64,000 bases of DNA from Candidatus Tumulicola sp. (GTDB taxonomy: Bacteria > Vulcanimicrobiota > Vulcanimicrobiia > Vulcanimicrobiales > Vulcanimicrobiaceae), in the NCBI GenBank assembly GCA_036490475.1, contig DASXDT010000005.1, positions 1-64,000 of the forward strand, in the 5' to 3' direction. Made by a program: the position numbers and the translations under genes. The notes under the pieces were generated by a model. That model saw only the letters and a list, made by a program, of their open reading frames with translations. It had not been told where the DNA came from and ran no database searches. Shown one piece after another: positions 1 to 64,000 of this stretch (the first letter of the stretch is position 1; every line of letters begins with the position of its first letter).

Positions 1-200
1 CGCCAGGAGCATAGCCGGGTAGCTACGTTCGGATCAGATAAACGCTGAAAGCATATAAGCGTGAAACTGACTCCAAGATGAGATCTCAATCCCGTAAGGG
101 TGAAGAGTCGTGGTAGACCACCACGTTGATAGGCCGGGGGTAGAAGCATCGCAAGGTGTGGAGCTGACCGGTACTAATCGCTCGGAAATTTTGACTTAAC
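1..200 (+). rRNA. 23S ribosomal RNA, 3' end (partial)
   Basis: The sequence matches the last two hundred or so bases of bacterial 23S rRNA. It contains the conserved run GATAGGCCGGGGGTAGAAGC, then the near-universal GAGCTGACCGGTACTAAT before the terminal helix strand. The 5' part lies outside the window. The exact 3' end is set by homology to about base 200 and could be off by a few bases. The interval to the 5S gene (201-326) contains no recognisable tRNA. Confidence 0.95.
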
Positions 201-326
201 TCAAAATTATACGCAACGCACTGTGAAGTGGCACTGGAAGTTCTTCTCTATACAGCTTTTGAGGAAGCAAAATTTCCCGACGCGATCGGCTGGAGCTCCG
301 GCTCGCCATCGCTTCGGGGATCAAGT

Positions 327-444
327 TTCTGGCGTCCATAGCGGCGGGGTCCCACCCGTTCCCATCCCGAACACGGCAGTTAAGCCCGCCAGCGCCAATG
401 ATAGTCGGACCGCAGGGTCCCTCGAAAGTAGGTCGACGCCGGAT
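327..444 (+). rRNA. rrf: 5S ribosomal RNA
   Basis: This is a roughly 118-base 5S rRNA. Its terminal helix pairs TCTGGCGTC (328-336) with GACGCCGGA (435-443), with one G-U wobble. It has the conserved internal block CCCATCCCGAACACGGCAGT and the loop sequence CGAAAGTAGG. It follows the 23S gene in the usual bacterial order, so this is the end of a ribosomal RNA operon. Confidence 0.95.
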
Positions 445-455
445 TATCAGTAGAA

Positions 456-485
456 GAGCCCGCCGAACACACGGCGGGCTCTTTC
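456..485 (+). terminator. rho-independent terminator of the rRNA operon
   Basis: A perfect 10-bp inverted repeat, GAGCCCGCCG (456-465) and CGGCGGGCTC (472-481), encloses a 6-base loop and runs into TTTCT. It lies 12 bases after the 5S gene and 23 bases before the next coding start. Confidence 0.9.
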
Positions 486-508
486 TGTATGCGGCGAAAG
501 GATGGGCC

Positions 509-1516
509 GTGCGAATGCGATTGCTTCAGTCGATCACGGCGCGAGCTTTACTCGTCGCCGCTTTCAGTCTTGCGTGCGGGTTGAGTGCGACGGCCGGCGC
601 CCGTGCGCAGAGTGCACAAGATGGCGGGCAGGGGACGTCCGACGTCGTGAGCATGGATCTGCTGCAGGCCGAGAAGCTCACCCAGGCCGGCAACAATAAA
701 GAAGCGCTCGAGCTGCTCGATCGCTACATCAGCGCTCATCCGAACGTGGCCCGAGCGCTCGTCGATCGCGGCGATGTCTACCAGAACAGCGGTGACCAGG
801 CTAAAGCCATCGCCGACTATACCGCCGCCATTGGGGTGAACCCGGACTATGCCTATGCCTACGCTTCTCGATGCGAGTCCCGCTGGGATATCGACCAGTC
901 GAAGGAGGCGTTAGCTGATTGTAGCCGCGCGATCGAACTCAATCCGAATTACGGCTACGCATTGCGCCAACGCGCCTTAGTCGAGCTCGACCTCGACGAT
1001 TCCGCCTCCGCCGCTCGCGATATCGATCGCGCGATCGATATCGATCCCAACTCCGCCTCGAATTTGTCGGCACGCTGCCGGGTCCGGCTGGCACAATTGC
1101 AGCCGGCGATGGCGCTTACCGATTGCAGCGCGGCCATCACGCTGGACGGCGACTGGCCGACGCCGCGCTTCTACCGCGGACGCGCCGAGATCCAACTCGA
1201 ACAGTGGACGGCGGCCGAAGCCGACTTCACGAAATATCTCGAGCTCGAGCCGAGTGGCGACAACGCGCGGTATTGGCGCGCGACCGCACGCTTTCGCCTG
1301 CAGCAGTATGCCGGGGCGCTCATCGACGTCAACGGTTACTTGAAGGCGCATCCTGACGATGGCGACGGCTATTTGCTCTTAGCGAACATTCAACTCGGTC
1401 AGGGTCAGCGCGACGCCGCTCGCGAGGCGGCTAATAACGCTCTGCGACACTACCGCATCGAAAACGACGATAGCGGCGCGGCGCGCGCCCAAACGTTTCT
1501 CGACTCGCTACAATAA
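509..1516 (+). CDS. secreted tetratricopeptide-repeat protein
   Basis: About 335 residues. The N-terminus has a signal peptide (Arg-rich start, hydrophobic LLVAAFSLACGL, then AGARAQS). At least seven degenerate TPR units follow, visible as repeats of the type A.ADYTAAI..NPDYAYAYASR. TPR arrays are protein-protein docking scaffolds, and the partner is unknown. A GTG at 509 is preceded by AAAGGA six bases upstream, so it is preferred over the ATG at 515 or the in-frame ATG inside the 5S gene. The stop codon is immediately followed by the ATG of the acetyltransferase gene, so the two form a unit. It sits directly after the rRNA terminator with little room for its own promoter. Confidence 0.85.
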   Translation: MRMRLLQSITARALLVAAFSLACGLSATAGARAQSAQDGGQGTSDVVSMDLLQAEKLTQAGNNKEALELLDRYISAHPNVARALVDRGDVYQNSGDQAKAIADYTAAIGVNPDYAYAYASRCESRWDIDQSKEALADCSRAIELNPNYGYALRQRALVELDLDDSASAARDIDRAIDIDPNSASNLSARCRVRLAQLQPAMALTDCSAAITLDGDWPTPRFYRGRAEIQLEQWTAAEADFTKYLELEPSGDNARYWRATARFRLQQYAGALIDVNGYLKAHPDDGDGYLLLANIQLGQGQRDAAREAANNALRHYRIENDDSGAARAQTFLDSLQ

Positions 1517-2017
1517 ATGGGCACGTCGCAAAATGCGCCGCACGTGCGGCTCGTGCCGGTAACGGAAGCCGCATTCCGTTGGATGCTCGGACGGGGCGAT
1601 CCGGTCGACGAACTGCAATTGCCCCAAGGCGGTGTCGACGAACCGGAAATTATCGAGCACGTCCGGCGTCTATCCGAACGTCAAGGCTACGCTGGTTCCT
1701 GGATGATCGTCGCCGGCAGCGAAGTCGTCGGCTTATGCGGCTATCACGGGCCGCCGGTCGCTGGAATCGTCGAGATCGGCTACAACGTCGCGCCCGCTCG
1801 GCGCAACCGTGGATTCGCGACGCACGGGGTTGCTGCGATCGTCCGTTCCGCAGAAGAAGACGATGCGATCCATACGATCGTTGCCGAAACGCTCGCCGGT
1901 AACATCGCCTCGCAGCGCGCGCTCGAGCGAAATGCATTCGTTCGCGTCAGCGAACGCCCGACCGCCGGCGAAGCGGTTATCCGGTGGTCTCGAAACGTAC
2001 TACGTAAAACGGCTTAA
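1517..2017 (+). CDS. GNAT-family N-acetyltransferase (RimJ/RimL-like)
   Basis: 166 residues. The central fold reads VEIGYNVAP followed by ARRNRGFATHGVAAI, which is the acetyl-CoA-binding motif A of GNAT enzymes. It then has N..S.RALERNAF, typical of the RimJ/RimL subgroup. It is likely to move an acetyl group from acetyl-CoA to an amine of a small molecule or protein N-terminus; the substrate cannot be read from sequence. The ATG directly abuts the stop of the upstream TPR gene. Its 3' end overlaps the convergent gene at 1977-2345 by about 40 bases. Confidence 0.85.
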   Translation: MGTSQNAPHVRLVPVTEAAFRWMLGRGDPVDELQLPQGGVDEPEIIEHVRRLSERQGYAGSWMIVAGSEVVGLCGYHGPPVAGIVEIGYNVAPARRNRGFATHGVAAIVRSAEEDDAIHTIVAETLAGNIASQRALERNAFVRVSERPTAGEAVIRWSRNVLRKTA

Positions 2018-2345
2018 ATTCGAGCTGTTCGACCGAATCCTCGTCGAGCGGGATAATATCGAGATGTTGACCGCCGCCGCCGAACATCGTCCGAAAGGCC
2101 AAACCGGTTTCCGAGATTACTTGCTCGTCGACGTCGGGACCGACGAAGCGCAGGCCTAAGGCGACCGATTCGTCACCTTGTCCGGAATACCGCACGCGCA
2201 TAAGGTACGCTTCGGCTACCGTAGGATGCAGCCTAAAAATTCCCGATATAGAGCGCTTAAACTCGCGTTCGGTTTCGCCGTTAGGCTGTTCGCCTAACAC
2301 CTCGATTGCCGTAACTTCCATCGCTTCGATCGGCACGCCGTCCAT
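1977..2345 (-). CDS. SseB C-terminal-domain-like protein
   Basis: 122 residues, soluble, no signal peptide. The C-terminal segment LDIIPLDEDSVEQLEF followed by KPFYVV resembles the end of the SseB (enhanced serine sensitivity) C-terminal domain, and the middle part (YLMRVRYSGQGDESVALGL) fits the same fold. The N-terminal SseB domain is absent. The biochemical role of that domain is not established, so this is a family-level call only. It diverges from the methyltransferase gene at 2402, and its tail overlaps the acetyltransferase gene. Confidence 0.55.
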   Translation of the reverse strand: MDGVPIEAMEVTAIEVLGEQPNGETEREFKRSISGIFRLHPTVAEAYLMRVRYSGQGDESVALGLRFVGPDVDEQVISETGLAFRTMFGGGGQHLDIIPLDEDSVEQLEFKPFYVVRFETTG

Positions 2346-2401
2346 ACCACAGTACTTCGACCGTCATCGAAGAATCGTTCTATTATGGAGAAAGAATTGA
2401 T

Positions 2402-3028
2402 ATGACGGATCGTGCTCCGACCAGCCACGAACGCATGTCCGGAGTGTCCTGGGACAGCTCGTATATCGGCGACCTAGCGCCGTGGGACATCGCGGGGGCA
2501 CAACCGGCGATCGCTCGCCTCGTAGCCCGGCACGCCTTTGCCGGTCCTGTGCTCGACGCGGGCTGCGGCGTCGGCGACAATTCGCTGGCAATCGCCGAAA
2601 CCGGTGCCGCGGTTGTGGGCTTCGACGTAGCAGAAACCGCGCTGCAGATGGCGCGCGCGAAGGCGGCGCAACGCGGGCTCGACGTCGAATTTATTGCCGC
2701 CGACGCGCTAGCGCTCGAGCGGCTCGGCAGAACCTTCGAAACCGTCGTGGATTCAGGACTCTTTCACACGTTCGACGCCGACGAACGGCGACGATACGTA
2801 CGCAGTCTTGCCGTCGTCACGCAGGCGGGCGCGATGCTCTTCGTGTTAGCCTTCGCCGACGAAGGCGACGAACGTGGTCCAAACCCGATCTCGCGCGAGG
2901 ATATTGCGTCCGCGTTCGATCGCGAATCCGGCTGGAACGTGATCGCGATCGAACCCGAGCGCGTGATGACCCGGTTTCACGGCGACGCCGGCGTAGCGGG
3001 TTGGCTGATTACTGCCGAGCGGCGCTAA
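2402..3028 (+). CDS. class I SAM-dependent methyltransferase
   Basis: 208 residues. Motif I is clear (VLDAGCGVGDNSLAIAETGA) and binds S-adenosylmethionine. The acidic residue ending motif II is in GFDVAETALQMARAKA. The later segments VDSGLFHTF and GAMLFVLAFADEG match the Methyltransf_25/11 core of thiopurine-S-methyltransferase-like enzymes. The substrate is unknown. The ATG at 2402 is preceded by GGAGAAAG. The 3' end overlaps the convergent TPR gene by 20 bases. Confidence 0.85.
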   Translation: MTDRAPTSHERMSGVSWDSSYIGDLAPWDIAGAQPAIARLVARHAFAGPVLDAGCGVGDNSLAIAETGAAVVGFDVAETALQMARAKAAQRGLDVEFIAADALALERLGRTFETVVDSGLFHTFDADERRRYVRSLAVVTQAGAMLFVLAFADEGDERGPNPISREDIASAFDRESGWNVIAIEPERVMTRFHGDAGVAGWLITAERR

Positions 3029-4355
3029 GCAACGCCCGCGCCTGCGGCGCTTCGAACGGATCGAACTGCGGATTGAGCGCCAACGCTTCGCGAATGCGAC
3101 GCGTACCCTCCGCTACCGCGCCCGTGTGCAGCGCAATAACGCCGGCATGGAATTCAACGTCGGAATCTTGCGTGTTCATCCGCGTCGCCCGTTGCGCGAA
3201 ACGGCGCGCTTCGTGCCAACGGCCCATTCGTGCTAGGGTCCAGGCCATCGTGTCGTCGGCGTAGATCTCGTCGCCGCGCTTGCGGTAATCGCTCGTCGCC
3301 GCCTGCAATGCGGTATCGAGATGTACGCCGCGTTGGGCGTAATAGTTGGCCAGCAGCCGATCGTTGATGCCTTGCGAATCGAACAAACGCTTCTCGGCGT
3401 CGATCAATTCGTCGGTCGACCGTGCCTGCGCGCCGAGACCTAACGCGCGCTGTGCATCGGCTTCGTAGCCCAACGCCTGCGGCAGCGGATAGAGATCGGC
3501 ACTGTGGGTCGCCGCCGTTAGCGCTTCTTGCCAACGGCCTTGCGCGCGAAACATCTTGGCCTCAAACATCAGCGCCATCGAATTGTCGGGAAATAATTGC
3601 AGCGCCGTGGCGAATTCGGTTTCCGCGTTGCGCGCATCGCCGTCTTCGAACGCGAGCTGTGCCGCACGCATGTGAAACCACGAACGGTCGTACGCCGGAT
3701 TCTCTGAGATCGAATCGGTGGTCGCGATCGCGCGCGAGATATACCCGCGAGCTTCCTCCAGCCGGCCGGTCAGTTCGTCAAAGCGTGCACGAACCGCATC
3801 GACCGTCGGATCCTCCTGATGGGCATCGTCGACGATCGGTGCCAACTCCGACCGCGCCTCGCCGTACCGCCCGAGTTCCATCAACACCGACGCCACTTGC
3901 GCGCGCGAGTTTCGATTGAAGGGCTCACCGGCTAACGCCGCGCGTTCGTTCACCAGGGCATTCGGAAAATCGTGGTTCGCCAGCTGCGTCGAGCCGAGCG
4001 CCATGTGCGCCGCGGTATTACCCTGCGGTTGCAGTACCAGCGAGCGGCGTGCCGCGGCGGCCGCGCGCGCGATGTCGGTAAGATCGTAGCGTTCGCGGAA
4101 GCGCTGCATGTATTGCGCCGACAGCATTCGCAGCGTAATCTGATCGGCCGGATCGACCTTCGACTGTTGTTCGAGAAACGCGACCATCGCATCGCGCTGG
4201 AGATAATCGCGTTTCACCGGCGCGACGTAGGGTCCCGGCGTTTGCACGCTGTGGTCGAGTATCATCGGTGCGAAGCCGATGCCGACCGCCGCTACGGTCG
4301 CAATTATGAACGACGGGACCAAGCGGCGAATATCGGGACGCTTGAGAACGTCCAC
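3009..4355 (-). CDS. membrane-anchored TPR protein of the nickel/DUF4331 operon
   Basis: 448 residues starting with GTG. One N-terminal transmembrane segment (SFIIATVAAVGIGFAPMIL) is followed by a long series of TPR-like helices (for example AAHMALGSTQLANHDFPNAL and NTEFATALQLFPDNSMALMF). The body should therefore lie outside the cytoplasmic membrane. The GTG is one base downstream of the stop of the NiCoT permease gene, so it is the last gene of a five-gene operon. Its likely job is as a scaffold for the secreted DUF4331 proteins or the transporters; this is inferred from context only. Confidence 0.8.
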   Translation of the reverse strand: MDVLKRPDIRRLVPSFIIATVAAVGIGFAPMILDHSVQTPGPYVAPVKRDYLQRDAMVAFLEQQSKVDPADQITLRMLSAQYMQRFRERYDLTDIARAAAAARRSLVLQPQGNTAAHMALGSTQLANHDFPNALVNERAALAGEPFNRNSRAQVASVLMELGRYGEARSELAPIVDDAHQEDPTVDAVRARFDELTGRLEEARGYISRAIATTDSISENPAYDRSWFHMRAAQLAFEDGDARNAETEFATALQLFPDNSMALMFEAKMFRAQGRWQEALTAATHSADLYPLPQALGYEADAQRALGLGAQARSTDELIDAEKRLFDSQGINDRLLANYYAQRGVHLDTALQAATSDYRKRGDEIYADDTMAWTLARMGRWHEARRFAQRATRMNTQDSDVEFHAGVIALHTGAVAEGTRRIREALALNPQFDPFEAPQARALLSAARQ

Positions 4356-4356
4356 G

Positions 4357-5460
4357 TTATGAGGTCGCCGAAGGAGTGGTCGCGTTCATCGGGGCGTCGA
4401 ATTCGTCGTATCGTTGCAAGCGGTATACGGCGATCGAAATAATCCAGCTAGCGATGAACACGCCGATGATGATAAAGCCTAACTCGCCCCAGTTGTCGTT
4501 GACGCGTCCGACGGCGTTCCAGAAGCCGCCGGTAAGATTGAAGCGGTCGGCCACGATGCCGGCGAGCTCTACGCAGCCGACGGCGACCGCGACCAGCACC
4601 GAGACCATCGTGATGACCATGTTGTAGTACAGCTTGCGCATCGGTTTGACGAACGCCCAACCGTACGCGCCCAGCATCAAAATGCCGTCGGTGGTATCGA
4701 GCAGCGACATTCCGGCGGTGAATAGGAGCGGAAAGATCAAAATATCGTAGACCGGCAAACCTTTGGATGCTTCGACGGCGGCGATTCCCAACAGCGCAAC
4801 TTCGGTTGCGGTATCGAATCCCAGCCCGAAGAGCACTCCGACCGGGTACATCTTCCAGCTGCGATCGACCAGCTTCACGAAGGAGCCGAAGAAGCGGCCC
4901 ATCAGGCCGCGCTTGGCAAGCGCATCGTCGACGCCGTCGTTCCAGTCATCCGCACCGCGTGTGAGGCGGCGGAAGGCACGCACGATATCGATCAACACGA
5001 CGGTGTTGATGGCCGCCACGATCAGCAGAAAGGCCGCGGATACGCATGCCCCGACCACGGCGCCGGTACTCTCGAGCGCGGGCATCGCGTGACGCACGAA
5101 GGCCGCACCGCATGCGACCGCGATCGACAGCGCGACGACGATCGTCGAGTGGCCGAGGGAAAAATATAGACCCACGCCGACCGGGCGCTGGCCGTCCTGC
5201 ATCATCTTGCGCGTGACGTTATCGATGGCCGAAATGTGATCGGCGTCGACCGCGTGGCGCAGGCCGAAGGTGTACGCTAACAAAGCGGTTCCGAGCAGCA
5301 GTGGATGTTTGCCGAAGGCCACAAAAGCCAGCACCCAAGCGCCGATGTTGAGCGCTATGAGAAAAGCATAGACCGCATAGATCTTCGGCAACGGGAAAAC
5401 GGAGGCCGCAGCAGCGGCCTCCGCACCGATCGCGAGCCCGTTAGAGCGGCGATTGAACAT
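4357..5460 (-). CDS. NiCoT-family nickel/cobalt permease (HoxN/NixA type)
   Basis: 367 residues, about eight transmembrane segments. The diagnostic metal-binding signature in TM2 is RHAVDADH (residues 68-75), followed by FSLGHSTIVV and LFGLGFDTATEVALL, all hallmarks of the HoxN/HupN/NixA family of Ni2+/Co2+ importers. The start overlaps the end of the upstream lipoprotein gene by 20 bases, indicating translational coupling. The operon also encodes a NicO-type transporter, so two unrelated Ni/Co transporter families are made from one transcript. Metal specificity cannot be decided from the sequence. Confidence 0.92.
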   Translation of the reverse strand: MFNRRSNGLAIGAEAAAAASVFPLPKIYAVYAFLIALNIGAWVLAFVAFGKHPLLLGTALLAYTFGLRHAVDADHISAIDNVTRKMMQDGQRPVGVGLYFSLGHSTIVVALSIAVACGAAFVRHAMPALESTGAVVGACVSAAFLLIVAAINTVVLIDIVRAFRRLTRGADDWNDGVDDALAKRGLMGRFFGSFVKLVDRSWKMYPVGVLFGLGFDTATEVALLGIAAVEASKGLPVYDILIFPLLFTAGMSLLDTTDGILMLGAYGWAFVKPMRKLYYNMVITMVSVLVAVAVGCVELAGIVADRFNLTGGFWNAVGRVNDNWGELGFIIIGVFIASWIISIAVYRLQRYDEFDAPMNATTPSATS

Positions 5461-6037
5461 ACGGGAACGTCGAGGTGTTGTTCTTATCGTATGCTACGTT
5501 GTCCGTGGTGAGACACGGCGCTTCTTTGTGATCGTCGGGGATCAGGCCGAGCGCCGAGAGGGTGTTGCCGAACAGCGCGCCGAGCGAGATGTCGACGACA
5601 TCGTCGTCGAGCGCACGGCCGCCGAACTTACTGCCGGTCGCGCCACCGGTCTCGTATCCCAGATACGATGCCGTCGTCACGTTTTGCGACAGGTCGACTT
5701 TCAGGACGTTCGGATAGAGAACCGCTTGCAGCGTCTGCGAGGTTTTCTTGCTGCGGAATGCCTCGCTGAACGACAAGATCATGCCTTGCAGCGTCGGATC
5801 TGCGTACGGTTCGACGCGATTGGTCGTGTCGTGGTCGGCGAAGGCTTCGAAGACTTCCTTCACCGCGGGACGCGACAGCAGTTCGATCTGTTGATACGAG
5901 TTGGTTCCGGGAGGCGGGCTGTTTCCGCCGCTGTTGCCATTGCCGGGCGTGAACCCGACCGAGTTCGAGGTGCAGCCGCCGATAACGGCTCCGGCGAGCG
6001 CCACGGCGGCGAGCCCAAATGCGTAACGTTTAGTCAT
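5441..6037 (-). CDS. DUF4331-like lipoprotein (C-terminal-half homologue)
   Basis: 198 residues. The start is the ATG at 6037, with AGGAAGGA just upstream. The signal peptide ends in a lipobox (AVIGGC), so the protein should be lipid-anchored. After a Gly/Pro/Ser/Asn linker, the body has QQIELLSRPAVKEVFEAFAD. This resembles the part of DUF4331 proteins where the pattern RxGxPxVNEV occurs. It lies 11 bases downstream of a gene for the N-terminal half of DUF4331, so a family usually made as one chain seems to be supplied as two secreted chains. Function of DUF4331 is unknown. Confidence 0.75.
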   Translation of the reverse strand: MTKRYAFGLAAVALAGAVIGGCTSNSVGFTPGNGNSGGNSPPPGTNSYQQIELLSRPAVKEVFEAFADHDTTNRVEPYADPTLQGMILSFSEAFRSKKTSQTLQAVLYPNVLKVDLSQNVTTASYLGYETGGATGSKFGGRALDDDVVDISLGALFGNTLSALGLIPDDHKEAPCLTTDNVAYDKNNTSTFPYVQSPL

Positions 6038-6048
6038 GTTCGTCCTTC

Positions 6049-6867
6049 CTATTGGGCTTTGCCGTCGGGAGTCGCCGTGGTCGCCCACAGACCGATCACG
6101 CCGGGTTGGCTTCCGCTCGCAAGCATCGTTTTCGGGACTTCGATGACGATCGAAAGCAGGTCGTAAGGTTTGAGCAAGTCCTTCGGTTGCGCGATAACGC
6201 AGCCGTTGGATCCGGCGGTGCCGAAGCTAACGCCGTTGAGGATGATCGGTTGCGATTTTTTTGCGAACCGGAACGACGTCGCGGTGGGCGGCGGCGGGCT
6301 GGGTTGGTTCGCGTAATCGCGATCGGGGATGATCTTGAAGAACTGCGCTAAGTCAAAGAAGAACGGGTCGCGACGCGGGCCTGCGAACACTTTGATCTGG
6401 CCGCCGTCGATGTTCGAGACTTTGTTGAACGCAAACTGACCGGTCTTCGCGACGAGCGTGTTGGTCGTTCCGACTTCGTTGGGGACGGCCGGACCGTACA
6501 CGGTAATCTTTTGACCGGTGCCGCTCGAGTTGGCGCGGAACTGAATCACCAAGTTCTCGTTGAACTTGTTGCTGGAAACGCCGGCGTTGGCAATCTTGAA
6601 CTGATAGAGAACGTTCGGATCGAGTGCGATGTTGCCGTACATACCGCCCGGGATGAGCGGACGGATGTCCATTGCCAATGCAACTTTGCTTGCGTCTTTC
6701 GGATCCGGAAACGCGAACACGTCGGTGATGTCGGCCAACGGATTGCTGACGACGGTCGGCGAGTCCTGATGGTCCGACGCGCGTACCGCGCGTCCCGCAT
6801 AGAGCGAGATCGCGAACGCGAGCAGCAACATTGCTGCTAGTGGGACGAGCTGACGTATCAGCTTCAT
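6049..6867 (-). CDS. secreted DUF4331-family protein
   Basis: 272 residues. The ATG at 6867 has GGAG seven bases upstream and overlaps the TGA of the preceding transporter gene (ATGA). A signal peptide (LVPLAAMLLLAFAISLYAG) precedes the typical DUF4331 opening, SDHQDSPTVVSNPLADITDV, then FAFPDP and NVLYQFKIANAG. The open frame extends upstream through the transporter gene in another frame; that extension is not coding. DUF4331 proteins are secreted beta-rich proteins of unknown function. Placement between two Ni/Co transporters suggests a role in extracytoplasmic metal handling, which is an inference. Confidence 0.88.
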   Translation of the reverse strand: MKLIRQLVPLAAMLLLAFAISLYAGRAVRASDHQDSPTVVSNPLADITDVFAFPDPKDASKVALAMDIRPLIPGGMYGNIALDPNVLYQFKIANAGVSSNKFNENLVIQFRANSSGTGQKITVYGPAVPNEVGTTNTLVAKTGQFAFNKVSNIDGGQIKVFAGPRRDPFFFDLAQFFKIIPDRDYANQPSPPPPTATSFRFAKKSQPIILNGVSFGTAGSNGCVIAQPKDLLKPYDLLSIVIEVPKTMLASGSQPGVIGLWATTATPDGKAQ

Positions 6868-8426
6868 AGTAAGCTCCTTGTTGGAACCGGCATCGCCGCA
6901 TGTACTTTTGCGTGCCGGAAGCGGGGAACGAGGGCGTATGCGGCGATTGCCGCGAGAGTGAGCGCCACGATGACGCCCGTTGAGACCGACGCGCCGCGAT
7001 CGGCGAGCCCTTGCGCGAGCATCGTCGCGCCGATGACCGAGATAACCGTGGCCGTGACGAGCGGTGCGAACCGCGCGACGGTCGCGAATCCCGAACGACG
7101 TTGTAGCCAGGCAGCGCCGTTCACGACGGCGATACCGAGGCCGGTCAACACGGCGGCCAATCCTAAGCTGAAGATGACGATCAACAGCAAGCCGTAGCCG
7201 ACGCGATGCAAATGCAACGCGGTCAGCAGCACGACGATGGCGGCCGGACAGGGCGCGATCCCGCCGCTCATTGCAGCGACCACCGCGCTCGGAAAATGTA
7301 AGGGCGCTTTGCCTGGAATCGCATGCGAATGGCCGTGCTCGTGGTCGTGCGAATGCTCGTGATCGTGCGGGTGATCGTGACCGTGCTCGTGAGCGTGATG
7401 ATCGTGCGAGTGATGCGCGCGATCGTGTTGGCTCTGGTCCTGCACCCGTTTCAAGGCGTTGCCTAGCGCACGCGCGCCGATCAGTGCAACGGCGAGACCC
7501 GAGATCAGCGTGATCCACGTAAACAGGCTTTCGCTGGCGAAGCCGGCAGCGAAAAACAACACGAAGCCGAGGAGCAGTACTGCGACGGTGTGCGCGAACG
7601 TCAGCGCCGCCGCCAGGATCGCCGCCTGCTTAAAGGTCGCTCGAGCACCGACGAGTGTGAACGCGAGCAACGCTTTGCCGTGTCCCGGCTCGAGCGCGTG
7701 CAACGCACCCAAACCGAACGCGGCTAAAATGGTAATCAGCACGAGCAACGGCGTCTGGCGATCGCGGGCGAACAGATCCGAAAGCGCGGTCGGTGCCACG
7801 AAGGATGCGACGCTCCAGGTCTGTTGCGCGTCGCCCTGAACCGACAGATGCGCGATCGCGCCCGAAGCCGACAGGTCGAAGCTCGCGCGGTCGTTGTGGC
7901 GCGGCGAGCCGATCAGCGCGCTCGGATAATGCCGTAACTCATCGGTTGGTTCCGGAGCGCCCGCGAGAACGATGTCTTTCCAGCCGATTCGCCGATCGCC
8001 GTACACCGAGTCCGCGATCGTGATGTGCGCCGGCACTTGCGCGAGCGTCGCGACATAATCGCCGCTCCAGTACAGCGTCGGCAATCGGCCGGCACCCGGA
8101 CGTGTGCTATCCTGCGAGCGCTCTAGACGTAAAACAACGGGCGAAGCGCCGTCCGAAACCGCGAGCGACGTCGCGACGCGCAGCGCTTCTGAGGTGGACC
8201 ACGCTGCTCGAGCGGAGCGGGTCCAGTCGCCGGCGCCGTGCATGATCTGAAAGCTCGGAATTTCGGCGATGTCGAGCACGTAGTGAACTCGCAGTTGCGT
8301 ACCATCGACCCGAACCACCGCAAGATGGTTGATCGTAAAATTGCCGAGCGGATGCGCGATTGCGCCTCCGGCGCTCGCCATCCACAACACCGCGGCTAAC
8401 GCCGTCATCCAACCTGCTCGAATCAT
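6864..8426 (-). CDS. NicO/RcnA-type nickel-cobalt transporter with extracytoplasmic N-domain and His-rich loop
   Basis: 520 residues. A signal sequence precedes HPLGNFTINH, the start of an approximately 200-residue extracytoplasmic domain. A six-TM NicO domain follows, with HALEPGHGK (residues 243-251) and FTLVGARATFKQAAI. A loop at residues 334-368 holds 18 histidines in 35 residues, and GGIAPCPAAIVVLL opens the second half. NicO/RcnA proteins move Ni2+ or Co2+, classically outward. It is the first gene of the five-gene operon and shares ATGA with the DUF4331 gene. Confidence 0.9.
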   Translation of the reverse strand: MIRAGWMTALAAVLWMASAGGAIAHPLGNFTINHLAVVRVDGTQLRVHYVLDIAEIPSFQIMHGAGDWTRSARAAWSTSEALRVATSLAVSDGASPVVLRLERSQDSTRPGAGRLPTLYWSGDYVATLAQVPAHITIADSVYGDRRIGWKDIVLAGAPEPTDELRHYPSALIGSPRHNDRASFDLSASGAIAHLSVQGDAQQTWSVASFVAPTALSDLFARDRQTPLLVLITILAAFGLGALHALEPGHGKALLAFTLVGARATFKQAAILAAALTFAHTVAVLLLGFVLFFAAGFASESLFTWITLISGLAVALIGARALGNALKRVQDQSQHDRAHHSHDHHAHEHGHDHPHDHEHSHDHEHGHSHAIPGKAPLHFPSAVVAAMSGGIAPCPAAIVVLLTALHLHRVGYGLLLIVIFSLGLAAVLTGLGIAVVNGAAWLQRRSGFATVARFAPLVTATVISVIGATMLAQGLADRGASVSTGVIVALTLAAIAAYALVPRFRHAKVHAAMPVPTRSLL

Positions 8427-8464
8427 TCGCCAAGCCTTCCCATCGTGGTGGTCTGGCTATTAAG

Positions 8465-8474
8465 ACGTACGTCG
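8465..8474. promoter_or_regulatory. 10-bp perfect palindrome GACGTACGTC upstream of the nickel operon
   Basis: GACGTACGTC is its own reverse complement. It lies about 39 bases upstream of the NicO-type transporter start, between that start and the terminator of the upstream gene. Position and symmetry fit an operator for a dimeric metal sensor. No regulator is encoded nearby, so this is only a candidate. Confidence 0.3.
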
Positions 8475-8507
8475 AGGCCGCTTGGATTGACCCTAGTTAG
8501 AAAAGAT

Positions 8508-8534
8508 TGTGGGTGTCCGAGAGATCACCCACAA
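8508..8534 (-). terminator. terminator of the sugar-dehydrogenase-like gene
   Basis: TTGTGGGTG (8508-8516) and CACCCACAA (8526-8534) form a perfect 9-bp stem. On the minus strand the stem is followed by TCTTTTC. It lies just after the stop of the minus-strand gene at 8554-9729, separating it from the nickel operon. Confidence 0.7.
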
Positions 8535-8553
8535 CCAAGTAGCCTAATGGAAC

Positions 8554-9729
8554 TTATTTGTTGGGTCGCACCCGATAGATGACGCCTGCGTCGTCATCCG
8601 CGACGAACAGGCTGCCTTCTTTGCCGATCGCCAGTCCGGTCGGACGGCCGATGCGCTGCGTTCCGTTCTGGAATCCACCGACGAACGTGCGCCACTGCGC
8701 GCTCGAGTTTTCCCAATCGACCGGGATGGCCGGCTGGTCGCCGTGCATCGCAAAGAAGGCGACTTGCGGTGCCGCGGCATACCCTCCGCCGGTTGTATGC
8801 CACGAGCCGTGGGCCGCAGCGAACAACGCGCCGCGAAATTTCGCTGGGAACGAATATCGTCCGGCCGAGCTAGTTGGGTAAAAGATCGCGCCTATAATGG
8901 TGGAGTATGCCGGAAGCTCCGCCAGCGGCGCGACGGTCGAGTTGCAGCTTATTGCCGAACTCGAATATCGGACGTGATCCTCTTCGCAAACCGGCCATCC
9001 GTAGTCGGCGACCGGCGGATGCGACGTGACGTCGTCGAGAAATTCGAACGGATGGCCGAACGGCAAACTGTCCTGTCCAGCGTCGCCGACCCAAAGCGCG
9101 TTGCCGGGTGAAATCGTCATCGCAATGGCATTCCTGATGCGGGTAGCGATCTTGTGGAGTGCGCCCCTGCCGCCGGGAAGCGTTAAGATGGATGCTCGCG
9201 TCGGGTCGACCTCGACGCACGCGTTACACGACGAACCGACGCCGATATAGAGCATGTTCGAGGCGTCCGAAAACGCGACCGACGTCGTTTTGTGAACGTC
9301 GCCGTCGCTGTGCGGCGCGACCGGTCCCGTGCGAACCTTGGCGATGCTGTTCAACGCACCGGCGCGGCGCCGCCCCGGAACGTAGCGTGTCGCCCAAACG
9401 TGCTCGTTCGTGGCGATATAGATCTCTTTATGCCGCGCCGAGAAGGCAACGCCCGACGCTAGCTCGTCGTTGGCCGTCGCGAATACGCGGGGCGTTCCCG
9501 GCGTCGTGCCTTCCGCGTTCGGCAGCACGTACACATCGCTCGAGCTCGTGCCGACGATCAAATCTCCGTCGGGAAGTGCGACGAGTTCGCGCGGACCCGA
9601 GATCTGCGCGACGACATCGATTCGAAAACCGGATGGAACGGTCGGCAGAGCGGCGTCTGCCCGTACGGGCACGACGGTGGCGATGCACGCACATGCCGCA
9701 ACGGCGGCAACGTATTTAAGAAGCAGCAT
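8554..9729 (-). CDS. secreted PQQ-dependent sugar dehydrogenase-like beta-propeller
   Basis: 391 residues with a signal peptide (LKYVAAVAACACIATVVP). The body has the blade signatures of the soluble glucose/sorbosone dehydrogenase family: GPRELVALPDGDLIVGT, RIRNAIAMTISPGNALWVGD and RPTGLAIGKEGSLFVADDD. Members that bind PQQ oxidise aldoses in the periplasm. Whether this one holds PQQ cannot be decided here. It has its own terminator (8508-8534) and appears monocistronic. Confidence 0.8.
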   Translation of the reverse strand: MLLLKYVAAVAACACIATVVPVRADAALPTVPSGFRIDVVAQISGPRELVALPDGDLIVGTSSSDVYVLPNAEGTTPGTPRVFATANDELASGVAFSARHKEIYIATNEHVWATRYVPGRRRAGALNSIAKVRTGPVAPHSDGDVHKTTSVAFSDASNMLYIGVGSSCNACVEVDPTRASILTLPGGRGALHKIATRIRNAIAMTISPGNALWVGDAGQDSLPFGHPFEFLDDVTSHPPVADYGWPVCEEDHVRYSSSAISCNSTVAPLAELPAYSTIIGAIFYPTSSAGRYSFPAKFRGALFAAAHGSWHTTGGGYAAAPQVAFFAMHGDQPAIPVDWENSSAQWRTFVGGFQNGTQRIGRPTGLAIGKEGSLFVADDDAGVIYRVRPNK

Positions 9730-9811
9730 ACCGCTACGTTACCCAAAAGCAAACTGCGCCCCGCATACAGCGAGACGCAGCTTCTGAGGATTGCCTAGAA
9801 AAGGGAGTTGG

Positions 9812-10249
9812 TTAGAGCGGGGGTTGCTGTTGCGGAGGCGGGCCTTGCTGGTATTGACCCTGCGGGTTTTGCATCTGCGGGTTCTGGCCTTGCGCGGCTT
9901 CCCGCTGTTGGTGCATGGCTTTCTTTTCAGCGCGCAGCTGATTCATCTGATCGGGCGTTAGGATCGAATAGATCTGATCGCGCAGCGCGTGATTCGCCTG
10001 CGGGTCTTTCGGGCTGCCGGCCGGATGCTGCGACGCAAACTGATTCAGATAGTTTTGGGCTTGCTGCATCTGTTGCTGCGATAGATTCAGGCCGGAAAGG
10101 CGCTTCATCCAATGTTTGTATTGCTTGGAACCGGCCGACTGCTGTTGGCCTTGCACCGGGGCTGGTTGCTGTTGCGGGTAGACTTGCGCCGATGCCCCAA
10201 TCGGCAGGGCAAGGGCCGCAAGGAGGGCGGCCAAACTAGCGATCTTCAT
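9812..10249 (-). CDS. small secreted Gln/Pro-rich protein, Spy/CpxP-like
   Basis: 145 residues with a clear signal peptide ending in ASAQ. The mature part has two LTxxQ-like motifs (LNLSQQQMQQAQNYL and ILTPDQMNQLRAEKKAM), which resemble the paired motifs of Spy/CpxP periplasmic chaperones. It ends in a Gln/Pro/Gly low-complexity tail. The family link is motif-level and moderate. It lies between a periplasmic dehydrogenase and pckA with no overlap to either. Confidence 0.6.
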   Translation of the reverse strand: MKIASLAALLAALALPIGASAQVYPQQQPAPVQGQQQSAGSKQYKHWMKRLSGLNLSQQQMQQAQNYLNQFASQHPAGSPKDPQANHALRDQIYSILTPDQMNQLRAEKKAMHQQREAAQGQNPQMQNPQGQYQQGPPPQQQPPL

Positions 10250-10311
10250 GGGCTTATGATACGGTCGGTCGCCGGGAGGTGCCTGAACGCCGGATTAAGA
10301 GTTGCAGGAGC

Positions 10312-11877
10312 CTACGGGCGAATGGCGACAGCCTTGACCGCCTCCGAAGCGTGCGCCTCGAAGCGCTTGAAATTGTCGAAGAAGAGCGTCGCTAGCTTCA
10401 TTGCCTGAGCATCATAGGCGGCCGGATCGCTCCACGCGCCGCGCGGGTCGAGCACCTCGTCCGGCACGCCCGGGACGTGCTTCGGAATACGCAGACCAAA
10501 GAACGGTTCGGTAACGAAATCGCGCTCGATTCGGCCCTCGATCGCGGCATTCACCATCGCGCGGGTATGGGCGATGGCCATGCGCTTTCCGACGCCGTAC
10601 GGTCCGCCCGTCCAGCCGGTATTCACCAGCCAGCATTCGACCGCGTGCTCGTCTATTTTTTTACCGAGTAAACGCGCGTACGTCGTCGGATGGTGCACCA
10701 TGAACGGCGCGCCGAAACACGTCGAGAACGTCGCTTGCGGTTCGGTGACGCCGCGTTCGGTGCCGGCCACTTTGGCGGTGTAGCCGGATAAGAAGTGATA
10801 CATCGCTTGTTCGCGCGACAGCTTGGCGATCGGCGGCAACACGCCGAACGCGTCGGCGGTCAACATAATAATCGTCTTAGGATGGCCGCCGCGGCTGCCG
10901 GGCACGATGTTCGGAATGAAGCTGAGCGGATATGCCGCGCGTGTATTTTCGGTCTTAGCATCCGAATCGACGTCGAGTTTGCGCGTCTCGTCGTCGTACG
11001 CAACGTTTTCGAGCACCGTCGAAAAGCGATTGGTGGCGGCCCAAATCTCGGGCTCGGCGGTCGGCGAAAGTTTGATCACCTTCGCATAGCAGCCGCCTTC
11101 AAAGTTGAACACGCCGTCGTTCGACCAGCCGTGCTCGTCGTCGCCGATGAGCGGGCGGTGCGAATCCGACGACAGCGTCGTCTTACCGGTGCCCGACAAG
11201 CCGAAGAAGATCGCGACGTCGCCGTCCTTGCCCACATTGGCCGAGCAATGCATCGGCAGCGTCTCGCGCAACGGCAACAGGTAGTTCATGACGGTGAAGA
11301 TCGACTTCTTGATCTCGCCGGCATAGCGCGTGCCGCCGATCAACACGATACGCATGGCGAAGTTGACCATCACGAAGGTCGAAGACCGCGTGCTGTCGCG
11401 TTGCGGATCGGCCGAAAACAGCGCCGCGTCGACCACCGTGAACTCGGGCGCGAAGTTCGGATCGCGCTCTTCGGGTGTGATAAACAGATGGTGCGCAAAC
11501 AGGCTCTGCCACGCGAACTCGCTGTACACGCGGATCGGCAGGCGGTAGGCCGGATCGGCACCGACGTAACAGTCCAAGGCATACGCTTCGCGTTCGCTCA
11601 GGTAGGCCGAAACGCGGTCGAAGAGTGCGTCGAACACGCCCTCCTCGATTTCCTGATTGGTCTCACCCCAGTCGATGTGCTCTTGGCTGGACGGCTCGCG
11701 AACGAAGAATTTATCCTTGGGCGAACGTCCGGTGTGCGGTCGCGTATCGACGATCAACTGCCCGTCGCGCCCGACCACGCCCTCGCCTCGACGGACGGCG
11801 TGCTCGACGAGTTCGGGGACCGAAAGGTTCTCCCACAGCTCGGCGGCCTTGATCGGTTTTGCAACGGTTACGGACAT
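10312..11877 (-). CDS. pckA: phosphoenolpyruvate carboxykinase (ATP)
   Basis: 521 residues, the usual length for the ATP-dependent enzyme. It converts oxaloacetate plus ATP to phosphoenolpyruvate, CO2 and ADP, the first committed step of gluconeogenesis. Seen directly: the early signature [14 protein letters not shown], the substrate region [36 protein letters not shown] and the kinase-1a loop [13 protein letters not shown] near residue 228. All match PckA. It is divergent from the P1 peptidase gene with about 75 bases between them. Confidence 0.97.
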
Positions 11878-11952
11878 CGTAACCCGACATTTTCCCGCGT
11901 TCGTTCGCGCGAGCCTGCAGGCGCCGAATGGGTGGAATTGAAACGTCGGCGC

Positions 11953-13110
11953 ATGTCGAAAGCCCGTTATGTGCTTGGTGTACTTCTCATGGTGACGGCA
12001 ATTCTACCGTCGCCTGCAGTCGCCGCGCTGCCGTTCCATTTCGGTTTGTATCCGCCCGGGCCGTTGGACGGCATCACCGACGTTTCCGGAGTGCGCGTTG
12101 GCCATCTGACCAAAATCGAAGGTACGGCAATCCGCACGGGGGCGACGGCCGTGCTGCCCAACGACGACCCCTGGGATCGCAAGGTCGCAGCGGCGTTCTT
12201 CGCCTTCAACGGCAACGGCGAGATGACGGGCACTCACTGGATCGAGGAGGCCGGCTATCTCGAGGAGCCGGTCGTCCTGACCGACACGCTCGACGTCGGG
12301 CGGGCGGCCGACGGCGTGGTCAGTTGGATGATCGAGCACCATCCGGCCGTGGGCAGAGGCGACGACGTCCCCCTCCCGGTGGTGGCCGAATGCGACGACG
12401 GGCTGCTCAACGATATCCAGGCTCGCGCGGTCACGCCGGACGACGTGGTGACCCTCCTCGATGGCGCCAAGCCTGGCCAGTTTGCCCGCGGCACGATTGG
12501 GGCCGGCACCGGGATGAACGCCTTCGGGTTCAAAGCCGGCATCGGGTCGTCGTCGCGCGTGTTGCCGCAAACGCTCGGCGGCTACACCGTCGGCGTCTTG
12601 GTCAACGACAACACCGGCAGCGACCGCCGCCTCCTCAACGTCCTGGGAGTTCCGGTTGGCGCACGTCTGCGCGACGAACTCAAGCCGCTCATCCCACACA
12701 ACGTGTCGCTACGCGGCCGGATGGGCAGCGGCAGCATCATCATCGTGATCGCGACGGACGCACCGCTCGACAGCCGCCAACTGCGCGCGCTGACGTTGCG
12801 CGCCGCCATGGGCATGGGTCGCGTCGGGCTAACGTCCTATCTCGGCAGCGGCGATCTGATCGTGGCGTTCTCGACGTCGCACGTATTTAATCGCACGGCA
12901 GACTTCACGGTCTCTTCGCCAACTACCGCGATTCTAGAAGATGAAGACACCCTCAATGGTATTTACGGTGCGACCGTCGAGGCAACCCAGGGTGCGATTT
13001 ACGATGCGCTCTTCGAAGCGCACACGTTGACCGGCCGCAATGGGGCGACCGTCTATGCGATGCCGGTCGACCGGGTGATGCAAATGCTCCGCTTAGCCGG
13101 CGCGATCTAG
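11953..13110 (+). CDS. secreted P1-family (DmpA/BapA-like) self-processing peptidase
   Basis: 385 residues from the ATG at 11953; the much longer open frame upstream is antisense to pckA and not coding. A signal peptide precedes [18 protein letters not shown] and [10 protein letters not shown], the N-terminal signature of the DmpA/BapA family, and [18 protein letters not shown]. By analogy to DmpA, autocleavage should occur at Gly222-Ser223 in [10 protein letters not shown]. That would give a 222-residue alpha chain and a beta chain with Ser223 as nucleophile. Such enzymes remove N-terminal residues, including D- or beta-amino acids. It is 14 bases upstream of a serine hydrolase gene, probably co-transcribed. 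Confidence 0.85.
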
Positions 13111-13124
13111 GAACCGGGAGGCCC

Positions 13125-14297
13125 GTGCGTTTGGTTTTTCGCCGTTTGGCACGCTGGATGCCGGTCCTTGCGATCGCGGTCATCGCAGCTTGCAGCAGCA
13201 CCTCCATAACGCCGGCACCCGCTCCCGGCTCGTCGTTCCCGCCCGGCACCGTCGCGCGGATAAACGCTGCGGTGCAGACGTGGTTTGCTACGTATAACGC
13301 GCCCGGTGCGATCGTAGGGATCTATCTGCCCAAGCAAGGCACCTACGAGTCGGCGCAGGGTGTGGCGGACCCGAAGACCGGTAAGCCGATGCAACTGAAC
13401 GACCACGTGCGCATCGGTAGCGTGACGAAAACGTTTACGATTACCGTCTTACTACAACTGGTTCAAAAGAGAATCGTGGCGCTGGACGATCCCGTCAGCA
13501 AATACGTCTCGTTCGTGCCGAACGGCAATTCGATAACGCTCCGTATGCTGGCCAACATGACCGCCGGGCTCTACAACTATGCCGCCGAAGAAGAGTTCGC
13601 GCGCGAGCTGTTCGACCATCCGTTTCGGACGTATACTCCGCGGCAAACCCTCAACGTGGCGTTTTCACACCCGCCGGATTTTGCGCCCGGTACGGCTTGG
13701 AACTACAGCAATAGCAACACCGTGCTCCTCGGCGTTATCCTCCAAAAAGTCACCGGAAAAACGATGGGTCAGTTATATGCGGAGTATTCGTTCGCGCCGC
13801 TCGGGTTAACGAATACCGCATGGCCCTCGACATCTTCGAAATTGCCCGAGCCCTACGCACGCGGCACGACCGTCAATCCGTTCACGGAAAAGAAATCCGA
13901 CGCGACCAACTGGAATCCAAGTTGGGCCTTTACCGCCGGCGAGATGATATCGACACTGCAAGACCTCAAGATTTGGGCCAAGGCATGTGCGACCGGGGCG
14001 CAACTATCGCCCGCATTGCAACGGCAACGCCTCACCTGGGTGACGTTTCCGCCGCTGAAGCCGGGCAATACGTACGGCCTCGGTATCATCGACAAGACTG
14101 GATGGATCGGCCACGAGGGTTCGATTCCGGGATACACGACGATGTCGTACTATCTACCGGGTGAGGATGCGACGATGATCGTGTTAGTTAACACCGATAT
14201 AAAGACGGATGGCAAGAGCCCGGCGTTTGCGCTGTTCCGCGCGCTCGCTGAAATCGTTACCCCTCATAACGTACCGCTCTGGCGCGACGGGGTGTGA
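13125..14297 (+). CDS. lipoprotein serine hydrolase of the beta-lactamase/DD-peptidase fold (class C-like)
   Basis: 390 residues, GTG start with GGGAGG four bases upstream. The lipobox AVIAAC indicates lipid anchoring. The catalytic S-x-x-K is SVTK at residues 99-102, the Y-x-N motif appears in NYSNSN, and the third motif is HEG (GWIGHEGSIPG) in place of KTG, as in esterase and DD-peptidase relatives. Substrate unknown; peptides, esters or cell-wall fragments are all possible. The upstream P1 peptidase suggests D-amino acid or peptide scavenging. A second, unlinked member lies at 55747-57144. Confidence 0.85.
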   Translation: MRLVFRRLARWMPVLAIAVIAACSSTSITPAPAPGSSFPPGTVARINAAVQTWFATYNAPGAIVGIYLPKQGTYESAQGVADPKTGKPMQLNDHVRIGSVTKTFTITVLLQLVQKRIVALDDPVSKYVSFVPNGNSITLRMLANMTAGLYNYAAEEEFARELFDHPFRTYTPRQTLNVAFSHPPDFAPGTAWNYSNSNTVLLGVILQKVTGKTMGQLYAEYSFAPLGLTNTAWPSTSSKLPEPYARGTTVNPFTEKKSDATNWNPSWAFTAGEMISTLQDLKIWAKACATGAQLSPALQRQRLTWVTFPPLKPGNTYGLGIIDKTGWIGHEGSIPGYTTMSYYLPGEDATMIVLVNTDIKTDGKSPAFALFRALAEIVTPHNVPLWRDGV

Positions 14298-14304
14298 GGT
14301 TCGA

Positions 14305-15207
14305 TTACGGCCCGAAAGGCGGAGCTGGTGATGGCGGCGCGCTCGGACTCGGAGATTGAATCATCTGTTGCAATTGACCGGGATCGATATAGATCGTATC
14401 GTTACCGCTGGTCGGTTGCGTGTCGCCGCTGGTATTGAAATAGAAATCGCGCTTCGCGTTTCCGTCGCTGCATGAAGCGCTGACGATCGTGTACGCCAGT
14501 GGATTTTGGGAGTCGGCTTGGAACCGCGATGCCGTCTGGATCCAGTGGCCGTTCGTGCCGCACGTCGTTTTCGCTAAAAAGACTCCGATCCACGTAGAAG
14601 TAAAAAATACGTGCGAAGGGCGTATCCAGATCGCCTGCTCGAGCGACGTTCCATCGCCGCCGGTGGCTGCCGGACCCGCCGAAAACGTCGCGAGAAATGT
14701 GGGTGAGGCAACCAACTGTATAAAGCTCAGCGCATTGGCGCGAAACTCGTAGACCCAGGCATACGGTAGCGAGGTATACCAAAGGTCGAGGGAACCGTCG
14801 TCGGAATTCGTCGCCTCGCGCGCTGTGCTCCCAAGTTTTGCCCGAACTTGATCGGGTCTTTCGCCGAAGGCGATTCCATTCGGATCGACGTATTTCAAGC
14901 TGTTGAATCGGTTCAACAGCGTCAACGATTGGACCACATTGTTCTTGACGATGATATCGAGATACGTCCCGCCGCCATGCGTTAGATACCGCCAAATAAC
15001 GGTCTCGCCGGTTCTTTCAATTTTGATCGGATCGCCGAGAGACGCACGTAGCGAGGCTATCGGCGCGCCTATAGCGACCCCTTCGAACGTGCCGGTCAAA
15101 GACAGGCGCTGCGTAGGCAGCGACGTCTGGGCCTGCAAAGAGGCCGGCCACGCAAGCCAGAGTGTTGCAAAGATCAGAATGAGACTCGCCGGTCGCAACA
15201 ACGGCAT
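14305..15207 (-). CDS. secreted protein with two SmpA/BamE-like repeats, function unknown
   Basis: 300 residues with a signal peptide (LILIFATLWLAWPASLQAQ). The first half contains two similar units: GVAIGAPIASLRASLGDP then a beta pair, and GIAFGERPDQVRAKLGST then a beta pair. Both recall the helix-then-strand pattern of SmpA/OmlA folds. The second half is unrecognised, and a Pro/Ser-rich tail ends the chain. Its ATG shares one base with the stop codon of the upstream unknown secreted protein (TAATG), so the two are translated together. Confidence 0.7.
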   Translation of the reverse strand: MPLLRPASLILIFATLWLAWPASLQAQTSLPTQRLSLTGTFEGVAIGAPIASLRASLGDPIKIERTGETVIWRYLTHGGGTYLDIIVKNNVVQSLTLLNRFNSLKYVDPNGIAFGERPDQVRAKLGSTAREATNSDDGSLDLWYTSLPYAWVYEFRANALSFIQLVASPTFLATFSAGPAATGGDGTSLEQAIWIRPSHVFFTSTWIGVFLAKTTCGTNGHWIQTASRFQADSQNPLAYTIVSASCSDGNAKRDFYFNTSGDTQPTSGNDTIYIDPGQLQQMIQSPSPSAPPSPAPPFGP

Positions 15208-16316
15208 TACTGTCCCATAATTTCCATCGTAAGGGCCGTCGCGGCTTTGTTTAACGCGTGCCAGTTATCTTTGGCAGCGATTACAGCCGGCACTTTTGAC
15301 GAGATTCGTCCGGGCAGTACGGCAGAATTACCTCGAAGCACGCCGAGTTGCTCCTCTTCGGCCGGCTTTTCTCGAAGCACGGCAGCGTTATACGCGGCTT
15401 GCGCGGCCATCATGCCAAAGATGCAAGCACTCACGGACTTCTTGGGAAGGGATCGAAGTTTCGAACCCTCGAGCGTTTGAAGATCGCCGATAGCAGCCTT
15501 CCATTCGTCAGGATTCGACGCAGAGACGAACCGGCTACCCAGTTGACGGTCGCCGAGGCGAGTCGTGAGAGCGTTCAAAAATGCGCGGCTCGTCGGTGCG
15601 AGGAAGACGACGGGAGAATCGAACATTTCTCGAGCCGTAGCATAATAAACGCCAAGACGGGCGTCACCGATGATTCCCGGAGGGACGTCGATCGCCGGTT
15701 CGGGCATCGGCGCAAAAACTGTTCCTAAGGCGGGAACGAAATATTTCGCGATCCGCGCCGGATCCTGAACGCTCACGCCCGTGGGCCCAGCGTTGCGATC
15801 TGCAACCGAAAGCAGCGTATCGTATGGCGCGGCGTCGCTCGCGTATCGCACGAGCAGCCGGTACACGGGAATCTGCATGATGGAATACGTCTCCCAACCC
15901 GGTGTGTAGTAGGCGGCGTATTCGATACCGGCCGCGCGGAGCCACGTTTGGCGCGGTTGCTGCTTCCAAAGCGTGTCGGCAACTCCAATGCCTGTGTCGT
16001 TTGCATCCGCCCATTTCTTATCGTAGGCATCGGTATTTCCGGTTTCGATGAAGTTTTCGAGGCCCGGGATGCGCGAGCTGTTGCCGGCGAGGGCCATGAC
16101 GGCGTCCCGGCAATATCGACGCAGAAGTACGATGCCGCAGCTCCCGGGATCGGAGAAGATATTGATCGCCCGTTGTTGACGTACGCCCGTTTCGAATATC
16201 TGCCGGTCGGCAGCCGTCGGCGCAATCGTATTGGCGAACGCACCGGGAGGGGTTGAGCCCGCAAGAAACGCTAACGCAGTTAACGTTCCTATGAGGCGTT
16301 TACAACGCGGCGACAT
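15207..16316 (-). CDS. secreted protein of unknown function
   Basis: 369 residues with a signal peptide (GTLTALAFLAGSTPPGAFA). I do not recognise a family. It is mostly alpha/beta without repeats. Cysteines occur in DPGSCGIVLLRRYCRDAV and later in SVSACIFG. The gene overlaps the next secreted protein gene by one base and probably forms a two-gene unit with it. It is divergent from the small gene at 16441. Confidence 0.7.
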   Translation of the reverse strand: MSPRCKRLIGTLTALAFLAGSTPPGAFANTIAPTAADRQIFETGVRQQRAINIFSDPGSCGIVLLRRYCRDAVMALAGNSSRIPGLENFIETGNTDAYDKKWADANDTGIGVADTLWKQQPRQTWLRAAGIEYAAYYTPGWETYSIMQIPVYRLLVRYASDAAPYDTLLSVADRNAGPTGVSVQDPARIAKYFVPALGTVFAPMPEPAIDVPPGIIGDARLGVYYATAREMFDSPVVFLAPTSRAFLNALTTRLGDRQLGSRFVSASNPDEWKAAIGDLQTLEGSKLRSLPKKSVSACIFGMMAAQAAYNAAVLREKPAEEEQLGVLRGNSAVLPGRISSKVPAVIAAKDNWHALNKAATALTMEIMGQ

Positions 16317-16440
16317 ATAGGCGACTCCAATCCGACGATAACACCGAATAGACAGCTACCAATGGGGACATTCGGCTTCGATAACCTCACTCCCGGGCGG
16401 AGCTAAAGGTTTGGTATGAGCCACCTGTAAGAATCTACCC

Positions 16441-16629
16441 ATGTTAAAAGCCGGCGATAAAGTCTACATCGATGGTACGAACGAGGAGGGCACCGTTAAA
16501 GAAGTGCACCCCCACGAAGTCGTCGTTCGCGTCAAAACGCTGCAAGGGCATGAAGAACGAAAGTACGCCAACGAAGCCTTACGCCTCGACCCCACGATGG
16601 ACGAGGCTTCCGGCTACATCGATCACTAA
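16441..16629 (+). CDS. small KOW/SH3-like protein
   Basis: 62 residues. It begins LKAGDKVYIDGTNEEGTVKE and continues with two further short strands, VVVRVKTL and EERKYANEALRLDP. This is the pattern of a compact SH3-like (KOW-type) beta barrel, a fold often used to bind RNA, DNA or proteins. There is only a weak ribosome binding site. A GC-rich hairpin (16631-16650) directly follows the stop. Third-position GC bias and the clean stop support it being real; the function is unknown. Confidence 0.6.
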   Translation: MLKAGDKVYIDGTNEEGTVKEVHPHEVVVRVKTLQGHEERKYANEALRLDPTMDEASGYIDH

Positions 16630-16630
16630 A

Positions 16631-16650
16631 GGCGCTCCCCAAGGAGCGCC
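16631..16650. terminator. hairpin between convergent genes
   Basis: GGCGCTCC (16631-16638) and GGAGCGCC (16643-16650) form a perfect 8-bp stem with a 4-base loop. The minus-strand side is followed by TTTA; the plus side lacks a T tract. It lies between the small gene ending at 16629 and the end of the sdh operon at 16660, so it may serve both. Confidence 0.55.
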
Positions 16651-16659
16651 GTCGCGACG

Positions 16660-17607
16660 TTACGCGATCAGTTCGCGTTCGACCAGAATGCTACGCGGAT
16701 CGATCAGGTGCTTGTTCAAGCCGAGTTTGGCGGGTGAAACGCCGAGCGCGAGCGCGACGAGTTGCGGAAGATGGAACGTCGGCAAATCGGTGCGGCCCCA
16801 GCGCGCGGCCGAGTCGGCTTGATAGCCGTCGAGCGCAAGGTGGCAGAGCGGGCACGGCGTGATCACCGCTTCAGCTCCGTGATCTGCGGCCATGCGCATG
16901 TTTTGTCCGACCATGTCGGCGGCCACGTTTTTCTTCTCGAGCTGAATGTGGAAGCCGCAGCAACGCGTCTTGCCGGCGTAATCAACCGGCTCGCCGCCGA
17001 TCGCCGTAACCACGTCTTCGAGTGAGTGCGGATTGCGTGCCGATTCCCAACCGTTGACGCTCTCCGGACGGATGATGTGGCAACCGTAAAATGGGGCCAC
17101 TTTCAAACCGTTGAGCGGACGCACGACCATCGAGCTGAGTTTATCGAGGCCGATGTCGTCGATCAGCAGCCAGAGCAAATGCCGCACGGTGACGTTGCCC
17201 TGATACTTCGCGCCAAACTTGCTCAAAATACCGTTGGCTTGATCCATGCGCTCTTCGCTCTCGAGCAGTTCTTTGTTGGCCGCGCGCATGTGGCCGGTGC
17301 ACGTCGAGCAGATCGTGATCACGTCGTCGAGGCCGAGGGCTTCGGCTTGCGCGTACGTGCGTGCGTTGAGCACGCGAGCGATGTCGCGATTCACATCGTT
17401 CACGACCGAGGCTCCGCAGCACGATGCCGCGGTGAGCTCGATCAGCTCGATGCCCAGCTTGTCGGCTAGGAGCATCGTTGAGTTGAACAGCTCTTTACAC
17501 GATTCTTTGGCGACGCAGCCCGGGAAGAAGCCGTAGCGGCGCGTGCGCGCCGATTTGGTGCGGGTGTGAGCGTCGAGGGGAAGATTGTCGATCGTTGCGG
17601 TGGACAT
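16660..17607 (-). CDS. HdrB-like (CCG-domain) subunit of E-type succinate dehydrogenase
   Basis: 315 residues. Two cysteine-rich CCG modules are present: FFPGCVAKESCKE...AASCCGAS in the first half and FYGCHII...TRCCGFH with CPLCH in the second. This matches heterodisulfide reductase subunit B and the SdhE-type subunit of archaeal and some bacterial succinate:quinone oxidoreductases. It replaces the usual cytochrome b membrane anchors; no sdhC/sdhD gene is present. The ATG shares one base with the sdhB stop. Expected role: docking the SdhAB dimer to the membrane and passing electrons to quinone. The symbol is left empty because sdhE also names an unrelated factor. Confidence 0.88.
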   Translation of the reverse strand: MSTATIDNLPLDAHTRTKSARTRRYGFFPGCVAKESCKELFNSTMLLADKLGIELIELTAASCCGASVVNDVNRDIARVLNARTYAQAEALGLDDVITICSTCTGHMRAANKELLESEERMDQANGILSKFGAKYQGNVTVRHLLWLLIDDIGLDKLSSMVVRPLNGLKVAPFYGCHIIRPESVNGWESARNPHSLEDVVTAIGGEPVDYAGKTRCCGFHIQLEKKNVAADMVGQNMRMAADHGAEAVITPCPLCHLALDGYQADSAARWGRTDLPTFHLPQLVALALGVSPAKLGLNKHLIDPRSILVERELIA

Positions 17608-18566
17608 TAGCTGACGGGAACCTCCAGAGCATCAAAAATCGTGCGGACTTCGTCGACCTTCGGAATCGGCTTGACGAACGGCGGGGGCAGCTTGCCCTTT
17701 AACGCCATACGCAACCCCAACGGTGCGACGCTCAGCAGACCGCGCACGTTGAAGCGCCCGATCGTGCCTTGAATGACTTCGGTTTCGGCCAGCATGCCGG
17801 TCTGTTTGATCGTTCTAGCAACGACCAATGCGTGCTGCGGCCCGCGATGATTCATCATAACGCCGTCCTGCACGGCCGCGCGTTTCACATCCACGATCCG
17901 GTCTTGCGGATCGACGTGCTTTGGACAATACGAACACGCGTAGCAGTGCGCGCAGAGCCACAAGTAATCTTCGCTGATTTGCGCGATGCGCTCTTTGCGC
18001 TGGCCGTCGCGCACGTCTTCGATGAAGCGATAGGCATACGCGATGGCGGCCGGGCCGGCGAACGACGGATCGACGCTGACCACCGGACAGAGTGCGTAGC
18101 AGGTGCCGCACATCACGCAGTTGGCGACGTCCACCAGCTTTTTCATGTCGTCGGGCGACACGCGGCGCTCGGTTGGGTGCTCCGAATCATCGTCTTTCGG
18201 TTGCAGGTACGGCTTCAGTCGCGAGTACTTATCCCAGAACGGATCCATGTGCACGACCAAATCTTTCATCGGCTGAAAGTTTGGCATCGGGTCGATCTTC
18301 ACGACGTTCTCGTCGTTCATGACCGTGTTGCACGGGGTCTTGCACGCCAGACTGGTCACGCCGTTGATGTTCATCGAACACGAACCGCAGATCGCCGAGC
18401 GGCACGACCGCCGGAAGCTGATCGACCCATCCACGTCGGCCTTGGCCGTTTCCAGCGCGTCGAGCACGGTCATCGTTTCCGGCACGTCGATCGTCACCGC
18501 ATCGCGGTGCGGAACGACGTCGACGGCTTCGTCGAAGCGGAAGATATCGAGCGTAATATTTGCCAT
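17607..18566 (-). CDS. sdhB: succinate dehydrogenase/fumarate reductase iron-sulfur subunit
   Basis: 319 residues. The [2Fe-2S] ligands are visible as SCRSAICGSC with a later Cys (C55, C60, C63, C75). The C-terminal ferredoxin-like domain carries CVMCGTCYALCP and CAHCYACSYCPKHVDP for the other two clusters. It carries electrons from the flavoprotein to the HdrB-like subunit. It is longer than the typical 230-260 residues because of a C-terminal extension of about 80 residues. The gene follows sdhA after three bases and overlaps the downstream gene by one. Confidence 0.95.
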   Translation of the reverse strand: MANITLDIFRFDEAVDVVPHRDAVTIDVPETMTVLDALETAKADVDGSISFRRSCRSAICGSCSMNINGVTSLACKTPCNTVMNDENVVKIDPMPNFQPMKDLVVHMDPFWDKYSRLKPYLQPKDDDSEHPTERRVSPDDMKKLVDVANCVMCGTCYALCPVVSVDPSFAGPAAIAYAYRFIEDVRDGQRKERIAQISEDYLWLCAHCYACSYCPKHVDPQDRIVDVKRAAVQDGVMMNHRGPQHALVVARTIKQTGMLAETEVIQGTIGRFNVRGLLSVAPLGLRMALKGKLPPPFVKPIPKVDEVRTIFDALEVPVS

Positions 18567-18569
18567 CTG

Positions 18570-20255
18570 TTAGTACGATCTCACTTGTGGGTCGAACTTG
18601 GTAATCGTCACGGCGCGCGAGTAATCCAGGCGCGGCGGGCCGTCGGGCGTGCGCCACGCCAGCGTGTGTTTGAGCCAGTCTTTGTCGTCCCGCTCGGGGA
18701 AATCGGTCCGCGCCTGCGCGCCGCGCGATTCGGTCCGAGCTTGTGCGCTGGTCGCCAGCGCGAGGGCTGCGTCGATTAAGAAGTCGGTTTCGAGCGCGCC
18801 TACCAAATCCGTGTTGAACGTCGCCGATTTATCCATCACGTATGCGTTCTGGTCGAACTCGCGGCGAACGCGCGTCATCTCTTCGACCGCGGTGCCGAGG
18901 CCGGTCGCGTCGCGGAAGATGAAGGTATTTTCGCTCATCGTTTCGTTCATCGCGCGGCGCAGTTGCGGTGCGCGCGTGCCGCCGCTTCGCGACATCAGCC
19001 CGCGAATGCGGTCGCGTTCGGCGTTCAGCGTTTTTTCTGAGGGTTTGCCGCCGCCGTGGTTCTTGATGTATTCCAGCGCGTGCGTCGCCGAGCGAGCGCC
19101 GAAGACGATCGTCTCGAGCAGCGAGTTACCGCCCAGCCGGTTGGCGCCGTGCACGCTCACGCAGGCACACTCGCCGGCGGCGTACACACCCGGGACGCGG
19201 GTGGCCCCCCATTTATCGGTTTCGATGCCGCCCATCGTGTAGTGGGCGCCCGGCAGGATCGGAATCGGTTCGTCGATCGCATCCTTGCCGGTAGCGTCGA
19301 GCGCCAGCTCGCGGATCTGCGGCAGGCGTTCGAGAATTTTTTCGCGGCCCAGATGGCGCATGTCGAGCAACACGCAGCCGTCGACGCCGCGGCCTTCCAG
19401 AATTTCGGTCCACTCGGCCCGCGACACGACGTCGCGCGATGCTAGCTCGCCCTTGTTCGGAGCGTACTTAAACATGAAGCGCTCGCCCGAACTGTTTAGC
19501 AAGTAGGCGCCCTCACCACGCGCGCCCTCGGTCATCAGCACGCCGTTCTCTTTGAGCGTCGTGGGGTGGAACTGCATGAACTCCATGTCCATCAGCGGGA
19601 TGCCCGCTTTATACGCGATGCCAAACCCGTCGGCGGTCGAGGCGTAGCCGTTGGTGGTTTTGGCGTACATGCGCCCCGCGCCGCCGGTCGCGAAGATCGT
19701 CGCCTTGGCGGAGACGAACTCCAGCTCGCCGTTGCGGATGTTATAGGCTACGACGCCCGACCCGACGCCGTCTTCGATGCCGAGCGCGGTGCAGAAATAC
19801 TCTTCATATACCTTGACGCCGAAACGCTCGAGTTGCTCCCATAGCGTGTGCAGGATCACCAGGCCGGTGACGTCGGCCGAATAGCAGGTGCGAGGCGTGC
19901 CGGCTCCGCCGAACGGGCGTTGCGCGATGCGGCCGTCGGGCATGCGAGAAAAGATGCAGCCGCGATGCTCCAGCCAGATGATCTGTTTAGGCGCGTCTTC
20001 GCACATGGCGGCGGCGGCGTCCTGATCGCCCAAGTAATCCGAGCCCTTGACCGTATCGAAGGTGTGTGCCTCGGGCGAGTCTTCCTCGCGGTTGCCGAGT
20101 GCGGCGTTGATTCCGCCCTGCGCGGCACCGGAGTGACTGCGCACCGGATGCATCTTAGAGATAATGGCGACGTCGGCGCCGCCCTCGGCGGCTTGCACCG
20201 CGGCACGCATCCCCGCTAAACCGCCACCGATGACGACGACGTCGTGTTGAATCAA
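18570..20255 (-). CDS. sdhA: succinate dehydrogenase/fumarate reductase flavoprotein subunit
   Basis: 561 residues from a TTG at 20255, preceded by GAAAGG. This start places the FAD-binding [20 protein letters not shown] right at the N-terminus, as in homologues. Further motifs: the flavin-attachment region [20 protein letters not shown] with its His, the active-site region [20 protein letters not shown], and [17 protein letters not shown]. The enzyme interconverts succinate and fumarate. It is the first gene of the three-gene sdhA-sdhB-hdrB-like operon, divergent from dnaE. Confidence 0.95.
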
Positions 20256-20426
20256 GGCCGGCCTTTCCCAAAAACTCGCATACGTTTGCTTTCTTATCCT
20301 ATGTCCGGCGCGATACACTCCCCATGACTTTTGTGCGGCGGAGGGCGCATGCCGGGGCCGCGCGCGTCCTATCGCGAACAATACGGCAACGGTCGGGCGT
20401 CCTTCGCCACGGCATGGTTAGGAAAC

Positions 20427-20447
20427 TTTCGGTGCTCTTTCGGTGCT
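20427..20447 (+). repeat. tandem 10-bp repeat overlapping the dnaE leader
   Basis: TTTCGGTGCT occurs at 20427-20436 and 20438-20447, an 11-bp period. The second copy directly abuts the AAGGA ribosome binding site of dnaE. It could be an operator or an RNA element that controls translation; it could also be chance. Confidence 0.4.
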
Positions 20448-20459
20448 AAGGAAACCGGT

Positions 20460-23923
<3,464 letters not shown>

Positions 23924-23927
<4 letters not shown>

Positions 23928-24727
23928 GCGACATCCGGTTAGTCGCCTTCGACCTCGATGGAACGCTGGTCGGGCGCGACCACGTCGTCACGCCGCGCGT
24001 GCGCGAAGCCATCGCGAAGATGCACGACGCCGGCATACTCGGTTGCATGGTAACCGGGCGCATGTACCGGTCGTGCATTACGTACGTTCGAGAACTCCGC
24101 TTCGGCGCGCCGGTCATCTGCTATCAAGGCGCGGCGATCATCGATTCGTCGACCGACGACGTACTGTCGCACCGCGCGTTGGCCAACGACGTGGTGCGCG
24201 AGCTGATCTCGGCGACGCAAAGCGATCGCATGTATCTGCAGCTCTATCGCAACGACGAGTACTATTGCGAGGCACGCAACAAATTTTCGGATTTGTACGC
24301 GTCGGTCGCGCAGGTCGAACCGGTCGTCGTCCCGTCGTTACGCGAAACCTTCGCCTTTAGCGACGCGACGAAGGCCGTGATTATCGCGGATGCTCCGGAT
24401 GCCGAACGCTACGAGAAGAAGATTGCGGAAATGCTCGGTTCGCGCGCGTATGTAACGCGCAGCATGCCGGAGTTCGTGGAAATTCTCAATCCGGCCGTCG
24501 ATAAGGGCGATGCCTTGAACTTCGTTACGGCGCGTTTGCAGATTCCGCGCGAGTCGGTGATGGCAATCGGCGATTCGTGGAACGACGCGCCGCTGCTCGA
24601 GGCCGCCGGACTGGGCATCGCGATGGGCTCGGCACCGGCCGAGCTCAAGGACGTCGCGGGCGCGGTGGTGGCCGATGTTGCGCATGACGGCGTCGCCGAA
24701 GCCCTCGAGCGGTACGTACTGGCGTGA
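23924..24727 (+). CDS. HAD-superfamily Cof-type phosphatase
   Basis: 267 residues. HAD motif I is FDLDGTLVGR near the N-terminus, motif II is in MVTGRMY, and motifs III/IV give KGDALNF and GDSWNDAPLLEAAG followed by GIAMGSAP. This is the Cof/YidA type with a C2 cap. Such enzymes hydrolyse small phosphorylated metabolites; the substrate is not predictable. Both ends overlap neighbours as GTGA (dnaE upstream, ftsQ downstream), so its translation is coupled to both. Confidence 0.9.
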
Positions 24728-25476
24728 AAACCAAGGGTGTAGCATCGCGGCGGCGCAAGCGCTCGACCGCGCGCCGGCTGCGTCCCTTTTGGATTCCGCT
24801 GTCGCTGGTCGGCATACTGGCCGTGGCGGCCGTCACCTTCGCGGTGTTATATCCCGGATTCGATCCGAAGAGCGTGGTCGCCAGCGGCAATCGCGTGGTG
24901 CCGTCTTCCGAGATCGTACGCGCCGCCGGCGTGAATATGGGCGCGAATATGTGGCTGCAGAACGGCCGCGCCATCGGCAAGCGCGTCGAGGCGATTCCCT
25001 ACATCGACGTCGCACGCGTACACCGCTTTCCGCCGGCCACCGTCGTCATATCGGTCACCGAGCGCGTGCCCTACGCGGTGGTCACCAGCGATGCGCGGTC
25101 GGTGTTGGTCGACCGGCACTTGCGGGTGCTGGCGCCCCAATACGACGCCACGACGCTACCGCAGTTCGTACTATCGCCCGGAGTCGCGCTCGGCCCGGGC
25201 TCATTCGTGACGCGGCACGACCTCAATGCGATGGCGAGTGACTACGACGCGATGATCGCCGCCCACGTCGTGCCGCTCCAACTGGAATACGACAAGCTCG
25301 GAGGGTTAGTCGCGACCATGCGTGGGGGCGTGAAGATTCTGCTCGGCGACGACGAGGATCTCACCAAGAAACTGTCGCTCGTCGATCCGATTCTCGCGCA
25401 GGTCGTGCGCAAGGAGCGTCGGGTGAGCGAAGTCGATTTACGCGCGCCGAGCACACCCGTACTGGTGTACCGCTAG
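24724..25476 (+). CDS. ftsQ: cell-division protein FtsQ/DivIB
   Basis: 250 residues. A basic cytoplasmic tail (SRRRKRSTARRLRPF) is followed by one transmembrane helix (IPLSLVGILAVAAVTFAVLY). The POTRA domain begins GNRVVPSSEIVRAAGVNMG, and the FtsQ domain contains ERVPYAVV and VLVDRHLRVL. FtsQ links early and late divisome proteins at the septum. The GTG overlaps the HAD gene stop. The usual murC/murB/ddl neighbours are absent; ftsA lies 486 bases downstream beyond a small convergent gene. Confidence 0.88.
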   Translation: MKTKGVASRRRKRSTARRLRPFWIPLSLVGILAVAAVTFAVLYPGFDPKSVVASGNRVVPSSEIVRAAGVNMGANMWLQNGRAIGKRVEAIPYIDVARVHRFPPATVVISVTERVPYAVVTSDARSVLVDRHLRVLAPQYDATTLPQFVLSPGVALGPGSFVTRHDLNAMASDYDAMIAAHVVPLQLEYDKLGGLVATMRGGVKILLGDDEDLTKKLSLVDPILAQVVRKERRVSEVDLRAPSTPVLVYR

Positions 25477-25483
25477 GCCACGA

Positions 25484-25792
25484 TTAGTGGCTGGTCATGT
25501 CGGCGTAGACCATCACGGTGCCTTTGATCAGTGAAACCTTAATCTGATCGTTCGGCTGAACTTTCGTGAAGTCTACGGAATCGCGACCTGCTATAAACGT
25601 GGTCACGTTGCCGTTGTCCAGTACGACGACCACATGTTTGGGGTCGACCACTTTCTGAACCTTGGCATCGTAGGTTCCATCCGGGATGCTGGTCGCATCG
25701 ACGGTGGCTGCGAGCGCGCAGAGCGGGGCGACAACCGCCAAAGCGGCTGCAAAGGCGACGAGCGAGAGACGTCGTTGAATCGGTTGTAGCAC
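25484..25792 (-). CDS. small secreted protein of unknown function
   Basis: 102 residues from a GTG at 25792 with GGAG eight bases upstream; the longer in-frame extension upstream has no coding character. The signal peptide is LSLVAFAAALAVVAPLCALA. The mature part, about 75 residues, looks like a small beta barrel (DGTYDAKVQKVVDPKHVVVV, then NVTTFIAGRDSVDF and NDQIKVSLIKGTVMVYAD). It is encoded on the strand opposite to ftsQ and ftsA and interrupts the division cluster. Confidence 0.65.
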   Translation of the reverse strand: MLQPIQRRLSLVAFAAALAVVAPLCALAATVDATSIPDGTYDAKVQKVVDPKHVVVVLDNGNVTTFIAGRDSVDFTKVQPNDQIKVSLIKGTVMVYADMTSH

Positions 25793-25962
25793 GGGTGATA
25801 CTCCATTATGCCGGCAGCAATGGAAAAAATATTTCCCGATGATGCTCCACGGGTGGGACCGCCACCTGCGTGCGGGCAAGCAGGCACCGCAGGACTTGGG
25901 AACGGGTCGGCCAACGCAAGCGCCCTTCTCACGCATGTAAAGGGAGCTTTGGTGATCGGCGC

Positions 25963-27183
25963 ATGAGGCAAGAGACCGTTTGCGGTCTCGATATCGGGAC
26001 GACCAAGACGTGTGCCGTGGTGGCGGTCAACGGTCCGCATGGGCTCGAGATCGTCGGCGTCGGTGAGGCCCCCTCACAGGGCATGCGCAAGGGCGTCGTA
26101 ATCGACCTCGAGGCGACCGTCCACTCGATCGAGGCGGCGACCGAAAAGGCCGAGCGGATGGCCGGGATCCACGTCGATAACGTATTCGTGGGCATCACGG
26201 GCGACCATATGCGCAGTACCAACAATCACGCCGTGGTGGCCGTCTCGGGCGAAGACCGCGAGGTGTCGCCCAACGATGTGCGGCGCGTGGTCGATGCCAG
26301 TAAGATCATCAATCTGCCGGGCGACCGGCAGATCGTACACGCCTTGCCGCGCTTCTTTACCGTCGACGGCCAAGAGGGCGTCGAGGATCCGGTGGGCATG
26401 GCCGGCAGCCGGCTCGAGGTGGACACCCACATCGTCACCGGCAGCACCAGCTTCATCACCAACGTGCTCAAGTGCGTGCATCGCGCCGGTATGGAAGCCG
26501 CCGGGCTGGTATTCGAGCCATTGGCGAGTTCGATCGCGACCCTGCGGCCCGAAGAAAAGCAGGTCGGCGTTGTGATGCTCGACATGGGCGGCGGCACCAC
26601 CGACATCGCGGTGTACTCGCTGGGTAGCGCCATCTACACCGCCACGCTGCCGGTCGGCGGCAACATGCTCACCAACGATCTGTCTCTCGGTTTGAAAACG
26701 ACGTTGTCGGAAGCCGAAGAGATTAAGAAGCGCTTCGGTGCGGGTGTGCGTGACGCTGACGGCGCCGAATCGTTCTCCGTACGGACGCTCGACGGCCGCA
26801 CGGAGAAGCAGCGCAGCACCGAAGACGTCAAGCAAATCGTCGTGCCGCGCGTGCTCGAAACCTTGCGCATGGCGCGCCAAAAAATCGTGGAAAACGTTCC
26901 GCGAGATTTGGTCTTGGGCGAAGTCGTGCTGACGGGTGGCGGCGCGCTTCTGCCGAACGTCGAGGGTATTGCGGAAGACGTCTTCGGATTACCGGTACGC
27001 GTCGGCGTACCGGACGGAATCGGCGGTCTTACCGAGACGATGGCGCAACCGCAATATGCAACCGCGATCGGTTTGGTGCTTTTTGGCGCACACGACGAAC
27101 GCGACGCTGCCGATACCGCGCGACGGCGCGGCGGATCGATGGTGCATCGCATTCAGAAATGGCTATCGGATTTATGGAACTAG
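25963..27183 (+). CDS. ftsA: cell-division protein FtsA
   Basis: 406 residues. The actin-like nucleotide site reads CGLDIGTTKTCAVVAV (phosphate 1), MLDMGGGTTDIAVY (phosphate 2) and VVLTGGGALLPNVEG (adenosine). The SHS2-type 1C subdomain lies between residues 80 and 170. The C-terminus HRIQKWLSDLWN is an amphipathic helix of the kind that tethers FtsA to the membrane. FtsA anchors FtsZ filaments. The ATG at 25963 is chosen because homologues start just before the phosphate-1 motif. Its 3' end overlaps the annotated ftsZ start by 25 bases. Confidence 0.95.
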   Translation: MRQETVCGLDIGTTKTCAVVAVNGPHGLEIVGVGEAPSQGMRKGVVIDLEATVHSIEAATEKAERMAGIHVDNVFVGITGDHMRSTNNHAVVAVSGEDREVSPNDVRRVVDASKIINLPGDRQIVHALPRFFTVDGQEGVEDPVGMAGSRLEVDTHIVTGSTSFITNVLKCVHRAGMEAAGLVFEPLASSIATLRPEEKQVGVVMLDMGGGTTDIAVYSLGSAIYTATLPVGGNMLTNDLSLGLKTTLSEAEEIKKRFGAGVRDADGAESFSVRTLDGRTEKQRSTEDVKQIVVPRVLETLRMARQKIVENVPRDLVLGEVVLTGGGALLPNVEGIAEDVFGLPVRVGVPDGIGGLTETMAQPQYATAIGLVLFGAHDERDAADTARRRGGSMVHRIQKWLSDLWN

Positions 27184-28589
27184 GCCCGCAAGAAGAACCG
27201 CGTAAACCGCGCGCGTCGCGCAGCAGACGAGCCGCGCAACCCGACCCGTCCGATCTCGCCGGCGACAGGCCGTTGACGCAAGCCGATGCGCCGATATCCG
27301 AAATGCCGCTGCCGGATCCTCCGCCGCGCAAACCGCCGGTCGACGAGCCGCTGCCGATTGAAGATCCGCCGGACGGCGCACCCGCCGAAAGCATCGTTCC
27401 CGAAATTCACGATGCTCCCGTGACTGCTGAAGCTCCCGTACAGTCCGCCGCTCCCGAAGCTCCCGCAACGCTTTTTGCTACGGAGGAACCGAAGAAAAAG
27501 ATGGCCGACGCCCGCCGCTCCACGCCTCCCAACAAGTCCGAACACGCCGCGACGATCAAGGTAATCGGCATCGGCGGGGGCGGCTGCAACGCCGTCAACC
27601 GCATGGTGCGCTCCGGACTCGCCGGCGTCGAGTTTTATTCCGTCAACTCCGACGTGCAAGCGCTGCGCAGCGCTGCAACCGACAACACGGTGCATATCGG
27701 TGGTGGCGAGACGCGCGGACTGGGCGCCGGTGCGAATCCGGTGCTGGGTCGCGACGCGGCTACCGAATCGCGTGAAGATCTTGCCTTGATCATCGAGGGC
27801 GCCGACTTGGTGTTCTTGACCGCCGGCATGGGCGGCGGCACCGGCACCGGTGCTGCTCCGGTGATTGCGGAAATCGCTCGCGAATCCGGCGCGCTGACGA
27901 TTGCGGTCGTCACGAAACCGTTCTCGTTCGAAGGTAAGAAGCGCATGCAGATTGCCGAGAACGGCATCGCCGAACTCGAAAGCAAAGTCGATACGCTGAT
28001 CACGATTCCCAACGAGCGCATCCTCCAGGTCATCGAGAAGAAGACGCCGCTCAACGAAGCGTTCGCCTACGCCGACGACGTGCTGCGCCAGGGCATTCAG
28101 GGCATCAGCGATCTCATCACGCAGCCCGGCTTGATCAACCTCGATTTCGCCGACGTGAAAACGATCATGAGCGACGCCGGTTCGGCCATGATGGGCATCG
28201 GTGAAGGCACGGGCGAGCATCGTGCTGCCGACGCCGCGCAGAAGGCGATCGCTTCGCCGCTGCTCGAGACCACGATCGACGGCGCGCGCGGCGTCATCTT
28301 CAACATCACCGGCGGCCCCGACATGGCGATGTACGAAGTCAACGAGGCGGCCGAAATGATCAGCCGCGCGGTCGACCCCGACGCGCAGATCATCTTCGGT
28401 GCGTCGATCGATCCCAGCATGAGCGGCAAGGTTCGCGTTACGGTGCTGGCGGCCGGATTCGGTGCGCCGCGCACCTTCCGCGAAAACACCTCGACGTTCG
28501 CGTCGCAGCGGACCGACCGGCTCGAAACCGTGCAGCCGGTTAACATGGACGATATCGAAGTCCCGGCGTTCCTCCGCTACCGCGGCTAG
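27159..28589 (+). CDS. ftsZ: cell-division GTPase FtsZ with a long Pro-rich N-terminal extension
   Basis: 476 residues. The GTPase fold begins only at about residue 132 (TIKVIGIGGGGCNAVNRMV). The signature loop GGGTGTG is at residues 225-231, and the T7-like segment and C-terminal peptide DDIEVPAFLR are intact. The first 115 residues are Pro/Glu/Ala-rich and intrinsically disordered in character (for example DPPPRKPPVDEPLPIEDPPD). The linker between GTPase domain and C-terminal peptide is only about 25 residues. The start could be ATG 27159, 27174 or less likely 27501; all upstream codons keep coding-type third positions. It overlaps ftsA. Confidence 0.92.
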   Translation: MAIGFMELGPQEEPRKPRASRSRRAAQPDPSDLAGDRPLTQADAPISEMPLPDPPPRKPPVDEPLPIEDPPDGAPAESIVPEIHDAPVTAEAPVQSAAPEAPATLFATEEPKKKMADARRSTPPNKSEHAATIKVIGIGGGGCNAVNRMVRSGLAGVEFYSVNSDVQALRSAATDNTVHIGGGETRGLGAGANPVLGRDAATESREDLALIIEGADLVFLTAGMGGGTGTGAAPVIAEIARESGALTIAVVTKPFSFEGKKRMQIAENGIAELESKVDTLITIPNERILQVIEKKTPLNEAFAYADDVLRQGIQGISDLITQPGLINLDFADVKTIMSDAGSAMMGIGEGTGEHRAADAAQKAIASPLLETTIDGARGVIFNITGGPDMAMYEVNEAAEMISRAVDPDAQIIFGASIDPSMSGKVRVTVLAAGFGAPRTFRENTSTFASQRTDRLETVQPVNMDDIEVPAFLRYRG

Positions 28590-28601
28590 GAAATAACGGG
28601 T

Positions 28602-29408
28602 ATGGCGTACGCCGCGCGGGTCGTGCTCGACTCGGTTAGTCCCGCGGGCGTGCGCCTCACCACATTAGAGGTCACGTTCCCGCGGTTCGTATTGGCCGAG
28701 TTCAATACGCATCGCGTATTTTCGCGCAACTCGGCGAGTTCGCGCGCAATTCCAACCAACAAACTGATCCAACGCGTGCTGGACGAGCCCGCGATTCCGT
28801 TGGAGTGGGGGCGCAACAAGGCGGGCATGTCGTCCGATGAGGTGCTGGCGTACGAAGATGGCGTTGCGGCCGAGCGTATCTGGCTCGACGCGCGCGATGC
28901 AGCCGTCGAACGCGCGCGCCAGTTGCTCGAACTAAAGGTGCATAAGCAGCAGCTGAATCGATTGCTCGAGCCGTTCTTATGGCATACCGTGATCGTGACG
29001 TCGACCGAATGGGACAATTTTTTCAATCTGCGTTGCGCGCCGCAGGCTCAGCCGGAGATCCGTGCGGCGGCCGTGCGAATGCGCGAGGCGTTGGGCGAGA
29101 GTCTTCCCGCGCCGGTCGGAATCGGCGAGTGGCATTTGCCGTTGATGCAAGATGACGAACGATCGTTACACGTGGAGACGCAGAAGAAGGTCTCGGCCGC
29201 GCGTTGCGCACGCGTTTCGTATCTCACCCACGACGGCAAGCGTGAAATTGAAAAAGATCTCGATTTATGTGCGCGGTTGATGATCGATCGGCATCTTAGC
29301 CCGTTCGAACACGTCGCGTCTCCGGCCGAAGATGACGAGTTTCGCGCAAACTTTCGCGGCTGGCAGCAAATGCGCAAAGAGGTAGAAGCGCCGGTCGTCT
29401 TCCAGTGA
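28602..29408 (+). CDS. thyX: flavin-dependent thymidylate synthase
   Basis: 268 residues. The ThyX signature is present as THRVFSRNSASSRA (residues 36-49), equivalent to the RHR-x7-S motif that binds dUMP and FAD. The C-terminal RLMIDRHLSPFEHVA carries the other conserved His/Arg pair. ThyX makes dTMP from dUMP using methylenetetrahydrofolate and NAD(P)H. The insert between these motifs is longer than in the Thermotoga protein, matching the larger ThyX subgroup. The stop shares a base with the next ATG (TGATG). Confidence 0.9.
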   Translation: MAYAARVVLDSVSPAGVRLTTLEVTFPRFVLAEFNTHRVFSRNSASSRAIPTNKLIQRVLDEPAIPLEWGRNKAGMSSDEVLAYEDGVAAERIWLDARDAAVERARQLLELKVHKQQLNRLLEPFLWHTVIVTSTEWDNFFNLRCAPQAQPEIRAAAVRMREALGESLPAPVGIGEWHLPLMQDDERSLHVETQKKVSAARCARVSYLTHDGKREIEKDLDLCARLMIDRHLSPFEHVASPAEDDEFRANFRGWQQMRKEVEAPVVFQ

Positions 29409-30649
29409 TGCGGCGGCGCTTCGTTGCAGTGTTGGCCGTGTTGGTAGCGATGACGTGCGTCGTGCCGGCGCGAGCGCCGGCGCAAACGGCCGTCGTGCTA
29501 ACGCCGGCGACCCGACAAGCTGCGCTTACCGCAATCGAGGGCGCGATTCGCACGACGTACGTTTTTCCGGAGATGCGCGCTCCGCTGATCGCAAAACTCG
29601 ATAGCCAGGCGGCGACGCACCACTACGACACCGCCGATCCGAACGTGTTTGCCGAGCGGGTAACCGACGACATGCAGTCGGTGGCCCACGACGGTCATTT
29701 GTATATGACCTACGACCCGACCGAATACGCAGCGTTGCTGGCACCGCCGAAAAGCGATGCTGGAATGGACGCTTACTATCGCGCGATCGCGATTCGTCAG
29801 AATAGCGGGCTGACCGAGATGAAGATTCTTCCGGGTAATATCCGCTATTTGAGACTGAGCGCTTTCGACTATGCGCCAGGCATTACGACGGCAGCTTATG
29901 ACGATGCCGGCCGCTTTTTACACGGCGGCGATGCCATCATCATCGATTTGCGTGGAAACGGCGGTGGTGACAGCGATGCAGCCGACTATTTTGGGAAGGC
30001 GCTGATCGACCCCAATTCCGGCAAGCCGATCTACATTTTGGTCGACGGGCACGTCGCATCGGCGGCCGAAGCCGTTGCGTACGGCGCGCAAGCCGCGAAA
30101 GAAGCGATTATCGTGGGTAGTACAACCTACGGCGCCGCCAATAACAATAAGAAGCTGCCAATCGCGCCAGCGTTCGTGCTGAGCGTGTCGTACAACCGCC
30201 CGATCAACCCGATCACGAAGACCAACTGGGAAGGCACGGGTGTCGTTCCGAATATCCGCGTCGCGGGCAGTACGACGTTGCCGGTCGCGGAACTCAGCGC
30301 GCTCGATGAACTGTCGGTGCTGCCTGGCACCAGCGCGTCAATGCAGGCGGAATACACATGGGCTCGGCAGGGTGTCGATGCGGAACTTCACCCGGTCAAA
30401 CTATCGAACGAGCAACTAGCGCGCTACGCGGGCCGCTATCGCACCATCGTCATTCGAGCCGTTAACGGCCAACTTCGACTAACGCGAACCGACCGGCCGC
30501 GCTGGGAAAAGAATATTCTACTCGTGCCACTAAACTCGAATGGTCTGTTCGCGGTCACTGCTTTTGACGATCTGCGTCTGCGCTTTCATACGAATTCGTT
30601 CGATTTTCTGTACGGAAACGAAGACGACCGGGACACTTTTACTCGCTAA
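29408..30649 (+). CDS. secreted S41-family (C-terminal-processing) peptidase
   Basis: 413 residues with a signal peptide ending in PARAPAQ. The core matches S41: AIIIDLRGNGGGDSDAADYF and DGHVASAAEAVAYGA, where the Ser after VA is the nucleophile position. No PDZ domain is visible, so it belongs to the PDZ-less, tail-like interphotoreceptor-retinoid-binding type group. It presumably cleaves periplasmic peptides. The ATG at 29408 overlaps the thyX stop. The 3' end overlaps the convergent regulator gene by four bases. Confidence 0.85.
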   Translation: MRRRFVAVLAVLVAMTCVVPARAPAQTAVVLTPATRQAALTAIEGAIRTTYVFPEMRAPLIAKLDSQAATHHYDTADPNVFAERVTDDMQSVAHDGHLYMTYDPTEYAALLAPPKSDAGMDAYYRAIAIRQNSGLTEMKILPGNIRYLRLSAFDYAPGITTAAYDDAGRFLHGGDAIIIDLRGNGGGDSDAADYFGKALIDPNSGKPIYILVDGHVASAAEAVAYGAQAAKEAIIVGSTTYGAANNNKKLPIAPAFVLSVSYNRPINPITKTNWEGTGVVPNIRVAGSTTLPVAELSALDELSVLPGTSASMQAEYTWARQGVDAELHPVKLSNEQLARYAGRYRTIVIRAVNGQLRLTRTDRPRWEKNILLVPLNSNGLFAVTAFDDLRLRFHTNSFDFLYGNEDDRDTFTR

Positions 30650-33588
30650 ACCGTCTGTCCGCTCGTCACTCCAGACCCAACTAGGGTTTCGAGATGCGGA
30701 GACGGCTTCGATCCGAACTCTTCTGCGACAGCGAGAGCGTGCTGTCGAAGGGCCGAGGCAGCTCCAAATTGATCGTCGACCTTTTGAAATGCACGAATCG
30801 TAAGTTCGCAGGCTGTTTCGTCCGAAGAATCTCGATCGAACAACCGTTTTGCGTGCGCGAGCGCGATCGGCCATTCGCCGCGGCGCATGGCGTCTCGAAT
30901 TTGCGCCAGAGCGGCATCGCGGACGAGGTCTCCCAGGCGCGGTAAGATCGGGGCGAACCATTCCCAGCTCCGACTAGAGGTTTCGATAGCATCAATGCTG
31001 ACGATTGCGGCGAACTCCAATGCCACGCGGTCCTCGTGGGACATCGTGTGAACGCCGGACGCCAAGCGACGCAATAGCATCGCAAGCTCTGCGATATCAA
31101 TTGTGACCTGCGGCGCTATTCCGCATTGCCTTTCAGTCGTTGATATCACACCTGGGCCGATACGAGTTCGCAGGCGGAGGAGATACGCCCGTAAGTTATT
31201 GCGCGCGCTATCAGCAGATCGATCGGGCCACAGTCGTTGCGATAGTTCCTCTCGGTCGATTATTCGTCCGGCAACCGCCAACGCAGCAAGCAATTCCATC
31301 TCACGAGGCGCCAGATCAAGCTGATTGCCATCGCGCAATACCTTCATCTCCAGAACCCTGATCTCGACCTTACAGCCCGTAGAGCGCGAGCTGAATCTAG
31401 AACAAAAGTCCCGAAGCATCCCCGTCTTGGAGGCTCGTGCTTGTATGGCGGCGACGCTACTAATAAGGGCTGATGACTTGGTCTTTCGCGCGCACCGCAT
31501 CGCTGCACCGAATAGTTCCGCACTCGCACCGTTTGTTTCGAGAACGCCGCAACAAATTCGTGCGAGCGTTTTATAAAACCACGAGCCGCTTTGATCGGCA
31601 GCCTGGATAGCACTGCGCGCACACCGTAAAGCGTTTTCTGATGTGTTCGATCGCGACGCTCCTATTAAAAACGCCATGCAGCGAAATGCCAACGTTTCGT
31701 AGCCGACCGGCTCGATGTGACCTCGACCGCGGCAGCATGCTAGTAGGTGTCTGAAACCGTCGATTGCGTTCGGCCGCACGGTGTTTTCAAGCTGCGCGAT
31801 CCGCACATCGAACCCCGTGTCGTCGCCCCAAAACCACGCATGGAAAATGCGCTCTGCGGCGACCAGGGCGCGCACCAACGGCAGCTGCGATCTAGCTGCG
31901 GCCTCATGCGCGTCGTCGAGTGCGATTGCTTCAGCTTCTCGATCGCCGAGGCAGCGTAAGTTTCGAGCGGCAACGTGAAAGTTCCAGAGAGCTCGCGTGG
32001 CCGGAACGTCGAGTGCCAATCCGATCTGTTGCGCCGCTCCGTCGACGTCGGTCGGAAGCCCTTGCCAAACGCTGAGGGCTGTGCGCCACATAAGGAGGAG
32101 GGTGAAGCCGATCGAGTCTTCCGCATGGAGCGACGATTCAAACTCCTCGAAAACTCGGTAGATTTCCTCGAACAAGCCCAAGATGCCGGCGACGTTCGCG
32201 TACGAGCCCACGACGCTTACGCGAAGCATGAGCGGTCCCTCAAGTCGTATTGAGCGCCAAACCGCGCGGGCTTCGTTAAGCCAATCTTCGTTTGGGCGAG
32301 TGTAGATCCACGCGAGCGCGGACGACGCCCACAGCACCGGGTGTCGAACCGTCGTTGAGGCGTCGATTCGCGCGATGAGTAACGCTGCCTCCAGAGAGGG
32401 GGCATCGAATAGGTACACACCGGCTAGCGAGTACTGACTGGATAAGGACTCAAGTGAGGCTGCTGCGGCGTCTGCATCGCCAGCCAATAAGAACACCTGG
32501 GCAGCGCGCAATAAATCATCTTTAGATCGATGTTTGCGCGCGATGTCGAGCAGCACTGCGGCCTTCCGCGTCGCATAGCGCCGCTCGATTGCGGCTCTCA
32601 GTAAAGGGTGAACCGCGAGATGATTGCCATCGTTCGACGTTACGATCGGTATCGGCCGCAGCAAGTCGTGAATATAGTCGCTAACATCATCCGCACCCAA
32701 CGAACGTGCGATATCGGCGAAGGTGGCATCTTCCACGAACGTTGCCGCGATTATGGCTTTCAGTTGATCGGGTGAAAGCCGCTCGACAATCTCATTTTGT
32801 AGAAAGTCCTCAAGATTAGCATCGTCGGAGTTCGTGAAAAGATCAACCGCCGATGCCATGCGGCCCGCTACTGCGGACCGCATCAGGAGCAATACTGCGA
32901 CGGGCCATCCGAGGGTACGCTGTTCGATCGTATCTAGCTCCGAATCGCTGATCGCCGATCGGGCCGCGAGCTCCGTAATGGTATTCCGGTCGAACCGCAG
33001 GAGCTCGGCCGTCAGAAAGATCGTCTCGTGTGGCGAGGCGTATCGAGCGGTGCGAAGTCCGATTGCGGTGCGCGAACATAGAGCGACCCGGCGGGTTGGG
33101 TGACGCCAGGAAAGTAGGTCATTCAGTAGGCTTCGGATCTCCGGCTTATCGTCCAGCCATTCCAAGTGGTCGATGACAAAGAGTGAATCGTCGGCAATCG
33201 CCTCCCGCCACGCGCGAAGGGCGATATCGCGTAGGCGCCCGCCATCACGACCGGCGCTCAACACGTCTTGCCCGAGCGATAACGCTCGGTCCCCGTCTTC
33301 CTCCGCCAGGCCCCGCAGCAAGATCTTCGCTGCGTGTTCAACGGAGTCCACGCCATAAAAATCGCAATATGCGCGACGGTCGCGCCGAGCAGCTAGAAGC
33401 TGGGCAACTGTCGTCTTCCCATAACCTGCTGGAGCGACGATGACATAAAGCCGAGGCATAACGTGCTCGGCCATAGCGAGAATGCTTGGCTTTAATAAAG
33501 CTCGTGGCTGGAATTGCTCCAGATTTCTTTCGGCCACCGCTTCCTCCGCAAATCCGTGAGCCACAAAATTCGGCACCCGCGCGCCCAC
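30646..33588 (-). CDS. large transcription regulator: MalT-type ATPase, winged helix and BTAD domain (SARP-like)
   Basis: 980 residues, GTG start. Order: STAND/MalT-type NTPase with Walker A APAGYGKTT (residues 52-60), a Walker B-like LFVIDHLEWLDD, and a long helical-repeat middle. Near residue 735 comes an OmpR-type winged helix (RVLEMKVLRDGNQLDLAPRE, then LSQRLWPDRSADSARNNLRA). The C-terminal bacterial transcriptional activation domain includes ECELTIRAF-like helices at its end. AfsR-type SARPs have the DNA-binding part first; here it is last. It should be a signal-gated activator. It diverges from the GloVer lipoprotein gene whose promoter has SARP-type repeats. Confidence 0.85.
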   Translation of the reverse strand: MGARVPNFVAHGFAEEAVAERNLEQFQPRALLKPSILAMAEHVMPRLYVIVAPAGYGKTTVAQLLAARRDRRAYCDFYGVDSVEHAAKILLRGLAEEDGDRALSLGQDVLSAGRDGGRLRDIALRAWREAIADDSLFVIDHLEWLDDKPEIRSLLNDLLSWRHPTRRVALCSRTAIGLRTARYASPHETIFLTAELLRFDRNTITELAARSAISDSELDTIEQRTLGWPVAVLLLMRSAVAGRMASAVDLFTNSDDANLEDFLQNEIVERLSPDQLKAIIAATFVEDATFADIARSLGADDVSDYIHDLLRPIPIVTSNDGNHLAVHPLLRAAIERRYATRKAAVLLDIARKHRSKDDLLRAAQVFLLAGDADAAAASLESLSSQYSLAGVYLFDAPSLEAALLIARIDASTTVRHPVLWASSALAWIYTRPNEDWLNEARAVWRSIRLEGPLMLRVSVVGSYANVAGILGLFEEIYRVFEEFESSLHAEDSIGFTLLLMWRTALSVWQGLPTDVDGAAQQIGLALDVPATRALWNFHVAARNLRCLGDREAEAIALDDAHEAAARSQLPLVRALVAAERIFHAWFWGDDTGFDVRIAQLENTVRPNAIDGFRHLLACCRGRGHIEPVGYETLAFRCMAFLIGASRSNTSENALRCARSAIQAADQSGSWFYKTLARICCGVLETNGASAELFGAAMRCARKTKSSALISSVAAIQARASKTGMLRDFCSRFSSRSTGCKVEIRVLEMKVLRDGNQLDLAPREMELLAALAVAGRIIDREELSQRLWPDRSADSARNNLRAYLLRLRTRIGPGVISTTERQCGIAPQVTIDIAELAMLLRRLASGVHTMSHEDRVALEFAAIVSIDAIETSSRSWEWFAPILPRLGDLVRDAALAQIRDAMRRGEWPIALAHAKRLFDRDSSDETACELTIRAFQKVDDQFGAASALRQHALAVAEEFGSKPSPHLETLVGSGVTSGQTV

Positions 33589-33615
33589 TCCATTTAGCGC
33601 CGCGGGTTCGTGACT

Positions 33616-33647
33616 GTAACGGCTTTGTAACGGTTGATTTTTATTAT
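33616..33647 (+). promoter_or_regulatory. predicted SARP-type promoter: two 11-bp-spaced heptamers and a -10 box
   Basis: GTAACGG occurs at 33616-33622 and again at 33627-33633, an exact 11-bp period with a 4-bp spacer. Exactly 8 bp later comes TATTAT (33642-33647), which differs from TATAAT at one position. This is the arrangement described for SARP-activated promoters such as those of DnrI and ActII-ORF4. An inverted CGTTACA lies at 33648-33654. It faces the lipoprotein gene at 33728, and the SARP-like regulator is encoded divergently. Confidence 0.6.
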
Positions 33648-33727
33648 CGTTACAAGCTCCCGCGACCGGCCTTCGAATTGCCGGCCGCGTCGCTTACCAA
33701 TGGTTGCTGTTTAGGAGGTCCAGACCC

Positions 33728-35059
33728 ATGCGTGGTTCATCGCGAATCGTCAAAGGATACGGTCTGCCCGCGCTCGTCGTGATGTTTGGGCTAACGGGTT
33801 GTGGCTCGAATGCCGGCCCGCCCATCGAACCCGCCATGCACTGGGCGGTCCCGGCGTCCTCGTCCAAAGTCAAAGACGTGGTCGCAGATTTGCAGCCGGA
33901 GAGCGCGGTTCCGTACGGGGGCCTGCTTCTGGGCTCCGACGGTCAGATGTTCGGTACGACATCGCAAGGCGGCACGAGTGCCAGTGGCTTCGGTAGCGTC
34001 ATCGCTTACGACGGATCCGGCGTGCACACGGTCTACGCTTTCCGTGGAATGCCCGATGGGGCGGCGCCCGAAGCCGGCCTCGTGCAAGATTCGTCGGGCG
34101 TGCTTTACGGCACGACCACTTACGGAGGGGCCGTATGCCCGGCGGGATGCGGCACGGTCTTCGACTTGATCCCTAATGGATCGACCTATACCGAAAAGGT
34201 GCTGTACGCTTTTCAAGGCGGGCAAGACGGCGCTTATCCCATCGGCGGACTTCTGATCGACAAGAGTGGTGCGCTGTACGGAACCACCTTCCAAGGTGGC
34301 GGCGCTGCAGCATGTAGCGGGGGCTGCGGGATCGTTTTCAAGCTCGTGCGTTCCGGCAAAACCTATAAGGAGACCGTCGCTCATCGTTTCAAAGGCGGTC
34401 AGGACGGCGCAAATCCTGTCGGCACGTTGATTGCGGACAGCGCGGGCACCGTTTACGGAACGGCAAAGAGCGGAGGTAACAGCAGTGCTTGTTCGGGCGG
34501 CTGCGGCGTCGTCTACAAGCTGAAGCGCTCCGGCGCTACCTACGTGGAAAGCGTCGTTCATAGCTTTGCAGGCGGATACAGTGACGGGGCTACTCCGCGG
34601 TCGGCTTTACTTGCTGGAAAGCACGGCACATTGTACGGCACCACACTGTACGCCGGGAGTGGTGCGAATGCCGGCGTCGTCTTCGAACTTACGCCGTCGG
34701 GAAAGGAATACTCTGAAAAAGTAATATTCAAGTTCAGCGGCGGTAAAACCGGTGCACAGCCGCACGATGAAAACGGCCTAATCGCCGATACGAAAGGCAA
34801 CATCTACGGCACTGCCAGCGCGGGTGGAACTGCCAAGAGTTTCGGCGTTGTCTTTAAGCTAACGCCTTCCGGCTCCCAATACAGCGAGACGGTGCTTCAC
34901 GAATTCCAAGGCCCGGCGAAAGATGGCGAATCACCCTGGGCCGGCGTAATCATCGGAAGCGATAAAAATCTGTGGGGCGTAACGCCCTACGGCGGATCCG
35001 GCACTTGCGACACGAGCGGCGTCGCGGGTTGCGGCGTACTCTTTCGGCTTACGCCGTAA
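33728..35059 (+). CDS. GloVer-repeat lipoprotein (TIGR03803-type propeller)
   Basis: 443 residues from the ATG at 33728, with GGAGG nine bases upstream. The lipobox is FGLTGC. The mature protein is made of about seven repeats with the pattern GA.P.GGLL.D..G.LYGTT..GG....G.VF.L, the Gloeobacter/Verrucomicrobia repeat. This forms an extracellular beta-propeller-like array. A binding or adhesion role is plausible but unproven. It is the only plus-strand gene directly downstream of the predicted SARP promoter. Confidence 0.85.
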   Translation: MRGSSRIVKGYGLPALVVMFGLTGCGSNAGPPIEPAMHWAVPASSSKVKDVVADLQPESAVPYGGLLLGSDGQMFGTTSQGGTSASGFGSVIAYDGSGVHTVYAFRGMPDGAAPEAGLVQDSSGVLYGTTTYGGAVCPAGCGTVFDLIPNGSTYTEKVLYAFQGGQDGAYPIGGLLIDKSGALYGTTFQGGGAAACSGGCGIVFKLVRSGKTYKETVAHRFKGGQDGANPVGTLIADSAGTVYGTAKSGGNSSACSGGCGVVYKLKRSGATYVESVVHSFAGGYSDGATPRSALLAGKHGTLYGTTLYAGSGANAGVVFELTPSGKEYSEKVIFKFSGGKTGAQPHDENGLIADTKGNIYGTASAGGTAKSFGVVFKLTPSGSQYSETVLHEFQGPAKDGESPWAGVIIGSDKNLWGVTPYGGSGTCDTSGVAGCGVLFRLTP

Positions 35060-35497
35060 ATCCGATGGAGTGGTTCTATGCGTTCGATCTTAGTCTTGCG
35101 CTAGGCAACGCACAAGAGCTATGGTAGGAAACGTCTTGCGTTTATTGTTAGCCGTCGTTGGATGCGATGTTACGGTCGCCATAACGGCCTGCTCGGGCGC
35201 GACGCAGAATTCGCTTGCCTTCCGGTAGCGTCTTCCGCCACCGCCGAGACGAGTCAACTAGACTACAAAGTGCCGGCAAATTTCGGGGCCGGCGCCAATG
35301 GGCTCCTCATGGCTTGCGCTCGAACAAGTGTGTAGCCACATCAGCTCAGCAAGCAATGGTCTTAGAGGCGAATTTAGTTCGGTGCGACTCAAATGAACAA
35401 GACCGCCGTTTTATCTCGCCTCCTTATCCTTATTGGCCGGTTGAGCTGTACCGCTCGGACCGAGTAGGCACGATGATCACGAAAAGGGAGCTGCTTC
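35060..35497. other. 438-base intergenic region with a possible lipoprotein-gene relic
   Basis: No complete gene is supported here. The first third contains a short frame with a lipoprotein-like leader (35121-35228, listed separately). The rest (35229-35480) has no consistent frame. A GAAAAGGGAG ribosome binding site for the next gene ends the region. Confidence 0.5.
35121..35228 (+). pseudogene. truncated lipoprotein leader (35 residues)
   Basis: An ATG frame of 35 codons reads with a hydrophobic stretch (LRLLLAVVGCDVTVAITACS) and ends at TAG. A lipoprotein-type signal with no mature domain is what a broken paralogue of the surrounding lipoprotein genes would leave. It could also be a chance frame. 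Confidence 0.3.
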
Positions 35498-37498
35498 GTG
35501 ACAAATAAAATGATAAAATGTTCGAAGTTAAGCGCGTTCGGAGCCCTGCTAACCGCCGTTATAGGATGCGGGGGTGGAACATTCACTGGTAGCAATACCT
35601 TGACGCCCTATGCACACCAGTTCAGCGGTAACTCTTCACCGCACTATGTCTACGCGAACATCAACTACTCGCTTTCCTCCAAGCCTTATGCCTCCGTACA
35701 GGTCACATTTAACACGGAGGCGTTTGGCCTTGAAAATGCGCCGTACTTTTGGCAGCTTTTCATTCCCTTTGCCAATGGAAACCTCGCAGAGATTCGTATG
35801 GACACGGACGCGGTCGATCTCGGGATGCGCGGCGCCGAACAGTTTCTTGATAACCAAGGCGCAACGGGAATGGTTTCTTGTCCAGCCAACGGCCACGGGC
35901 TCACGCCCGGAGAAGTTCCCGGATGCTGTCCAGCTGGTAAGACGTTGCTATGCACGCTCGGGTACCTCTGGCAGGAAAACGTACCGTATACGCTGACGAT
36001 ATCGCTTGTTAAGAAAAACGCTTTGAGCGAAACGTGGCGGAGTGCACTTATCGACCAAAAGAAGCACGTGACGGTCACCATCGGGACCTGGCGAGTGCCT
36101 TCTTCCTGGGGACTTCTAGAACCGACGCAAAACAATCCGGCCTTCGTACAGCTTGCTTACTACTACGCAGTGCCAGATTGCACATCGCAGCCGTACGCGC
36201 ATGTTGCCGTCTCTGGATTAGTTGGCGAGACGGTCCAGCACGAGCGTTCAACGGCCACGATCGTATCGACATACGTTAGTGCTTGCTCGCAAAATGAAGT
36301 CCTGAAGGCACAGCAGGGAGCAACGAACGCGAACGCCGAGATGGGTTACGCTTGGCGACCGGGCGCGACTCCGAGACCGAGTCCCAGTCCGGCGGTCGGC
36401 GTACCGCTTTATTCGCCGCTGCCGATGCCAACGGGAGGCGTTCATCACGTTGGGAGCTCCGTCAAGATCGGGTCGCCGCAACTGGTTCTCGCAGGCGAGA
36501 CCGGCGGATTAGTCAATTTTCCTGACGAGCAGATCAGCTACCTCAAGTTCACGAGCGGGCTCTATCGGACGTGGATGTCATCTGGCATCATAGGCGAGGC
36601 GGAAGGTAATGCAGTTCTGGCCGATTCTAACGACATGGCCCGATTTAGGCTTGTTCCAATTCCGGGACCGTATACGCTTCCGGTCTACTCGCCTTTCGAT
36701 CCAGGAACCAATTTGTTTGACGCCAATTACGCTGGACCGGGGACAGTTACACCTGCTTCGAACGGCAAGGATCTCCTCATGGTGTATCACGGAGAGAATC
36801 ACTTCTGGAACGGCGTGGATTACTACGGCAGTTATAACGCTTCTGGCCCATTTTATTGCACTGTCGGACTGGCGCGTTCGTCCGACGACGGAACGACGTG
36901 GACCCGTGCGGGCGCGATCATTACCGGCGCCTTTCGTAAGCCGCCGCAGCCGCAGGCCGGCGGAGCGGGTGCATGCACGCCATCAGCACTCGCCGTTGGC
37001 GGCTACCTATACGCGATTTATAGCGAGGGCAGTCCCAGCGGCTTTCCGATGGCAATCGCTCGTGCGCCGATGAGTTCGGACGGGAAGCCGGGAAGCTGGG
37101 AGAAGTATTACGACGGCGGATTCTCGACCAGCGGTTTGCACAACGGTGCATTCACGCCGCTAAACACATACGGCGCGACCGGTGAAGGAAACCTTACCTT
37201 CAATAGATACTTAAACGCGTTTGTATTATTGGTGGATTATCCGCCCAAACGATTGGGAATCGCGATGCTCACATCTTCCGATCTCATCAATTGGTCTCAT
37301 CCGCGCACTATTATCAGGATTCCCCCGGGCGCTTGCCAGCCCGTACAACTTGCGTGTTATCCTTCGATGATTTCGCCAAAGGAAACAGCTAATCAGATAA
37401 CCGATCAGACGGGCTACGTCTACGTCAGTCGCACCCTCAAAGGTGTCCGAAACATGTACCGATACCCCTACGCCATCGGCAGTGCGCCTTTACCGTAA
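35498..37498 (+). CDS. two-domain secreted lipoprotein with C-terminal propeller
   Basis: 666 residues, GTG start with AAGGGAG seven bases upstream. The signal peptide ends in a lipobox-like AVIGC. Residues 45-260 form a beta-rich domain that recalls DUF3472-type carbohydrate-associated modules (YVYANINYSLSS, FYWQLFIPF-like and GYLWQENVPYTLTISLV). A Pro/Ser linker (PGATPRPSPSPAVGVP) leads to a C-terminal domain resembling sialidase or glycosidase propellers, with the Asp-box-like RSSDDGTTWTRAG. It may bind or process surface glycans. Domain calls are by eye. Confidence 0.7.
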   Translation: MTNKMIKCSKLSAFGALLTAVIGCGGGTFTGSNTLTPYAHQFSGNSSPHYVYANINYSLSSKPYASVQVTFNTEAFGLENAPYFWQLFIPFANGNLAEIRMDTDAVDLGMRGAEQFLDNQGATGMVSCPANGHGLTPGEVPGCCPAGKTLLCTLGYLWQENVPYTLTISLVKKNALSETWRSALIDQKKHVTVTIGTWRVPSSWGLLEPTQNNPAFVQLAYYYAVPDCTSQPYAHVAVSGLVGETVQHERSTATIVSTYVSACSQNEVLKAQQGATNANAEMGYAWRPGATPRPSPSPAVGVPLYSPLPMPTGGVHHVGSSVKIGSPQLVLAGETGGLVNFPDEQISYLKFTSGLYRTWMSSGIIGEAEGNAVLADSNDMARFRLVPIPGPYTLPVYSPFDPGTNLFDANYAGPGTVTPASNGKDLLMVYHGENHFWNGVDYYGSYNASGPFYCTVGLARSSDDGTTWTRAGAIITGAFRKPPQPQAGGAGACTPSALAVGGYLYAIYSEGSPSGFPMAIARAPMSSDGKPGSWEKYYDGGFSTSGLHNGAFTPLNTYGATGEGNLTFNRYLNAFVLLVDYPPKRLGIAMLTSSDLINWSHPRTIIRIPPGACQPVQLACYPSMISPKETANQITDQTGYVYVSRTLKGVRNMYRYPYAIGSAPLP

Positions 37499-37632
37499 GG
37501 TTCAAACGAGTCAGAGCGGAAGAATCCCCGTTTTTACGCCGCGGACCTCTAGAAATGACGGCCCTTGGAGTGGTGTTCTTTGGCATGATGAGTTTGCCGT
37601 AAGGCTACTACCGGGCAACGAACTAGGGAAGT

Positions 37633-39402
37633 CTAGCCCGTTACCACACCCGTTTGTGCGGCATAGAGAGCGCGCGTCCGAACCGCTTCCACGTGATCGT
37701 ACGCACGCGACGCTTCACGTGCGAGATCTTCGAGCATAGCGGCTTCTTCGGGATCCAGTTGCGCGCCATTGGCATGGGCGCCGTAGAGGGTGAAGCTGAC
37801 GAGTTCGTGCCGCACGGTCACCGGAACCGCCAGCGTGTAGATGGCCGCGTTGTCGGAATCGAGCTGCGAGCGCACTTCGTCGAGCCAGACGATGTGTTCG
37901 TCGGCAAGCAGCATGCGCACGAGCAAGTGATTCGTATCGAACGACGCGGGGGCGACGGTCGTTTGCCGCGAGGTCGCGACGCCTTCGAAGCGGCCGGTAC
38001 TCGTGGATCGCCGATATAACGCGGCGGCAGCCAGATCCATCGCGTCGTTCGGGACTTGGACGAGTCCATCGCTGATGGCAGATTCATTGGTGGCGTATGG
38101 TAAGGCTGACGCCGCTCTGCGCAAATAGGCCTCTGCTTGCCGACGGCTGCGGAAGAAGATCGACTCGACGACGCCCTCGACCGAGCGATTGATTCTGTCG
38201 AGCAAAAATCCGACGCCGATCGTGATCAGTAACTCGATGCCGACGGTGAAACGGCCGATCGCGACCACGCGCGAGAAGAACCAATCCAGAATCGAAACGA
38301 AGGCAATCACGCCGACCGAGATTACGCCGTAGACAAGAGCGCGATTGAGGACGAAGGTCACGTCCAGGACGCGCAAACGGAAGACCGCGTACGCGATGCA
38401 CAGCGGCATCAGAATGACGGCGAAGCCGACGATCTGTCCCACCGCGAACGGCACGCCCGGAACGTAATAGATCGCATACGCGATGAACGAGGCGATCGTC
38501 CCGATCGCCAAAAAGCCCCAACGCTGCCGATCGCTCGGCGTCGCCATCACGACGTTCTTGGCGAGAATCAGGCCGGCGAATGCGAACGCGCTGAGCGGAA
38601 TGACCGAACTGACGATGGCATCCCATGCCGGCAACGATTGCGTTGAGATATAGACGTGCCATTCGAACGTGTAGAGCGCAAACGCGGCCGCGAGATAAAC
38701 CCACACGAACGGATCGATGTGCCGGCGCCAGCCCTGCACGTCGCCGTTTGGAAAGCGCAATACGAACGGCAGTAACGGCAGGACGCTCCAAGGCCCGAAG
38801 ACTGTATTGAGGACGAACCCGAGTACGAGAAACTGCTGCGGGGATAGCAGGTGTGACCAATAGTCGAAAGCCGGACTGGTTCCGAAATACCCTACCGCGA
38901 AAATATAGAACGACCACGCCATGATCGATGGCCGAAGGAATACCAACAGAAACGCGACGATGAGAAACACGGTCGGCGGAATGTAGGCGAGAATACCCGC
39001 GATGCGCTGCCAGACGGTAAATTGCGCGACGGGAACGGCCGTCAAGGTAACGCTGTATGCGTGTCCGCGACGAAGAAATGTAAAACGCTCGGTCTCGCCG
39101 GCATACGGTGCGCGCAGAAGGGACGACGTTGTCAGGTAACCGTTTTCCACCAAGAGATCGCCGGCGCGCACCCCGGCGCGGTCGGCCGGGGACCCTCGGT
39201 CGATCCTCGCGACGACGTTGCTTCGGTTGTAGTTAATTGCGCCGAAGCCACCTTCACCCCAGTTCTCGACGAAGTCCACGTGACCGGCCGGCAAATAGTA
39301 AATCGCGACGACGACCAGCGTGACCACGATGAGGAGCGCTCTCGAGAGCGTCTTGCGCATCACGGTGTGTGCGGCGCGCCTAGCCGGATTCCCCGCCGCC
39401 AC
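37633..39402 (-). CDS. PDZ, multi-transmembrane and GAF-like sensor protein without a kinase domain
   Basis: 589 residues (GTG 39402; the ATG at 39360 is an alternative). An N-terminal TM helix precedes a PDZ-like unit (VVARIDRGSPADRAGVRAGD). About nine more transmembrane helices follow, then a conserved cytoplasmic entry LLDRINRSVEGVVESIFFRS and a GAF-like domain, ending in a short coiled coil. The layout is like the sensor half of a membrane histidine kinase, but no H-box or HATPase follows. A paralogue with a frameshift is at 51222-52975. The ligand is unknown. Confidence 0.75.
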   Translation of the reverse strand: MAAGNPARRAAHTVMRKTLSRALLIVVTLVVVAIYYLPAGHVDFVENWGEGGFGAINYNRSNVVARIDRGSPADRAGVRAGDLLVENGYLTTSSLLRAPYAGETERFTFLRRGHAYSVTLTAVPVAQFTVWQRIAGILAYIPPTVFLIVAFLLVFLRPSIMAWSFYIFAVGYFGTSPAFDYWSHLLSPQQFLVLGFVLNTVFGPWSVLPLLPFVLRFPNGDVQGWRRHIDPFVWVYLAAAFALYTFEWHVYISTQSLPAWDAIVSSVIPLSAFAFAGLILAKNVVMATPSDRQRWGFLAIGTIASFIAYAIYYVPGVPFAVGQIVGFAVILMPLCIAYAVFRLRVLDVTFVLNRALVYGVISVGVIAFVSILDWFFSRVVAIGRFTVGIELLITIGVGFLLDRINRSVEGVVESIFFRSRRQAEAYLRRAASALPYATNESAISDGLVQVPNDAMDLAAAALYRRSTSTGRFEGVATSRQTTVAPASFDTNHLLVRMLLADEHIVWLDEVRSQLDSDNAAIYTLAVPVTVRHELVSFTLYGAHANGAQLDPEEAAMLEDLAREASRAYDHVEAVRTRALYAAQTGVVTG

Positions 39403-39463
39403 CTCCCGTGGACATTAAATCGCAAAACGCGCGACGGCTGTTTCGCAACGATGAGCGTTGTGT

Positions 39464-39469
39464 TATAAC
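39464..39469 (+). promoter_or_regulatory. possible -10 box of the pilus operon
   Basis: TATAAC at 39464-39469 lies so that transcription would start at about 39476, two bases before the first ATG of the pilus operon. That ATG has no ribosome binding site. Together this suggests a leaderless transcript. No clear -35 was seen. Confidence 0.35.
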
Positions 39470-39477
39470 CGTCGTCC

Positions 39478-40494
39478 ATGCTACGCGAACCTTCGGTAAC
39501 CGCCTTCACTGACGAGCCCGCGATAAGGACGCTGGACGCGATCCTCGCGCATGCAATCGATGCGGGCGCGTCAGATCTGCACGTCGGTCCCAGCGCGCGA
39601 GCCGGGCAGGCGCGCGTGCGAGTCGGCGGTGCATTACAATTCGTGACCGAAATCGATGCAGAGCTCTTACTACGCATCGTGTCGCGAATCAAGTTATTGG
39701 CCGGGATGGATATCGCGGATCGTCGTCTTCCTCAGGACGGGAGATTTGATGTGGAGCGTGTTGGGCGCCGTATCGATCTTCGCGTGTCCTCGCTTCCGAC
39801 GATCGACGGGGAGAGGCTGACGATCCGTTTACTCGACCGCGACGGCGGTGGACGTCGCCTGGACAATCTCGGGATGCCGAAAGATCTACAACGCGACTTT
39901 CGGAGTGTCTTGACTGCGAGCGCGGGGTTTGTCGTGATCTGCGGTCCAACCGGCAGCGGCAAGACAACAACGCTGTACGCGGCGTTGCGCGAACGCGACG
40001 CAGACTCGGAACACATTTGCAGCGTCGAAGACCCCGTTGAATTACGACTCGACGGCATCGCGCAAGTACAAGTGAACGTTCGCTCTGGGCTCACTTTCGC
40101 GACGGTTCTGCGTGCGTTTCTTCGCCAAGACCCCGACGTCGTCGTCGTCGGAGAGATGCGCGACGCTGAAACTGCAGCCGTCGCTACGACGGCCGCGTTA
40201 TGTGGTCGATTAGTTCTCGCAACGCTTCACGCGACGAACGCGATAACCGCGTTCGAGCGCCTTCGGGAGCTCGGGATCGGCGCTCGAACGTTGGCTGCGT
40301 CAGTTTCTGCTGTATTGGGGCAACGGCTGCGGCCGAGATTAGACGGCGGCGGACGCGAAGGAGTCTTCGAACTCATCCTCGTCTCCGACGAGCTGCGACA
40401 CGCGCTACATATCCAGGCGCCTCCGGAGACGTTGCGAGCGGTCGCACTACGCGACGGGTATCTTCCGATCCGTTCGGTCGAAGGTGCTGCATGA
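39478..40494 (+). CDS. short PilB/GspE-type assembly ATPase
   Basis: 338 residues, against about 550 for PilB. The secretion-ATPase core is complete: Walker A GPTGSGKTTTLYAALRE, Asp box CSVEDPVEL, Walker B VVVGEMRDAETA and a His box LVLATLHATNA. Missing are the N-terminal MshEN domains and the tetracysteine zinc loop; between QRLRPRL and EGVFELI there are only a few glycines. It should still power pilus polymerisation. The stop overlaps pilT as ATGA. First gene of the operon. Confidence 0.88.
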   Translation: MLREPSVTAFTDEPAIRTLDAILAHAIDAGASDLHVGPSARAGQARVRVGGALQFVTEIDAELLLRIVSRIKLLAGMDIADRRLPQDGRFDVERVGRRIDLRVSSLPTIDGERLTIRLLDRDGGGRRLDNLGMPKDLQRDFRSVLTASAGFVVICGPTGSGKTTTLYAALRERDADSEHICSVEDPVELRLDGIAQVQVNVRSGLTFATVLRAFLRQDPDVVVVGEMRDAETAAVATTAALCGRLVLATLHATNAITAFERLRELGIGARTLAASVSAVLGQRLRPRLDGGGREGVFELILVSDELRHALHIQAPPETLRAVALRDGYLPIRSVEGAA

Positions 40495-41552
40495 AAGCTC
40501 GAATCGATCCCGGCATCCGATTCGCAGATATCATCCATGCGGCACGAGTCCGTAACGCCTCCGACCTTCATCTAGCGGCTGGCCACCCCGCCGTCGCTCG
40601 AGTCGACGGCACACTTACAGCGTTGTCCGAAGGCCTCTTCGATTCAGACGAATTGTGGAGCGTGGCGGCCGGGCTCATGAGCGATTGTAACCGAACAGAG
40701 TTCGAACGGAGCGGCGACGTCAGTACTTCGATCGATTTTGGTGACGGCGGACGCGCGCGGATGCACGTTTTGCGAACGGGCGGAGAACCTGTGCTGGCGG
40801 TTCGTCTTCTGGATCGCGAGCCGCCGGCCCTCGAACGCCTGAATTTGCCGGCTGTCGTAAGCTCGTTGGGACAGCGAGAGCGCGGTTTGGTCGTGCTCGC
40901 TGGGCCAACGGGGTGCGGCAAATCTACAACGATGGCCGCGATCGTCGGCGACATCAATCGCGGCTATCACCGACGCATTGTGACCCTGGAAGATCCGATT
41001 GAATATCGTCATTACAACCGCAGCTCGTTTATTTCGCAGCGTGAGATCGGACTTGATGCGCCAACCATACAGCAAGCACTGGTCGGTGCACTCCGCGCCG
41101 ATCCCGACGTCTTGGTCGTCGGAGAAGTACGGGATGCGAACGCCATGCATACCGTGTTGATGGCAGCCGAGACGGGACACCTCGTGTTCGTGACGTTGCA
41201 CACGGGAACCGCTTCGGAGACAGTAGAGCGGATCGTCGATATGTTTGATGGGGCTCGTCAAGCGCAAGCGCGCGTGGCGCTAGCCGAAACGCTAGTCGCC
41301 GTCGTGTGTCAGCGTCTCGTAAAGGGTGCCGTTGCCGGCCGCCGCGCCGTAGCAGAGATACTCATCGCGACCCCGGCACTGAAGAGCATAATCCGTCAAT
41401 CGAAGACGTACCTCATCCCAAACGCTATTGTCACGGGGCGCCGGCACGGCATGCAAACCTTCGCGCAACATGCCGCCCAGCTCGCTGCCGAGGGAGAGAT
41501 TTCGCTCGATACGGCACGCCGCTTCGAAGACGCTCGGACGACGGCCGCTTGA
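40491..41552 (+). CDS. pilT: PilT retraction ATPase
   Basis: 353 residues from the ATG at 40491. Opening NASDLHLAAGHPAVARVDG is the PAS-like N-domain of PilT. Walker A is GPTGCGKSTT, the Asp box is TLEDPIEYRH, Walker B is VLVVGEVRDANA. The C-terminal region (EILIATPALKSIIRQSKTYL then IVTGRRHGMQTF) corresponds to the AIRNLIRE-type motif that distinguishes PilT from PilB. PilT depolymerises pili for twitching, DNA uptake or retraction. Confidence 0.93.
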   Translation: MKARIDPGIRFADIIHAARVRNASDLHLAAGHPAVARVDGTLTALSEGLFDSDELWSVAAGLMSDCNRTEFERSGDVSTSIDFGDGGRARMHVLRTGGEPVLAVRLLDREPPALERLNLPAVVSSLGQRERGLVVLAGPTGCGKSTTMAAIVGDINRGYHRRIVTLEDPIEYRHYNRSSFISQREIGLDAPTIQQALVGALRADPDVLVVGEVRDANAMHTVLMAAETGHLVFVTLHTGTASETVERIVDMFDGARQAQARVALAETLVAVVCQRLVKGAVAGRRAVAEILIATPALKSIIRQSKTYLIPNAIVTGRRHGMQTFAQHAAQLAAEGEISLDTARRFEDARTTAA

Positions 41553-41555
41553 CCG

Positions 41556-42770
41556 ATGCTCTTGTATTATCGAGGCTTAACCCGCGACGGCTCTCGCACG
41601 TGCGGATCGATTATCGCCCCCGAGCGCAGTCTCGCGTTGCGAAGGCTTCGAACCGGCGGCATATACGTGACGGCGCTCAATGGGGCGGCGACGATCCCCG
41701 GCATTGTCGCTCGCATTCGATTCGCGCTGCATCGCGACTCGGGGGCGCGACTGGCCGCCTTTCGATCCTTAGCCGCGCTTATTGAGGCCGGCGTACCGCT
41801 ACGGCGCAGCCTGGAAACGGTCACGGCAGTTCGTTCACGGGACAGCATCATCGATGCGCTACGGGCAGTATCGGCGCAGGTTGAGTCCGGCACCGCATTA
41901 TCGCAAGCCCTGCTGGACCACCCGCACGAATTCTCGCGGGTGACGATCGCGATCGTGCGTGCGGGCGAGGCGGGGGGATCGCTCGACGAGGCATTGCGGA
42001 CGCTTGCTCGATGGGAAGAGCGCGACCGGGCGCTACGCCGCAAGATCGTGGCTACCCTGACGTATCCCGCCGTGGTAAGTGTGGCTGCTGTGGCACTGCT
42101 CCTTTTCTTGATTGGAAATACGATACCAGCATTCGCCGCGACATTCGCTCAATTGCACGCGCGCTTACCCCTGATAACGCGCGTGCTGTTGCGGCTGGGA
42201 GGCACGGTAGATTCACCCGAGCTGGTGCCGTCGGTCGCGCTGGTCGTCGCCTCGATCATCGCTGCGACCGTCTGGGCGCGACATCGGTCTCCGCTCTTGG
42301 CAAATGCGCTCGACCGTTTTCGATTTAAGATTCCATTGGTCGGACCGGTACTATCGAAAGCATCGGCCGCGCGGCTGGCCCGCACGCTCGGGTCGCTTCT
42401 AAAGGCTGGAGTTGATGTCGTAACATCGATCGACATCTGCACCGGCGTCGTGGGACCCGCTCACCGCAGTTGTCTAGAAAGCGTCACGGCTTCTCTCCGG
42501 CGCGGTGACGGCCTGGTCGCTCCATTCGAGCGAAGTGGCCTATTCGACGCAACGTTCGCGCAACTGCTTCGCTCCGGCGAGGAGAGTGGCGCGATCGACG
42601 CAATGTTCGTGCGAATAGCACGGTTTTACGAAAGCGACGTAGAAACTTCGCTTCTCGCTCTGACAAGTATTTTAGAACCGGTTCTCATCTGTACCCTCGG
42701 ACTCGCCGTAGGGACGATCGTTGCATCCATCATCATCCCACTTTACTCAATGATCGGAAATATTCAATGA
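41556..42770 (+). CDS. pilC: PilC/GspF-type inner-membrane platform protein
   Basis: 404 residues. Two tandem T2SSF domains are visible: FRSLAALIEAGVPLRRSLET with GEAGGSLDEALRTLA, and LARTLGSLLKAGVDVVTSID with GEESGAIDAMFVRIARFYE. Hydrophobic segments lie between and at the end (LEPVLICTLGLAVGTIVASI). This is the integral-membrane platform on which the ATPases act. It starts three bases after pilT and overlaps the sigma factor gene as ATGA. Confidence 0.93.
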   Translation: MLLYYRGLTRDGSRTCGSIIAPERSLALRRLRTGGIYVTALNGAATIPGIVARIRFALHRDSGARLAAFRSLAALIEAGVPLRRSLETVTAVRSRDSIIDALRAVSAQVESGTALSQALLDHPHEFSRVTIAIVRAGEAGGSLDEALRTLARWEERDRALRRKIVATLTYPAVVSVAAVALLLFLIGNTIPAFAATFAQLHARLPLITRVLLRLGGTVDSPELVPSVALVVASIIAATVWARHRSPLLANALDRFRFKIPLVGPVLSKASAARLARTLGSLLKAGVDVVTSIDICTGVVGPAHRSCLESVTASLRRGDGLVAPFERSGLFDATFAQLLRSGEESGAIDAMFVRIARFYESDVETSLLALTSILEPVLICTLGLAVGTIVASIIIPLYSMIGNIQ

Positions 42771-43516
42771 TTCAACCGCTGACGACTGCGGAGCTTTGGT
42801 ACCGCTACCGCCGCCCGGAACATCGCGAGCGACTCGTATCCGAATACGCGTACCTATGTGCTCGAGCGGCTCGCCGTTTCGTGCGCCCGAATCTCGATCG
42901 TGCCGACCTCGAACAAGTCGCTACCATCGGCCTCATTAAAGCGGTCGACCGGTACGACCCCTCACAGCAAACGCCGTTTGAAGCATATGCGTGGGTCCTG
43001 ATTTTAGGGGAGCTAATGCATTTTGTGCGCGACGGGGAGCGAATGCTTCGCGCGCCCCGGCGTCTTCGCGATCTCGAGCGGCGTTGGTTGGCGGCGGAGC
43101 GTGAATTGTGGAACTTGCTCGGTCGTGAGCCGGTAGAGGACGACATCGCTCACCACATCGGCGCCTCGATGCAGGAACGCCGTGACGTTCGTGATTTTAG
43201 GGCGAGTGGTACGGTCGTTTCATTCGAACTGCTTCCACCGCATCTACAGCGCGAATCGAGTGCGCCCTTCGATGCGGTTATCGACAAACTGACGCTTGAG
43301 CGACTGCTGCAAAGTGTGACCCCGCTCGAGGCGTCGATCGTGCGGTCGATTCATCTCGAAGGCGCGACCATGGTGGATTTAGCGCGTCGACTCGGGTATT
43401 CTCGCCGGCATCTCACCCGTTTGCATCGAGCCGCCATCGAGCGACTTCGTCGCGCCGGTCAATCGCCCCAGGAACGTTCCGGTCGCGGCGCTAAGACGCC
43501 GGGACTTTGGACGTAA
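42767..43516 (+). CDS. alternative sigma factor (sigma-70 family, group 3-like) inside the pilus operon
   Basis: 249 residues. Region 2 is seen as LEQVATIGLIKAVDRYDPSQ then FEAYAWVLILGELMHFVRDG. Region 3 covers the middle (LLGREPVEDDIAHHIG). Region 4 is a helix-turn-helix in VTPLEASIVRSIHLEGATMV then LARRLGYSRRHLTRLHRAAI. The layout resembles SigF/SigB/WhiG types rather than ECF sigmas. Both ends overlap pilus genes (ATGA with pilC, 10 bases with DUF6941). Translation is therefore tied to the machine, suggesting autoregulation of the operon or of a competence/motility regulon. Confidence 0.88.
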   Translation: MIQPLTTAELWYRYRRPEHRERLVSEYAYLCARAARRFVRPNLDRADLEQVATIGLIKAVDRYDPSQQTPFEAYAWVLILGELMHFVRDGERMLRAPRRLRDLERRWLAAERELWNLLGREPVEDDIAHHIGASMQERRDVRDFRASGTVVSFELLPPHLQRESSAPFDAVIDKLTLERLLQSVTPLEASIVRSIHLEGATMVDLARRLGYSRRHLTRLHRAAIERLRRAGQSPQERSGRGAKTPGLWT

Positions 43517-43944
43517 CGCTTTTTCTCGCGGACTCCGCGCAAGTCTCTGAAGGTAAACTGCACGCGCTCGGTATCGGTTGGAGCCACACGTCGAGCCCCA
43601 TGACCGGTCCGAGCGCGCTCGGAATCATTTTTCACGTGCCGTGGGACGAGACGAATCGGCGGACGCGTTGGACGCTCGACTTGCTCGACGCCGATGGTAA
43701 AGCAATTCAGATTCCCGATGGACGCGGCGGCACGCAAGGGATTCACGTTGAGAATGATCTCGAAGTCGGGAGGCCGCCCGGTGTAAAACCGGGTTCGGCA
43801 ATTAACGTTCCGTTCGCGATCGTGTTTCCGCCGCTGGCTTTGTCCCCCGACTCCCGATTCGAGTGGGTGCTGCGCGTCGAGTCCAAGGACTGGCGCGCCG
43901 CGTTCGCGACGCGACCGAATACGGATCCGACTGCCAGGCGCTAA
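43507..43944 (+). CDS. DUF6941-family protein
   Basis: 145 residues with a TTG start inside the end of the sigma factor gene. The opening LFLADSAQVSEGKLHALGIG followed by W matches the family of small proteins that begin with an ADxAQVxxGKLxxLG pattern and form a beta sandwich. Function unknown. It has no signal peptide, so it acts in the cytoplasm. Because it overlaps the sigma factor, a role in controlling that sigma factor is worth testing, but nothing in the sequence proves it. Confidence 0.65.
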   Translation: MDVTLFLADSAQVSEGKLHALGIGWSHTSSPMTGPSALGIIFHVPWDETNRRTRWTLDLLDADGKAIQIPDGRGGTQGIHVENDLEVGRPPGVKPGSAINVPFAIVFPPLALSPDSRFEWVLRVESKDWRAAFATRPNTDPTARR

Positions 43945-43998
43945 AATAGCAGGCGCGTGACGCGCGTACCGTATCGGTGGGCACTATAACGGGCGATC

Positions 43999-44481
43999 AT
44001 GGATGACGCTCGGCGAGCGATGGACGCTCGAAAATTACGGTTACAGCGCGGATTTACGCTCATCGAAATGATGATCGTCGTGGCGATCATTGCGATACTT
44101 GTCGGTATACTCGTGCCGAACTTCGTCCGAGCCCGTGCACAGGCGCAGACCTCGGCGTGCGAGTCAAACTTGAAAGAGATCGCGACCGCGATCGAGCTGT
44201 TTCAAACGGATAACGATCGTTATCCGGACGGAGGTACCGTCGACCCGTCAAACGACGAGTTAACGCCATACCTAAAACAAACGCCTGTGGACCCGGCGGC
44301 TGGACCGGGCTCGTTCTACACGTTTACGGTCGAAAAGCCTGACACAGGAAATGCCTCATATGCAATTGTTTGCCCCGGTACGCACGATCCGGGGACGCTG
44401 CAGAACATTTCTCCGCAGACGAAATTCACGCATATACAATATTCATCCGACGCCGGCTTCGCGGCGACGAAGTCGCAATGA
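43999..44481 (+). CDS. type IV prepilin / major pseudopilin (GspG-like)
   Basis: 160 residues. The class III leader ends in QRG, with cleavage expected after Gly18, followed by FTLIEMMIVVAIIAILVGIL including the conserved Glu at mature position 5. The globular head resembles GspG-type pseudopilins (LKEIATAIELFQTDNDRYPD). It contains exactly two cysteines (SACESN and AIVCPG), which could pair. It is the only prepilin in the operon. It starts 54 bases after the DUF6941 gene and overlaps the CcdA-like gene as ATGA. Confidence 0.92.
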   Translation: MDDARRAMDARKLRLQRGFTLIEMMIVVAIIAILVGILVPNFVRARAQAQTSACESNLKEIATAIELFQTDNDRYPDGGTVDPSNDELTPYLKQTPVDPAAGPGSFYTFTVEKPDTGNASYAIVCPGTHDPGTLQNISPQTKFTHIQYSSDAGFAATKSQ

Positions 44482-45095
44482 ACGTAGCGCCTTTCGTTGC
44501 CTTGCAGGCTGGCGCGCTTGCTGGTTTGGGTCCGTGTGGACTATCGCGTGCGTTCTTATTACGGGCGCTTCTGAAACGCCTGCCCGATAGGGAGCGCCGC
44601 GTTCACGCTCTGGCATTTGGAGGCGGTTTGATCGCAGGATACCTGGTTTGCGGAGCAATGTTCGCCGCCGCTGCAACCGTTGTCGCGACATCTCCAGCAG
44701 CATATGGCGCGGCAGCAGTCGTCTGCATCATCGGAGGAGCGCACGCAGCATGGCAGGCGGGAAAGTCTCACCTTCGCGAGTGTCAGCCCCAGAAAGCTGG
44801 AGCATCAGCCGGCGCAACCTTCGCAGCTGGCGCGGCGAGCACGCTGGTTGGTTCGCCGTGTTGCGGACCACTGTCGGCGGCGCTTGCGGGCGGTGCCTTT
44901 TACGCACTCTCGCCCCGCGACTCGCACGCATTGATCGCTGCTTACGCAATCGGACACGCCGCTCCAGTCGTTGCTGCAATCATCGCGGGCGATCGCTTGG
45001 CCGGCTTATGGCGAATCGTGCCACCGCGGGTAAGTCAGGGCATCACGGGTGGTGTTTTGTTCGGGCTCGGCGGCTACTACGCGATTTCGGCATGA
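44478..45095 (+). CDS. CcdA/DsbD-like thiol-redox membrane protein
   Basis: 205 residues from the ATG at 44478, about six transmembrane helices in two pseudo-symmetric halves. Each half has a Cys-Pro type motif: GLGPCGLSRAFLLRAL in the first and LVGSPCCGPLSAALAG in the second, matching the paired motifs of CcdA/DsbD transporters of reducing equivalents. It lies immediately after a two-cysteine prepilin, so redox control of the pilin is a natural hypothesis. CcdA in cytochrome c maturation is the alternative, but no cytochrome genes are near. Confidence 0.7.
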   Translation: MNVAPFVALQAGALAGLGPCGLSRAFLLRALLKRLPDRERRVHALAFGGGLIAGYLVCGAMFAAAATVVATSPAAYGAAAVVCIIGGAHAAWQAGKSHLRECQPQKAGASAGATFAAGAASTLVGSPCCGPLSAALAGGAFYALSPRDSHALIAAYAIGHAAPVVAAIIAGDRLAGLWRIVPPRVSQGITGGVLFGLGGYYAISA

Positions 45096-45628
45096 ACGGC
45101 GAGCGGATTCGGTCGGTGCTCCTCTGTGTTGCTGCGGCGGCGGTCGCGCTCGTTCTCGCGCGTCGCCCAATCGCCGACAGTCTTATCGCGCGAGGCGATT
45201 CGGCTGCCCTGCGCGCCCAGCCAGTAAGCGCGCTCGCCTATTATCATCGTGCAATCCGCGTGGACTCTGCGGACGGTGTAGCACTGGACCGGTTTTCGTT
45301 CGAAACGCTGTTCCAGCGAGATCAGCCAACGATGCGGCTGGCTATTCGATTATGCACTGGCTTCTTGCAGCGAAATCCAAACGATCGCACGATACGCTTC
45401 GACCGCGCTTTATTGTTTCGAGCGACCGGCAATCTCGAGCGTGCAGAGTTCGACTTTGCGGTCGACGGTAACCTGGCTCGCGATGCTCGCGCCCTGACCT
45501 TCGCTGGGTTCATCGCTCGTGCGCTCGGAAGAGGACACGACGCGCGTTCGTACTGGAAAACGGCCCTGTCGTATAGTCCACATTTCTTGCCGGCGCGCCG
45601 CGCACTCTCCAGCCTGGCCCCGCGATGA
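45092..45628 (+). CDS. membrane-anchored TPR-like protein of the pilus operon
   Basis: 178 residues. One N-terminal helix (VLLCVAAAAVALVLARRPIA) is followed by helical repeats (PVSALAYYHRAIRVDSADGV and ARALGRGHDARSYWKTAL) typical of degenerate TPRs. A PilF/Tgl-like pilotin role for the secretin is possible but not shown. Both ends overlap neighbours as ATGA. Confidence 0.75.
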   Translation: MNGERIRSVLLCVAAAAVALVLARRPIADSLIARGDSAALRAQPVSALAYYHRAIRVDSADGVALDRFSFETLFQRDQPTMRLAIRLCTGFLQRNPNDRTIRFDRALLFRATGNLERAEFDFAVDGNLARDARALTFAGFIARALGRGHDARSYWKTALSYSPHFLPARRALSSLAPR

Positions 45629-46224
45629 TTCCCGCAGAGGCCGGCGCCGTGACCCTGGCGGGTACCGCGCTACTTGGCTATGTTGCTTTCGCTTCCGGTC
45701 GAAAATGTGGCATAGAGAACATATTGAGAGTGCCAGTAGCATTAGCAATGTGTTTAGCTTCAGCAGTGCTCGCCGCGGTGGTTGCGCGCGCAGTTCCGTT
45801 CGAACTGGCCGCTTCGCTCCTGATTTCGCTCGCCTTCGTAAATGGGGCCACCGATATTCGATCGGGTGTATGCTTCGATACGGTTCAGTTGTTGGCGGCG
45901 TCCGCGCTGGCTGTGAGCCGCTATTCTAGCCTCAGCGACGCGGCGTGCGGCCTCCTCGTTGGAATAATGTTGCTCGGCGTTCCGTATATACTAACGAAGA
46001 AACGAGGCATCGGCCTCGGCGACGTCAAGTTTGCCGCGGCGACCGGTCTAGGTTTGGGGGTTTCTGGCGAGATACAGGCGGTCTATATTGCATTCGTTGC
46101 CGGGGGGACTGCAGCCGCTTGTATCTTGCTTTCAGGCAGAGCACCTCGCCAGGCGGCGATCGCATTCGCGCCGTTTCTAAGTTTCGGGGCGGTCTGTGCG
46201 CTCGTCGCGACAAGATCGTTATGA
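45625..46224 (+). CDS. prepilin peptidase, catalytic half only (A24 family)
   Basis: 199 residues, multi-pass membrane protein. The two catalytic Asp motifs of aspartic prepilin peptidases are present: NGATDIRSGVCFD and GIGLGDVKFAAATG (GxGD). The N-terminal cysteine-rich methyltransferase domain of PilD is absent, as in TadV/FlaK-type enzymes. It should remove the prepilin leader at the Gly18-Phe19 bond. N-methylation of the pilin would then need another enzyme or not occur. Overlaps on both sides. Confidence 0.85.
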   Translation: MIPAEAGAVTLAGTALLGYVAFASGRKCGIENILRVPVALAMCLASAVLAAVVARAVPFELAASLLISLAFVNGATDIRSGVCFDTVQLLAASALAVSRYSSLSDAACGLLVGIMLLGVPYILTKKRGIGLGDVKFAAATGLGLGVSGEIQAVYIAFVAGGTAAACILLSGRAPRQAAIAFAPFLSFGAVCALVATRSL

Positions 46225-47162
46225 CACAATGCCTTCCGCTCGGTATCGATATCGGCACAAGCCGCTTGCGAATCGTCGCCATGCGCCGAGAGCGCGCCGG
46301 AGCCGTACGCGTCGAGTCTGCGGCGACACGCGACCTTCCGAATGCTGATGGCTCGAGTGAATCTGCAGCTATCAGATCGGCTATAGTAGAGTCAATCGCT
46401 GAAATTGGTTGGCGCCGCCGCTCGTGCGTTCTCGCATTGCCGTGGAGCGACGCGGTGATGAGATGCATAGAGTTCCCGCCAATGCGCGCGTCAGAGCTAC
46501 TGCGGGCAGCTCGACTGGAGAGCGCAGTATTCGCGCCCCGGGGCGACGGCGATACTCCAACGCAAGTACGGGTTCGATCTATCGATGGCACGAACGCTCA
46601 TCTCGTTGTCGCCGCACCGTTAGAGGCGATTCGTAACCGGATGCGAGCTGTAAGGGACACTCGATTAGCCGTGCTGGCCATGGATTACGAACCATTCGCG
46701 TTGCGACGCGCGTTTCCGAGTGCCGACGCCATCCTCGACATTGGCTTTCGACAGTCCCGGCTGTATGGAAGATTAGCGCAGCCATTCCGAACCCTGTCCA
46801 TCGATAGCGGTGGCGCGGCGTTCACTGCCGCGATCGCATCGACACTTTCGATCGACATCGCGGAAGCCGAGCGTCGAAAGCGATTAGTTGGTGCTGCCGG
46901 CGCTTGTGACCCGGAACTCGATGCATTCGTTCGACGAGTTTGCGCCGCGCTCGAAGCCCTGCGCGAGCGAGCCATTGTCCGCACGCTCGGAATAACAGGA
47001 AACGGTTCGCGCGTTCCGGGCCTGATCGAGCGCGTTGCCACGGCGGCGAGCGTCTTAGTGGAATTGCCCACACATGCGGCCGAAGATGCATACCCGCCTG
47101 GCGCGTCGTTTGCTTACGATTACGCGTTGGCCGCGTCTCTAGCCGCATGGGCGCTCGATTGA
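46221..47162 (+). CDS. pilM: PilM, actin-like inner-membrane complex protein
   Basis: 313 residues from the ATG at 46221. The actin-like fold begins PLGIDIGTSRLRIVAMRRE and has DAILDIGFRQSRLYGRLAQ as a second phosphate-like strand and GITGNGSRVPGLIERV late. Divergent from classical PilM but its position before PilN is decisive. PilM binds the cytoplasmic tail of PilN. It overlaps the peptidase gene as ATGA and pilN by 16 bases. Confidence 0.85.
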   Translation: MTQCLPLGIDIGTSRLRIVAMRRERAGAVRVESAATRDLPNADGSSESAAIRSAIVESIAEIGWRRRSCVLALPWSDAVMRCIEFPPMRASELLRAARLESAVFAPRGDGDTPTQVRVRSIDGTNAHLVVAAPLEAIRNRMRAVRDTRLAVLAMDYEPFALRRAFPSADAILDIGFRQSRLYGRLAQPFRTLSIDSGGAAFTAAIASTLSIDIAEAERRKRLVGAAGACDPELDAFVRRVCAALEALRERAIVRTLGITGNGSRVPGLIERVATAASVLVELPTHAAEDAYPPGASFAYDYALAASLAAWALD

Positions 47163-47698
47163 GGCGCTTTAATTTCCTGAACGAGCGGCAATGGGAGACA
47201 GCTCGCCTTTTCAATGGACTCTCGAACCATTGGCAAGGTGTTGCTATCGCAGGTCTTATCGGCTTTTCGGTCTTGGCAAGTGGATACGCATTGGCAACGT
47301 ATCGAGTGCACCAGGCTAGCGACCTAGACGCTCGAGCACACATCCGACTGCGCGCCTGCGAAACGGAGCTTTCTAAATCGAAGGTCGCATGGCAGGATCT
47401 GCGCGCGACGCTCCGGCTCGCCAAGCGCCTTCGCGCGGTTCGCCTGTCCGGATCGCTGGCGATGCTGCAACTGACGATTATCGCAGAGCGATTGCCCTCC
47501 GGCGTCTGGTTGGATTCGTTCTCTAAATCCGCGGATGGTCTCGAGCTTGACGGCCAAACAAAACGACTCGCTGAACTCGCGCACGTTGCCGATATTGTCA
47601 CCGAGGTCAGCCCTGCTACGCGGATGCAATCGATCGCCCGGCATGGTGAAAGCGACAGTCTCACTTTTCAGATGCAACCGCAAGACGCACGCAAATGA
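47147..47698 (+). CDS. pilN: PilN-like inner-membrane protein
   Basis: 183 residues, ATG at 47147. The cytoplasmic tail RRFNFLNERQ resembles the INLLPxR motif that docks into PilM. A transmembrane helix (GVAIAGLIGFSVLASGYALA) follows, then a coiled coil and a small alpha/beta domain (MLQLTIIAERLPSGVWLDSF). This is the PilN layout. Identity is supported mainly by gene order, as sequence conservation is low. Confidence 0.8.
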   Translation: MGARLRRFNFLNERQWETARLFNGLSNHWQGVAIAGLIGFSVLASGYALATYRVHQASDLDARAHIRLRACETELSKSKVAWQDLRATLRLAKRLRAVRLSGSLAMLQLTIIAERLPSGVWLDSFSKSADGLELDGQTKRLAELAHVADIVTEVSPATRMQSIARHGESDSLTFQMQPQDARK

Positions 47699-48228
47699 GG
47701 TTGCCATTGGGGGTGCTCGCAGCTTGGGCGATACTCGCAATCACGATCGCACTCACGACTGCCGTAGGAATCGTCCCTGAACTCCAGTCGGAGCGAGCCT
47801 TGCTGGACGACGCCCACCAAGCCTATATCCGCGCGAACAGAGATGAGATCCAGCTACGCGACGGCGCTCACGACGAAACCGCACGGCGTCGCATCGTCGC
47901 GAGCATCGCGCGTATGCATCCACCGGACTCTCGTTACGTCGGCCCGACGGCAGTGATACGCACGGTCGACGGGCTCGACAACCGATTCCATGTAACACTG
48001 CAACGGCTTGGTCAGAGCGATGGCGGCGTACGCGAGATCGGCGTGCGTGCGGTGACGATCGAGTGGTCGGGAGCCTATCGATCGATCGTGCGCGCGGTGG
48101 CGGCGCTATCTCAGGGGCCGGCCCTAATACGGGTTGTCGGCGTGCGACTCGACCATAATCCTAGAATGTCGGCTTCCATCGACGCGGTGGTACACGTTAA
48201 CGTGTATGCCGCTATCGACACACTGTAG
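47695..48228 (+). CDS. pilO: PilO-like inner-membrane protein
   Basis: 177 residues. An N-terminal helix (LGVLAAWAILAITIALTTA) is followed by a coiled-coil segment and a ferredoxin-like domain (VTLQRLGQSDGGVREIGVRA, then AYRSIVRAVAALSQGPALIR), as in PilO. It shares ATGA with pilN. PilN and PilO form a periplasmic heterodimer that links PilM to the secretin. Confidence 0.8.
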   Translation: MRLPLGVLAAWAILAITIALTTAVGIVPELQSERALLDDAHQAYIRANRDEIQLRDGAHDETARRRIVASIARMHPPDSRYVGPTAVIRTVDGLDNRFHVTLQRLGQSDGGVREIGVRAVTIEWSGAYRSIVRAVAALSQGPALIRVVGVRLDHNPRMSASIDAVVHVNVYAAIDTL

Positions 48229-48685
48229 TATCTGGACGATCGTCGCTCTCGTCCTCGCCTTCGGACCGCTGCCCACTAGCGCGGACGACGAATCTACCTT
48301 GACGCTCGCGATCAATTCGCCGGCATCACTGCAGCCGTTGCAATATCCGGCGCTATCTTTACGCCGCGACCCGTTTATGGCACCCGTATCGCTGAAGTCA
48401 GATCCTGTCGTGCCCGAACCAATTCCGGGGATCGATCCGAGTTTCGTACTTCCGCCGAACCTGGGCGCATCGGCCGATGGCAGTTCGCCTGTCGGCCTGG
48501 TCAGCGCTTCCGTACGTGCGGTCGTGGTCGGCGAGTCCCCCAAAGCGCTCTTGCAAATTGGGAGTCGGACGGTCTTCGTCGGCATCGGTTCGCACGTCGG
48601 CGGTTCGATCGTTGTCGAAATCGATGCCAATAGCGTTCGACTCTCCGATGGCACGCGTTTGCTGCTGGCGCAAAGTAACCGATGA
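48206..48685 (+). CDS. pilP: PilP-like secretin-associated protein
   Basis: 159 residues, ATG at 48206 inside the end of pilO. A signal-like helix (WTIVALVLAFGPLPTSA) leads to a Pro-rich disordered stretch with RRDPFMAPV, a motif common in PilP/GspC-type proteins. It ends in a small beta domain (ASVRAVVVGESPKALLQIGS, then RTVFVGIGSHVGGSIVVEID) like the PilP/HR fold. It should bridge PilNO to the secretin. Confidence 0.75.
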   Translation: MPLSTHCSIWTIVALVLAFGPLPTSADDESTLTLAINSPASLQPLQYPALSLRRDPFMAPVSLKSDPVVPEPIPGIDPSFVLPPNLGASADGSSPVGLVSASVRAVVVGESPKALLQIGSRTVFVGIGSHVGGSIVVEIDANSVRLSDGTRLLLAQSNR

Positions 48686-50046
48686 TGCGCAGTTTAAGCA
48701 TTCTGTGGGTCCTAGCGCTAGCAGTGTTCTGCTGGACGGCTGCATCTGCTGCGCAGTTAGTTTCAATCGATGTGCGCGACGTGGACATTACCGATGCTAT
48801 TTCGCTTCTTGCCGGTCAGTCCGGCGTCAACGTTGTAACGGACGGCTCAGTAAAACCGGAGCGCGTCACCGTGCATCTCACTAACGTCACGTTCGCACAA
48901 GCCTTGCAGGCAATAGCCGAAGCGCATGGCTTACGCGTACGCAAACAAGGCGACGTGCTCATTGTCGGCGCAGTGCAATCGATGAATCGATCTGGAGGCG
49001 GCGTCGTGATTGCATTGGACCGTGCACAACCGGATGATGTAGCGCGCGAGCTCGAGTCCGCATTGCCTGACGGTACCGTGATCGTTCCAGATAAGCGGAC
49101 GGGATCTTTGGTCATTTCCGGAGATACTGATACCATCGCTAGAGCGCGCCGGCTAATAGCGCTCCTGGATGTCGCTCCCAGCCCTGGGGCTCGGACGACG
49201 TTGACGAGTGCATACCGGCTACGATACCTTCGAGCAGATGACGTCGTGGCGAAGTTGAAAACAGTAGCGCCGGACGGCGTGTATGTCGCCGACGAAGAAC
49301 AGAACGCTGTCCTCGTCGCGGGCGGCGACCGAGCCCAAAGCGCAGTTGCAGCTATCGTGACGCAACTCGATCGCCCGAGCCCGCAGGTGCTTTTCGAAGT
49401 CCGCGTCGCCGATGTGACGCCGGTAAACGACTCAAGTAACTTCGGAATCGAGTTCGGCGGGGTCGACACCCAAGGCAATTCTCTACCTGGGGCAGTTGCC
49501 TACTCGTTTACGGGTGGGACGATTTCGGTTAACGTGCAACTGAATGCGCTTGTCAGCAAGGGCCGCGCGTCAATCTTGGCCACGCCGAAGCTGGTGACGA
49601 TCAATAATAAGGAGGCCGATCTTAGTATCGGCGAGACCTATCCGATCGTCTATAGCACGTCCGTTTTCGGCGGTCAGAACGTTCAATACGTTGATATCGG
49701 GGTCCACCTCCGGCTCACGCCAACGATCGGAGCCGATGGAAGCGTAATAGCGGAGTTGCATCCAGAATACAGCGAGTTGGTGGGGTTCACCCCTACGGGT
49801 TATCCAATAGTGGCAAATCGTAAGATCGATTCAACACTCCACGTTAGAGACAACGAAACGATAGTCTTGGGTGGATTAATGCGAGAGACGAGCACACAAA
49901 CGATCTCAAAGATACCTGGGCTCGGAGACATACCAATACTCGGAAAGCTATTTCAAAACAAACAATCGACCCACGAACGTGACGAAATCGTCTTTTTAAT
50001 CACGCCGCATGTCGTCTATCCCGGCAGTCCGATCCCCGTGCACTAG
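48682..50046 (+). CDS. pilQ: PilQ/GspD-family secretin (short)
   Basis: 454 residues, shorter than most PilQ proteins. A signal peptide precedes an STN-like domain (VDITDAISLLAGQSGVNVVT) and one or two N-domains. The secretin core is clear: KGRASILATPKLVTINNKEA, SIGETYPIVYS, RLTPTIGADGSVIAELHPEY and ETIVLGGLMRE, followed by IPGLGDIPILGKLFQNK. AMIN domains are missing. It forms the outer-membrane pore, implying a diderm envelope. Last gene of the operon; no terminator seen after it. Confidence 0.93.
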   Translation: MMRSLSILWVLALAVFCWTAASAAQLVSIDVRDVDITDAISLLAGQSGVNVVTDGSVKPERVTVHLTNVTFAQALQAIAEAHGLRVRKQGDVLIVGAVQSMNRSGGGVVIALDRAQPDDVARELESALPDGTVIVPDKRTGSLVISGDTDTIARARRLIALLDVAPSPGARTTLTSAYRLRYLRADDVVAKLKTVAPDGVYVADEEQNAVLVAGGDRAQSAVAAIVTQLDRPSPQVLFEVRVADVTPVNDSSNFGIEFGGVDTQGNSLPGAVAYSFTGGTISVNVQLNALVSKGRASILATPKLVTINNKEADLSIGETYPIVYSTSVFGGQNVQYVDIGVHLRLTPTIGADGSVIAELHPEYSELVGFTPTGYPIVANRKIDSTLHVRDNETIVLGGLMRETSTQTISKIPGLGDIPILGKLFQNKQSTHERDEIVFLITPHVVYPGSPIPVH

Positions 50047-50187
50047 ACTGAAGTCAACCCTCCTCGACTCGCGTATCCCGGGCAATGGCGCCGTCCTGAG
50101 CCCCGTCGATTGCTCGAATTGCCGGGCGACGCGGTGTCAACCGCGAAGCAGCTTCCCGGTCACTTCGAACCACGCGGGAGCAACGCC

Positions 50188-51213
50188 ATGAACACGTCGG
50201 CCCTTTTGAAATTTGCGGCTATCGCTGTCAGCCTCGCCGTATGCTCGGCCTGTAGCGGCGGATCGGCGACTGCGCCGGCAGCAGCCTTGGTCAACGTCAG
50301 ATACGTCGGCCACATGGCGTATGTGAACGGGAGACCGGTAACGGCGGAGCGTCTGAATCTCAACGCGCCACACGGGTACTCGTCGATCGTTCCCGAGCTG
50401 GCCCAGAAGTCGGACTCGACGTACTACGAGTACATCAACAATTACTACGGCAGCTATTCCAGCATCTTCAATTACCCGAAGAGCGTGAAGCAGATCGGCT
50501 CGATCGACGACGTCGGCGGCCAGTCGTGCACCAACGTGCTCTCTGGGTACGGGAAGAAGACGTTCTGGATCGTTGCCGGCGAGAAACAAATCACCGAGTA
50601 CAGCGTCCCTAAGAAGCCGCTGAAGACGCTTGCCATTTCGGGCATGATGCCCTCGAGCTGTGCGATGAACTCTGACGGAGACCTAGCGCTAGGGGTGTTG
50701 ACCGGTTTTCCAAACGGTGGCGGCGACGTCGTAATCTTCAAGGGCGCGACCGGTTCGCCGACCTACTTGGCGACGGGCATGCTCGATACGTACTTCGATG
50801 GCTACGACCCCAAAGGGAACCTATTCGCCGATGGCTTTCGGAGCCAGAACGGCTTCTCGCTGGTCGAACTCCCGAAAGGTGCTAGTGCATTTCAACAAAT
50901 CACCACGAGCAATACGGTGGCTTTTCCTGGCTCCGTGCAGTGGGATGGCAAGTATCTAACCGTCGCCGATCAGACCGCGAATAAAATCTATCGATACACG
51001 ATCCATGGAACGAAAGCGACGTTGAAAGGTACCGTCTCGCTAACGGGTGCCAGCGATTGCTCGCAAACGTGGATCGCGGGATCCGTTGTGTATTGCGCAG
51101 ACGCCGGCAACGACGATGGCGAGGTGTTCAACTACCCTGCGGGCGGTTCACCCGTCGCGACGTTTACGGGTAACTTCGATGAGCCGCTAGGCACGGTCGC
51201 CGTGCAAAAATAA
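50188..51213 (+). CDS. propeller-type lipoprotein of the accessory envelope region
   Basis: 341 residues from the ATG at 50188 with GGGAG seven bases upstream. The leader LAVCSACSGG is a lipobox-like sequence. The mature part has blade-like strands (PSSCAMNSDGDLALGVLTGF, YFDGYDPKGNLFADGF, VQWDGKYLTVADQTANKIYR). These are related in pattern to the protein at 54601-55641, with which it shares YPAGG near the C-terminus. Likely an extracellular six- or seven-bladed propeller. Function unknown. It is 8 bases upstream of the PDZ/TM gene. Confidence 0.75.
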   Translation: MNTSALLKFAAIAVSLAVCSACSGGSATAPAAALVNVRYVGHMAYVNGRPVTAERLNLNAPHGYSSIVPELAQKSDSTYYEYINNYYGSYSSIFNYPKSVKQIGSIDDVGGQSCTNVLSGYGKKTFWIVAGEKQITEYSVPKKPLKTLAISGMMPSSCAMNSDGDLALGVLTGFPNGGGDVVIFKGATGSPTYLATGMLDTYFDGYDPKGNLFADGFRSQNGFSLVELPKGASAFQQITTSNTVAFPGSVQWDGKYLTVADQTANKIYRYTIHGTKATLKGTVSLTGASDCSQTWIAGSVVYCADAGNDDGEVFNYPAGGSPVATFTGNFDEPLGTVAVQK

Positions 51214-51221
51214 ACGATTTC

Positions 51222-52975
51222 ATGAGCGAAGCTGCGCGGATGAGAGGCGTCCGCATCCTCGCCGTATTGGTTGCGCTAATCGCGCTTTCTCATCCCATCA
51301 TCGCGGTGACGTGCGCTACCGGGGCGTGTTCGCGCCCAGCCGCTGTCGGCATGACGGTTAACGCAGCGACCGGCTTGGTGGGCGCGGTACAGCAAGGATC
51401 GACTGCGGCCGCAGCCGGGTTGCAGTCGGGCGACCGCGTCGACTTCCTGCGCACCGGGTGGACCATGCATCTCTGGCTCTGGGACGGCGAGTTCGTCGCA
51501 GGGCGGCCGTTCGTTCTGCCGATCGTCGATCCAAACGGCGAATCGCGAACCGTTACGATCGTCGCGCCGGCGGAGCCGATAGACGTTAACGCGCTGACCT
51601 TCCGAATCGTTAAGCTGCTGTTTGCTCTGGTAATACTGTCACTTGCGTGCGGCGTGATTTTTATACGAACGGATACGCTAACGCTGGCCTTCTATGCGTT
51701 TTGCATGTTGTACGCCACGTCCGACAATACGCAGTGGATGCGAATCTCGCCCCCGATTCTGATGCCGCTCGCAACCTTGACATCGATTCTGCCAGTCCTG
51801 GGCTACGTCGGCTTCGCCTACCTCTGTCTGCGGTTCCCGACGGGTCGGGCAGTCGGGGCGTGGCGCTGGGTCGATCGGTGCCTTCCGTATTTCGGCGTCG
51901 TGCTCGCCCTCGTCTACTATCTGCATTTTTACCAATCCGCGCTGATAACGAATACGACTTCGCCGCTGTATGTCGCCACGGGAGTTCTCGTGGTGCTTTC
52001 TGCCCTGGTTGGTCTTGCTGCATACCTCTCTCGATTTTGGAAGGCGTCCGGGCCGGATTTAACGCGAATGCGCTGGGTCGCTGCTGCGATCGCAGTGTAT
52101 ATCGTCGCCGTCATTCTCTTTTTCACCGACCAGATCGTCAATCGCGTACCGAACCCGTGGATCGGCTGGTTCTTTGTTTTCAACCCGGCCCCGTTTGCGT
52201 TCGCATACGCGCTCGTCAAAGAGCACGTGGTAGACATTCGCCTCGTTGGAGCGCGCACGGTAGTGTACGCTGCCATCACGTCGGTTCCGGTTGCGCTGCT
52301 GGCCTTCGTCGATTGGTTCTTCTCGCGACGCCTAGAAGATGCACGATTGGCCACTGTATTCGAAATTGCGATCGCACTTGCGTTCAGCTTTGGCTACGCG
52401 CCCTGCACAAGCGGATCGATCGGTTTTCCGAGCGAATCTTTTTTGCTTCGCGTCACCGCGCGTTCGAGCGCATGCAGCACATGACCCATGCATTACCCTT
52501 CGTGGAGCAAGTCTCAACCATCGAGAGGATGCTCGCGAACGAGACGGCTCAGACGCAGCAGTTATCGTCCGCGGCACTCTTTCGCGAGACCTGCGGCGCG
52601 TATTCGCGCACGGCGTCGTTGGGCTGGGAGGGCGCCGCAGAGACGCTCGACGCCGACGACTCGCTCGTATTATTCGCGCGTTCGGAGCGCCGCGGCGTAC
52701 GATTGAGCGTCGCACCACCATCGCACGCTCGCGTTCCGCACGGGCACGCGACACCGACCTTTGCGCTGCCGGTATTTGCCGGGCGCAAAACGATCGCCGT
52801 CGTGCTATACGGGGGTCATCTCGACGGCGAAGCGCTCGTCGTCGACGAGGAGCAGTTGCTCAACGCACTCGGACACGCGGCGGCCACGGCGTACGAACAT
52901 CTACACGCCGAGGAGCGCGAGCGCGAGAACGCCGCGCTCCGGGAGCAGTTAAAGCAGTTAGGCGCGGCATATTAG
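51222..52975 (+). pseudogene. frameshifted PDZ, multi-TM and GAF-like sensor (paralogue of 37633-39402)
   Basis: The first frame (51222-52484) encodes PDZ-like and multi-TM parts, ending DWFFSRRLEDARLATVFEIA with FSFGYA before divergent residues. The paralogue's continuation (HKRIDRFSERIFFASRHR, a GAF-like domain and a coiled coil) is in the next frame and runs to 52975. The switch falls near 52390-52402, around TACGCGCCCTGCAC, and equals a one-base loss. No slippery heptamer is evident there. It may be a true pseudogene, a phase-variable gene or a sequencing error. Confidence 0.75.
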
Positions 52976-53100
52976 CGCGGAGACCATCTCGGCTCTCAGC
53001 GAACTCACCGCAAACATTAAGCCGGTTACCAGTAATATCTGATTTAACAGGAGGAGAACACTCAAAACTTTAGGTTGCTCCGAATGGAGAGGAACGCGTG

Positions 53101-53868
53101 ATGCGCAGACTCGGTTTCGGGCTTTTACTGCTAACAGCGGTCGTTGTCGTCGCGTGTGGCCGGCAAGTAACGCCGAATCCCGTCGGGATCGGCCCGGGCG
53201 GTGCGCCCGAGGGATACATGAGTGTCTTCTTTGATGTCGCGCAACCGTTCAACTTTTCTACCTATCAATACTGGATCGTCTTCAATACGAGTGGAAACAA
53301 GCTAACTCCGGACACGCAACCTGCGAATAGCAACTGGGCAGCTTACTCGGAGGGCATCGAGGTGGAGGGCAATGGTGGCGCCGCCTTCGCTCGTGCGGTA
53401 CAGTTTGTAAAAGACCCGTCCAAGCCGCACGCCGTGCCTGCCTTTGTTTCGCTGCAGCCCACGCCGCAGCAACTACAGCTGAACGTGAATAGCAACGGAA
53501 GCCAAACCGAGTTCAACGTCATTTTTCAGCGGTCGATCTTCTTGGGTCCGCTGTCTAGTCCGGCCCCGCTGGCGACCCCTTGGCTTTATAACGGGTTCAC
53601 TACGCAGGCCGACGTGCAGAACAACCTGGTGTTCGTTGACTCGATGGGTGCCGGTGGAAAGAATCCGCCGCAGTACGTTTCGCCGGTCTTGAACACGTGG
53701 CAATGCTTCGATGACACGTTTACCGCTTTATCGAGCGGCATTCAAATCGATCCGCCCGCGCAGATCGTACAGATTCAAATCGCAAACAATCCGAGCCCGA
53801 CTCCCAGCGTAACTCCGAGCGCGGTGCCGTGTTCGAGCGACGAGGGCGACTTCCGGCACGGACCCTAG
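53101..53868 (+). CDS. Pro-tailed lipoprotein, family copy 1
   Basis: 255 residues; the ATG at 53101 has GAGAGG eight bases upstream (a GTG lies one codon earlier). The lipobox is VVVAC. Beta-rich body, then a C-terminal tail NNPSPTPSVTPSAVPCSSDE ending in GDFRHGP. The copy at the window end (63478-64000, minus) shares VKxPSxPHAxPAFV, DSMGAGGxNPPQYVSPxLNT and the same tail. I do not recognise the family. The conserved tail with a single Cys could be an anchoring or sorting segment. Confidence 0.75.
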   Translation: MRRLGFGLLLLTAVVVVACGRQVTPNPVGIGPGGAPEGYMSVFFDVAQPFNFSTYQYWIVFNTSGNKLTPDTQPANSNWAAYSEGIEVEGNGGAAFARAVQFVKDPSKPHAVPAFVSLQPTPQQLQLNVNSNGSQTEFNVIFQRSIFLGPLSSPAPLATPWLYNGFTTQADVQNNLVFVDSMGAGGKNPPQYVSPVLNTWQCFDDTFTALSSGIQIDPPAQIVQIQIANNPSPTPSVTPSAVPCSSDEGDFRHGP

Positions 53869-53993
53869 CGATTGGTTTGGAAGGCTCCGATGCGGGATCT
53901 CTCAAACGAAGTGGTTGAACGTCGCCGCACGGGAGGTCTCCGATTCCGACTACCGACCTAACTGCTCCCCTTCAGGGTCGTTTCATCCTCGGC

Positions 53994-54518
53994 TTGATAG
54001 TGTTCCCATTGATGATCGTTGTGACGGCGTTCTTTGTTTGGATTTGTTGGGGTCATCCAGAGCTGGAGTGGGTAGCGTGGTTCGTAAGCGCTGCTGCGAT
54101 AGTGTCATGCTTCCCGTTCGCTTTAATCGTGTGGCAGATACCAGCGTACCGGAACCCCGTACTGCAGTTGCGGCCGGAAGCGCTGATATTTTACGGGATC
54201 GCGATCCCTTGGACGGCCGTTACGGATATCTATGTGGGGAACGTCAACGTTTTGATGCAGTCGAGGGGCGTCGAAGGCGTCTTTATGTCACAAGATAGAT
54301 TATGGATCGGAATTTCAAATCGGGGCGAGTTGCAGCCCCCGGACCTCTCTAGAAGTTTCATGTATCGGTACGCGCGCGCAGTATTGGCTCGTCAAAACGG
54401 CAAATTATTGCTGCCACTCGTGAACGAACGGTCCGTAAGCGATCTCGCTCGCGAGGTACAAGAAAGAATAACTGAACGGGCTGCCCACGGACTTTCGAGA
54501 TTTCCGCCCGGGTGCTAA
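53994..54518 (+). CDS. small membrane protein with PH-like C-terminal domain
   Basis: 174 residues from a TTG at 53994, which has no ribosome binding site. An in-frame ATT at 53943 lies six bases after GGGAGG and would add residues that read sensibly (TTDLTAPLQGRFILG), so a rare ATT start is possible. Two transmembrane segments (IVFPLMIVVTAFFVWICWG and AWFVSAAAIVSCFPFALIVW) precede a soluble beta-rich part (LQLRPEALIFYGIAIPWTAV). The pattern recalls bacterial PH-domain proteins. Function unknown. Confidence 0.6.
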   Translation: MIVFPLMIVVTAFFVWICWGHPELEWVAWFVSAAAIVSCFPFALIVWQIPAYRNPVLQLRPEALIFYGIAIPWTAVTDIYVGNVNVLMQSRGVEGVFMSQDRLWIGISNRGELQPPDLSRSFMYRYARAVLARQNGKLLLPLVNERSVSDLAREVQERITERAAHGLSRFPPGC

Positions 54519-54600
54519 GATGGAACTGAGTGCGACGCCAGTGCGATACTAAGCGTCGATGCGTTGCTTCGTCGATAGGTTGCCTCAGGGAGCAGAACAA

Positions 54601-55641
54601 ATGAGTGTTTCAGCATTTGGACGCTATGCGCTTGGGTACTGGTTCGCGTTCGCGATGCTTACCGGCTGCGGCGGTGTTGCCCAGTCACAACTAGGGCCGA
54701 CAGCGCAGTTCGGGGCAGGTACGACCAGCGCCGTGCAAGGCACCGCGATCGTGCGCGCTAACCACACGAAGTCGTGGATGGAACCCGATGCGAAGTCCAA
54801 AGACTTGCTCTACGTCACCAATCCCGGTAACAGCGACGTCCTCGTTTACTCGTACCCGCAAGATAAGTTAGTGGGGACGCTGACGGGCTTTTACTACAAT
54901 ATATTCCCAGACGGCGTGTGCACGGACAAGAGCGGTGACGTCTGGATCGTTGAAAACGTGGCGCAGCAAATCGTGGAATTCAAACACGGCGGCACGACGC
55001 CGATCGCTACCCTGAGCGATCCTGGTTATTACCCCACAATATGCTCCGTCGATCCGATTACGGGGAACCTTGCCGTCGCAAACAAACAAACTGTCGGCTC
55101 AAGCCCCCAACAGGGCAACGTTGCCATTTACGCGCACGCCAAAGGCACGCCGACTCTTTACAAGGATTCGGACCTTTTTCAGGTGTGGTTCTGCGGCTAC
55201 GACAATAAGGGTAATCTCTACGTCGATGGCACGAAGGGCTACTCTGTCACCTTTGAATTCGCCGTACTCCCCAAGGGCAAGAAGCAGCTGACGAACATCG
55301 CGTTAAAGGGGGGCACGATCTACTTCCCCGGTAAGATTTTGTGGGACGGTAAGTATGTCGCGGTCGGCGATCAATCGTATCAAAATAAGTATCCGTATAC
55401 CTCGGGTATTTACAAAACCACGGGTGCAGGGGGAAAGATCGTCGGCACCACGCCGCTTACGGGTTCCTCAGATGTCGCTGGATTCTGGATCGAGGGCAAC
55501 ACGGTCATCGCACCGGACATTGGCCTTGAAAACATCAGCTCGTACAAATATCCGGCCGGCGGTAAGTCCACCAAGTCACTTCCAGGCTGCAGCGGCAATT
55601 CGTGCCTTCCCTACGACGCCGCGATCAGCGTAGCGAAGTAG
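54601..55641 (+). CDS. NHL/propeller-type lipoprotein
   Basis: 346 residues from the ATG at 54601 with GGGAG nine bases upstream. The lipobox is AMLTGC. Repeated blades are visible: LLYVTNPGNSDVLVYSYP, GVCTDKSGDVWIVENVAQQI, WFCGYDNKGNLYVDGT and GYWIEGNTVIAPD-like strands. It belongs to the same propeller class as 50188-51213. A role in surface binding is possible. It is preceded and followed by unrelated genes, so it probably has its own promoter. Confidence 0.78.
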   Translation: MSVSAFGRYALGYWFAFAMLTGCGGVAQSQLGPTAQFGAGTTSAVQGTAIVRANHTKSWMEPDAKSKDLLYVTNPGNSDVLVYSYPQDKLVGTLTGFYYNIFPDGVCTDKSGDVWIVENVAQQIVEFKHGGTTPIATLSDPGYYPTICSVDPITGNLAVANKQTVGSSPQQGNVAIYAHAKGTPTLYKDSDLFQVWFCGYDNKGNLYVDGTKGYSVTFEFAVLPKGKKQLTNIALKGGTIYFPGKILWDGKYVAVGDQSYQNKYPYTSGIYKTTGAGGKIVGTTPLTGSSDVAGFWIEGNTVIAPDIGLENISSYKYPAGGKSTKSLPGCSGNSCLPYDAAISVAK

Positions 55642-55746
55642 ACACCCACACAGCCTTGTCATCGTTAGGGAGCTCGCTGCGGTTTTGTGATTTCGCGGGA
55701 CATGCATGCGTATCCAGAGACGGCGCAGCGTTTCTAGGAACCATTC

Positions 55747-57144
55747 TTAGGGCATGTTTGGCTTCACGAGGGTGCCGGGTATGCTTTGGCCGTTCTGATG
55801 CAACACTAGCGAAGTGGCGTGGCCGGTGCTATCGAGCACGAACGTAATAGTCGCATCGACGCCGCTGACTTTATAGGTCGTGCCCGATTGTAACGTCAGC
55901 TCAACTTGTGACTGCCTCGTACCTTGGCCATACAGTACGCCGTTGTCTTCAAATATCGTGATCGCGAAAGTCGGCGACAACCGGTAAACACCGACGAGCG
56001 GTGAATTGCCGTGCGGCAGCACCGCCGGTGGTGGTGTCGCAAGAACGGGCGACGCAGGGATGGTTCCCGGCGCAAGAAGGTGCGCGGCGAGAGCGTCGAC
56101 GTCGAAACTGGCGACGTTTGTGAGAACGACGATTCCAATGCCACTCGCGCGGTCGAATCCAAGGAATGAGTGATAGCCCCCAGTTTGCCCATTATGCCAG
56201 GTGATGTGCGAATCAATATTGGTAAACCAATTCAGACCAATCTTCATGAACGGCGCAATCGTCGTGTCGCTGCGAGGCGTCTGCGCGAAAGCCATCGCTT
56301 TACCTAAGGGACCCGCCGGCGCGTTCATATTTGCTTTTAAGTAAAGTAACATATCGTGCATCGAAGAGTTGATTGCGCCCGCACCTGCGAGCCCGGTGAG
56401 TGTCCAAGCCGGACTCGGTGTGAGCTCCTGCGTGAACCCGGGCATAAGGCGGGCCCGAATCTCTGGGGTGAGGCCGGCAGCCGTCTCGTTCATTCCAAGC
56501 GGTGTGAGAACGCCGGACTCCACGAGTGACGCGTAATCCAAGTGCGCCGCGTTCGAGAGCAACGTTCCAAGCAGACCGACGCCGACGTTCGAGTACTCAA
56601 ACTTTGTCGCCGGCGCTCGCGTCAGTACGTAGCTGCCAAGAAAGTCGTAAAGTCGTGCGGCCCCATAGTCGGCATACGGATCGCTGAGATTCGACGGAGC
56701 GAAGTTGGTGGGCATCTCGGGTAGCCCTGAGTTCTGCTCGGCGAGCTCGAGGAGCGTTATCGGCTGACCCCTGTACTCAGGCGTACGAGTTCCACGCGGA
56801 AGATATTTACCAATCGGGTCGTCCAGGTTAACGGCACCTTTTTGAACCATTTCGGCTAATAGAGTTGCCGTAAATGTCTTGGTTATCGAGCCTATCTGAA
56901 ATTCGGTCGATGCATCGAGCGGCGGCGCGCCCGCCGGAGGTCTCCCGGCGGTGAAAATTCTGCTCTGACCGTGGTCTACTAAGCCTACGACGACGACGAC
57001 CCCTGGTGCCCGCGAAACGAACCTATCGATCGATTGTTGGACTTCTTCGGACGACGCTGGGCTAGCAGCATCGGCCGGCCATGGTGCGAACGAGATAGCG
57101 AAAGCCACGGCCAAAATAAACGACACGCACTTACTCACGCGCAT
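55747..57144 (-). CDS. secreted serine hydrolase (beta-lactamase family) with C-terminal beta domain
   Basis: 465 residues with a signal peptide (SFILAVAFAISFAPWPADA). The catalytic SITK is at residues 86-89, the YSN motif occurs in FEYSNVGVG and the third motif region is HNGQTGGYHSF. After residue 370 comes a separate beta domain of the DUF3471 type (LVGVYRLSPTFAITIFEDNG). This is the architecture of penicillin-binding-protein-like esterases. It is divergent from the GNAT gene at 57266. Confidence 0.85.
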   Translation of the reverse strand: MRVSKCVSFILAVAFAISFAPWPADAASPASSEEVQQSIDRFVSRAPGVVVVVGLVDHGQSRIFTAGRPPAGAPPLDASTEFQIGSITKTFTATLLAEMVQKGAVNLDDPIGKYLPRGTRTPEYRGQPITLLELAEQNSGLPEMPTNFAPSNLSDPYADYGAARLYDFLGSYVLTRAPATKFEYSNVGVGLLGTLLSNAAHLDYASLVESGVLTPLGMNETAAGLTPEIRARLMPGFTQELTPSPAWTLTGLAGAGAINSSMHDMLLYLKANMNAPAGPLGKAMAFAQTPRSDTTIAPFMKIGLNWFTNIDSHITWHNGQTGGYHSFLGFDRASGIGIVVLTNVASFDVDALAAHLLAPGTIPASPVLATPPPAVLPHGNSPLVGVYRLSPTFAITIFEDNGVLYGQGTRQSQVELTLQSGTTYKVSGVDATITFVLDSTGHATSLVLHQNGQSIPGTLVKPNMP

Positions 57145-57265
57145 TTGATTGGACGCCGGAAATCAGACTCCGCTGTCATAGGCGACCTGGGCACGGCTCG
57201 TACGGACGAACGATTGCAACGACGGATATGGGACAGCGACGACACGGGGCCGAAACGACGTCCAT

Positions 57266-57697
57266 ATGCAGCCGCCCTCGGTGAGAGTCCGCGCCGCCGC
57301 AACCGGCGACTTGATGTCAATCAGGGCCCTGTCTATGACGACGCCATGGGAAAAGAGCGATTTTGTAAAGCGCGCGGTTGATCTCGGCCACGTCAGTGTT
57401 GCAGTGAATCAGGATATCATTCTCGGCTTTATTGTGTGGAATGACGAGTTTTTCGAGAAGCCGTTCGTCTGGCTCATCGTGGTGGATAGCAATCATCGCA
57501 GACTTGGCATTGGAACAAAGCTTTTCGAGTACGTCGAAGCGCGTCATGCGGGACATCGTTTGTACACCTCTACGAATCGCAGCAATTACATCATGGCTGC
57601 ATTCCTGAGCGGGAGAGGTTACGCCGTGGTCGGAGAGATCGATCTCGACCCCGGCGATCCTGAAATCTTTTATCGGCAAAGCCGTCACGTCGGCTAA
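57266..57697 (+). CDS. GNAT-family N-acetyltransferase
   Basis: 143 residues. The acetyl-CoA site is in IVVDSNHRRLGIGTKLFEYV, with the Q/RxxGxG/A pattern as RRLGIG. A later STNRSNYIMAAFLSGRGYAV is motif B with the conserved Asn and Tyr. It is a minimal single-domain GNAT. Substrate unknown. It is unrelated in sequence detail to the RimJ/RimL-like gene at 1517. Confidence 0.85.
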   Translation: MQPPSVRVRAAATGDLMSIRALSMTTPWEKSDFVKRAVDLGHVSVAVNQDIILGFIVWNDEFFEKPFVWLIVVDSNHRRLGIGTKLFEYVEARHAGHRLYTSTNRSNYIMAAFLSGRGYAVVGEIDLDPGDPEIFYRQSRHVG

Positions 57698-57910
57698 GCC
57701 CGGCATCGATCGCAACGTGCAGAAGAAGGAACCATTTGCACTGCTCGGAGTGCTGACGGACCGAACTGCTGCTCCCCCGACAACCGCGTACCGGCTTCCG
57801 GCGACGAGCTTTTTGGGGTCAAAAAGAGAGGAAGAAGCACGCTTGCTCGCCTATGTGACCAGCAGTCGTTCATCGGCTAGGTTACGCTCGCTTTTCGATT
57901 GGAGTTTATT

Positions 57911-58417
57911 GTGAGAAGATCGCTATTTTTCGTTCTAGCACTCGCTTTGACGGCAGCCGGCTCGACTGGCTTGGCCGCGCGGGCTTCGTCGAACGACTCC
58001 GCCGCGATCGCAGCGCTGTACAAGCAGTTCGGCGTTGCGTTCGAACACAAAGATCTCGCCGGGATTATGTCGGTTTACGTGCCGGGCGACAGCCTCTTCG
58101 TTTATGATGTCGGGCCGCCTCGCGAACACCGCGGCTGGAACGACTATCGTGAGGATTGGAAGCAGCTCTTCGCGGGGTTCAAGGACAATCCGACCTTCGA
58201 GATCATCGATTTCGGAATGACGATCGACGGCGATGTCGCTTTCACGCATGGAGCGCAACGCATAACCGTCAATACGGGCAGAGCCCGCACGACGGTCGTC
58301 GTGCGCGTTACCGACGTCTTGCGCAAGATCAACGGCAAATGGCTGATCGTCCAAGAGCACGTCTCGATCCCGGTGGACCTCGATACCATGAAGCCGGATC
58401 CACTCTCGAAGCCCTAG
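57911..58417 (+). CDS. secreted NTF2-like (DUF4440/SnoaL-type) protein
   Basis: 168 residues from a GTG at 57911 with GGAG six bases upstream. The signal peptide is LFFVLALALTAAGSTGLAA. The body matches the cone-shaped NTF2 fold: AIAALYKQFGVAFEHKDLAG, VFYDVG-type strand and a final VTDVLRKINGKWLIVQEHVS. Family members range from isomerases to non-catalytic binders. The following lipoprotein gene has its own ribosome binding site 140 bases downstream. Confidence 0.8.
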   Translation: MRRSLFFVLALALTAAGSTGLAARASSNDSAAIAALYKQFGVAFEHKDLAGIMSVYVPGDSLFVYDVGPPREHRGWNDYREDWKQLFAGFKDNPTFEIIDFGMTIDGDVAFTHGAQRITVNTGRARTTVVVRVTDVLRKINGKWLIVQEHVSIPVDLDTMKPDPLSKP

Positions 58418-58555
58418 GCCAGTTGCGCGCAACCAGAGAAAGATGACCCAAGTTCCCTAAAGCTACACGTTGACTATCTGGTTGCTCCAGGGTTGCTCGA
58501 AGGTAATTCGAATGGTCATTCGTCTTATCCCGTCACTCAACTAAGGAGCATTGCC

Positions 58556-60073
58556 ATGCGCGCCAAGAGGGTAATTGCATTTCTTTTTAGCGCAGTACTA
58601 CTGAGCGGGTGCGCTTCGTACGGCTCACAGTCACCTATCGATGCCGCGCACGGCGCACGTCATCAAGCGTCGTCAAGTCCGATCCAGCACATCGTCATCA
58701 TCATGCAAGAGAACCGTAGCTTCGACAACATGTTCTACGGCTATCCAGGCGCGAACTATGCGACGCAAGGCACGGGTCACGACGGTACGATCTACCCGCT
58801 CAAACCAATCAACTTAGCGTGGGAACACGATCAGAACCACTTCCATTATCAGTTCCTGGTGGATTACGACAAGGGGAAGAACGACGGCTTCGATCAGCAG
58901 ATCACGGGGCCCAACTATAAGCCGAAGGGCTGTACCGAACTTAACTGGGTCAACCAACCTCGTTGCTTTGCACTCGGCAACAAGCAGGAAGCGGTTCAGC
59001 CGTACACCTACGTTATTCAGAGCCAAATCCAACCGTATTGGGATATGGCCAAGCAGTATGTTCTGGGTGACAACACGTTCGCATCCAACAACGGCCCGAC
59101 GTTCGTTTCGCATCAATATTTGATTGCAGGTCAATCTGGTCAAGCGTCGGAGGTTCCTAGCTCGAATCACGGGGGATGGGGTTGCGATACGAATGGAAGC
59201 CCAACGCCGTACGAGTGGTACTTGCAATACGGCTCTTTCAATCCACCGTGGTACGGCCCGAAGTACGGCAACGAATATCAGGGACCGATTCCGTGCTTCC
59301 CGCTGGGTACGACGGGTCCGTCAGCGACCTATAACACCATCGCAAATGAGTTGGACACTGCCGGTGTAACCTGGCGGTGGTACGTCCAGCCGACATCATC
59401 CACAGACTCTTGGTGGCTTAACGCGTTCGACGCTGTCAAGTCGATTCGCTACGGACCGGATTGGTCGAACGGCGATATTTCCATGCCCGATACTAACGTG
59501 ATAACCGACATCACCAATAACGACCTCCAGCAGGTCACATGGGTAATGCCACACAAGGGCGCGTCCGATCATCCTGGCGGCGCTTCCGACAACTGCGGCC
59601 CAAACTGGGTGGCGGCAATCGTCGATGCGCTCGGTAAGAGTCAATACTGGAAAAACACTGCGATTATCGTCATGTGGGACGAGTGGGGTGGCTGGTACGA
59701 CCACGTTCTTCCCAAGCAATATCCCGATCCAGTGACCGGCGCCTACGAAGGGCTAGGATATCGCATCCCGCTGCTCATCGTGTCACCGTATGCGAAGGCC
59801 GGGTACATCTCACATCAACCGCACGAGATCGCAAGTACGTTGCGCTTCATCGAGCAAACGTTTGGTTTACCATTCCTCGGCCAAGGGACGCAGTATAAGT
59901 TTGCGGATGAGCGGGCCGATGCATTCGACGATGCATTCGACTTTACCCAAAAGCCGATTAAATTCAAAACCATCAAACTGGTGGACGAGCCACCCGTCAA
60001 AAATCAGCCCGCGTGCCCGAAGAACGGTATAGGCTTCACGAAGCAAAAGTGGGGACCGGAAATCGACTACTAG
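58556..60073 (+). CDS. phosphoesterase-family lipoprotein (phospholipase C / acid phosphatase type)
   Basis: 505 residues from the ATG at 58556 with AAGGAG seven bases upstream. The lipobox is VLLSGC. The family motifs are IVIIMQENRSFDNMFYGYPG near the N-terminus, KGASDHPGG and MWDEWGGWYDHVLPKQ near the C-terminal third, followed by RIPLLIVSPYAKAGYI. These match PF04185 enzymes that hydrolyse phosphate esters outside the cell. It probably releases phosphate from lipids or organic phosphates. A second copy lies 219 bases downstream. Confidence 0.9.
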   Translation: MRAKRVIAFLFSAVLLSGCASYGSQSPIDAAHGARHQASSSPIQHIVIIMQENRSFDNMFYGYPGANYATQGTGHDGTIYPLKPINLAWEHDQNHFHYQFLVDYDKGKNDGFDQQITGPNYKPKGCTELNWVNQPRCFALGNKQEAVQPYTYVIQSQIQPYWDMAKQYVLGDNTFASNNGPTFVSHQYLIAGQSGQASEVPSSNHGGWGCDTNGSPTPYEWYLQYGSFNPPWYGPKYGNEYQGPIPCFPLGTTGPSATYNTIANELDTAGVTWRWYVQPTSSTDSWWLNAFDAVKSIRYGPDWSNGDISMPDTNVITDITNNDLQQVTWVMPHKGASDHPGGASDNCGPNWVAAIVDALGKSQYWKNTAIIVMWDEWGGWYDHVLPKQYPDPVTGAYEGLGYRIPLLIVSPYAKAGYISHQPHEIASTLRFIEQTFGLPFLGQGTQYKFADERADAFDDAFDFTQKPIKFKTIKLVDEPPVKNQPACPKNGIGFTKQKWGPEIDY

Positions 60074-60292
60074 CCAAATGATTGACGGGACGAAGGCGTG
60101 TTTGTGATATGCGCCTTCGTACCGTTTGAATGCTCGTTACTTCGCTTCTCAAGAACTTACGTCACTTTTTCCGCTCAAGATTCAAGGAGAGCCCCTGATT
60201 GCGCCTCCATGAGAGTGGTAGAGAAGGCGCCTGCCATGGCTTCCCGCAAGGTCTCGTGAATTGCTTGCTTCCCGTTTGTCCGGAGGTTATTC

Positions 60293-61726
60293 GTGCATAT
60301 CATCCGCGCAATCTTCGCATTCGCGTTCGTCGCGGCGCTGACGGCGTGCAGCTCTACCATCACGACCCCAGGCACGCCACACGCGATACCAAGTTCGAAC
60401 CCGACTGGGTCGATCCGACACGTCGTCATTCTCTTCCAGGAAAACCGTAGCTTTAACACGTTGTTTATGGGATTTCCCGGCGCGGAGACCAACAGGGCAG
60501 GCGCATGCAGACGCTGGAAGTCGTCATACGGGAAAGTGTACTGCCCAGAAAATAAACCGGTAACATTGCGCCCGATACTGCTCGAATCCAAGTGCACCGG
60601 CAGCTCTTGCACCGGCCAAACGGATATCGCGCATCAGTATTCCACGTTCGAAATCGAGTCCGACGAGGATCCCGCCACCGGCGTATTGCGGATGGATCGC
60701 TTCGACGCCATAAGGAAAGGCACGACCGGCTTGGGGCCACCTGCCGGGTTATATCCATACGGTTATGTGATCCCCAGCGAAACGAAAGCGTACTGGGATA
60801 TGGCTTCGCAATACACGCTTGCCGACCACATGTTTTCAACCGAAAAGAGTGACAGTTTTCCTGCGCACCAGGAATTAATAGCAGGGACTACAGCGTTAAA
60901 CGACCACGAATCGCTCGTCGATTCGCCGTCCACGACGCAATGGGGCTGCGATGCTGTGCCGAAGTCGCATACACCGGTACTTTTTAAAGACGGCCGTTAT
61001 GTTGTCAATGGGCCTTTTCCGTGCTTCGACCAATACAAGACTATCGCCGACGTGCTCGACGCTTCGAACGTGTCCTGGAAGTACTACGTCCAAAGCATTA
61101 GCGGTAAGGACAAAGACCTTTCGGGAACCCTCTGGAACGGATTCGACGCGATCAAGGCCGTCCGGTACGGGCCAGATTGGAAGAAAAATATTGTCCATCC
61201 GAACCGCCGAGTAATTGATGATGCCGCTGCAGGCAAACTCGCTGCGGTATCCTGGGTTATCCCAACGCTGTTCGATTCAGACCATCCCGCGTCGGCATGT
61301 CCGAATGGTCCCAACTGGGTATCGCGCGTCGTCAATTCAATCGGCGAGAGCCGCGACTGGAAGAACACCCTCATTCTGATTACTTGGGACGAGTGGGGTG
61401 GTTGGTACGACGGCGTTCCGCCCCCGCAACTCGACTACACGACGTTGGGTATGCGAGTACCCCTTATCATCATTTCGCCGTACGCAAAGAAACATTACGT
61501 TTCCAAAACGCAGTACGAGTTCGGCAGTATTCTGAAGTTCATCGAACAAAACTTCGGAACGGCCTCGCTCGGATCGACCGATGTCCGCGCAAACTCGATC
61601 GGCGACGCACTAGACTTCACGCAACAGCCGTCGGCCTTCAAACCGATACCCGTACCGCCAGCCCAAAATTGCGCCCACCGGAGCAATAGCGAGATAATCG
61701 AAGAAGAGGGTGGGGCTCCCGGATAA
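60293..61726 (+). CDS. second phosphoesterase-family lipoprotein, altered DHV motif
   Basis: 477 residues, GTG start with CGGAGG six bases upstream. The lipobox is AALTAC. Motifs: HVVILFQENRSFNTLFMGFP, FDSDHPASACPNGPNWV and ITWDEWGGWYDGVPPPQ. The usual D-H-V of the last motif is D-G-V here, while the copy at 58556 keeps His. Activity or metal use may differ. The genes are tandem and diverged. A perfect hairpin at 61743-61775 follows. Confidence 0.88.
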   Translation: MHIIRAIFAFAFVAALTACSSTITTPGTPHAIPSSNPTGSIRHVVILFQENRSFNTLFMGFPGAETNRAGACRRWKSSYGKVYCPENKPVTLRPILLESKCTGSSCTGQTDIAHQYSTFEIESDEDPATGVLRMDRFDAIRKGTTGLGPPAGLYPYGYVIPSETKAYWDMASQYTLADHMFSTEKSDSFPAHQELIAGTTALNDHESLVDSPSTTQWGCDAVPKSHTPVLFKDGRYVVNGPFPCFDQYKTIADVLDASNVSWKYYVQSISGKDKDLSGTLWNGFDAIKAVRYGPDWKKNIVHPNRRVIDDAAAGKLAAVSWVIPTLFDSDHPASACPNGPNWVSRVVNSIGESRDWKNTLILITWDEWGGWYDGVPPPQLDYTTLGMRVPLIIISPYAKKHYVSKTQYEFGSILKFIEQNFGTASLGSTDVRANSIGDALDFTQQPSAFKPIPVPPAQNCAHRSNSEIIEEEGGAPG

Positions 61727-61742
61727 CTCCGTATCGCTTTTT

Positions 61743-61775
61743 GCGGCCGGCACTTCTCTCAAATATGCCGGCCGC
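61743..61775 (+). terminator. GC-rich hairpin after the phosphoesterase gene
   Basis: GCGGCCGGCA (61743-61752) and TGCCGGCCGC (61766-61775) form a perfect 10-bp stem with a 13-base loop. It begins 17 bases after the stop. There is no T tract, so it may act as a pause, an mRNA stabiliser or a factor-dependent terminator. Confidence 0.5.
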
Positions 61776-61923
61776 GGCAGAGGCGCAGCGCCGTCCGCGC
61801 CGCAAGCGTCTCCAAACAACGTAAGGCCGCGATTGCGACAGTTGCGCAACTGGCGTGCTCTTGCTGAATAAAGCGACCACGGTCTCTTGCAACAAGCTTC
61901 AGCTTACCGGTACGATTCGGTCT

Positions 61924-63072
61924 ATGCTACTGCTTAATCGGCCAGTTTCTATGCTGGTCCTCATCGGGCTCGGCTCTATGTCGGGCTGCGCTATGCCTGC
62001 GAGCGGCGGAGCGCCACCAACAGAACCCATCCAGGCTGGAACCGCGGCTGCTGCAAACATATTGTCGAGTAAAGCGACGTTTCCGCCGGGAGATGGATTT
62101 CTTTTTGTCGGTAACAACGATGGAAATAACAAGCTTGGAAGTGTCAGTGTTTATGACAGCACCGATGGTAAAATGCCAGCGAAGATCATCGAGAACGATA
62201 TTTCTGACCCGGATAGTTTTGCCGTAGCTCAAAACGGAGACTTATACGTATCGAACAATGGAAACGTTAACTTCCCGGGTAGCATCGTTCAATATGCTGG
62301 TCACTCTGGAAAGGTAGTCCGTACGATCACAAATGGTATTTCGCATCCTGACGGTCTAGCATTGGACACCTCGGGTAACGTGTACGCAGCAAACTTCGAG
62401 GGCAACGCCATCACAGTGTATGGGAGCCAGGGCACTCAGCCCACAAAAACCATCACAGACGGTGTATCGATGCCAGAATCAATGTTGTTCGATGCAAAGG
62501 GCGACCTCTTTGTCTCGAATTTTGCGGCGCTAGAAAAGGGTCACCAGAAACCAGGTTGGGTTTCTGAGTACGCGCCTAATACTTTGAAACTGCTTGCCAG
62601 ATTTGCGAGCGGCCTCGAAACGCCGGGAGCGATTGCTCTTAACTCGTCGAACAGCCTGCTTGCGGTCGGCGATACTCACTCGAACCGGATTTTAGAATAC
62701 GATGTCTCCGCGGTGAAACTCGTCAGAACGATCACCAAGGATATTGCGTATCCGGAAAGCGCCGCGTTTGACGCTAGCGACAATTTGTACGTGCTATCTG
62801 ACGGATATGGGAAGTTCGGCACCGGTGCAGTGTTGGTGTTTCCGTCCGGGAGTTCGAAGCCAACAGCTAAGATCACGGAAGGTGTTCACTATCCAAGTTC
62901 GATGAAACTTGATAGCGAAGGGGATGTCTACGTCTCGAATCTAAAAAAATGCTTGGTGCACGGGCCCTGCAATGATGGATCAGTGTCGATCTACACTGCG
63001 CAGTCGTTCAAGCTCGCCGAGCAGATTCAAAAGGGCCTTAACGGCGCCGCAACTCTGATGTTGGGTAAGTAA
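61924..63072 (+). CDS. NHL-repeat-type lipoprotein
   Basis: 382 residues if started at the ATG at 61924 (GTG 61855 and ATG 61951 are alternatives; none has a good ribosome binding site). Lipobox-like SMSGC. The mature protein is a series of about six blades with the pattern ..P..LA.D..GN.YVSN....I.VY (for example PDGLALDTSGNVYAANFEGN and PSSMKLDSEGDVYVSNLKKC). An extracellular NHL propeller of unknown ligand. It looks less GC-rich than its neighbours. Confidence 0.8.
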   Translation: MLLLNRPVSMLVLIGLGSMSGCAMPASGGAPPTEPIQAGTAAAANILSSKATFPPGDGFLFVGNNDGNNKLGSVSVYDSTDGKMPAKIIENDISDPDSFAVAQNGDLYVSNNGNVNFPGSIVQYAGHSGKVVRTITNGISHPDGLALDTSGNVYAANFEGNAITVYGSQGTQPTKTITDGVSMPESMLFDAKGDLFVSNFAALEKGHQKPGWVSEYAPNTLKLLARFASGLETPGAIALNSSNSLLAVGDTHSNRILEYDVSAVKLVRTITKDIAYPESAAFDASDNLYVLSDGYGKFGTGAVLVFPSGSSKPTAKITEGVHYPSSMKLDSEGDVYVSNLKKCLVHGPCNDGSVSIYTAQSFKLAEQIQKGLNGAATLMLGK

Positions 63073-63477
63073 TCTTGCGACTTTCACATAATCAGCACTT
63101 CTTAATTGAGGGCCTGGCCAGCCACTCAGCCGAGGTTCTGTCAATTACTAGTTAGCCGGAGATCGACCATCGTGAACACCGCTTAGATTTGCGACCGAAA
63201 ATATGCGTGCCAAACAGTCTTGCCTGGTCATGAGGACTTTGCCGATGAGTTCTTGTCGTAAACGAGGCTTCATGGCGCTCGCCTTGGACCACGACTCGAA
63301 CGCGGACTCACGCTTCGGCTCCGGTCGCGCGAAATAGCGGGTCTTGCCGATCGACTGCGATGCGGCGAGGCAGGCGTCGATGCAGGGCCGATCTCAGGCG
63401 CAGAAGGTAAACACAACCCCGCCGTGCCTGCGTTGATGCTCTACGGGTGCGTCGCTGCTACGGATTGTTACCGCCCG
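63073..63477. other. 405-base region with a possible minus-strand gene fragment
   Basis: No gene can be assigned confidently. On the minus strand a stop-free frame runs from about 63390 to the TAG at 63148. It reads DRPCIDACLAASQSIGKTRY, FARPEPKRESAFES and onwards, with an internal ATG at 63273. It could be the end of a degraded gene. The rest shows no feature. Confidence 0.4.
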
Positions 63478-64000
63478 CTACCTTGTTATCTCACTTAATA
63501 TATGCCGAGCGTCTCCCGAATCACCCGAACACGGCACCGCGCTCGGAGTCGGGCTGGGAGCCGGGCTCGGATTGTTTGCGATCTCGATGCTGGTGATCTG
63601 CGCGGCTGGATTCAACTGTTGACCGCTGAACAGGGCTGTGTACGTGTTGTCCAAGCATTGCCACGTATTCAAAGTGGGTGACACGTATTGAGGTGGGTTG
63701 CCGCCCCCCGCGCCCATGGAGTCCAGGATGAGCAACTGATTCAGAGTGCTCGCTTGTGTAGTGAACGCATTGTAGGTCCAATTTCTGGCGAGGGGCTGCT
63801 GGCTCGGGTTATTCGCGATAGAAGTGAAAATATTGCGGTCGAAAATCAGGGTGAACTCCGAGCCAGCTCCGTTCTGGTTAAATAAGTATTGAAGTTGTTG
63901 CGGCGTCGTTATTATGTGAACAAACGCCGGTCGAGCATGCGGCTGCGAGGGATTTTTTACGAACTGATAAGCCGCCGCGTAGGTTGAGCCCCCGCTACCA
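63478..64000 (-). CDS. Pro-tailed lipoprotein, family copy 2 (5' end outside window)
   Basis: At least 174 residues, running off the right edge. Reading the minus strand from the window end gives GSGGSTYAAAYQFVKNPSQP and HARPAFVHIITTPQQLQYLF, collinear with the protein at 53101-53868. It continues with LDSMGAGGGNPPQYVSPTLN and the tail NNPSPAPSPTPSAVPCSGDS. An internal ATG at 63735 is not the true start, since homology continues upstream. The two copies are about 10 kb apart and on opposite strands. Confidence 0.8.
   Translation of the reverse strand, partial: GSGGSTYAAAYQFVKNPSQPHARPAFVHIITTPQQLQYLFNQNGAGSEFTLIFDRNIFTSIANNPSQQPLARNWTYNAFTTQASTLNQLLILDSMGAGGGNPPQYVSPTLNTWQCLDNTYTALFSGQQLNPAAQITSIEIANNPSPAPSPTPSAVPCSGDSGDARHILSEITR

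Follow-up and report, generated by a model that had tools for sequence, protein, structure and literature searches.

SARPs have been studied as switches of antibiotic gene clusters in Actinobacteria. At a SARP promoter a pair of effector domains binds, touches sigma region 4 and turns on transcription. Their promoters follow a rule in which direct repeats recur at 11 or 22 bp and the 3' repeat lies 8 bp from the -10 element, as set out for AfsR of Streptomyces coelicolor, a large SARP whose afs box spans -40 to -19 and whose activation in the full-length form is enhanced by ATP (PMC10936776). The nearest described system to the one considered here is the SARP-LAL regulator PimR and the pimM promoter, where two or three heptamers are separated by 4-bp spacers, giving an 11-bp period (PMC5930380). 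OtcR has been examined with a reporter in E. coli (PMC4393881). In the 64,000-nucleotide stretch of DNA that we analysed (the window), a regulator with a SARP-like effector and a gene for a GloVer-repeat protein diverge from an intergenic region that carries repeats of the same period. From the sequence and from structural modelling, we put at about three in four the probability that this element serves the regulator beside it as operator-promoter, and that the effectors of this STAND-type SARP, once released by a signal, would bind the repeats and switch on the GloVer gene.

A STAND-type regulator with a C-terminal effector

The regulator gene occupies positions 30646-33588 on the minus strand and encodes 980 residues as called; gene calls here are mechanical open reading frames with approximate starts, and the start codon of this one is uncertain. 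Its product has a MalT-like ATPase, a TPR-like middle and a C-terminal winged helix with a BTAD domain. The Walker A motif VAPAGYGKTT (33409-33438, minus strand) was located by sequence and alignment, and the APAGxGK P-loop is present in the alignment of the regulator family, all 13 aligned members of which match the MalT model over the N-terminal ATPase. Matches to AAA_22/AAA_16 occur in most members, those of the window regulator falling just under the cut-off, and weak TPR matches occur in several. The family thereby combines a P-loop NTPase with a helical/TPR sensor region, the two features by which STAND ATPases are recognized.

The C-terminal region (30649-31431, minus strand) holds an OmpR-type winged helix (about residues 735-825) followed directly by a BTAD domain (about 840-972), which is the arrangement found in SARP proteins. 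Trans_reg_C was detected in 12 of the 13 family members and BTAD likewise in 12, the BTAD match of the window regulator having an E value of 0.0018, which does not reach the Pfam cut-off for the whole protein but just does so in the genome scan. A profile built from 22 C-terminal regions found AfsR (8hvr, 1.9e-19) as its best PDB match and EmbR (2fez, 2.1e-15) as the next, and the AlphaFold model of the region (pLDDT 89.9) returned six Foldseek matches against the PDB at E <= 0.001, all of them to AfsR, as the effector in its transcription complex, or to EmbR. Because profile and modelled fold alike rank AfsR, then EmbR, as closest, we identify the effector as a SARP domain, but one that in AfsR and PimR occupies the other end of the chain. 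The first-pass annotation had described the product of the divergent gene as a winged-helix/BTAD protein, and both the profile matches (Trans_reg_C and BTAD) and the fold, closest to AfsR, bear this out.

The likeness to AfsR thus extends from the winged helix and BTAD fold to the STAND ATPase and TPR that share the polypeptide with it. The SARP part, however, is N-terminal in AfsR, as it is in PimR and the small SARPs, whereas here it is C-terminal and stands behind an ATPase that is MalT-like; repeat sequence, phylum and target differ as well. With MalT and the LAL-type STAND activators the regulator shares its N-terminal ATPase and the C-terminal position of the effector, but those proteins end in a LuxR-type HTH, which is replaced here by the winged helix and BTAD. 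EmbR of Mycobacterium tuberculosis has the same two-domain effector fold (2fez, 2ff4) but carries an FHA domain and no STAND ATPase.

Repeats and promoter geometry in the window and its relatives

Two direct copies of TGTAACGG lie on the plus strand at 33615-33622 and 33626-33633, so that the GTAACGG heptamers, read directly in the sequence at 33616-33622 and 33627-33633, recur with a period of 11 bp. An 8-bp gap (33634-33641) separates the second copy from TATTAT (33642-33647, plus strand), the predicted -10 element of the GloVer promoter. If transcription starts near 33654, as we predict, the two copies would fall at about -39 to -32 and at -28 to -21. The first-pass annotation had proposed this repeat and its distance from TATTAT, and the positions agree with it; period and distance are both those of the SARP rule. 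The resemblance to the afs box, where direct repeats of 11-bp period likewise stand about 8 bp before the -10 and the -35 is weak or absent, is close in this respect too: TATTAT is without a -35 match, and a search of 33500-33800 gave no sigma-70 -35/-10 pair. A third half-site, inverted and reading CGTTACA on the plus strand (33648-33654, minus strand), is absent from the earlier account. It was not seen in the counterpart of the element in a relative from another genus (G066), a scan of 60 genomes with the three-element pattern that includes it gave no other convincing match, and it is possibly incidental. The Shine-Dalgarno sequence of the GloVer gene, AGGAGGT, follows at 33713-33719 on the plus strand.

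A search for further copies in the genome, which the first-pass annotation had suggested, gave one strict site. Both GTAACGG-N4-GTAACGG and the promoter pattern KGTAA-N6-KGTAA-N11-TANNNT have a single exact copy in the 3.32-Mb genome; with up to two mismatches, the former has 26 matches there versus 25 for the reversed-pattern control.

Homologues of the regulator were found by an alignment-based scan of genome contigs, where a scan with the single protein gave none. The resulting set contains 54 non-identical homologues, most of which share 24-34% identity with the window regulator, and the relatives that carry them belong to Candidatus Eremiobacterota / WPS-2. Upstream of these homologues, in the sense of the regulator, TTAC[AG] pairs occur at a spacing of 11 in 20 loci; at other spacings from 6 to 44 there are none, except at 36 in one locus and at 21/22 and 32/33, which are multiples of about 11. 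In 271 kb of coding sequence of the regulators and in 208 kb further upstream, searched on both strands, no pair had a spacing of 11. A measure blind to the sequence of the repeat gave a similar picture: 13 loci have a 7-mer repeated at spacing 11, where 300 dinucleotide shuffles gave 1.45 on average and never more than 6. In five loci (L017, L121, L159, L161 and L162) four copies follow one another at 11 bp. The site is not universal among the homologues, since the patterns used detect no repeat in the scanned region of 30 of the 54, among them the nearest tree neighbour of the window regulator (L108). The homologue tree itself is deep, and several of its nodes have support near 0.8.

The distance to the -10 element can be compared across these loci by searching, in the divergent direction, for [GT]TAA-N7-GTAA followed by TAnnnT at a given gap. 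The layout of a pair, 8 bp and TAnnnT occurs in six diverged loci, namely the window, L097, L107, L112, L036 and L084, and when the gap was fixed at 8 bp and the period of the repeats was varied, no loci were found. The gap is 9 bp in two loci and 19 bp (8+11) in five; it is 6 bp in a further five, all close relatives from one genus. In a larger group TAnnnT lies 40 bp from a strong pair, and another CGTAAG copy intervenes. A point against the operator-promoter reading is that the most conserved group, the loci with a LuxR-type divergent gene, has gaps of 19 or 40 bp between repeats and TAnnnT in place of 8; among LuxR-type loci, L159 with its four copies has a gap of 19 bp and L097 one of 8 bp. 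After the -10 of the divergent LuxR-type gene, the same five loci that hold four copies share a conserved leader, GCCAGCCGAGCCACGGAAAGG, and a similar one is seen in L014 and L089.

Together with the effector fold and the peak at spacing 11, the 8-bp gap leaves the reading of the site as a SARP-type promoter beside a SARP-like regulator, first put forward in the first-pass annotation, well supported; so too is its placing of such a system outside the Actinobacteria, the host phylum being Ca. Eremiobacterota. It is hardly credible, by comparison, that the repeat arose by chance in an AT-rich intergenic patch. A blind scan of 117 genomes with KGTAA-N6-KGTAA-N11-TANNNT does give 16 matches versus 6 for the reversed control, an excess of only about 2.7-fold, but chance would poorly explain the spacing-11 peak, the 8-bp gap upstream of diverged homologues or the retention of the layout in G066. 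Three of the 15 blind-scan matches outside the window adjoin BTAD regulators (a second site in G066, and one each in G054 and G020), and several of the others may be chance.

A different concern is that 11-bp repeats need not be bound by the neighbouring regulator. OmpR/PhoB-type winged helices also bind tandem repeats of about 11 bp, so our argument depends on the SARP fold and the 8-bp gap and could not be made from the period alone. Another regulator of that type could thus occupy the site, and the adjacency would then reflect control of the STAND regulator by a third protein. We think this very improbable, as one strict site in the organism's own genome is unlike the regulon of a global response regulator, and the association is with homologues of this particular regulator. 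A set of BTAD-family regulators (30 loci, mostly AfsR-type) was considered as possible carriers of the repeat, and no GTAA/TTAC pairs at 11 bp were present in the 350 bp before their frames, for which reason we place the element with the C-terminal-SARP group.

The recognition helix was a poorer guide to the repeat. It differs between the window and G066 regulators though their repeats are alike, and an ARN-type helix, which mostly accompanies the repeat, fails as a predictor in L084 and L036 and is present without the repeat in genus g9; the association is confounded by descent, and we do not claim it. The g9 homologues (for example L086, L092 and L119) have, instead of TTACA repeats, a conserved upstream element of approximately GTGTNCAAAGTAA-N6-GTTAATGTAAGC, possibly a diverged operator.

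Divergent genes and the proposed switch

The predicted target in the window (33728-35059, plus strand) encodes a protein of 443 residues with the tandem 50-residue repeats of TIGR03803 (217.9 bits against a cut-off of 44), a hydrophobic N-terminus and a lipobox, LTGC, read from the sequence. Regulator and GloVer gene recur as a divergent pair in one other genus, that of G066, whose GloVer protein is 38% identical to that of the window. The first-pass annotation had named loss of the repeats in relatives that keep both genes as grounds for rejecting its reading, and the sole such relative found retains the layout as TTTAACG-N4-TGTAACGG-8 bp-TACGCT, its first copy degenerate. Most element-bearing loci have another partner. 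Of 23 such loci, 18 have a short LuxR/GerE-type regulator as the divergent gene; the remaining five are the GloVer loci of the window and G066, two loci with a secreted protein of 555-585 residues and one in which the gene is unclear. A 24th element-bearing locus, L107, faces another winged-helix protein. The element thus tracks the regulator, not GloVer. The resemblance to PimR is accordingly one of arrangement: the repeats are intergenic beside the regulator, and the divergent gene of most Eremiobacterota relatives is LuxR-type, as pimM is. Unlike this system, PimR controls antibiotic production, its heptamer is CGGCAAG and its operator is without -35 overlap, and the predicted target in the window is a GloVer lipoprotein rather than a LuxR-type protein.

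The idea of a complete one-gene regulon built around GloVer is not established by these comparisons: what is conserved beside the element is the regulator, the divergent gene is mostly LuxR-type, and G066 has an exact second site, 3.5 kb away, before a small lipoprotein gene. In the window's own genome, where there is only one site at strict settings, the regulon may nevertheless be very small.

If the element follows the regulator while the divergent gene varies among LuxR-type, GloVer, secreted and winged-helix proteins, the repeats might mainly be an autoregulatory operator through which the regulator represses or tunes its own gene, any effect on the divergent gene being secondary or absent. 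The last repeat in L017, L159 and L162, which stops a few bases before the regulator start, would fit such a role. We nonetheless consider it unlikely, because six diverged loci have TAnnnT 8 bp away in the divergent direction and five more have it at 19 bp, which points to a promoter of the divergent gene, and because the second site in G066 stands before the lipoprotein gene and not before a regulator.

We therefore favor a role for the element as an operator-promoter of the divergent gene. In the mechanism that we propose, an ATP- or ligand-driven signal would release the C-terminal SARP effector, the OmpR-type winged helix with BTAD, from the ATPase/TPR part of the STAND regulator. Two effector domains would then occupy the two TGTAACGG repeats as neighbours on the same face of the DNA and dock RNA polymerase at a promoter that has a -10 but no usable -35, and the GloVer lipoprotein gene would be switched on. 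Since this site is also close upstream of the start codon of the regulator, about 30-60 bp away, feedback on the regulator gene is also likely.

On a broader scale, it seems to us rather probable that SARPs of inverted order, with STAND first and the effector last, form an old system of Ca. Eremiobacterota that uses the actinobacterial 11-bp/8-bp geometry, and that the operator remained with the regulator as its targets changed between a LuxR-type relay and surface lipoproteins. If so, the SARP mode of activation is tied neither to antibiotic clusters nor to Actinobacteria. The SARP effector fold and promoter geometry are in any case present here in a distant, mostly uncultured phylum, with reversed domain order and predicted targets unrelated to antibiotics. 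The same geometry, 11-bp repeats followed by 8 bp to TAnnnT, would provide a testable rule for finding targets of STAND-SARPs from sequence alone, and the family may offer a comparison system for how an effector docks polymerase from the opposite end of the ATPase.

Several smaller observations accompany these results. About 14 GloVer-repeat genes are present in the 3.3-Mb genome of the window (G000), and only the window copy adjoins a homologue of the regulator; the others were ruled out as targets, the element being found in 0 of the 13 upstream regions checked. In G054, a site made up of several GTAA repeats, with TACGCT at a gap of 8 bp (L111; G054:C48:3803-3835), lies downstream of a regulator homologue, points back to it and precedes a small gene whose product begins MAKDKHEQ. 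The exact pattern site in G020 (L183:3976-4008; G020:C17) is located between a lipoprotein operon of CsgG type and a SARP of AfsR architecture whose start is 411 bp away, and may be real or chance. The matched regulator of several homologues (for example L013, L017, L091, L092 and L094) contains one in-frame stop, TGA or TAG, which could be a frameshift, a pseudogene or alignment run-over. Finally, the window regulator and an S41-peptidase gene (29405-30649, plus strand) are convergent and overlap by 4 bases (30646-30649).
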